Notes under the pieces: generated by a model | What the model was told of the DNA's origin: nothing | The model's database searches: none | What the model saw: the letters and a program-made list of their open reading frames with translations, nothing else | Translations under genes and position numbers: made by a program | Assembly: GCA_002742765.1 (NCBI GenBank) | Contig: DLUF01000095.1 | Location: 1-32,044, forward strand | Length of the DNA: 32,044 nt | Reading direction: 5' to 3' | From: Sulfurospirillum sp. UBA12182 | GTDB taxonomy: Bacteria; Campylobacterota; Campylobacteria; Campylobacterales; Sulfurospirillaceae | Shown here: in pieces, positions 1 through 32,044 of the stretch | Position numbering within the stretch: the first letter of the stretch is position 1 | Layout: every line of letters starts with the position of its first letter

Positions 1-363
1 CGTTTTCATCTTTACATGTAAAGCATCTATAATCGTCTGTGAAGATTTTGATACTGGAAAATACCGCTTCTTATCTAAACTCACACAAGAGATTCCTAAA
101 GACTCAAAAAAGGAGATTAAATCTTTATGATTAAACTCTTTGAGTGCTTCACTCATGAACCTACCATTTTTTCCAAAACAACTCATAAAATCTTCATCGT
201 CTAAGGTATTTGTTAAATTACACTTACCACCACCAGTAGCTTTTAATTTTTGGGCAATTTTAGGAAGTTTTTCGAGGAGTAAAACTTGTTTAGAGTTTTG
301 TGCAGCACTTATAGCAGCCATGATTCCAGCTGCTCCAGAACCAATAACTATAAGATCAAACAT
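1..363 (-). CDS. NAD(P)/FAD-dependent oxidoreductase, BaiN/HI0933 family (partial, N-terminal 121 residues)
   Basis: The gene runs off the left edge, so only its N-terminus is visible. The protein opens with a Rossmann FAD-binding motif (VIGSGAAGIMAA, residues 6-17). About 30 residues later comes KATGGGKCNLTN, the signature of the HI0933/BaiN flavoprotein family. Members bind FAD and probably reduce an organic substrate with NAD(P)H in the cytoplasm; the substrate of this one cannot be told. The ATG at 363 has a weak AAGAG ribosome-binding site. It lies 9 bp after the stop of the upstream gene (373-936), so the two are probably co-transcribed. A TTTACATGTAAA palindrome (11-22) lies in the coding sequence, read as L-H-V-K. 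The family assignment is firm; the exact function is open. Confidence 0.85.
   Translation of the reverse strand, partial: MFDLIVIGSGAAGIMAAISAAQNSKQVLLLEKLPKIAQKLKATGGGKCNLTNTLDDEDFMSCFGKNGRFMSEALKEFNHKDLISFFESLGISCVSLDKKRYFPVSKSSQTIIDALHVKMKT
11..22. repeat. TACATGTAA palindrome, site 1 (perfect 12-mer)
   Basis: A perfect TTTACATGTAAA inside the flavoprotein gene, read in the LHVK frame. It is one of 15 copies of the TACATGTAA core in the window. Confidence 0.85.
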
Positions 364-372
364 GCAAACTCT

Positions 373-936
373 TTAGATATAAAGATATCTAGCATATAAA
401 GAGAGATAAATACTCATTACTTCTTTAAGTTTTTCTTCTAAAAGCTTTTGCTCTTCTTTGTTAAAAATCGTATAAAAGAGCTGTTCATGTAAAAAACTAG
501 CATAAGATATAAAAAGTTCAGGTTTTTTAACATCATCTAATGTATAAGCATAAAAAATCTCTAAACCACGAGTTAAACCATATATATAAGCACTCAAACA
601 CTTATAAATACTTGTTTCAACTTTATCAAAATCCTCTTTTTTCTTTTTAAAGTTCGTTGCTAAAAGAGTAGATAAAAGCTGTACCTTAGCCCCTTTTATT
701 TCAGGATTTATCCTCATCTCTAAGATTTTATCCAGATGTCTTAAATTCTCTTCAAAATTTAAAGAGAGATTGATGTTGTCTTTTTTTGCTAAGAGGATAA
801 GCTTTTTTGCATCATAGCTTGAACTTGTATACACCAAGTTTTCATCTAAAAAATCCAACAATTGTTTATACAAAGTTGCATCTTTATCATCACTTTTTGC
901 TAAAAATTCGACGAGATAATTTAATTCTTTATTCAT
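373..936 (-). CDS. Hypothetical alpha-helical protein, 187 aa
   Basis: I do not recognise this protein. It has no signal peptide, no clear membrane segment and no cysteine pair. The composition is Lys-, Leu- and Glu-rich with long stretches that look helical, so a soluble cytoplasmic protein is likely. The only plausible start is the ATG at 936. There is no Shine-Dalgarno sequence before it, and a TACAAT box ends just 7 nt upstream, so its mRNA may be leaderless. It is followed after 9 bp by the BaiN-like flavoprotein and probably shares a transcript with it. On the other side it is divergent from marC. Confidence 0.7.
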   Translation of the reverse strand: MNKELNYLVEFLAKSDDKDATLYKQLLDFLDENLVYTSSSYDAKKLILLAKKDNINLSLNFEENLRHLDKILEMRINPEIKGAKVQLLSTLLATNFKKKKEDFDKVETSIYKCLSAYIYGLTRGLEIFYAYTLDDVKKPELFISYASFLHEQLFYTIFNKEEQKLLEEKLKEVMSIYLSLYARYLYI

Positions 937-943
937 GAGAGTG

Positions 944-949
944 ATTGTA
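944..949 (-). promoter_or_regulatory. Putative -10 box for the 187-aa gene (leaderless?)
   Basis: TACAAT on the minus strand, 7 nt before the ATG at 936. Transcription would start at or next to the start codon. No -35 box is evident. Confidence 0.4.
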
Positions 950-958
950 CAAAAAAAG

Positions 959-967
959 TGTTATAAT
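959..967 (+). promoter_or_regulatory. Extended -10 promoter of marC
   Basis: TGTTATAAT is a consensus extended -10 (TG, one base, TATAAT). It lies 26 nt before the marC ATG at 994, which gives a leader of about 20 nt. There is no good -35, as is common for the housekeeping sigma factor in this phylum. Confidence 0.6.
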
Positions 968-993
968 TTCGCTTTAAAATTATGGAGAATAGC

Positions 994-1593
994 ATGTCTT
1001 TTTTTATTTCTGTTTATATCAAATTCTTTTTTATCATGACACCATTTTTTGTTGTTTCTATGTTTTTGTCGATGACAAGTAACCTAGATGATGCTCATAG
1101 AAAAAAGATAGCGCTAAAAGTAACGACTGCTATCATCGCAACAAGCCTTATCTTACTCTTCTTTGGTCAATACATCTTCGACCTTTTTGGGATTACTCTT
1201 GATGCTTTTAAGATAGGTGCTGGAGCATTACTTTTTTTAACTGCTATTGATTTGATGAAAAAAGATGTTAACGAAAAAGTTGATTGTCCCACAGACATCT
1301 CAAAACACACGATAGTACCTCTAGCTATCCCTATAACTGTTGGACCTGGAACTATCGGTGCACTTTTGGTTATGGGTGGGGAGATGACCACTTTTAAACT
1401 TATGAGTTTGGGCTCATCTGCACTTATTTGTTCTATCTTATCTATAGGGGCGATGCTCTATCTCTCAAGTAGCATAAAGAAAATCGTAGGGGTAACAGGA
1501 CTTATCGTCTTAAGTAAGATAACAGCTTTAGTTCTCGCTGCTCTCTCAGCTCAACTTATATTTACAGGTATAAAAAATTTCTTAGGACTTTAA
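994..1593 (+). CDS. MarC family integral membrane protein
   Basis: A 199-residue inner-membrane protein with about six hydrophobic segments. It carries the MarC (formerly UPF0056) pattern: an early GAGALLFLTAIDLM segment, and the conserved PLAIPITVGPGTIGALLVMGG around residues 105-125. The name comes from the E. coli mar locus, but the family has no proven transport or resistance role. The ATG at 994 is preferred over an in-frame ATG at 982 because GGAG at 984-987 sits 6 nt before it. Its end overlaps the convergent TIGR01777 gene by 12 bp. Confidence 0.9.
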   Translation: MSFFISVYIKFFFIMTPFFVVSMFLSMTSNLDDAHRKKIALKVTTAIIATSLILLFFGQYIFDLFGITLDAFKIGAGALLFLTAIDLMKKDVNEKVDCPTDISKHTIVPLAIPITVGPGTIGALLVMGGEMTTFKLMSLGSSALICSILSIGAMLYLSSSIKKIVGVTGLIVLSKITALVLAALSAQLIFTGIKNFLGL

Positions 1594-2400
1594 AAGATGA
1601 TTTAAAGAGCTTTTAATATCAGGATATAAAAAGTCAAATCCTGCTTCTTGTAAAGCTTTTGGATAAATCTCTTTTGAACCTGTCAAAACAGTTGCCGCTT
1701 CTCCAAAGATAAGTTTTAAAACAAACTCGGGAAGTGGGAAAATCGTAGGTCTTTGGAGCGTAGCACCTAGTGTTTTAGTAAACTCATAGTTACTGACTGG
1801 TTTTGGAGCAGTTGCATTAAACACTCCATGCACTCTTTTTTCAATGAGAAATTCATATATACGAGCTAAATCTTCAATATCAATCCAACTCATCATCATC
1901 GCTCCATCTCCTATGATACCACCAACTCCTAATTTAAAAGGAGTAAGCATCTGAGCAAGAGCACCTCCATCTTTTCCAAGGACTATACCAAAACGCAAAA
2001 CTGCCGTAGGTTTGTTACACTTAAAAGCCTCTTCTTCCCAAGCTTTTGCTAACATACCCAAAAAATCACTACCTATCTCACAAGTTTCATCGCATACCAT
2101 GTTATCTGGATAGATACCAACAGCCGAAGTTGATATAAAATACTCTACATCACTTTCATTGATAGCATTAACAAGTTTTTGAGTAGTTTGTATACGACTT
2201 GAATAAAGGATTTTTTTGTACTCTTCACTCCATCTTTTGATAATAGGAGCACCAGCTAAATTGACAACGACTTGTACACCAACAAGTTTTTCCTTGATGC
2301 TAGATGGGGTGTCATTTCGATTTATGACCACAAAATCAGGAAATTTTTGTTTGATAGCACTAGCTACAAAACCACTAGCGCCGCTAAGAGCTATCTTCAT
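1582..2400 (-). CDS. TIGR01777 family epimerase-like protein (SDR fold)
   Basis: A short-chain dehydrogenase/epimerase-type protein of about 272 residues. The N-terminus has a nucleotide-binding loop SGASGFVASAI, followed by VVNLAGAPI and the STSAVGIYP segment typical of the TIGR01777 (YfcH/SulA) family. The C-terminal 50 residues match the DUF1731 extension (LPEFVLKLIFGEAATVLTGS). The third glycine of the usual GxxGxxG loop is Ala here. The substrate is unknown. Two adjacent ATGs (2403 and 2400) are possible; the one at 2400 has the better 6-nt spacing from AAGGAG. It lies just past the oor terminator, with too little room for its own promoter, so read-through probably supplies its transcript. 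Confidence 0.88.
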   Translation of the reverse strand: MKIALSGASGFVASAIKQKFPDFVVINRNDTPSSIKEKLVGVQVVVNLAGAPIIKRWSEEYKKILYSSRIQTTQKLVNAINESDVEYFISTSAVGIYPDNMVCDETCEIGSDFLGMLAKAWEEEAFKCNKPTAVLRFGIVLGKDGGALAQMLTPFKLGVGGIIGDGAMMMSWIDIEDLARIYEFLIEKRVHGVFNATAPKPVSNYEFTKTLGATLQRPTIFPLPEFVLKLIFGEAATVLTGSKEIYPKALQEAGFDFLYPDIKSSLNHLLKS

Positions 2401-2419
2401 CATTGTCTCCTTTATATTT

Positions 2420-2447
2420 AAGAAAAGAGAGGCTATAAGCCTCTCTT
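2420..2447 (-). terminator. Intrinsic terminator downstream of oorC
   Basis: A perfect 10-bp stem (2425-2434 with 2438-2447), a 3-nt loop, and a short T-rich tail (TTTTCTT) on the minus strand, starting a few bases after the oorC stop. It closes the TCA block but probably leaks into the TIGR01777 gene, whose start is 24 nt further on. Confidence 0.8.
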
Positions 2448-2452
2448 AAAAG

Positions 2453-3010
2453 TTATAATTTTTCTAAAGCTTCTTTAGTGTATTTGACACCTAAAGAATA
2501 TGCTAATTTATTTGCAGCATGAACTTTTTCAGGAACTTTAGAGAGCATCACTTGTTGGATTAGCTCATGGTCAAGTACTTGTGTCATTTCTGCTGTGATA
2601 GCTAAAGCAACAACAGATTGGGTAATAACATTTCCAACCTCTTCTTTTGCGATAGTAATGATAGGAATCTCAATAATTCTCCATTTTTTTCTATCTTCTT
2701 CATTAGGGCTTACAAGGTTTGGTTCAACAACTATGATAGAACCCTCTTTTACCCCGTTTTTAAACTGATCAAAGCTTACCTGAGCAGTAGCTATCATAAA
2801 CTCTATTTCTCCCTCATTTGCATAAGGAAAAAGGATTTCACCATCATCAAGTAAGATATCAACTTTTGTAGGACCTCCACGAACTTGAGAAGTATAAGTT
2901 GAAGCTTTTACACCATAGCCACCATTTTTGATTTTAGCAGCTGCCAAAATTTCACCCGCTAGGATAACACCTTGACCACCAACACCAACAAATCTTAATT
3001 GTCTTCTCAC
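2453..3010 (-). CDS. oorC: 2-oxoglutarate:ferredoxin oxidoreductase, gamma subunit
   Basis: A 185-residue gamma-domain subunit of the 2-oxoacid:acceptor oxidoreductase family. The N-terminal FVGVGGQGVILAGEILA and the later YTSQVRGGPTKVDI motif are diagnostic. With OorA, OorB and OorD it forms the enzyme that interconverts 2-oxoglutarate and succinyl-CoA with ferredoxin or flavodoxin as electron carrier. In an autotroph it can fix CO2 by reductive carboxylation. The start codon is GTG at 3010, with AAGGAG 6 nt upstream; that ribosome-binding site overlaps the last codons of oorB, so translation is coupled. Confidence 0.95.
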   Translation of the reverse strand: MRRQLRFVGVGGQGVILAGEILAAAKIKNGGYGVKASTYTSQVRGGPTKVDILLDDGEILFPYANEGEIEFMIATAQVSFDQFKNGVKEGSIIVVEPNLVSPNEEDRKKWRIIEIPIITIAKEEVGNVITQSVVALAITAEMTQVLDHELIQQVMLSKVPEKVHAANKLAYSLGVKYTKEALEKL

Positions 3011-3013
3011 GTG

Positions 3014-3853
3014 TTACTCCTTAACCAATTTAACCATAGTTTTATTTTGAGCAGCTTCGATTACTTTATCATAGCTTTCACAATACTCTGCATTATCATA
3101 CTGTTTTAGGATACCTGTTGGATAATACTTTAGTTTATCTTCATCAGGAAGTTCATCGTATTTTTTAAGAGGCATTGTCATCTCTTCAATCCAATTTAGA
3201 TTTTGAACAGCCTCCCCCATCTTGTTTTTTCTCCCTAAGTTGATATGACAATTTGAGAAAACTTCCATAAAAGAGTAACCTTTATGCTTAAAGCCAGCAA
3301 CAAAAGCTTTTTCCATTTTTTGAGGCTCAACTACTGTCTCACGAGAAACAAAAGTTGCTCCAGCAGCATAAGCAAGTTTAGCTGCGTTAAACACAGGATC
3401 AACATTACCATACTGTGCTGTTACTGTCCAAAGCCCCTTTGGAGTTGTAGGGCTTGTTTGTGAATTTGTAAGACCATAGATAAAGTTGTTGATTAAAATA
3501 TGATTTAAATCGATATTTCTTCTACAACCATGAATCGTATGGTTTCCACCAATAGCTAAACCATCACCATCACCAGTTACAACGATAACATGTTTATCAG
3601 GATTTGCTAGTTTAATTCCTGTTGCATAAGCAACCGCACGACCATGTGTTGTATGTACAGTATTGCAGTTGATATACGAGCTAAAACGTCCACTACAACC
3701 AATCCCTGAAACCACACAAACATCTTTCATATCCCAGCCCATCTTGTCAATCGCTCTGATAACAGCTTTTAAGATAACACCGTCACCACATCCCCAACAC
3801 CAAAGTGTTGGCATTTTATCAACTCTTAGATATCTATCGTAATCAAAAGCCAT
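3014..3853 (-). CDS. oorB: 2-oxoglutarate:ferredoxin oxidoreductase, beta subunit (TPP-binding)
   Basis: A 279-residue thiamine-pyrophosphate subunit. The N-terminus has PTLWCWGCGDGVILKAV, holding the conserved Cys pair, then SGIGCSGR with another conserved Cys. The TPP/Mg motif VTGDGDGLAIGGNH follows around residues 92-105. Length and motif order match OorB of Helicobacter and Campylobacter. The start is a TAATG junction: its ATG shares one base with the oorA stop, so the two subunits are translationally coupled. Confidence 0.96.
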   Translation of the reverse strand: MAFDYDRYLRVDKMPTLWCWGCGDGVILKAVIRAIDKMGWDMKDVCVVSGIGCSGRFSSYINCNTVHTTHGRAVAYATGIKLANPDKHVIVVTGDGDGLAIGGNHTIHGCRRNIDLNHILINNFIYGLTNSQTSPTTPKGLWTVTAQYGNVDPVFNAAKLAYAAGATFVSRETVVEPQKMEKAFVAGFKHKGYSFMEVFSNCHINLGRKNKMGEAVQNLNWIEEMTMPLKKYDELPDEDKLKYYPTGILKQYDNAEYCESYDKVIEAAQNKTMVKLVKE

Positions 3854-4986
3854 TACATCATCTCCTTAACTTTTGCTACCATCTCTAGTGGTGCGATTGG
3901 ACGGCCATTTGCCTTATGAAGTGTTCCAAAATCATCTCGTTTCATTACTCTTTGAATCTCTTCTAAATACTGTCCTTTATTAAGTTCAGTTACAAAAATT
4001 TTCTCAAATCTTTCACCGATTTCTTTGAGTTTTTTATCTGGACTTGGCCAAAGTGTTATAGGTCTAAAAAGTCCTGCTTTGATACCATCATTTCTTAGTT
4101 TCATAACAGCTTCTTTTGCACCTCGACTGATACTTCCATATGCGATAAGACAGACTTCAGCATCATCTAACATATACTCTTCATACTGGACTATATCATC
4201 TCGTTTTGTATTGATTTTATTCATAAGTCTTGTGATGTTATACTCACATTGAACTCCATCTTCAGTTGGATGTCCATTTGCTCCATGATGTAAACCAGTT
4301 ACATGATAAAAATAACCTTGAAAGAAAGGATTGAGAACTGCTGGCTCATCTGGACCTACATCATAAGGCTTATAATCTTTTGGTGCACCAGTGAACACTT
4401 TACGCTTTATAACACTATTTTTTACCTCTTCTAAATCTGGAAGAATTGCTTTTCCATGCATATGTCCTAGTGTCTCATCTAATAAAAGGAAAACTGGTGT
4501 CATGTACTTTTCTGCTAAATTAAATGCTCTAACAGTTTGCGTATAAGCTTCTTCTAAACTACCTGGACAAAGCGTGATAGAAGCAAAATCACCATGTGTT
4601 GGATACTTTGCCTGACCGATATCTGCTTGAGAAACACGTGTTGGAAGACCAGTTGAAGGACCACCACGCATAACGTTGATAACCACAAGAGGTATCTCAG
4701 CGATAAAGGCTAAACCGATTTGTTCTGATTTTAAAGACATACCAGGACCACTTGTTGCAGTCATTGCTTTTTTGCCACTCATGGAAGCTCCAAGAGCAAC
4801 ACAGATACCAGCTATCTCATCTTCCATTTGAATAAACTTACCACCGACTCTTGGAAGTAAGACACTCATATCATGAGCAATTTCACTAGATGGAGTAATA
4901 GGATAGCCACCAAAAAATTCACAGCCACACTCAACTGCAGCTTTAGCAGCTAAGGCGTTACCACTTGATATTACTTCTCTTGCCAT
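3853..4986 (-). CDS. oorA: 2-oxoglutarate:ferredoxin oxidoreductase, alpha subunit
   Basis: A 377-residue pyruvate-flavodoxin-oxidoreductase-type alpha subunit. It contains GYPITPSSEIAHDM near residue 28, SGPGMSLKSEQIG and the conserved RGGPSTGLPTRVSQADI loop around residue 110. The C-terminal half carries the domain II/transketolase C-like region. It pairs with OorB around the TPP site and probably sets substrate choice. A GGAG lies 6 nt before the ATG at 4986. It sits between oorD and oorB in the usual oorDABC order. Confidence 0.96.
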   Translation of the reverse strand: MAREVISSGNALAAKAAVECGCEFFGGYPITPSSEIAHDMSVLLPRVGGKFIQMEDEIAGICVALGASMSGKKAMTATSGPGMSLKSEQIGLAFIAEIPLVVINVMRGGPSTGLPTRVSQADIGQAKYPTHGDFASITLCPGSLEEAYTQTVRAFNLAEKYMTPVFLLLDETLGHMHGKAILPDLEEVKNSVIKRKVFTGAPKDYKPYDVGPDEPAVLNPFFQGYFYHVTGLHHGANGHPTEDGVQCEYNITRLMNKINTKRDDIVQYEEYMLDDAEVCLIAYGSISRGAKEAVMKLRNDGIKAGLFRPITLWPSPDKKLKEIGERFEKIFVTELNKGQYLEEIQRVMKRDDFGTLHKANGRPIAPLEMVAKVKEMM

Positions 4987-4998
4987 AAATACTCCCTA

Positions 4999-5313
4999 TT
5001 AACTCAATTTTCTAAAATGGTTGTTTTTGATATCTTCAGCACGTTTTTGCGCACCTTCGCTTAACTTTGCAAACTTAAATTCGCCTCTTTCAGCAACATA
5101 AATCGCAAAATCTGGGCAATGAAGCTCACAATCCCTGCAACCTATACAAGCATCAGGTTCTATCACTTCAATCATCGACCCTAAAGTCGAGTTGGGAGCT
5201 GGTACCATCGCTAAAACACCAGCTGGACACATACTGACACAGATATCACAGGCCTTACATCGTTTTACATTTACCCATACTGGAGTATTTTCTGGAGCCG
5301 CCACTGAACTCAT
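4999..5313 (-). CDS. oorD: 2-oxoglutarate:ferredoxin oxidoreductase, delta subunit (2x[4Fe-4S])
   Basis: A 104-residue ferredoxin-like subunit with two tetracysteine motifs, CKACDICVSMCPAG near residue 18 and CIGCRDCELHCPDF near residue 56. Each has the CxxCxxCxxxCP layout that binds a [4Fe-4S] cluster. It passes electrons between the TPP site and the external ferredoxin. Its start lies a few bases after the stop of the HMA-domain gene, and its ribosome-binding region overlaps the end of that gene. Confidence 0.95.
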   Translation of the reverse strand: MSSVAAPENTPVWVNVKRCKACDICVSMCPAGVLAMVPAPNSTLGSMIEVIEPDACIGCRDCELHCPDFAIYVAERGEFKFAKLSEGAQKRAEDIKNNHFRKLS

Positions 5314-5317
5314 AATC

Positions 5318-5611
5318 CTAGTTCTCCTTTTCTTTATTAAGTTTTCCTACTGCACATGAAACAAAGCTTTTGCCTTTTAACATAGCACTTTGTATCGTAC
5401 CTAAATCATCATTAACTTCAGGATAACCCAAAGACTTTAGTGTATTTAAAAGATATTTTTCATCTTCGTCACTACCTATAGTAGCACTCACTTTTCTTGG
5501 CATAGAGTCTAAATCAACCTCTATATCAGGAAATCTATCTTTTAATTTTGATTTAACTGTACCTGCACAGCCACCACATTTGATATTTAACACTTCAAAA
5601 GTTTTTTTCAC
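5318..5611 (-). CDS. Small HMA-domain (CopZ-like) metal-binding protein inside the TCA operon
   Basis: A 97-residue protein. Residues 1-67 form a heavy-metal-associated domain ([20 protein letters not shown]) with a C-GG-C metal-binding pair at residues 12-15. This is followed by a 30-residue tail with one more Cys ([11 protein letters not shown]). Such domains usually carry Cu(I) or another soft metal in the cytoplasm. The start is a GTG whose GTGA overlaps the sucD stop by 4 bp, with GAGGT 9 nt upstream, so it is translated in step with sucD. Its place between sucD and oorD suggests a role linked to the iron-sulfur enzymes around it, but the metal and partner are unknown. Confidence 0.85.
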
Positions 5612-6480
5612 TTATTTAATACCTCAGCTACTTTTTTACCTATATGAGCTGGAGACTTAACTACATGTACTCCTGCAGCTTCTAATGCTGCCATCTTTTC
5701 AGCAGCTGTTCCAGCACTTCCACTTACAATAGCACCTGCATGTCCCATACGTTTACCTTTTGGAGCAGTTTGCCCTGCTATAAAAGCAACTACTGGTTTT
5801 GTAATATGTTGTTTAATAAACTCTGCTGCTTGAATTTCCAAATCCCCACCAATTTCTCCGATAAGAACTATTGCTTCTGTTTCAGAATCATTTTCAAACA
5901 TAGGCAATAATTGCTTATAGCTTAAGCCTATGATAGGGTCTCCACCAATTCCTACAGCAGTTGTGATACCAAAGCCCTCTTTACATACTTGATTAGCACC
6001 TTCATACGTCAAAGTTCCTGATTTTGAAATCAATCCAACATTTCCTTTTTTAAAAATCATGCCAGGCATAATACCTATCTTACACTCTTCTGCTGTAATG
6101 ATACCAGGGCAATTTGGTCCAATCGTACTCATACCTTTTTTAGTTGCATAAGCTTTTGCCATTTGCATATCTCTAACTGGCGCACCTTCAGTGATGATAA
6201 CAGCCAGTTCAATCCCAGCATCACTTGCTTCCATAACAGCATCAGCAACAAAAGCTGGTGGAACAAAAATCATACTTACAGTTGCTCCAGTAGCCAAAAC
6301 AGCTTCTTTGACAGTATTAAAAACTGGTTTTCCAAGATGTTCACTTCCACCTTTATTAGGAGTTACACCACCTACAATTTTTGTACCATAAGCAAGACAT
6401 TGTTCAGCATGAAATGAACCTTCTTTACCAGTAAAACCCTGAACTATAACCTTTGTATCTTTATTTACCAATATACTCAT
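5608..6480 (-). CDS. sucD: Succinate-CoA ligase, alpha subunit
   Basis: A 290-residue succinyl-CoA synthetase alpha subunit. It has the CoA-binding N-terminus ([18 protein letters not shown]), GPNCPGII near residue 123, and the active-site loop GRxGHAGAI form ([14 protein letters not shown]) near residue 245, whose His is phosphorylated. With SucC it makes succinyl-CoA from succinate and nucleotide triphosphate, or the reverse, and so feeds or drains the Oor reaction. A TAATG junction couples it to sucC. Confidence 0.97.
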
Positions 6481-7652
6481 TATAGTTCTCCTCTAGCAGC
6501 TGCTACTGCTTTTTTTGCACCATCTTCCAAATCAGTGGCACTAATAACATTTGCTATATTTGCACTTTTTAAAATCTCTGCTGCTTCTAGGGCATTTGTT
6601 CCATCTAATCTTACGATAACTGGTACTGTCACATCAACCAATTTAGTTGCTTCTAAGATACCATTTGCAATCCTATCGCATCTTACAATTCCACCAAAGA
6701 TATTTACAAAAATTGATTTGACGTTTTGATCTTTTAAAATGATTTCAAAGCCTTTTGCAACCGTTTGGGCACTTGCTTTTCCACCAACATCTAAAAAGTT
6801 TGCTGGAGTTCCTCCAACATAATTAATTGTATCCATAGTTCCCATCGCAAGTCCAGCTCCGTTAACCATACAACCGACCTCACCATCTAGTTTTATATAG
6901 CTTAGTCCAAACTCACCAGCTTCTCTCTCACTTGGGTCTTCTGCACTTATATCTCGCATAGCTTCAATTTCTGGATGACGATAAAGCGCACTATCATCAA
7001 AACCCATTTTGCCATCAAGAGCTATAAAATCTCCACTACCAGTTTTTACAAGTGGATTTATCTCTATAAGTTCCGCATCATTTTCCATATACACTTTATA
7101 TAAAGCAGATGCAAACTTCATAAATTTGCCGATCTCTTCTTTTGCAAGTCCTAAACCAAAGGCAAGTTCTCGACCATGAAAAGCTTGAAATCCAATAGCT
7201 GGATCAATAGCAACTTTTACAATCTTTTCAGGAGTTTCAGCAGCGACTTTCTCTATCTCCATTCCACCTTCGGTTGAGGCCATAATAACTGGCATCTCTT
7301 TAGCCCTATCTAAGACAACTCCCAAATAAAGTTCATCTGCGATATCAACACCCTCTTCTATGTAAACTTTTTGTACTAGTTTACCCTCAGGTCCAGTTTG
7401 ATGTGTTACTAAAGTCATACCTAGTATCTGTGAAGCAAGTTCTTCTACTTCTTCTAAGCTACGAGCCAATTTGACACCACCGCCAAGACCACGTCCACCA
7501 GCATGGATTTGAGCTTTAACAACCCAGATATTTCCGCCTAGCTTTTTTGCATTTTCAACAGCTTCAAGGACACTATGAGCTACATAACCTCTTGGAACAG
7601 GGACACCGTATTTTGAGAAAATCTCTTTTGCTTGGTACTCGTGTACATTCAA
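6480..7652 (-). CDS. sucC: Succinate-CoA ligase, beta subunit
   Basis: A 390-residue beta subunit with an N-terminal ATP-grasp domain ([20 protein letters not shown], then [18 protein letters not shown]) and a C-terminal CoA-ligase domain with [13 protein letters not shown]. It is a complete, typical-length SucC. The ATG at 7652 has AGGAG 10 nt upstream. A 119-bp gap separates it from fumarase beta. The gap holds an 11-base sequence also found before icd, so sucC may have its own promoter inside the block. Confidence 0.97.
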
Positions 7653-7697
7653 TTGAAACTCCTAATCGATTTTTAACAAAAACTTTATAGTTTCTTT

Positions 7698-7711
7698 TAT
7701 ATTAAAGCGAT
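7698..7711 (-). promoter_or_regulatory. Putative promoter/operator before sucC sharing an 11-mer with icd
   Basis: On the minus strand this reads ATCGCTTTAATATA. The GCTTTAATATA part is identical to 11507-11517 before icd and sits at nearly the same distance from the start codon (46 versus 44 nt). It probably contains the -10 region (TATAAA). Confidence 0.4.
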
Positions 7712-7771
7712 AAATTTCACAACTAATTATTTTTTTTACTTATAATTTAAGTTTGAAAAAAAGTTTGATTA

Positions 7772-8335
7772 TCACTCTTTTATTTCATACTGAGCACGAC
7801 CTATTTGATATAAATCTTGACCATAAGTATCATTGATAACAGTCAGAGGAAAATCAACAACTTCTAATTTTCTAATAGCCTCAGGACCAAGTTCTGGATA
7901 AGCTATTACTTCTGCACTTTTTATCTGTCTAGCTAGCAATGCTCCAGCACCACCAGTAGCACCAAAATATATAGCTTTAGATTGCATACAAGCATTGATT
8001 ACATCTTGATTTCTCTTCCCTTTTCCTATCATACCACGAAGTTTTTTTTCATTGATTAGACGTGGAGAATAAGAATCCATACGATAGCTTGTTGTTGGTC
8101 CAGCACTTCCTATTGGATCACCTGGCTTTGGAGGAGTTGGTCCTACAAAATAGATAACAGCACCTTCAACATCAAAAGGAAGTTCTTTTCCTTCATCCAT
8201 TAAATCTATAAGTTTTTTGTGAGCTGCATCACGAGCTGTATAAATAAATCCACTTAGATAAACTATATCACCAGCTTTTAGCTGTTCTACATCATTAACG
8301 CTTAGTGGTGTTGTTAAATTATATGTTTTACTCAT
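7772..8335 (-). CDS. Fumarate hydratase class I, beta subunit
   Basis: A 187-residue C-terminal-type subunit of the two-part class I (iron-sulfur) fumarase. It shows VYLSGFIYTARDAAHKKL early, then GPTTSYRMDSYSP and MIGKG, all conserved in the fumarase beta domain. It works with the alpha subunit just upstream (14 bp apart) to interconvert fumarate and malate. A good AGGAG precedes the ATG at 8335. In E. coli FumA the two parts are fused; split subunits are usual in this phylum and in archaea. Confidence 0.95.
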   Translation of the reverse strand: MSKTYNLTTPLSVNDVEQLKAGDIVYLSGFIYTARDAAHKKLIDLMDEGKELPFDVEGAVIYFVGPTPPKPGDPIGSAGPTTSYRMDSYSPRLINEKKLRGMIGKGKRNQDVINACMQSKAIYFGATGGAGALLARQIKSAEVIAYPELGPEAIRKLEVVDFPLTVINDTYGQDLYQIGRAQYEIKE

Positions 8336-8348
8336 CTGAAACTCCTAC

Positions 8349-9200
8349 TTATAGCTTAATTTTTGTATGTCTACTACTGTGACATTGAACATTAACCGAA
8401 ACTGGTAAAGAGGCTATATGACAAGGATTTGCCTCGATATGAACACCAAACACAGTTTGTGTCCCTCCCATTCCCATAGCACCAATTCCAAGCTTGTTTA
8501 GTTCTACTATAAGCTCTTTTTCCATCTCATTTAAAACTGGATTTTCATTTTCACTACCAAGTTCTCTGAAAAGTGCATGTTTACTGGAGATAACAGCTTT
8601 TTCAAAAGTTCCTCCAATCCCTACACCAACAGTAAGTGGTGGACATGGATTTGGACCTGCGTTAGAGATAACTTCTTTCACATACTTTATGATTCCAGCA
8701 CGTCCAGCAGCAGGAGCCATTACGGTTGCTCGACTTACATTTTCGCTTCCGCCACCTTTTGCAGCATACTCTATCTCTAAGCCATCTCCTTCTACAAGAT
8801 CAAAATGTATAATCGCTGGTAAGTTATATCCTATCTCATCTTTTAGATTTGCTCTTGTATCCCAATGACATGTAGAAGCTCTCAAATAACCATCTTTGTA
8901 GCCTTTTTCCGTTCCCTCATTGATTGCTGCTTTTAAACTCCCCCCAACAACTTTCAAATCTTCCCCAACTTTCACAAAAAAGACAGCAAGTCCTGTATCT
9001 TGGCAAAGAGGTCTCTCTTCATTAGAAGCGATATCAGCATTTTCTAAAAGCTGTTTTAAAACTTCTTTTGAAACAGGACTTTTTTCGTTATTGTAAGCCT
9101 CTTGCATCTTTTCATATGCGTCTTTTGGCAAGTTATTAGCACTATAAATTATACAGTCTCTAATCGCTTTTACTATATCTTCGTATTGTATTTCTCTCAT
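8349..9200 (-). CDS. Fumarate hydratase class I, alpha subunit
   Basis: A 283-residue alpha subunit of split class I fumarase. Cysteines expected to hold the [4Fe-4S] cluster appear in PLCQDTGLAVFF, STCHWDT and GPNPCPPLTVG. The end carries GMGGTQTVFGVHIEANPCH. I place the start at the ATG at 9200 and not at the in-frame ATG at 9215, because GGGGAG sits 7 nt before the former and lies inside the coding region of the latter. It begins 46 nt after the icd stop and is probably co-transcribed with icd. Confidence 0.95.
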   Translation of the reverse strand: MREIQYEDIVKAIRDCIIYSANNLPKDAYEKMQEAYNNEKSPVSKEVLKQLLENADIASNEERPLCQDTGLAVFFVKVGEDLKVVGGSLKAAINEGTEKGYKDGYLRASTCHWDTRANLKDEIGYNLPAIIHFDLVEGDGLEIEYAAKGGGSENVSRATVMAPAAGRAGIIKYVKEVISNAGPNPCPPLTVGVGIGGTFEKAVISSKHALFRELGSENENPVLNEMEKELIVELNKLGIGAMGMGGTQTVFGVHIEANPCHIASLPVSVNVQCHSSRHTKIKL

Positions 9201-9246
9201 TCTTATACTCCCCATTTTTGTATAAGTTTGTTAGCCTAATGGCACC

Positions 9247-11463
<2,217 letters not shown>

Positions 11464-11506
11464 TCATTCTCCTTTTAAATTTCATAAATTCGATACTATC
11501 ACTTTG

Positions 11507-11517
11507 TATATTAAAGC
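11507..11517 (-). promoter_or_regulatory. Putative icd promoter, 11-mer shared with sucC
   Basis: GCTTTAATATA on the minus strand, 44 nt before the icd ATG; TATACA may be the -10. A second shared piece, ATCGCTTTA, lies slightly upstream (11527-11535). Confidence 0.4.
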
Positions 11518-11547
11518 TACAAAAACTAAAGCGATTACATTTTAATA

Positions 11548-12498
11548 TTATTTTCTTTTTAGTTTGTTTATGTAATTTTTATGTGCTTCATAAGTTGTTG
11601 AAAAAACATGCCCACCCTCTTTTGTCTTAACAAAATAAAGATAATCCGTCTGTTTTGGGAATATAGCAGCGATAATAGCTTCATTTTGAACGCTACAAAC
11701 AGGATAAGGAGGTAAGCCTTTATATTTATATGTATTAAATTTTGTTTGATCCTCTTTAATCCTCTGAGGAGTTACTTTTTGATGAGAAAATGCACCATAG
11801 TTGAGTGTTCCATCCATTTGCAAGGGCATATCTTTTTTAAGTCTGTTATAAATAACTGAAGAGACCATAGACATCTCGGCAACATCATAAGCTTCTTTTT
11901 GGATAATCGAAGCAATGATAAGATATCGAAACCATTTTTTTTCATCATATTCACCAAAAATTTTTAAAGACATTTTTTTATAGTGATCTAAACTATAATT
12001 GACAAGATAATGAATCAAATGTTTCTCTTTTATACCCATAGGGATGTTATAGGTTTCTGGGATAAATATACCATCTTTGTAAGGGCTAAGAAGATTGAAA
12101 TAGTAAATTAATTTGTCATAAGAGAGTGAAAAGTCGTTTGATAATTGGTATAAAAAAACCTGTGCACTTTCACCAGGAACTAAAGTGATTTTGTGCATTG
12201 CAGCTTTCGAATAAGCTAGTTTATATAAAAAATCTCCTCTTGTTAAAGTTGTCTGTTCTATGTTTATCCAACCAGATTGTGGCTTACCTATGAAAAATAA
12301 AAGATACTTATCAACTTTTGGAGAAAGATTAAAATTTTTTGACTCTAAATATGTTATAATCCCCCCAATAGAGCCTTGTGGAACATAAACCACCGAAGAC
12401 GAATATATAGGCTTTGATAAATGAAAAATAAGTGAATAAATGATAATAAATGCTACATCGAATACTATAAAGAGTATCTGGAAATTTTTTCTATTCAT
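11548..12498 (-). CDS. mltG: Endolytic murein transglycosylase MltG
   Basis: A 316-residue YceG-type protein. One N-terminal membrane helix (residues about 6-26) anchors a periplasmic catalytic region. The conserved block reads LIIASIIQKEAYDVAEMSMVS, SVIYNRLKKDMPLQMDGTLNYG and then YKGLPPYPVCSVQNEAI. The Glu of QKEA aligns with the conserved KE of the family's EKET motif. MltG cuts nascent glycan strands and helps set their length. The open frame extends further upstream, but the ATG at 12498, just before the membrane helix, is the natural start. It has no convincing ribosome-binding site. Its first 59 bp overlap the first 59 bp of the divergent AsmA-like gene. Confidence 0.92.
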   Translation of the reverse strand: MNRKNFQILFIVFDVAFIIIYSLIFHLSKPIYSSSVVYVPQGSIGGIITYLESKNFNLSPKVDKYLLFFIGKPQSGWINIEQTTLTRGDFLYKLAYSKAAMHKITLVPGESAQVFLYQLSNDFSLSYDKLIYYFNLLSPYKDGIFIPETYNIPMGIKEKHLIHYLVNYSLDHYKKMSLKIFGEYDEKKWFRYLIIASIIQKEAYDVAEMSMVSSVIYNRLKKDMPLQMDGTLNYGAFSHQKVTPQRIKEDQTKFNTYKYKGLPPYPVCSVQNEAIIAAIFPKQTDYLYFVKTKEGGHVFSTTYEAHKNYINKLKRK

Positions 12499-14989
12499 AA
12501 TTATTATTTTTGTGATTTTAATCCTAACCTTGTTACAAGGTGTTAGAATCAATTCTCTTTCTTTACCTTTTGTTGAAGTTACACAATTGTACATAAAATT
12601 AGATAAAAAATTGATTGTAAGCATCAAAGACTTAAAGATAAATACCAAACATGAAACCTCCTCTTCTTATGAGGAACTTCAAAATTATATCGACTTACTT
12701 CCTATTGTAGAAACATTGTTTGATTCTATCTCCATCCAAAAAATCCATTATGAAAACGATGTTGCTCGGATTTTATTTAAAAATAGTCTTTTTTATGTTG
12801 ATACAAAATATCTCAGTATAGACTCCTCTGTTAAAAATCTAAGTAACAATATCCTCTTTGAAATCAAAGAGTTAATTTTTAAAGATTTTGATATCGAGTT
12901 TCAAGGCTCTTTAGAGGTTAACTTAGGAAAAAATAGCTATGATTTTTTTGGCAATTATGAATCAAAAGGTATCCATGGCAATGCAAAGCTAAGAATGATA
13001 GATAATGAACTTTTTTACAGAATTAGCTCTAAACCTACTCATTCGATAGCTTTTTTTATGGATTATCTCAATACAAAAGTATCTATCGAACCTGAAGTGA
13101 GTGATTGGATTTATAAAAACATCGTTGCTACTGAGTATAAAATCGAATACCTTGAGGGGAAAATCAATCTAAAAACTTTTGACTACTTTCCAAAGTCGAT
13201 GAGAGGAAAAGCTATCGCTAAAAATGCTACAATCACATTTAATCAAGAGGCACCACCTGCTTTTGCAGAAGAAGTAACTGTACTACTTAGTGATGATACA
13301 CTTAGCTTTAAACTAAAAAATGGTTCTTATCAACAAAAACCTATCGAAAACTCGAAAGTTTATATCTATAACCTCTTAACTGAAGATACTGGAATTGTAG
13401 TTGAATTAGATTCAAACCTCCTTTTAGACAATGAAATTCAAAAAATTCTCAAAGCTTTTAACATCAACATTCCTCTTATACAAAAGCAAGGTTTAAACGC
13501 TTCTAAACTCAAACTTGATATAGATTTTATCCCTGTACATGTAAAAGAGTATAGTGGTATTTTTGAGTTTGAAAACTCACACGCACTTTTAGGAGGTTTG
13601 GAAGTTTTTTCTAAAAGTGGAACTATCCTCATGGAAAATGAAAATTTAACCTTTAAAAATGTTCATTTACAACACAAAGACCTCTTTAGTATCTATATAG
13701 ATGGTATTTTAAATACACAGAAAAAAGAGTTTAAAGGTAAAACAAATATCGAATTTATAGATGTCAATTTAAAAGATAAAAAGCTTTTACATGTAAAGAA
13801 TTTTTTGAGCAATACACTCTTTTTTATCCATCAAAACTCGATCCAAATCAATCTCTTAGATCTTGATACAAACCTCTCTTTTTTAGAAAATGGAGCGCAT
13901 TTTGAGATTAAAAGTATACAAAGTCTTAAACCCTTTAGTGAACTTTTAGAGGAGCTTCAAATCAAACAAGCAACAGCTTCTATAAGAACAAAAGATTATC
14001 AGACGTTTAACTCAACGACGATAAAAGTAAAAGAATTAGAATCAATGCTATATGAAAAGAATGGAACAAATATCCAAAATCTCACCTTAGAAGTTCAAAA
14101 TGATTCTAAAAAATTCCACCTCAAAGATAAAACAGACAGGATAAAAGCCTCTTTTGAAAAAGATTTTAAACTAGAGTTAGAAAATATCGATATCAAAACA
14201 GACTTTTCTAAAACAAGTAGTTCTTTAGATTTTAATATCTTTGTAAAGGGAAAAAATAGCACAATTTTTGATACAAATAGCTCCTTATCTATCCTAAATG
14301 ATAACTTTAGCCTTGAACAAAAAGGTGATGAGATAAATTTTGAGTCTTCTTATAAAAAGGGTACTCTAAAGTTTCTTAGCTCAAAAGAGAAAATTTTTCT
14401 CGATGCCGACAACCTAGGAGATAAATATGTCAATGCTTTGCTTGGGAAAGATATCTTTTATGAAGGGGAGATGTCTCTATTTTTAGATGGAAAAAGTAAA
14501 AAAGACTTTCAAGGAGTTTTTTTCTTACATGAAGGAACACTCAAAGACCTTAAATTTTTTAACAATATAATGGCATTCATAAACACCATCCCTGCGTTAG
14601 CGACTTTTAAAAGCCCTAAATTTAATGATAACGGCTATGAGATACAAGATGGTTATATCAGTTTTATAAGAAAGCAAAACACTCTAACATTTGATGAAAT
14701 CAAATTAAAAGGTCACAGTGCAGATATCTCAGGTAAAGGCTCTTTAACATTAGAAACAAACAAGCTAGATATGAAGCTACAAATCTCAACACTCAAAGAT
14801 ATCAGTAATGCGATAAACAACATTCCTATTATCAAAGATATTTTATTAGGAGAAGGCGGAAGAATTTATACTAATCTCTCGGTAAAGGGGACATTAGATA
14901 AACCAGAGATTGCAACACATATCTTAGAAGATACAGTTTTAACCCCTGTAAATATCATCAAAAGAGCTTTACAACTACCTTTTAAATAG
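12440..14989 (+). CDS. AsmA/YhdP-like (DUF3971) membrane-anchored periplasmic protein
   Basis: An 849-residue protein with one N-terminal membrane helix (about residues 15-35). It is followed by a long beta-rich region of alternating polar and hydrophobic strands, and ends in an AsmA-like C-terminus (LTLETNKLDMKLQISTLKDI, then PIIKDILLGEGGRI). The family (AsmA, YhdP, TamB) forms long hydrophobic grooves thought to move phospholipids between the inner and outer membranes; that role is inferred here. The ATG at 12440 is the only standard start that keeps the membrane helix, but it lacks a clear Shine-Dalgarno sequence. It carries two TACATGTAA sites and ends 3 bp from the convergent ftsK. Confidence 0.85.
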   Translation: MIINATSNTIKSIWKFFLFIIIIFVILILTLLQGVRINSLSLPFVEVTQLYIKLDKKLIVSIKDLKINTKHETSSSYEELQNYIDLLPIVETLFDSISIQKIHYENDVARILFKNSLFYVDTKYLSIDSSVKNLSNNILFEIKELIFKDFDIEFQGSLEVNLGKNSYDFFGNYESKGIHGNAKLRMIDNELFYRISSKPTHSIAFFMDYLNTKVSIEPEVSDWIYKNIVATEYKIEYLEGKINLKTFDYFPKSMRGKAIAKNATITFNQEAPPAFAEEVTVLLSDDTLSFKLKNGSYQQKPIENSKVYIYNLLTEDTGIVVELDSNLLLDNEIQKILKAFNINIPLIQKQGLNASKLKLDIDFIPVHVKEYSGIFEFENSHALLGGLEVFSKSGTILMENENLTFKNVHLQHKDLFSIYIDGILNTQKKEFKGKTNIEFIDVNLKDKKLLHVKNFLSNTLFFIHQNSIQINLLDLDTNLSFLENGAHFEIKSIQSLKPFSELLEELQIKQATASIRTKDYQTFNSTTIKVKELESMLYEKNGTNIQNLTLEVQNDSKKFHLKDKTDRIKASFEKDFKLELENIDIKTDFSKTSSSLDFNIFVKGKNSTIFDTNSSLSILNDNFSLEQKGDEINFESSYKKGTLKFLSSKEKIFLDADNLGDKYVNALLGKDIFYEGEMSLFLDGKSKKDFQGVFFLHEGTLKDLKFFNNIMAFINTIPALATFKSPKFNDNGYEIQDGYISFIRKQNTLTFDEIKLKGHSADISGKGSLTLETNKLDMKLQISTLKDISNAINNIPIIKDILLGEGGRIYTNLSVKGTLDKPEIATHILEDTVLTPVNIIKRALQLPFK
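13536..13544. repeat. TACATGTAA palindrome, site 4
   Basis: Inside the AsmA-like gene, read as V-H-V-K. Confidence 0.85.
13786..13797. repeat. TACATGTAA palindrome, site 5 (perfect 12-mer)
   Basis: A perfect TTTACATGTAAA inside the AsmA-like gene, read as L-H-V-K, 250 bp after site 4. Confidence 0.85.
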
Positions 14990-14992
14990 CAG

Positions 14993-17125
14993 TTATAAAA
15001 TCTCTCTTTGTCCTTTTGAATTTGGAGCAGATAAAATCCCCAATGTTTCAAGCTGTTCCACGATTCTTGAAGCTCGATTGTATCCTATTTGCAATCTTCT
15101 TTGAATGTAGCTGATAGAAGATTTCTTCTCGTTTAAAACGATGGCTTTTGCTTCTTCAAAAAGTTCATCTATATCTCCACTCAAACTCACCTCACCCTCA
15201 TCTGAACTAAAAGAAGATTCACTCTCTTTTAAAAAGCTCTCATCATAAACAACAGGTCTTTGTTTTTTAAGATACTCTACGATTTTCTCAATTTCTTCTT
15301 CACTCGCAAATGGAGCATGAAGCCTTATAAGTCCTGAAGTAGAAGGTGGAGTAAAAAGCATATCACCTCGACCTAAAAGCGAATCCGCACCAGTCGAATC
15401 TAAGATGACTTTAGAGTCTATCTTTGAGCCTACTTTATAACTTATACGACTTGGAAGGTTAGCTTTGATAAGCCCTGTCACAACGTCAACTGATGGTCTT
15501 TGTGTCGCTACTACTAGATGGATTCCACTTGCTCTTGCCATTTGAGCAAGCCTTGCTATATAAAACTCAACCTCTTTTCCACTATTCATCATCAAATCAG
15601 CTAACTCATCAATGATAACAACGATATAAGGAAAAGGATCCAATCCTATCTTTTTTGCTTTTTCATTATAGTTTTCTATGTTTTTTGTTTTTGATTGACT
15701 CATTATCTGATAACGACGTTCCATTTCTGAAACCATATTTGAAAGAGCCGTGATGGCTTGTTTAGGTTTGGTTATAACGGGAGTTAACAGATGTGGGATA
15801 TCATTATATATCGAAAATTCCAACATCTTTGGATCTATCATCAAAAGCTTTAGAGTATCTGGAGAATTTCTAAATAAAAGAGAAAGTAACATCGAGTTTA
15901 TACCAACACTTTTACCGCTACCTGTTGTTCCAGCGATGAGTAAATGTGGTAGCTTTTTCAAATCAGTTACAAAAGGATTTCCTACGATATCTTTTCCAAG
16001 AGCTATTGTCAAAGGGGAAGAAGCATTTGTAAAAATCTCACTCTCTAAAACCTCTTTTAGATAAATTGTCTCTATCGAGTCATTTGGAACTTCTATCCCT
16101 ACTACATCTTTGCCAGGAACTGGCGCTTGTATACGAATTGTTTTAGCTTTTAAAGCCATAGCTAAGTCATCTTGGAGGGTAGAGATTTTAGAAACTTTTA
16201 TATGAGGGGCTGGTTTGAACTCAAAAGTCGTTACAACAGGTCCAGAGTAAGTTCTAACTACATCTCCATCTATTTTAAATCTTTTTAGCTTTTCAAGTAA
16301 ATCAGATATCTTTTTATCTATTTCTGCCTCATTTATAAACCGACTCTTCTTAGGTGGTGTAGCAAGAAATTTTAAAGGAGGCAATTTATAATCTTTTGGT
16401 TTTTCTGCTTCCCCTTTTTCTATCTCATCAAGAAGCTTTTTATTTTCTGCTACTTCATTTAGGATTTCGACTTTATGCTCATGTGGATTTTGAACTTTAG
16501 TTTCCTCTTTTAAAGGCTCTGGTTCTTCCTCTTTTTTGACAAGTTTTACTTTATCGTTGTAAGCATCAGCATCAACTTCTTCTTCAGAGATATCTTCATC
16601 ATCTAATATCTCTTCTTCAAGTTCTTCTTCAAAATCCTCATAAGAGTTATTCTCATATCTCTCTTTTTTCTTTCTTTTTGGTAAATTATCAAACACTTCA
16701 TTGGCTGTGGTATCAAGCATGATACTTAGTGATAAAGAAGCGATAGCTACGATAAATAACCAAACACCAAAGCTACCTATAAAAGAGTGAAGTACTTGAA
16801 CGATAGAAAAACCAAGATATCCTTTAAATTCACTCTCAACTATCTGTGCTTGAAAAATCAAAACTGCAAACACAAACAAAACAGCCGATAAAGTAATCTC
16901 TAATTTACGGATATCAAAGCCTGGACTTCTGTACATGTAAAAAGATGGAAAAATAGCTAAGAAAGGATATGCAAAAGAAAAATACCCAAACCACTTTTGA
17001 TTCCACAAACCAAGAGCCGCTCCATACGTTCCCACAACACTAGGATTAGGTATAAAAGTTGCTATCCCTAAAAACAATAAAATTACAATCGATAATATAA
17101 AACCTGTCTCTTTTAAAATTTTCAA
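14993..17125 (-). CDS. ftsK: DNA translocase FtsK
   Basis: A 710-residue FtsK/SpoIIIE motor. The first 160 residues hold about four membrane helices that anchor it at the septum. A short acidic linker (residues about 165-225, many Glu and Asp) follows. The motor has Walker A LLIAGTTGSGKSVG near residue 400 and Walker B YIVVIIDELADLMM. The C-terminal 65 residues are the winged-helix gamma domain (ISYIQRRLQIGYNRASRIVEQLE) that reads polar DNA signals. It pumps chromosome termini during division. The start codon is TTG at 17125. AAAGGA abuts it directly, an unusually short spacing, and no ATG is available in frame. The promoter is flanked by two TACATGTAA palindromes. Confidence 0.96.
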   Translation of the reverse strand: MKILKETGFILSIVILLFLGIATFIPNPSVVGTYGAALGLWNQKWFGYFSFAYPFLAIFPSFYMYRSPGFDIRKLEITLSAVLFVFAVLIFQAQIVESEFKGYLGFSIVQVLHSFIGSFGVWLFIVAIASLSLSIMLDTTANEVFDNLPKRKKKERYENNSYEDFEEELEEEILDDEDISEEEVDADAYNDKVKLVKKEEEPEPLKEETKVQNPHEHKVEILNEVAENKKLLDEIEKGEAEKPKDYKLPPLKFLATPPKKSRFINEAEIDKKISDLLEKLKRFKIDGDVVRTYSGPVVTTFEFKPAPHIKVSKISTLQDDLAMALKAKTIRIQAPVPGKDVVGIEVPNDSIETIYLKEVLESEIFTNASSPLTIALGKDIVGNPFVTDLKKLPHLLIAGTTGSGKSVGINSMLLSLLFRNSPDTLKLLMIDPKMLEFSIYNDIPHLLTPVITKPKQAITALSNMVSEMERRYQIMSQSKTKNIENYNEKAKKIGLDPFPYIVVIIDELADLMMNSGKEVEFYIARLAQMARASGIHLVVATQRPSVDVVTGLIKANLPSRISYKVGSKIDSKVILDSTGADSLLGRGDMLFTPPSTSGLIRLHAPFASEEEIEKIVEYLKKQRPVVYDESFLKESESSFSSDEGEVSLSGDIDELFEEAKAIVLNEKKSSISYIQRRLQIGYNRASRIVEQLETLGILSAPNSKGQREIL
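16932..16940. repeat. TACATGTAA palindrome, site 6
   Basis: Inside ftsK, read on the minus strand as Y-M-Y, a third reading frame for the motif. Confidence 0.85.
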
Positions 17126-17128
17126 TCC

Positions 17129-17139
17129 TTTACATGTAA
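17129..17139. repeat. TACATGTAA palindrome, site 7 (ftsK leader)
   Basis: TTTACATGTAA in the non-coding leader of ftsK, between the -10 box and the start codon. Confidence 0.85.
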
Positions 17140-17151
17140 TAATATTTTGTG

Positions 17152-17160
17152 ATTATATCA
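17152..17160 (-). promoter_or_regulatory. Extended -10 promoter of ftsK
   Basis: TGATATAAT on the minus strand (TG, one base, TATAAT) in the 37-bp gap before ftsK. The box lies 26 nt before the TTG start. TACATGTAA palindromes lie on both sides, with centres 32 bp apart. Confidence 0.6.
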
Positions 17161-17162
17161 AA

Positions 17163-17171
17163 TTACATGTA
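17163..17171. repeat. TACATGTAA palindrome, site 8 (flgL stop / upstream of ftsK -10)
   Basis: On the minus strand TACATGTAA encodes the last two residues and the stop of flgL (Y-M-stop), and lies just upstream of the ftsK -10 box. Confidence 0.85.
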
Positions 17172-19751
17172 CTGTAACAAAGACATAGAGTTAATTTTTG
17201 AAACTGTTGATAACATCGCTTGATAAGAGGAAGCTAACTGTTCAAACTTTAGATAACTCTCTGCTAAATCTACCCCTACAACCTCTGTTCTTACTGTTTG
17301 AACATTGACACTTAAAAGCTCTGCTCTCTCATTTGCACTTTTCATAGCATTTGAATACGAACCTATAATGGTATGTTGTTTTGTCACATGGTCTGCTATG
17401 TGGTCGATTTTCAAAAGAGAGTTTTGAATACCTATATTTCTAGGGTCTCCACTTTCTGCATCCATCCTAAAGTTACCAGTTCTAACAGCTTCTATCATCT
17501 CATCTAAATCTGAGAAAAAGTCAACATAAGGCTCTTCGATAGTTACTGAATTGTTTGCCATAAAAGATAAGGAAGGAGCTGTTGTTGCGCTATCTGCATT
17601 TTTATCATACATGCTAAATTCTATATTTGATTCTGATTTTGTTGTGTCTAAAACTTTGATTCTACCTCGATAATCCAAAGTAACTTCTACATTATGCTGC
17701 GCAGTTTGCATGATATCTCCATACTGAGCAAGATTTGCTTGTTTTAAAGATTCTGCACTTTTTGTAGCATCACCAGCAATCGCATAATTGATAGCATCTA
17801 AGATATGTTCTTCAACTTCTTTACTCGTTGAACCTGCTGTTGCAAGTGCTAAGTTTGCAGGTGTTGGTGTCGCGATAGCCGTTGCGATAGCTGCCGCATT
17901 TGTCGTAGCAATCGGAGCTTGAGGAGAGGTTCCAGAAGTAGCTACACTTACGATATCTAAAAGTTGTTGATAAGTCATTTCATCAGCTTTAGTTGGATTA
18001 CCATCAGCATTCAAGATAGTATAATTCGTCACTCCACCATCTAAAGAAAAAGTTGAGCCTGAAGCTGTATTTGTTAAGTCTATTTGCATATTAAAGGTGT
18101 TTCCATTTCTATCAACACCATTTAAAAGTAACTGATTATCATCTGTCGTTACTGCGGTATCTGCATCAAAAGTACTCACACCTGCCACATCTATAAGCTT
18201 AGTTGCACTCGTTGCAAACTCATTATTTGATTTGATGATTTGTGAGATATTTCCTAAAAGTTCATTTCCGTCTTTTTCAAAGCCTCTTCTAGTATAATTA
18301 GTTGCATCTGAAGTTGCAAAAGCATTGACAAGGTTTCCACTTCCATCTAAAGGTGGATTTGTTGTATCTCTAGCTGTAATTGAAACCGATAAAGCACCTA
18401 CGAAAGTACCTTGATCAACTAAAATCTGACCATTTTCAATCCTAGCTGAAACACCTGGATACTCAGTTTCTATATTTGTTAACAAATCTGCAACAGTAGT
18501 AGTTCCATCAACAGCATAAAAATTACCATTGATTTCTAACTCTAAAACATCACTACCAACTACATCATGTAAAAGAGTAGTTGCTTTTGCCTCACTTCCA
18601 TCGCTAAGATTTAACTCATGCCCTACTTTAAAAAGACCACTGTTATAGATATCTGCTCTTGAAACTATCGTAGAAGTTGTGTTTTGATTTAAAAAGTTAC
18701 TTTTATTGAAAGATATGATATCAACATTATTTTGTGAGTTTAAATTGTCAATATCACTTTGCGATGCATTCCCAGCTGTTCCAGCTGCTGCACTTCTATC
18801 AACAGCTCCAAAAATATGAAAATCCAACTGAGCATTGCCATATGTCAAATCTTTTACTTCTATTTGTCCATGAACATTCATACTTACTTCAACAACTTGA
18901 TTAGTTGAAGTGTTGCCAAAAGCTTTTCCTATACTCTCTAACAAATCGGATACTTTTGATGAGGATGAGATTTGGATTTCAGAAGAAAAAGTTTCACCAT
19001 TGGTGTTTTTTCCAGAAACATAAAAAACAGCATCTGGGTCATTGGTGCTATCGCTATCGCTATCTCCTACCATATCACGGATAGTATCATCTACTGAAAG
19101 ATAAATCTCCTCTGAGGCACTTCCATCATTTGTCATGACTTCTGGATGTAGTTTTGTTTGGTTGAACATAGAGGCATTTGTAGAAACTGTCTTTTGATAG
19201 TCATTATCCTTGCCCAAAAAAAGTTCTTGTCCTGAAATGTTATAAGGAAGTTGAACTCCTGAACCTATCAAAGCTTCTATATTTTCATTGTTACCATTAT
19301 AACTTCCATCATCACTTATAGGCTTAGTTGAAAAAGCGGTACCTGAAAACAGATACTGCCCATTTATCGAAGTATTTGCTAAAGAAACAAGATGCTTTTT
19401 AATCGCTTCTAGTTCATTTGCCAAAGCATTTAAACTCGTTTCTGAATGTACTTCATTTGAAGCTTGTAATAACTTTGTTTTAAACTGATCAAGTGATTCT
19501 GAAAATTGATTGAGAGTCTTATCTGTATTATTTGCAAAAGTTTGTGCTTTTGAAGTCGTTTCTTTAATCTGTTCTAAAGAAGCTACTTCATAATTCAATC
19601 GCATTGTATCAACAAAAATTCCACTGTCTTCAAAGCTATTTTGAATCTTCAATCCAGATGCTAATTGAGCATTAACATCATAAAGACCTTTCATGCTTTT
19701 TTGATAATCATTCTTTGCATTTTGATAAAACAGTGCATTTGTAACTCTCAT
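17163..19751 (-). CDS. flgL: Flagellar hook-filament junction protein FlgL (long form)
   Basis: An 862-residue flagellin-superfamily protein. The conserved N-terminal D0/D1 helices (MRVTNALFYQNAKNDYQKSM, then ASGLKIQNSFEDSGIF) and the C-terminal helices (ANERAELLSVNVQTVRTEVVG to SLLQYM) are typical of FlgL, which joins the hook to the filament. The middle 600 residues are a long variable surface region, including an Ala/Thr-rich stretch near residue 620. The protein is far longer than enterobacterial FlgL (about 320 aa), but long forms are usual in Campylobacterota. GAGG sits 5 nt before the ATG at 19751, and a sigma-54 promoter lies upstream. Confidence 0.92.
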   Translation of the reverse strand: MRVTNALFYQNAKNDYQKSMKGLYDVNAQLASGLKIQNSFEDSGIFVDTMRLNYEVASLEQIKETTSKAQTFANNTDKTLNQFSESLDQFKTKLLQASNEVHSETSLNALANELEAIKKHLVSLANTSINGQYLFSGTAFSTKPISDDGSYNGNNENIEALIGSGVQLPYNISGQELFLGKDNDYQKTVSTNASMFNQTKLHPEVMTNDGSASEEIYLSVDDTIRDMVGDSDSDSTNDPDAVFYVSGKNTNGETFSSEIQISSSSKVSDLLESIGKAFGNTSTNQVVEVSMNVHGQIEVKDLTYGNAQLDFHIFGAVDRSAAAGTAGNASQSDIDNLNSQNNVDIISFNKSNFLNQNTTSTIVSRADIYNSGLFKVGHELNLSDGSEAKATTLLHDVVGSDVLELEINGNFYAVDGTTTVADLLTNIETEYPGVSARIENGQILVDQGTFVGALSVSITARDTTNPPLDGSGNLVNAFATSDATNYTRRGFEKDGNELLGNISQIIKSNNEFATSATKLIDVAGVSTFDADTAVTTDDNQLLLNGVDRNGNTFNMQIDLTNTASGSTFSLDGGVTNYTILNADGNPTKADEMTYQQLLDIVSVATSGTSPQAPIATTNAAAIATAIATPTPANLALATAGSTSKEVEEHILDAINYAIAGDATKSAESLKQANLAQYGDIMQTAQHNVEVTLDYRGRIKVLDTTKSESNIEFSMYDKNADSATTAPSLSFMANNSVTIEEPYVDFFSDLDEMIEAVRTGNFRMDAESGDPRNIGIQNSLLKIDHIADHVTKQHTIIGSYSNAMKSANERAELLSVNVQTVRTEVVGVDLAESYLKFEQLASSYQAMLSTVSKINSMSLLQYM

Positions 19752-19791
19752 GTTTCCCTCGATTCTAGCTTGTAACGTACTTTTTATTTCA

Positions 19792-19809
19792 CAAGCAAAT
19801 ATAATTCCA
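19792..19809 (-). promoter_or_regulatory. Sigma-54 promoter of flgL
   Basis: The minus strand reads TGGAATTATATTTGCTTG. It has GG and GC exactly 10 nt apart and TTGCTT at the -12 element, as in Campylobacter RpoN promoters. Transcription would start near 19784, leaving a leader of about 33 nt before flgL. Confidence 0.8.
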
Positions 19810-19861
19810 TGTGGAAAAATCGTCTTTTAGAATATTTTCTTTAATTTTTAGCATAAAATTA

Positions 19862-19890
19862 TTGTCTTTTACAAAAAAAAATTGTACAAT
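19862..19890 (+). promoter_or_regulatory. Housekeeping promoter of the HU gene
   Basis: TTGTCT (19862-19867), a 17-nt spacer and TACAAT (19885-19890). The predicted leader is about 27 nt. Confidence 0.6.
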
Positions 19891-19923
19891 GACCGCATAA
19901 CAATACTTTTAAAGGATTTCGTA

Positions 19924-20202
19924 ATGAAAAAAGCAGAGTTCATCCAAGCAGTAGCTGAAAAAGCTGGTCTTTCTAAAAAAGATGCTCAAAAAGCCGTTGA
20001 CGCAGCACTAGAAACGATTAGTGAAGGTCTTGTAGCGGGTAAAAGTGTAAGCTTCATCGGTTTTGGTACTTTTTCAACAGCAACAAGAGCTGCAAGAAAA
20101 GCTAGAGTTCCAGGAACTGACAAAGTTGTTGACGTAGCTGCTACTACAGCTGTTAAATTTAAAGTTGGCAAAAAATTAAAAGACGCTGTAGCTAACTCTT
20201 AA
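19924..20202 (+). CDS. HU family DNA-binding protein
   Basis: A complete 92-residue HU-type histone-like protein. It opens with MKKAEFIQAVAEKAGLSKKDA, has the conserved GFGTF turn in the middle, and a basic beta arm (AARKARVPGTDKVVDVAA) that grips bent DNA. It dimerises and compacts the nucleoid. The start is the ATG at 19924, with AAGGA 7 nt upstream; a TTG further upstream would add non-conserved residues. It is a single-gene unit with its own promoter and terminator. Confidence 0.96.
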   Translation: MKKAEFIQAVAEKAGLSKKDAQKAVDAALETISEGLVAGKSVSFIGFGTFSTATRAARKARVPGTDKVVDVAATTAVKFKVGKKLKDAVANS

Positions 20203-20220
20203 TTACTTTCGCAAATCATA

Positions 20221-20263
20221 AAAGCTTAAATTGTAGTCTAACTACTCTTTAAGCTTTTTTTTT
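20221..20263 (+). terminator. Intrinsic terminator of the HU gene
   Basis: A 10-bp outer stem (20221-20230 with 20248-20257) encloses an inner GTAGT/ACTAC stem (20233-20237 with 20241-20245). A run of nine T follows from 20255. Confidence 0.92.
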
Positions 20264-20291
20264 GTACTATTCTCTTCTAAATTTTCAATGT

Positions 20292-20378
20292 GCCTGAGTG
20301 GTGAAATTGGTAGACACGCTAGACTCAAAATCTGGTGAGGGCAACCTCGTAGCGGTTCGAGTCCGCTCTCAGGTACCA
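20292..20378 (+). tRNA. tRNA-Leu (anticodon CAA)
   Basis: An 87-nt type II tRNA with a long variable arm. The acceptor GCCTGAG pairs with CTCAGGT (one G-T). The anticodon stem CTAGA/TCTGG encloses CTCAAAA, giving anticodon CAA for UUG. The T arm is AGCGG-TTCGAGT-CCGCT. The discriminator is A, and CCA is encoded. A TACTAT box at 20265-20270 could be its -10. The convergent GGDEF gene ends 2 bp after the CCA. Confidence 0.96.
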
Positions 20379-20380
20379 TC

Positions 20381-23002
20381 TTACAAAGATGAAACTCTAT
20401 TTCTTCCTGTATTTTTTGCTATATACAAAGCTTTATCTACTCTTAGAAAAATGCTATCTTCATCATCACTTGTTTCGTATTTGGCTACACCAAAGCTCAT
20501 CGTACAGGTAATATCTAAACCAAATTTATAGTCTTGAATCTTTTGACGAATTTTCTCTGCTAACAAAAGAGTATCTTCTTTAGTTGTATTTGGACAAATG
20601 ATGAGAAACTCTTCTCCACCCCATCGACCAAAAACATCACTTTCTCTTATGTTATCTTTAACCAGTCTTACTATATCTTTTAATATGCTATCACCAACCG
20701 TATGTCCATATGAATCATTTATATCTTTGAAAAAATCAATATCCATTAGAATGATTGAGAAAAAGTTATCTTTGTATCTGCGAACTCTAGATAATTCTAT
20801 TTTTAAACTTCTATCCAGATAAAGTCTGTTAAATATCTGTGTTAGCTGGTCAGTATGAGATATCTCTTCTATCCGCTTTTTATCTGTTATATCTGTTTGA
20901 AAGCTGCTATACCCTATCACTTCTCCATTTTGGGAAAAAGTGGGAGAAATCTGAGCATAAACCCAGTATGTAGCTCCATCTTTCTTGATATTTTTTAGCT
21001 CTCCCTCCCCAGCTTGATTTTTTGTTATCTTAGATAAACACTCTTTAGACTGACAAAAAGACATATCTGAGTGTCTTAACATCTTCTCTGATTTACCGAT
21101 TAATTCATGTTTTTTGTAGCCAGACAATTCACATAAAGCTTCACTTACATCTATGATAATACCTTTTTTATCAGTATGCAAAAACAAAACATACTTGTCG
21201 ATAACCTCTAAATTTTTCTTTATCTGAAGATTATATCTATGTACAACACTATATCGATAACCAAAAAAGAGAAATAAAAGCCCAAAAACGATAACAATCT
21301 TCCAAAATAACGAGTAGTCAAATCCATTTTCATACTTTATATTTACCCATTTGTTTGTTATGGCTTGTCTTTTGTTTTCATCTATATTTTCAAGAGCTTT
21401 TTCTAAGATACCAAGTAAAACGGGTTCATCATTTCTTACTGCAAATCCTAGTTCAAAAGACTGCGGTATCTTTCCTCCAATTTTTAGTACATTTAGATAC
21501 TCTTTTTGTATGACATAGCCTATCGTAATCAAACTATCAAGAAATCCATAAATCTCACCCTTTGCTACTTTTTCTAAACCTTCTTCTACACTTTAAACTT
21601 CAACCAATCGTATCGTTGGGTACTCAAGCTTTAAAAGTTCTCCAAATGAATAGCCTTTTACAACACCTATTTTTTCTTTTAAAATCTCTCTGATATCAGT
21701 TACAAAAAATTCATCTGTTTTTGTTGCCAAGACCAAAGGAGCTATCAAATAAGGTTTTGAAAAATTCATATATTTTTTACGTTCAGGAGTTGGCATAGCC
21801 AATGAGAGGATATCACATTTTCTCTCTTTAGCAAACTTCAAAGATTCTTCCCAATCAGCAGTTGGAACAAGAGTAAAAGATGTTCCTATTGTTTTTTGTA
21901 CTAACTCCAGATAATCAACACTTATACCCATAAGTTTTCCATTTTCTATCTGTTCTAAAGGCATCCAGTGAGGGTCTGAACAGACTTTTATCTCTCCTTT
22001 ATGATCCAAATACTCTCTTTCTTCTTTTGTAAGTTCTCCAAAGTTATTAAGCACAAAACTCTCGATTTTTATCTGTTTAGAGATAAAACCCATGACATTG
22101 TATAAATCATAGATTCTTTGTAACTTATTTTTTTCAATCTTTCCCAATGTTTCTGTCCGATAAAACGAGAGTTTTTTAAGTTCTTCTCCCTCATAACTCA
22201 AAGCTTCTTTTGATAATTTTTGGGAATTATACTTTTCAAAAATAACATCTACACTTTCGTCGATATGAGAATAGGCATATTGCCATCCTTTGAGAGAAGC
22301 TTCCTTAAAAGCAATAACCATATCGTGGTTCTCTTTTATAAGTTTTTCACTTGTAAAAAGAAAGTCACTATACATATCAAAACCATGCTCACTTGGACTA
22401 AAAACTCTATATGGAATATTTTGTTGCTTCAAATCAAAAGGAGCTTTTGAGATATACGCTGAGATGATATCTACTTTTTCATCTACCAAATCTTGGATAT
22501 TATGAGAATGCTCTATAAAAGTGTATGCCTTGTTGCTAAGATGTGAAGCATTGAACATGGCTTTTAAAGAAACTTCAGAAGAGTCATCAATAGTAGCCAT
22601 GATACGCTTACCCATAAAATCACGAATATAATTTATATTTGATGATTCTTTTGCGATGAGGATAAGAGGACTCACTTGAAACAGAGCATACAAAGCTACT
22701 ATACTTTTGCCACTAGCCCTCTCTAAGATAAGTGTTTCTCGACCAATTGCAAAATCAGTTTTTCCTTCTTCAACATCTTTAGGGATATCAAGACCAAACC
22801 TAAAAGGGATAATCTCAACATCAAATCCTGCATCTTTATAAAAGCCTTTCTCTTTTGCCATATAGTAACCAGCAAATTGGAATTGGTCAAACCAAGAGAG
22901 TTGTAAAGTTACTTTTTTAAGAGGAGGATTAGAAAAAGCATAAGAGACAAAAAACAGTACATGTAAAAACAAAATAATTAAAAACCGTGGTATCACTTTC
23001 AT
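20381..23002 (-). pseudogene. NMT1/SBP sensor-PAS-GGDEF diguanylate cyclase interrupted by one in-frame TAA
   Basis: One continuous frame of 874 codons broken by a single TAA at 21593-21595 (codon 470). The order is: signal peptide (1-25); an NMT1/THI5-like periplasmic domain (LQLSWFDQFQFAGYYMAKEKG; about 30-240); a bacterial solute-binding type 3 domain from about residue 335 (EIKVCSDPHWMPLEQIENGK), which contains the stop; a membrane helix (about 560-580); PAS; and GGDEF with RWGGEEF and an RESD product-inhibition site. The protein after the stop continues smoothly (SVEEGLEKVAKGEIYGFLDSL), so the gene was recently intact or the base is an error. As read, only a 469-residue secreted fragment is made, with no cyclase. 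The downstream part has only a TTG (21532) as a possible restart and would lack export. An intact form would turn a periplasmic small-molecule signal into cyclic-di-GMP. Confidence 0.88.
22958..22966. repeat. TACATGTAA palindrome, site 9
   Basis: Inside the signal peptide region of the sensor gene, read as L-H-V-L. Confidence 0.85.
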
Positions 23003-23133
23003 AGGTAAGCCAAGCCCTCATGCCAAATTTTAAGTATGTTGTATTTTATCTGAAATTACTTAAAGTTGAAGCAAATATCTAGCTTAAAGTATCTTTTAAA
23101 AATCACTGTAAAAGATGAAAAATTTGAAAGAAA

Positions 23134-23210
23134 TGGCGCGCCCTAAGAGATTCGAACTCCTGACCGCAGGTACCGCAAACCTGTGCTCTATCCAGCTGAG
23201 CTAAGAGCGC
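23134..23210 (-). tRNA. tRNA-Arg (anticodon GCG)
   Basis: A 77-nt cloverleaf on the minus strand. The acceptor GCGCTCT pairs with AGGGCGC, the D stem GCTC with GAGC, and the anticodon stem CAGGT with ACCTG around TTGCGGT. The T arm is AGGAG-TTCGAAT-CTCTT. The discriminator is G, and CCA is encoded. Anticodon GCG reads CGC and CGU; most bacteria use ACG (inosine) for this box. Confidence 0.95.
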
Positions 23211-23230
23211 GCATTTAACGTAAGGTTGGA

Positions 23231-23258
23231 ATTATAGCTAAAAATATCTAAAAATCAA
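23231..23258 (-). promoter_or_regulatory. Promoter of tRNA-Arg
   Basis: Minus strand TTGATT (23253-23258), 16-nt spacer, TATAAT (23231-23236). Transcription would start about 14 nt before the mature tRNA. Confidence 0.7.
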
Positions 23259-23267
23259 AGCTTTTTT

Positions 23268-23276
23268 TGATAAAAT
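23268..23276 (+). promoter_or_regulatory. Extended -10 promoter of the Gate-domain gene
   Basis: TGATAAAAT (TG, one base, TAAAAT), 26 nt before the ATG at 23303. Confidence 0.45.
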
Positions 23277-23302
23277 GTGGAAAAAAATTTCTAAGGTGCA
23301 TG

Positions 23303-24163
23303 ATGAACTATCAACAATCCCTCAAAACCTCCCTTAAAAGTTCTCTCATCATCTTAAAACTTATCATTCCTATCTACATCATAGCTGATATACTTTTTTT
23401 CTATAATCTCCTCTCATATATAAGCTTTTTGTTTGAGCCTATCACCTCTTTTCTTGATTTACCACCAGAAGCTGCTCTTTCCATCGTAAGTGGAATGCTT
23501 TTAAACTTGTATGCTGCCATCGCTTTTGCAGCTCCGCTTGATTTAAGCCCTAAAGAGTGGACTATACTAGCTGTTTATCTAGGTATCGCTCATGCTTTAG
23601 TAGTTGAAACAGTCATCATGCAAAAAATCGGAATTTCTAAAACCTACTCTTTACTCCTTCGTATAGGAGTTGGGTTATTTGTTGGGTTTTTGACTACTTT
23701 GTTACCAGACTCTTTTTTTTCACAAGCTCATGTACAAAACAACTTTGAACAAGAAAATTTTGAATCTATTTTTGCACTTTTACAAAACTCCTTCATCGAA
23801 GCTTTTATCTTAGCTTTTGAAGTTATCTTGCTTATTACTGCTCTTATCTTTATCTTAGATTACATCAAATCACTCAAAATCATCCAAGAATATTCAAACA
23901 AAGTCAACAGCGCTTTTTCTATCTCCATAGGCGTTATCTTAGGGATTACTTATGGAGCTGGTATCTTAATCAATGAATACGAAAAAAATACACTAGACAA
24001 AAAAGAGATATTTTTTATAGGAACTTTTTTGATGATATGTCATGCTATCATAGAAGATACACTACTTTTTGTTATCTTTGGGGCAAATCTATGGGTGATA
24101 GTTTCGTTAAGAGTTTTTTTTGCTTTTGCTTTTGCATATGCTCTTACAAGAAGATTAAGATAA
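23303..24163 (+). CDS. Nucleoside-recognition (Gate) domain membrane protein
   Basis: A 286-residue inner-membrane protein with about eight hydrophobic segments in two similar halves. Both halves resemble the Gate domain of SpmA/YjiH-type proteins (VSGMLLNLYAAIAFAAPLDL and AHALVVETVIMQKIG in the first; ILGITYGAGILINEY and CHAIIEDTLLFVIFG in the second). The paired H-A-(L/I)-(V/I)-E-(T/D) motifs are a clear internal repeat. Transport is likely but the substrate is unknown. Two adjacent ATGs exist (23300, 23303); AAGG is 6 nt before the second. Its stop abuts the convergent thioredoxin gene with no gap. Confidence 0.82.
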   Translation: MNYQQSLKTSLKSSLIILKLIIPIYIIADILFFYNLLSYISFLFEPITSFLDLPPEAALSIVSGMLLNLYAAIAFAAPLDLSPKEWTILAVYLGIAHALVVETVIMQKIGISKTYSLLLRIGVGLFVGFLTTLLPDSFFSQAHVQNNFEQENFESIFALLQNSFIEAFILAFEVILLITALIFILDYIKSLKIIQEYSNKVNSAFSISIGVILGITYGAGILINEYEKNTLDKKEIFFIGTFLMICHAIIEDTLLFVIFGANLWVIVSLRVFFAFAFAYALTRRLR

Positions 24164-24592
24164 CTAGTCATTTTCAACATTTTTATGAGACATTTCTAAC
24201 TTATAAACCATATCTAAAAGCTCTAAAAAGTCTTTCGCTCCGATATAGCCAACATACTCATCTATGATATTAAAGGTTTTTGGGTCTATTAAAAAGTTTG
24301 TAGGATAAGCTTCTACATGTAAAAAGTTAGGGATACTCTCTACCCCTGCGATAATCGCTATTCTCTCGTATTGCTTATGGATTTTTTTGATGACTCTTTT
24401 ATTTGAAAACACATCTTTATCCATTTTTTTACAAAAGTAACAATTCTCACTTACAACACTGATAAGCAAAAGTTTTTTCTCTTTTAGAGCTTTTTCAGCG
24501 ACACATTTGAGTTCATAATTTTGTGCAAAAACAGTATGTGAACTAATAAAAAAAACAAATGCTACTCTTAAAAATAGTTTCAAAACATACAT
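24164..24592 (-). CDS. Periplasmic thioredoxin-fold protein (CYFC)
   Basis: A 142-residue protein with a signal peptide (about residues 1-23, ending near VFA-Q) and a thioredoxin-like fold. The redox motif is C-Y-F-C at residues 51-54 (SENCYFCKKMDKDVFSN), and the cis-proline loop is EAYPTNFLID. This resembles the Thioredoxin_7/SoxW-like group that reduces or reshuffles periplasmic disulfides. Its ATG directly follows the TAA of the paralogue upstream, so the pair is translated together. The client protein is unknown. The TACATGTAA site 24314-24322 lies within it. Confidence 0.83.
   Translation of the reverse strand: MYVLKLFLRVAFVFFISSHTVFAQNYELKCVAEKALKEKKLLLISVVSENCYFCKKMDKDVFSNKRVIKKIHKQYERIAIIAGVESIPNFLHVEAYPTNFLIDPKTFNIIDEYVGYIGAKDFLELLDMVYKLEMSHKNVEND
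24314..24322. repeat. TACATGTAA palindrome, site 10
   Basis: Inside the CYFC thioredoxin gene, read as L-H-V-E on the minus strand. Confidence 0.85.
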
Positions 24593-24985
24593 TTATTTGA
24601 TTTCTTGGGTATAAATCTCTTCTAAATAAAACAGAAAATCACTCTTTTTCATCAGACCTTTTAACTCTTCAAGAACTTCGCCTTGATGATTTAAAAAGTA
24701 AAAAGTTGGGGTAAGCCTTGAAGTAAGATTTGAAGGGATTTCATCTCTTTTTGTATTTAGTTTTATAAAGATATATTTTTCATCTAAGATTTTTTTGACA
24801 TCATCTTTGGAGAGGACTGATTTTTCCATTCTTTCACAATATGGACAAAAATCCATAATGAGTTCTACTAAAAGTAGTTTTTTTTCTATCTTCGCTCTCA
24901 TCAATGCTTCATCAAAACTACTTTGTCCATAGAGGGATAAATTTATGCAAAAAAGTGATACAATTACAAGCAAAATTTTTTTCAT
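24593..24985 (-). CDS. Periplasmic thioredoxin-fold protein (CPYC)
   Basis: A 130-residue paralogue of the next gene. It has a signal peptide (about 1-20), the redox motif C-P-Y-C at residues 47-50 (the glutaredoxin-type pair), and a cis-proline loop RLTPTFYFLN. AAGGAG lies 5 nt before the ATG at 24985. The two genes look like a tandem duplication that diverged in the active-site dipeptide (PY versus YF), which would give them different redox potentials. They may act as a pair on periplasmic thiols; this is inference. Confidence 0.83.
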   Translation of the reverse strand: MKKILLVIVSLFCINLSLYGQSSFDEALMRAKIEKKLLLVELIMDFCPYCERMEKSVLSKDDVKKILDEKYIFIKLNTKRDEIPSNLTSRLTPTFYFLNHQGEVLEELKGLMKKSDFLFYLEEIYTQEIK

Positions 24986-25042
24986 ATCTTCTCCTTTATA
25001 GTTTTTAGATAAGGTTAAATTATGATAAAAAAAGTTTTGAAT

Positions 25043-25048
25043 TATACT
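25043..25048 (+). promoter_or_regulatory. Putative -10 box of pheA
   Basis: TATACT, 36 nt before the TTG start of the prephenate dehydratase gene. No clear -35. Confidence 0.4.
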
Positions 25049-25084
25049 TAATTTTTTTACAAAAGTCCAGAAAGGTTAAAAAAT

Positions 25085-25924
25085 TTGAACGATAAAATTA
25101 TAGCTTATCAAGGCGTTGAAGGAGCATACTCAAACCTTGCTTGTAAAAACTCTTTTCCAAACTCTATCACAATAGCTTGTGAAACTTTTGAAGATGCTAT
25201 GAAACTCGTAGAAGCTGGAACAGCTGATTTTGCTATGATCCCTGTTGAAAACTCAACTGCGGGAAGAGTTGAAGAGATATATAGACTTATCCCTCAACTC
25301 TCATTACATATCATAGCAGAGCATTTTGAACCTGTAAATCACTGTTTATTGGGTATCAAAGGCTCTACAAAAGAGAGTATCAAGTATGTCGCTTCCCATC
25401 CACAAGCTTTAGCACAATGCCATAAAAACATCAAAAGACTAGGACTTCAAGCACAAGCAAAGTTTGATACAGCAGGTTCGGCAAAAGAGATAAGTGAACT
25501 TCAAGATTTAAGATATGGTGCTATCGCTTCAAAACTTGCTGCAAAGCTTTATGATTTGGAGATTATAGATGAGAGTTTTGGTGATGTTATCGGCAATACA
25601 ACGAGATTTATCATACTTTCAAGAGAAAATATCGTTCCAATCTTTGATAAAAATGAAGAGTATATAACTTCTTTAGTTTTTGCTGTCCGTGATATCCCAA
25701 GTGCTCTTTATAAAGCTTTAGGAGGTTTTGCTACAAATGGAGTAAATCTTCTTAAGTTGGAAAGTTATGCCACTGAAAACTTGAAAGTAAGCCACTTTCA
25801 CATAGATATAGAGGCTCATCCAGAACAACAAAATCTTATCTTAGCTTTAGATGAACTGCATTATTTTGCAAAAGAGATTAAGTATCTAGGGGTTTACAAA
25901 AAACACCCTTATAGAAAGCAGTAG
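25085..25924 (+). CDS. pheA: Prephenate dehydratase (monofunctional, PDT-ACT)
   Basis: A 279-residue enzyme that converts prephenate to phenylpyruvate in phenylalanine synthesis. The catalytic domain begins at once (IAYQGVEGAYSNLACKNSFP) and contains NTTRFIILSRE near residue 190, whose Thr-Arg-Phe is catalytic. A C-terminal ACT domain follows, with GVNLLKLESYATE in place of the common ESRP. There is no N-terminal chorismate mutase, and the 99-bp upstream gap leaves no room for one. The wording of the motifs (PVENSTAGRVEEI, DTAGSAKEI, KLESY) resembles the alphaproteobacterial monofunctional type. The start is TTG at 25085, with AAAGG 9 nt upstream. Confidence 0.92.
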   Translation: MNDKIIAYQGVEGAYSNLACKNSFPNSITIACETFEDAMKLVEAGTADFAMIPVENSTAGRVEEIYRLIPQLSLHIIAEHFEPVNHCLLGIKGSTKESIKYVASHPQALAQCHKNIKRLGLQAQAKFDTAGSAKEISELQDLRYGAIASKLAAKLYDLEIIDESFGDVIGNTTRFIILSRENIVPIFDKNEEYITSLVFAVRDIPSALYKALGGFATNGVNLLKLESYATENLKVSHFHIDIEAHPEQQNLILALDELHYFAKEIKYLGVYKKHPYRKQ

Positions 25925-25947
25925 TCCTAAAAAGGACTACTTTGTTT
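25921..25947 (+). terminator. Intrinsic terminator after pheA
   Basis: A perfect 8-bp stem GTAGTCCT/AGGACTAC (25921-25928 with 25933-25940), loop AAAA, then TTTGTTT. The stem includes the pheA stop codon. Confidence 0.75.
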
Positions 25948-26662
25948 ACATAGAACCTTTACCTGCTAAAAAAAGCCCAACTTGTTGAAACTCTTTTCCT
26001 TTTAACTTCCCACAGATTCCACTCTCATCAAGATAAACTTTTGCATCAGCTACACTTGTAAATCTTTGTGGAGTTTGTTTACAAACTTTTTCATAGATTT
26101 TTTTACCCATATCAGCTGCTTTTGCTTGACGTTTTTTAATCATCTTTATATCTGCACTTAGACCTTCACTCACTACTTTTGAAACTTGAGTATAGTCCAT
26201 CACTTCTCCACCGAACTCTTTTGCAAAATTTTGAGCACTTGCTTCTTTAGCAAAAGCATATTTACTTACAGTAGACATAGTACCTGGTTTGTTTGAGCCA
26301 ACTACATAGTAAGCACTTGTAGCAGCGATAAATTTAAGTGAATCATTGTCTACAACTTGAGGATTTTGTATAGCTTCGCCAGCTAACATCGCTTCTTCAT
26401 GCATACAGTGAATTGAACAGTATTGGTGTACTTTTCCTTTTACATTAGCGGCATGGTTTGTTTTATAATACATCGGCAAAGTCATACCACACACTGGACA
26501 AAACATCTTAGCTTTTCCCTCTTGAAGGATTTGAGCATCTTTAGGGGAAACTACTCTAAAATCCTGATTTGCCCATAGCATTGTTTTTGGAAGTACGCTC
26601 ATAGCACCCGCTACCAAGACAAACTTTCCAACAACACCCATCGCCTCTCTTCTTGTATACAT
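25946..26662 (-). CDS. NosL-family protein with Tat-like signal and C-terminal two-Cys module
   Basis: A 238-residue exported protein. The N-terminus has twin arginines (TRREAMGVV) and a hydrophobic stretch ending near WA-N (31-32), so Tat export is likely. The NosL core carries C-P-V-C-G-M at 55-60, a second Cys pair YCSIHC (82, 86), and the AYYVVGS segment near 117-123. NosL proteins bind Cu(I) and deliver it to periplasmic enzymes such as N2O reductase. A tail module (about 185-238) has MGKKIYEKVC (Cys 194) and GICG (Cys 217). It looks like a cytochrome c that lacks the CxxCH heme site. AAGGAG lies 5 nt before the ATG. It is divergent from a second NosL gene with the same module. Confidence 0.85.
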   Translation of the reverse strand: MYTRREAMGVVGKFVLVAGAMSVLPKTMLWANQDFRVVSPKDAQILQEGKAKMFCPVCGMTLPMYYKTNHAANVKGKVHQYCSIHCMHEEAMLAGEAIQNPQVVDNDSLKFIAATSAYYVVGSNKPGTMSTVSKYAFAKEASAQNFAKEFGGEVMDYTQVSKVVSEGLSADIKMIKKRQAKAADMGKKIYEKVCKQTPQRFTSVADAKVYLDESGICGKLKGKEFQQVGLFLAGKGSM

Positions 26663-26691
26663 CTAATCTCCTTGACGAAAAATTTATCTTT

Positions 26692-26697
26692 ATTGTA
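26692..26697 (-). promoter_or_regulatory. -10 box of the Tat-type NosL gene
   Basis: TACAAT on the minus strand, 29 nt before the start codon. The dyad at 26706-26741 covers its -35 region. Confidence 0.5.
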
Positions 26698-26705
26698 GAA
26701 AAGAA

Positions 26706-26741
26706 TTGTTAAATATCTGTTAATTAACAAACATTTAACAA
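26706..26741. promoter_or_regulatory. 36-bp dyad operator between divergent NosL genes
   Basis: A perfect 12-bp palindrome TGTTAATTAACA (26718-26729) is nested at the exact centre of a 9-bp inverted repeat TTGTTAAAT/ATTTAACAA (26706-26714, 26733-26741). In all, 16 of 18 base pairs are symmetric. GTTAA recurs 11 bp apart on one strand and TTAAC 11 bp apart on the other, so a regulator could bind on one DNA face as a tandem array. It sits over the -35 region of the minus-strand gene and about 20 bp before the plus-strand gene. Confidence 0.7.
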
Positions 26742-26761
26742 ATTTTGAGTAAACTTTTGCC

Positions 26762-27832
26762 ATGAAAAACTACCTTTTAATCCTCATCCTTCTTAGCAAT
26801 CTCCTAGCGAGTTATGACCCAAGGAATGCTCAAGCGATACAAGAGTACTTTAAAACTTCTTTTAGAGCAAAACTTTCTACTAACTCTTTACAAAGATATT
26901 ATAGTGATTTAAGTTCCCTTATCCTTGATGAAAAAGAGTATGGAATCAAAGATATCCAAGTAGTAGATTTTAAAACCTTAAAGTACATAGATGCAAAAAA
27001 AGCTTTTTATGTATATAAATCTCATATCAAAGCAAACTATGGAAAATACTCTCTTGTAGCCTTTGAAAATCAACAAGATGCTCTTTTACATGTAAAAAGA
27101 TATAAAGGAGAGATTATAGACTTTCAAGAAGCCTTACATGTAAAGAGTAAAACCATCCAATCAGATAGTACCTTTATGCAAAAAAGATATAAGAAAAGAG
27201 CTATTCCTATGGGGAAAAAACTCTATGAAAAGCTCTGTAAAGAAGAGCTTGATGTAAGTGAATACCTAGAGATAAGTGATTTAAAAACAGACCTTGAAGA
27301 AGAGAGTTTATGTGGTACATTAGAAAAAGAGTATTTAGAAGCACTTACTCTTTATCTTTGGTATGTAAAACGTAAAGGGGACTTAGGGATAGTAGAGGGA
27401 CAAATAGAAGTAAATGATGAAGAGAAATGTCCAGTATGTGGAATGTTTGTATATAAATACCCTAAATGGGCAGCACAGATTTTTTATAAACATGAAGACC
27501 ATGAACATCACTTCTCTTTTGATGGAGTAAAAGATTTGATAAAGTTTTACCATGAATCACAAAGATGGGGAAACTATCCTTTTGCAACACAAGCAAATAT
27601 CACAAAAATCCTAGTAACAGACTATTATACAAGTAAAGGTATAGATGGCTTTAATGCTTATTATGTGATAGGTAGTGATATCTATGGTCCTATGGGACAT
27701 GAACCTATACCTTTTGAGCATGAAGAAGATGCTATCACTTTTAAAAACGAACACAGAGGAGTAAAGGTTCTTCCTTTCAAAGAACTCTCCAAAGAACTCC
27801 CTTATAATCTTGATGTTGGAAAGTTTGATTAA
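26762..27832 (+). CDS. Two-part NosL-family protein (degenerate first NosL unit, two-Cys module, full NosL)
   Basis: A 356-residue protein with an N-terminal signal peptide (about 1-17). Residues 65-200 resemble the C-terminal part of the divergent NosL protein: an AFYVYKS segment, then MGKKLYEKLC (Cys 159) and SLCG (Cys 184). There is no metal-binding CxxC in this first unit. Residues 215-350 form a complete NosL domain, with C-P-V-C-G-M at 223-228, a His-rich patch (HEDHEHH, 244-250), and AYYVIGSDIYGPMGHEPIPF. A copper-binding or copper-handing role is likely. There is no clear ribosome-binding site; a TAAACT box ends 6 nt before the ATG. Its end overlaps the convergent NosL gene by 4 bp. 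Two TACATGTAA sites occur 50 bp apart inside it. Confidence 0.82.
   Translation: MKNYLLILILLSNLLASYDPRNAQAIQEYFKTSFRAKLSTNSLQRYYSDLSSLILDEKEYGIKDIQVVDFKTLKYIDAKKAFYVYKSHIKANYGKYSLVAFENQQDALLHVKRYKGEIIDFQEALHVKSKTIQSDSTFMQKRYKKRAIPMGKKLYEKLCKEELDVSEYLEISDLKTDLEEESLCGTLEKEYLEALTLYLWYVKRKGDLGIVEGQIEVNDEEKCPVCGMFVYKYPKWAAQIFYKHEDHEHHFSFDGVKDLIKFYHESQRWGNYPFATQANITKILVTDYYTSKGIDGFNAYYVIGSDIYGPMGHEPIPFEHEEDAITFKNEHRGVKVLPFKELSKELPYNLDVGKFD
27085..27096. repeat. TACATGTAA palindrome, site 11 (perfect 12-mer)
   Basis: A perfect TTTACATGTAAA, read as L-H-V-K in the two-part NosL gene. Confidence 0.85.
27135..27143. repeat. TACATGTAA palindrome, site 12
   Basis: Read as L-H-V-K, 48-50 bp after site 11 in the same gene. 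Confidence 0.85.
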
Positions 27833-28323
27833 GCTCCTAAGATATGTTTTCGTATCAAAGGATTGAGCAAATGCTCTCCTCTTAACATCTTTATCCTCAT
27901 CTCTTCAAAGTTGATAGAGCCCTCTTGTGGCTCTTTATAAGCTTTAAAACCATATTCCATTGGTGTTTTCTCATCTATACGGAAAAATGCTTCGCGCATA
28001 TCTATATATGATTTTACATCATGAGCATATACCCAAAGTTTCAAAGAGTTTATATCTATCTTTTGGTCTCTTGCCCACAAAATCAAACAACCAGGATCAT
28101 CAAAAAAATGAGTTTTATTTTCTTTGTCGATAGCTTGCGCGGTGTGTTCTTTGCCTACTAAGTACATGTAACACTGAGGACATTGGATTTTGTTATCTTG
28201 AAACTCCAAAGCTACCCCATCTTTGTTGTCAATCTCTCGTAAATCGAGATTTTGAGTATATTTTATATAAGCCACAAGGCAAAGTGCCACCAATGGGAAA
28301 AAGATTAAAACAAATTTTTTCAA
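27829..28323 (-). CDS. NosL family protein (classical type), membrane-anchored
   Basis: A 164-residue protein with an N-terminal membrane anchor (about 4-21) that has no lipobox Cys placement. The NosL core has C-P-Q-C-Y-M at 48-53, THFFDDPGCLILW near 71-83, LWVYAHD and the family hallmark TPMEYGF near 120. Of the three NosL-like proteins in the window it is closest to the NosL of N2O reductase clusters. It probably binds Cu(I) on the periplasmic side. It is the last gene of a five-gene operon and overlaps the preceding membrane-protein gene by 4 bp (ATGA). Its tail overlaps the convergent NosL gene by 4 bp (TTAA). Confidence 0.88.
   Translation of the reverse strand: MKKFVLIFFPLVALCLVAYIKYTQNLDLREIDNKDGVALEFQDNKIQCPQCYMYLVGKEHTAQAIDKENKTHFFDDPGCLILWARDQKIDINSLKLWVYAHDVKSYIDMREAFFRIDEKTPMEYGFKAYKEPQEGSINFEEMRIKMLRGEHLLNPLIRKHILGA
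28163..28171. repeat. TACATGTAA palindrome, site 13
   Basis: Inside the classical NosL gene, covering the C-Y-M-Y codons of its metal-binding motif. Confidence 0.85.
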
Positions 28324-29285
28324 AGCCAGACTCCATTTCTAAGGAAGTATATAAGAGGATAAGCACTCACAAGAAGAGTAAAAAGGATTGTAAAAACAAA
28401 GGAGATATTGTAAAGTTTTTTAGAAACTTGTTCTTGTGTCAGTAAAGCTATGATACCTCCTGAAAAGGAAAAAAATGTAGCACAAAAGAGTGTTACATAG
28501 ATAAGATAGCCAACATAGTAGTAATCTTTTTGCAAGAAGCAAAAAGGACAGTGATGTGTTGGCAGTTCATAGATATATGTTCCAAAGAAGAGTATCAAAG
28601 AGATGATAGAGATGATAAGAAATAAAACACTACTTCCTATCCCCATACTTGCTGATTTAGTATATAAAGTTATAAGATGCAAGGCAAAGAGGGAGTAAAA
28701 AAGGAGTAGTGTTTGGTAATTTTCAAGTTCAAATATCAAAGAGAGAGATGAGCTTGTTGCAGCTGAGAAGAGTGTTCCACAGCAGCTTACTATCTTATCT
28801 ATATCCAAGGAGTTAAAAAATCCAAATTCATAAAAGACTTCTATGAGCAAGAAGAGGTATCCTAAGATAAAGAGGATAAACTTCTTTTTAGTTAAGGCTC
28901 GTTTTTCATCTTTTAAATCTTTTACATGTAAGACTAGCCATAGACCAAAGAGGTAGAGGTTTATCAGTTTCAAGATAAGTAGATACATCCCAAAGCTTAC
29001 AGAGTTTACTACTCCTGCTGCGCACATGGCTCCTGTGATAACTCCTGAGATTTTATCACTAGTAAAGATAAAAAATAAAAACAGTGGCAGTTTTAAGAAG
29101 AAGATATATTTTACAAAGGTTGCAACTAAAACAGCTCTTTTTTCTAGGGTGTATTGAAAAGAAGTTGTAGCATTCATATCCCAAGAGCGAACGATAGAGA
29201 TACTTAAAATCACGCACAAGGTTGCTAGGATTAAGAACAGAGCATCCAAAGCTAGAAGTGTTATCACTTCTGGCGTGTAGGTCAT
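28320..29285 (-). CDS. Polytopic membrane protein with CC and CPFC motifs
   Basis: A 321-residue protein with about eight or nine membrane helices. I do not recognise a named family. Cysteine motifs lie next to the membrane: GAMCAAGVVNS (Cys 88), SCCG (168-169) and HHCPFCFLQKDYYYVGY (Cys 246 and 249, with two His before). The last resembles the quinone-linked thiol motif of DsbB/VKOR-type proteins only in outline. Thiol exchange or soft-metal binding would both fit beside NosL and an ABC transporter. It overlaps the ATPase gene upstream and the NosL gene downstream by 4 bp each. Confidence 0.75.
   Translation of the reverse strand: MTYTPEVITLLALDALFLILATLCVILSISIVRSWDMNATTSFQYTLEKRAVLVATFVKYIFFLKLPLFLFFIFTSDKISGVITGAMCAAGVVNSVSFGMYLLILKLINLYLFGLWLVLHVKDLKDEKRALTKKKFILFILGYLFLLIEVFYEFGFFNSLDIDKIVSCCGTLFSAATSSSLSLIFELENYQTLLLFYSLFALHLITLYTKSASMGIGSSVLFLIISIISLILFFGTYIYELPTHHCPFCFLQKDYYYVGYLIYVTLFCATFFSFSGGIIALLTQEQVSKKLYNISFVFTILFTLLVSAYPLIYFLRNGVWL
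28921..28932. repeat. TACATGTAA palindrome, site 14
   Basis: TTTACATGTAAG inside the polytopic membrane protein gene, read as L-H-V-K on the minus strand. Confidence 0.85.
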
Positions 29286-29938
29286 AGAATTACTCCTTTT
29301 TTCATTTGGATTATCTTATCTATAAAATCCAAATCAAAGAAGAGATTATCATGGGTTGCTACGATGATAGTTTTCCCCTCTTCTTTGAGTGCTTTTAAGT
29401 AGAGGATAAAATCTTGTGAGAGTTTTTCATCTAAGTTTGCTGTTGGTTCATCTGCTATGATAATTCTAGGTTCATTGATGAGTGCTCTGGCGATAACTAC
29501 TCTTTGTTGTTCTCCTCCTGAGAGTTTTTTAACGAGTACATCTCTTTTCTCTTCTATATCAAAGCGTTTTAAGAGAGCCTCACATCTTTGGTCTATGATA
29601 GACTCTTCTAAGTTTGAGGGGATAAGGGGTGTTATGATATTCTCTTTTACACTCAGGTTTTCTATGAGGTTAAACTTTTGAAAGATAAATCCTATATGCT
29701 CTCTTCGAAAGAGTGATGCAAAATCATCAGGAAGCTTTGAGATATGTTTATTAAAGACAACTACTTCTCCACTACTTGGTTTACTAAGTCCTGCTAGTAA
29801 AGAGAGGATAGTACTTTTTCCACTTCCACTTGCTCCTTTGAGCAAAACAAGTTCTCCTTGTTTGATATGGAAGTTTATATCTTTAAGGGCATAAAAGTCA
29901 TTTGCAAAAATTTTATTTACATTTTTAAATGTTATCAT
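29282..29938 (-). CDS. ABC transporter ATP-binding protein (LolD/MacB type)
   Basis: A 218-residue ATPase with Walker A GASGSGKS (35-42), Q-loop FIFQKFNLIENLSV near 85-97, signature LSGGEQQR (139-146), Walker B IIIADEPTANLD (159-170) and the switch His in VATHD. The sequence style matches the LolD/MacB/FtsE group, which works with FtsX-type permeases that move lipoproteins or act mechanically on periplasmic partners without classical import. It overlaps its permease by 4 bp. If that permease is truly broken, this ATPase has no partner in the window. Confidence 0.92.
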   Translation of the reverse strand: MITFKNVNKIFANDFYALKDINFHIKQGELVLLKGASGSGKSTILSLLAGLSKPSSGEVVVFNKHISKLPDDFASLFRREHIGFIFQKFNLIENLSVKENIITPLIPSNLEESIIDQRCEALLKRFDIEEKRDVLVKKLSGGEQQRVVIARALINEPRIIIADEPTANLDEKLSQDFILYLKALKEEGKTIIVATHDNLFFDLDFIDKIIQMKKGVIL

Positions 29939-31109
29939 CTTATTACCTCGTCTACATCACTTGAAGCTATCTTCCAAGAGGGGATAATGATAGCAGCTAG
30001 ATAGATAGGAACACTTAAGAAGAAGATGATACTAAGCATCCCAAAATCTAGGGTAAAGGGAAGTTCAAACGAAGGTTTTAGGATGGAGTATCCACTAAAT
30101 ATATCTCTTAGGAGTGGTGCTTGGAGGATATATACATAAAAGAGCGAAGTGATAAGTGCTATTAAAAAAGCACTAAAAGAGATGATAAAGGCTTCATAGA
30201 ATTTCCAAGCCAAGATATCATCTATTCTCCAGCCAAGTGCTTTTAAGATACCTATCTCTCTTTTTTCATGGCTACTTAGACCGCTTGCTCTATCATAGAT
30301 GATGATAAAGAAGGTAAAGATAGCTATAACAAACAAGGATAAGAAGAGTCCACTTTTATAATCAAAGATATTTTGGTAGCTCACTCTTATATCATCTTGG
30401 GTGATAACTCTACTATCTGGGTAAATCTGTTTTATTTTAGAGATGATGGAGGGAATTTCATTTTTATTTGGTACTTCTAGGACGATATCTGTTGCGTAGT
30501 TTGTTTGCATATCAAAAATCTCTTTTACCAACTCTTTTGGCATAAAAATCATATCATTAGATTCTAGGTTAGTGTTTGTGTCAAATACACCTATAACATC
30601 TACTCTTTTTAAGCTTCCATCACTTTTTACGAAGTTAAAGTATTCGTTATAGTAGTTTTGGTTGAAAATCTCTCTAACACCTTTTCCTACTACCATCCCC
30701 TCTTTATCTAGTTTAGGAGTTTGTAGCAAGTTATCTAGTGTTTTAGAGTAGGCTTTATCATAGATATCTACTCCTACAACAGAGAAGTTCACTCCAGCGT
30801 TTGCGAAGTAGTAGTATCCCCAATATCTTGGGATAACGCTTTGGACTCCATTTATATCAAGCAAAGCATCTAAATGTTGAAGATCGATATTTTCATGTCG
30901 TCCTGCTTGGAGCTTTTGGATAGTGATTTGGGGTAAGGATTCTAAGGTTAATCTAATTCATACTTAATAGAGTTTGCTATAAAAAGCATACTTGAGAGTA
31001 AGAAGATAACTAACGAGAGTATAAAGAAGGTAAAAAAGCTTTTAAAGCCACTTCTTTTTAGAGAACTGAGGGCATAAGCTAAGAGATAGAGGTTTATTTT
31101 TTTATTCAC
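29935..31109 (-). pseudogene. ABC transporter permease (FtsX/MacB type) broken by a single-base frameshift
   Basis: The N-terminal part starts at GTG 31109 (AAGG 7 nt upstream). It encodes a first membrane helix (LYLLAYALSSLKRSGFKSFF, then FFILSLVIFLLSSMLF) and ends at TAA 30948-30950 after SIKYELD. In the neighbouring frame the protein goes on at once (RLTLESLPQITIQKLQAGRH, then the MacB-like periplasmic domain, and three more membrane helices ending SSDVDEVIR). Adding one base near 30950-30958 gives SIKYELRLTLESLPQ and a normal 391-residue permease. The lesion is not in a homopolymer, and I see no slippery site, so this is a recent mutation or a sequencing error. The start overlaps the upstream gene by 8 bp. 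Confidence 0.88.
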
Positions 31110-31401
31110 TTTGAAACCTTGAGCTATTTTTTAGGGAACTTGGAGCATAAACAAAGGTTGAGGGAAAGTACTCTAAGAGTTCTGGTGAGTTTGCAAACAC
31201 TGAAAAGGTATCTGCATAACTTCTATGTCTTATAAAGTGTGCCTCATTTGAAAGTGCCAAGTCTGGTAACGTTGAAAGTTTTACAAATGCCTTCTTGAAC
31301 TCTTCTTTATCATTTTGCTTGTACATGTAAAGACATTCTATACTCAAAATTACACATAAACAGCTTATCAAATATATATATCTCTTACTTCTTTGTTTCA
31401 T
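31102..31401 (-). CDS. Small membrane-anchored protein of the NosL/ABC operon, 99 aa
   Basis: I cannot name this 99-residue protein. A basic N-terminus (MKQRSKRY) and a hydrophobic stretch (about 9-26) suggest an anchor, with about 70 residues in the periplasm. The body has the segment LPDLALSNEAHFIRHRSYAD, then ELLEYFPSTFVYAPSS. It is the first gene of the operon and overlaps the permease start by 8 bp, so it is likely a dedicated partner. There is no ribosome-binding site. A TATAAT ends 7 nt before the ATG, suggesting a leaderless message. Confidence 0.72.
   Translation of the reverse strand: MKQRSKRYIYLISCLCVILSIECLYMYKQNDKEEFKKAFVKLSTLPDLALSNEAHFIRHRSYADTFSVFANSPELLEYFPSTFVYAPSSLKNSSRFQSE
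31322..31330. repeat. TACATGTAA palindrome, site 15
   Basis: Inside the 99-aa gene, read as Y-M-Y on the minus strand. Confidence 0.85.
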
Positions 31402-31408
31402 GAGGGAT

Positions 31409-31414
31409 ATTATA
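31409..31414 (-). promoter_or_regulatory. -10 box of the NosL/ABC operon
   Basis: A consensus TATAAT on the minus strand, 7 nt before the ATG at 31401. Transcription would begin at about the start codon. Confidence 0.5.
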
Positions 31415-31452
31415 CTTTCAAAGTGTTAAATTTTTATAAAAACAGACATTTT

Positions 31453-32044
31453 TTATATGATTGCTTCTACTCTATTTTTATCTGCTTTTTTTGCAAGATA
31501 AAGAGCTTTATCAATTTTTTCAAAAAGAGTTTTTATGGTATCTTCTTCTTGATAAATACTAATTCCAAAGCTTGATGTCAAATGCTTGAGCGTTGGAAAA
31601 TTATATTGTTCGATAATTTGTCTCAACTTTTCAGCTAATTCCCTTGTATCTTCCAAATCAACTCTACGTACTAAGATGATAAACTCTTCTCCACCCCATC
31701 TGCCTAAGATATCTGTTTGGCGTATATGTTGTTTTAAAAGCTTTGCAAACTCTTTGAGAACTTCATCTCCCACAAGATGCCCATAAGTATCGTTTACCAT
31801 CTTAAAATCATCGATATCCAAAAGCATTATCCCAAAACTTTCTTTATATCTTTGTGCTAGAGTTATCTCATTTTGTAGATGTTCGTTGATTTTGTTTCTG
31901 TTGTATAAACCTGTTAATGAATCAAAAGTAGCCAACATAGTAAGCTCTTTTTGTACCTCTTGTAAAGTCTCATTAGTTTGACATAGTTTTTGATTTGCGA
32001 CTTCAAGTTCACTAGCATAAGACATTCTTCTTGAGAGAGCATAA
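31453..32044 (-). CDS. Diguanylate cyclase, GGDEF domain (partial, C-terminal)
   Basis: The frame is open to the right edge (YALSRR precedes the first internal Met), so the N-terminal sensor part lies outside the window. The visible part has a coiled-coil linker (ELEVANQKLCQTNETLQEVQKEL in outline) and a complete GGDEF domain: LATFDSLTGLYNRNKI, LLDIDDFKMVNDTYGH and RWGGEEF. RQTD five residues before GGEEF is an RxxD product-inhibition site. It should make cyclic-di-GMP from two GTP. It lies upstream of the NosL/ABC operon in the same direction, with 51 bp between. Confidence 0.9.
   Translation of the reverse strand, partial: YALSRRMSYASELEVANQKLCQTNETLQEVQKELTMLATFDSLTGLYNRNKINEHLQNEITLAQRYKESFGIMLLDIDDFKMVNDTYGHLVGDEVLKEFAKLLKQHIRQTDILGRWGGEEFIILVRRVDLEDTRELAEKLRQIIEQYNFPTLKHLTSSFGISIYQEEDTIKTLFEKIDKALYLAKKADKNRVEAII

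Follow-up and report, generated by a model that had tools for sequence, protein, structure and literature searches.

The described systems closest to the element studied here are the sites of HP1043 (HsrA) in Helicobacter pylori, CosR in Campylobacter jejuni and RR2 (PceP) in Sulfurospirillum. The box of HP1043 is a direct repeat of TTTAA-based hexamers, separated by 5 bp so that their centres are 11 bp apart, and it overlaps the promoters of activated genes (PMC5253667, PMC8345958). In C. jejuni, a dimer of CosR, an OmpR-family protein, binds a TTAAC and a TTAAG element at the cmeABC promoter; there the natural spacing is 10 bp and the outcome is repression of an efflux pump (PMC10936212). 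RR2, also of the OmpR family and from the bacterial family to which the present genome belongs, binds a direct repeat over the -35 region, but the repeat is CTATW-N17-CTATW and the genes are those of organohalide respiration (PMC7755780). Finally, CrdRS of H. pylori (HP1365-HP1364) provides an OmpR-like regulator of copper genes within the same phylum (PMC9449129); a binding sequence for CrdR was not found in the literature searched.

The locus compared here with these systems lies on a stretch of 32,044 nucleotides from Sulfurospirillum sp. UBA12182, referred to as the window (Table 1). Between two divergent genes for NosL proteins, which resemble copper chaperones, positions 26706-26741 read TTGTTAAATATCTGTTAATTAACAAACATTTAACAA, in which 16 of the 18 pairs are symmetric, and the centre, TGTTAATTAACA (26718-26729), is a perfect 12-bp dyad. 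GTTAA occurs at 26708 and 26719 and TTAAC at 26724 and 26735, 11 bp apart within each pair. A sequence-only reading of the window had pointed to a nested 36-bp dyad of this kind, made of a palindrome and an outer repeat, and to the 11-bp recurrence of the two pentamers; the letters agree with it on both. It had also placed the dyad over the -35 region of one gene, which was too narrow, as the -35 regions of both genes are covered.

How much weight can the symmetry bear? The dyad is the top-scoring of all centres in the window, the runner-up having 13 of 18 pairs. First-order Markov simulations of the 99-bp intergenic region reached 16/18 once in 5000, and none of 40 simulations of the whole window did so (best, 15). 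Given the scores of the other centres and of the simulated intergenic regions, the symmetry alone is unlikely to be due to chance. The 12-bp palindrome by itself is weak evidence, with 0.36 matches expected per window at no more than one mismatch. The motif GTTAA-N6-GTTAA alone is not enriched in the window's genome (12 matches vs. 10 for the reversed control), and the only two of these matches that are paired head to head are those in the dyad. The case for the dyad is made by conservation, beyond symmetry.

Table 1. Coordinates of the features discussed (positions in the window; a dot marks a feature assigned to neither strand).
Feature	Position	Strand	Evidence
36-bp dyad, two abutting inverted half-sites	26706..26741	.	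16/18 symmetric; kept in six other genomes
Half-site, left NosL promoter, ATTAACAGATATTTAAC on the - strand	26708..26724	-	Weight matrix from other genomes, 34.3 bits; pattern match
Half-site, right NosL promoter, ATTAACAAACATTTAAC	26723..26739	+	Weight matrix, 28.3 bits; pattern match
Inferred -10 element TACAAT, left gene	26692..26697	-	Outer repeat 10 bp away; spacing kept in relatives
Inferred -10 element TAAACT, right gene, 6 nt 5' of ATG	26750..26755	+	Outer repeat 10 bp away; spacing kept in relatives
NosL-domain protein, 238 aa	25946..26662	-	Pfam NosL, E 9e-16
NosL-domain protein, 356 aa, two NosL stretches	26762..27832	+	Pfam NosL, E 3.5e-41
Weaker third box, first repeat degenerate, with TATAAT, before operon 31401 -> 27829	31409..31441	-	Weight matrix, 16.4 bits
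Operon-like stretch: small protein, FtsX permease, ABC ATPase, membrane protein, NosL-like protein	27829..31401	-	ORFs; Pfam FtsX

The right-hand NosL protein was used as query in 150 related genomes, the closest relative with a name being Sulfurospirillum sp. UBA6810 (L043). Lack of conservation beside the same gene pair had been named in advance as the observation that would speak against the dyad. The comparison showed it to be kept at divergent NosL pairs in six genomes, with 12-18 symmetric pairs out of 18 (G001, 18; G005, G011 and G023, 17 each; G002, 14; G028, 12). In G011 and G023 the centre is ATTAATTAAT in place of GTTAATTAAC, both arms having changed symmetrically. The half-sites are kept in G008 and G014 where the intact dyad is not, the two units of the divergent pair are separated in G021, and the box is absent from the divergent NosL pair of G009.

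Where a relative's NosL gene is not part of a divergent pair, a single half-site occupies the same place, its distance to the -10 element unchanged. Typically this unit is TTTAACACTAATTTAACA, followed by 10 bp and a -10-like TANACT. Because such units stand alone at non-divergent genes, with one unit per gene, and lie apart in G021, we regard the dyad as two head-to-head promoter boxes: two abutting inverted copies of the half-site TTTAAC-N5-TTTAAC, an 11-bp direct repeat. The tandem spacing of the OmpR type proposed earlier thus turns out to be the true unit, as the lone half-sites in relatives indicate. The near-perfect symmetry and the overlap of both -35 regions would also suit a classical operator of a symmetric repressor (e.g., of the TetR, MarR or CRP/FNR type). 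However, the isolated direct-repeat half-sites at non-divergent promoters speak against a single palindromic operator, the half-sites of the divergent pair in G021 lie apart, and the TTAAC-N4-GTTAA site of the NssR type is not present; we consider a repressor of this kind highly improbable.

In tandem boxes of the OmpR/PhoB type, a direct repeat of about one helical turn overlaps the -35 region of activated promoters. Both features are found here: the repeats are 11 bp apart, and the -35 region is overlapped at both promoters, as judged from the inferred -10 elements. On the strength of these comparisons of sequence, we think it likely that the dyad comprises head-to-head sites of one OmpR/PhoB-family response regulator that activates both promoters, that it is part of a copper regulon, and that the regulator belongs to the clade of L081, L084 and L098, encoded in the window's genome. 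The half-site would take the -35 position, with the -10 element 10 bp further on, and a regulator dimer bound to it would make up for the lack of a -35 hexamer, thereby activating the gene. Both NosL genes would then respond to one signal, presumably copper and perhaps copper limitation, and the half-site would mark a wider copper-handling regulon in Sulfurospirillum-like bacteria and their relatives. The suggestion that one regulator could control both genes is well supported by inference from the conservation and the shared half-site. The inner hexamers of the two half-sites share two bases, and the offset between the inner repeats is about 5 bp. At that offset a pair of dimers would lie on more or less opposite sides of the helix, and joint binding or competition may result; since the inner repeats overlap, the dimers may not bind simultaneously.

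Only 6 nt separate the inferred -10 element of the right NosL gene from the ATG, as in relatives and at several box-preceded regulator genes, and the layout at the third box is similar (7 nt; 31401-31414). From this short distance, the mRNAs of the right NosL gene, of its counterparts in relatives and of these regulators may be leaderless.

As the bare GTTAA-N6-GTTAA was not enriched in the window's genome, the distance to the -10 element was added to the pattern. The composite box, TTAAC-N5-WTTAAC-N10-TANNNT, has 124 matches in 60 related genomes, as against 16 for the reversed control. When both gaps were varied by one base in 19 genomes of the family, the 5/10 spacing gave 48 matches and the eight neighbouring spacings 2 to 10 each (mean, 5.4); for the strict TTAACA form the 5/10 spacing gave 31 matches and all the other spacings combined gave 5. 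A spacer of 5 is strongly preferred over 4 or 6, and a distance of 10 from repeat to -10 is preferred over 9 or 11. Only a few boxes are found per genome, and many genomes have none. These counts bear on the idea that the repeats merely reflect the AT-rich periodicity usual in this group's sigma-70 promoters, for which one may cite the weak -35 of Campylobacter promoters and the TTTAAGTNTT-like -35 given in PMC7755780. The strict spacing, the small number of boxes, the bias of their targets to copper and the fact that G never follows TTAA in 33 NosL-promoter sites all go against it, and we give the idea hardly any credence.

A weight matrix built from the NosL promoters of further genomes, the window's genome being left out, finds three sites above 9 bits in the window, namely the two halves of the dyad and the site at 31409-31441 (scores in Table 1). 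When 20 shuffled windows were scanned on one strand, their top scores ranged from 2.4 to 15.4 bits. Taken alone, the third box is only suggestive; a better box stands at the equivalent position in G002 (L262). The last two genes of the stretch behind it (membrane protein and NosL-like protein) have no Pfam match and are named by similarity. The FtsX permease gene of this stretch seems frameshifted at about 30940-30960 (- strand), where the frame of the relatives continues in another frame; this appears to be either real or an assembly error of the draft genome. Elsewhere in the window, at 20381-23002 (- strand), an NMT1/SBP_bac_3 protein breaks off early within the SBP domain, and the ORF that follows, whose end is GGDEF-like, seems to be its continuation; the two are possibly one broken sensor gene.

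Which regulator binds the box? Its geometry is that of OmpR/PhoB-type sites and comes nearest to the HP1043 box, the TTTAA hexamers being likewise 5 bp apart, and the regulator might be the ortholog of CosR/HsrA (HP1043), the essential orphan of Campylobacterota, acting at an atypical site. HP1043 binds TTTAAG-N5-TTTAAG at promoters (PMC5253667), the C. jejuni CosR site joins one TTAAC, as in the NosL box, to one TTAAG (PMC10936212), and copper tolerance appears in a review's list of the CosR regulon (PMC9449129). The window's genome has a CosR ortholog whose DNA-binding domain is almost identical to those of C. jejuni CosR and HP1043. But for that very reason this CosR should prefer the G form. 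G is important as the sixth base of the first HP1043 element, whereas the NosL box has C there: the base following TTAA is C in 24, T in 8, A in 1 and G in 0 of the 33 NosL-promoter sites. Also, CosR is expected in every genome, whereas many genomes are without boxes. The target genes differ as well, and head-to-head pairing of two boxes, as in the NosL dyad, is not reported in the portions available of the HP1043 papers (PMC5253667, PMC8345958). We regard CosR as an unlikely regulator of the box.

The location of the boxes points to another group of response regulators. The box precedes the regulator's own gene in the cases of L208, L211 and L217; L278 and L280 are encoded beside NosL, and L288 beside a bd-like oxidase. 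All these group with L081, L084 and L098 of the window's genome (support 83/83), and the recognition helices in the L081/L084/L098 group look alike. CrdR may be homologous to this clade. One box-preceded regulator, L201, falls outside it. The number of sites correlates with the strength of the match to L084 (rho 0.57, the best of three regulators), a correlation confounded by phylogeny, and within the family L084 presence by itself does not reach significance. G009, whose divergent NosL pair lacks the box, is also without L084, L098 and L091 at the thresholds used. Searches of NCBIfam and PDB did not name the candidate regulators below the family level.

L091 is encoded just upstream of ccoN, and as the regulator of the box it would tie NosL to the cbb3 oxidase. 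It adjoins ccoN in nearly all genomes of the family, the ccoN promoter of the window's genome has a perfect TTTAAC-N5-TTTAAC, and match strength goes with site number in the family (rho 0.51). In relatives, however, the ccoN site is usually TTTAAC/T-N5-TTTAAT and lies about 31 bp from the -10; this difference in sequence and position moved L091 down from being our first answer. Also, the box-bearing genomes G044, G049, G050, G060 and G063 have no L091 match at threshold. We now think its involvement rather improbable. BumSR was considered as the ccoN-linked pair, on our assumption that it adjoins ccoN. The ccoN promoters (L106-L135) have a conserved element of approximately ATTTAACACAAATTTAATCTTATTAAGCTT, some 31 bp before TATAAT and beside a response-regulator/PAS-kinase pair; the element is similar to the NosL box, though it may represent a motif of its own. 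A member of the L081/L084/L098 clade, favoured over both CosR/HsrA and the ccoN-linked protein, is the most likely candidate regulator, judging by gene neighbourhood and phylogeny.

The genes behind the box belong mainly to copper handling if respiration genes are included (about 38 of 67 box-gene pairs by a hand count, some assigned by eye). They encode NosL, a copper-type TonB receptor, ExbB (in ExbB-ExbD-TonB operons), PCuAC, a CueO-like multicopper oxidase, MbnP and FtsX permeases, as well as a bd-like oxidase, weakly matched in Pfam, that has a cytochrome c at its C terminus. For the TonB-dependent receptor L221 the best model is the TonB copper receptor, at 190.9 bits, under the model's cut-off of 472. 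Other box-preceded genes are apparently unrelated to copper (sufB, secG, MoxR-like, polysaccharide deacetylase), and some matches will be due to chance. In the window's genome, the box is also found before the bd-like oxidase (C43) and a 159-aa protein (C67), an apparent homologue of which adjoins the NosL pair in G009 (L276). The search for the site before copper or oxidase genes, recommended by the sequence-only reading, found the same half-site there in related genomes. The box probably marks a copper-gene regulon shared among the Campylobacterota relatives.

Two types of gene linked to the box deserve description. Small membrane-anchored proteins of 157-159 aa are encoded at L196 1599-2075 (box-preceded in the window's genome, no Pfam match) and, near the NosL pair of G009, at L276 214-687, and a similar-looking one adjoins PCuAC in L270; these are possible copper-delivery proteins. 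The bd-like oxidase is encoded by two genes (L100 1580-7960; L288 3895-9180), with a cytochrome c domain at the end of the first subunit; it is box-preceded in several genomes and has two-component genes nearby.

A link to N2O, also raised earlier, does not appear to hold here. The NosL pair of G005 lies beside nosZ and a PAS kinase/response regulator pair (by Pfam and gene map), and, judged by sequence similarity, G002 and G008 are arranged in the same way. A search of the window's genome (98.8% complete) with the G005 NosZ, run without a positive control, gave no match. With no nosZ found, the part played by its NosL genes is probably that of copper supply at large; providing for the cbb3 oxidase, or for copper handling in general, is the more likely role. 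The presence of both copper import and the bd-like oxidase among the targets suggests that copper limitation is the signal. One may go further and tentatively imagine a hitherto undescribed copper-limitation regulon of Campylobacterota in which import (TonB receptor, ExbB-ExbD-TonB), periplasmic delivery (NosL, PCuAC, FtsX ABC) and a copper-free bd-like oxidase would be switched on together, while the overlapping NosL half-sites would split the occupancy of one regulator between two promoters.

In closing, elements of this kind are already known; the box, its head-to-head conservation and the regulon appear to be new, no description of the box having been found in a literature search that covered few subscription papers. 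In microaerophilic and N2O-consuming bacteria, copper supply is a limiting factor for cbb3 oxidases and N2O reductase. With the box defined, one obtains a list of genes that probably work jointly in copper handling, unannotated ones included, and the identity of the controlling regulator becomes a directly testable question.
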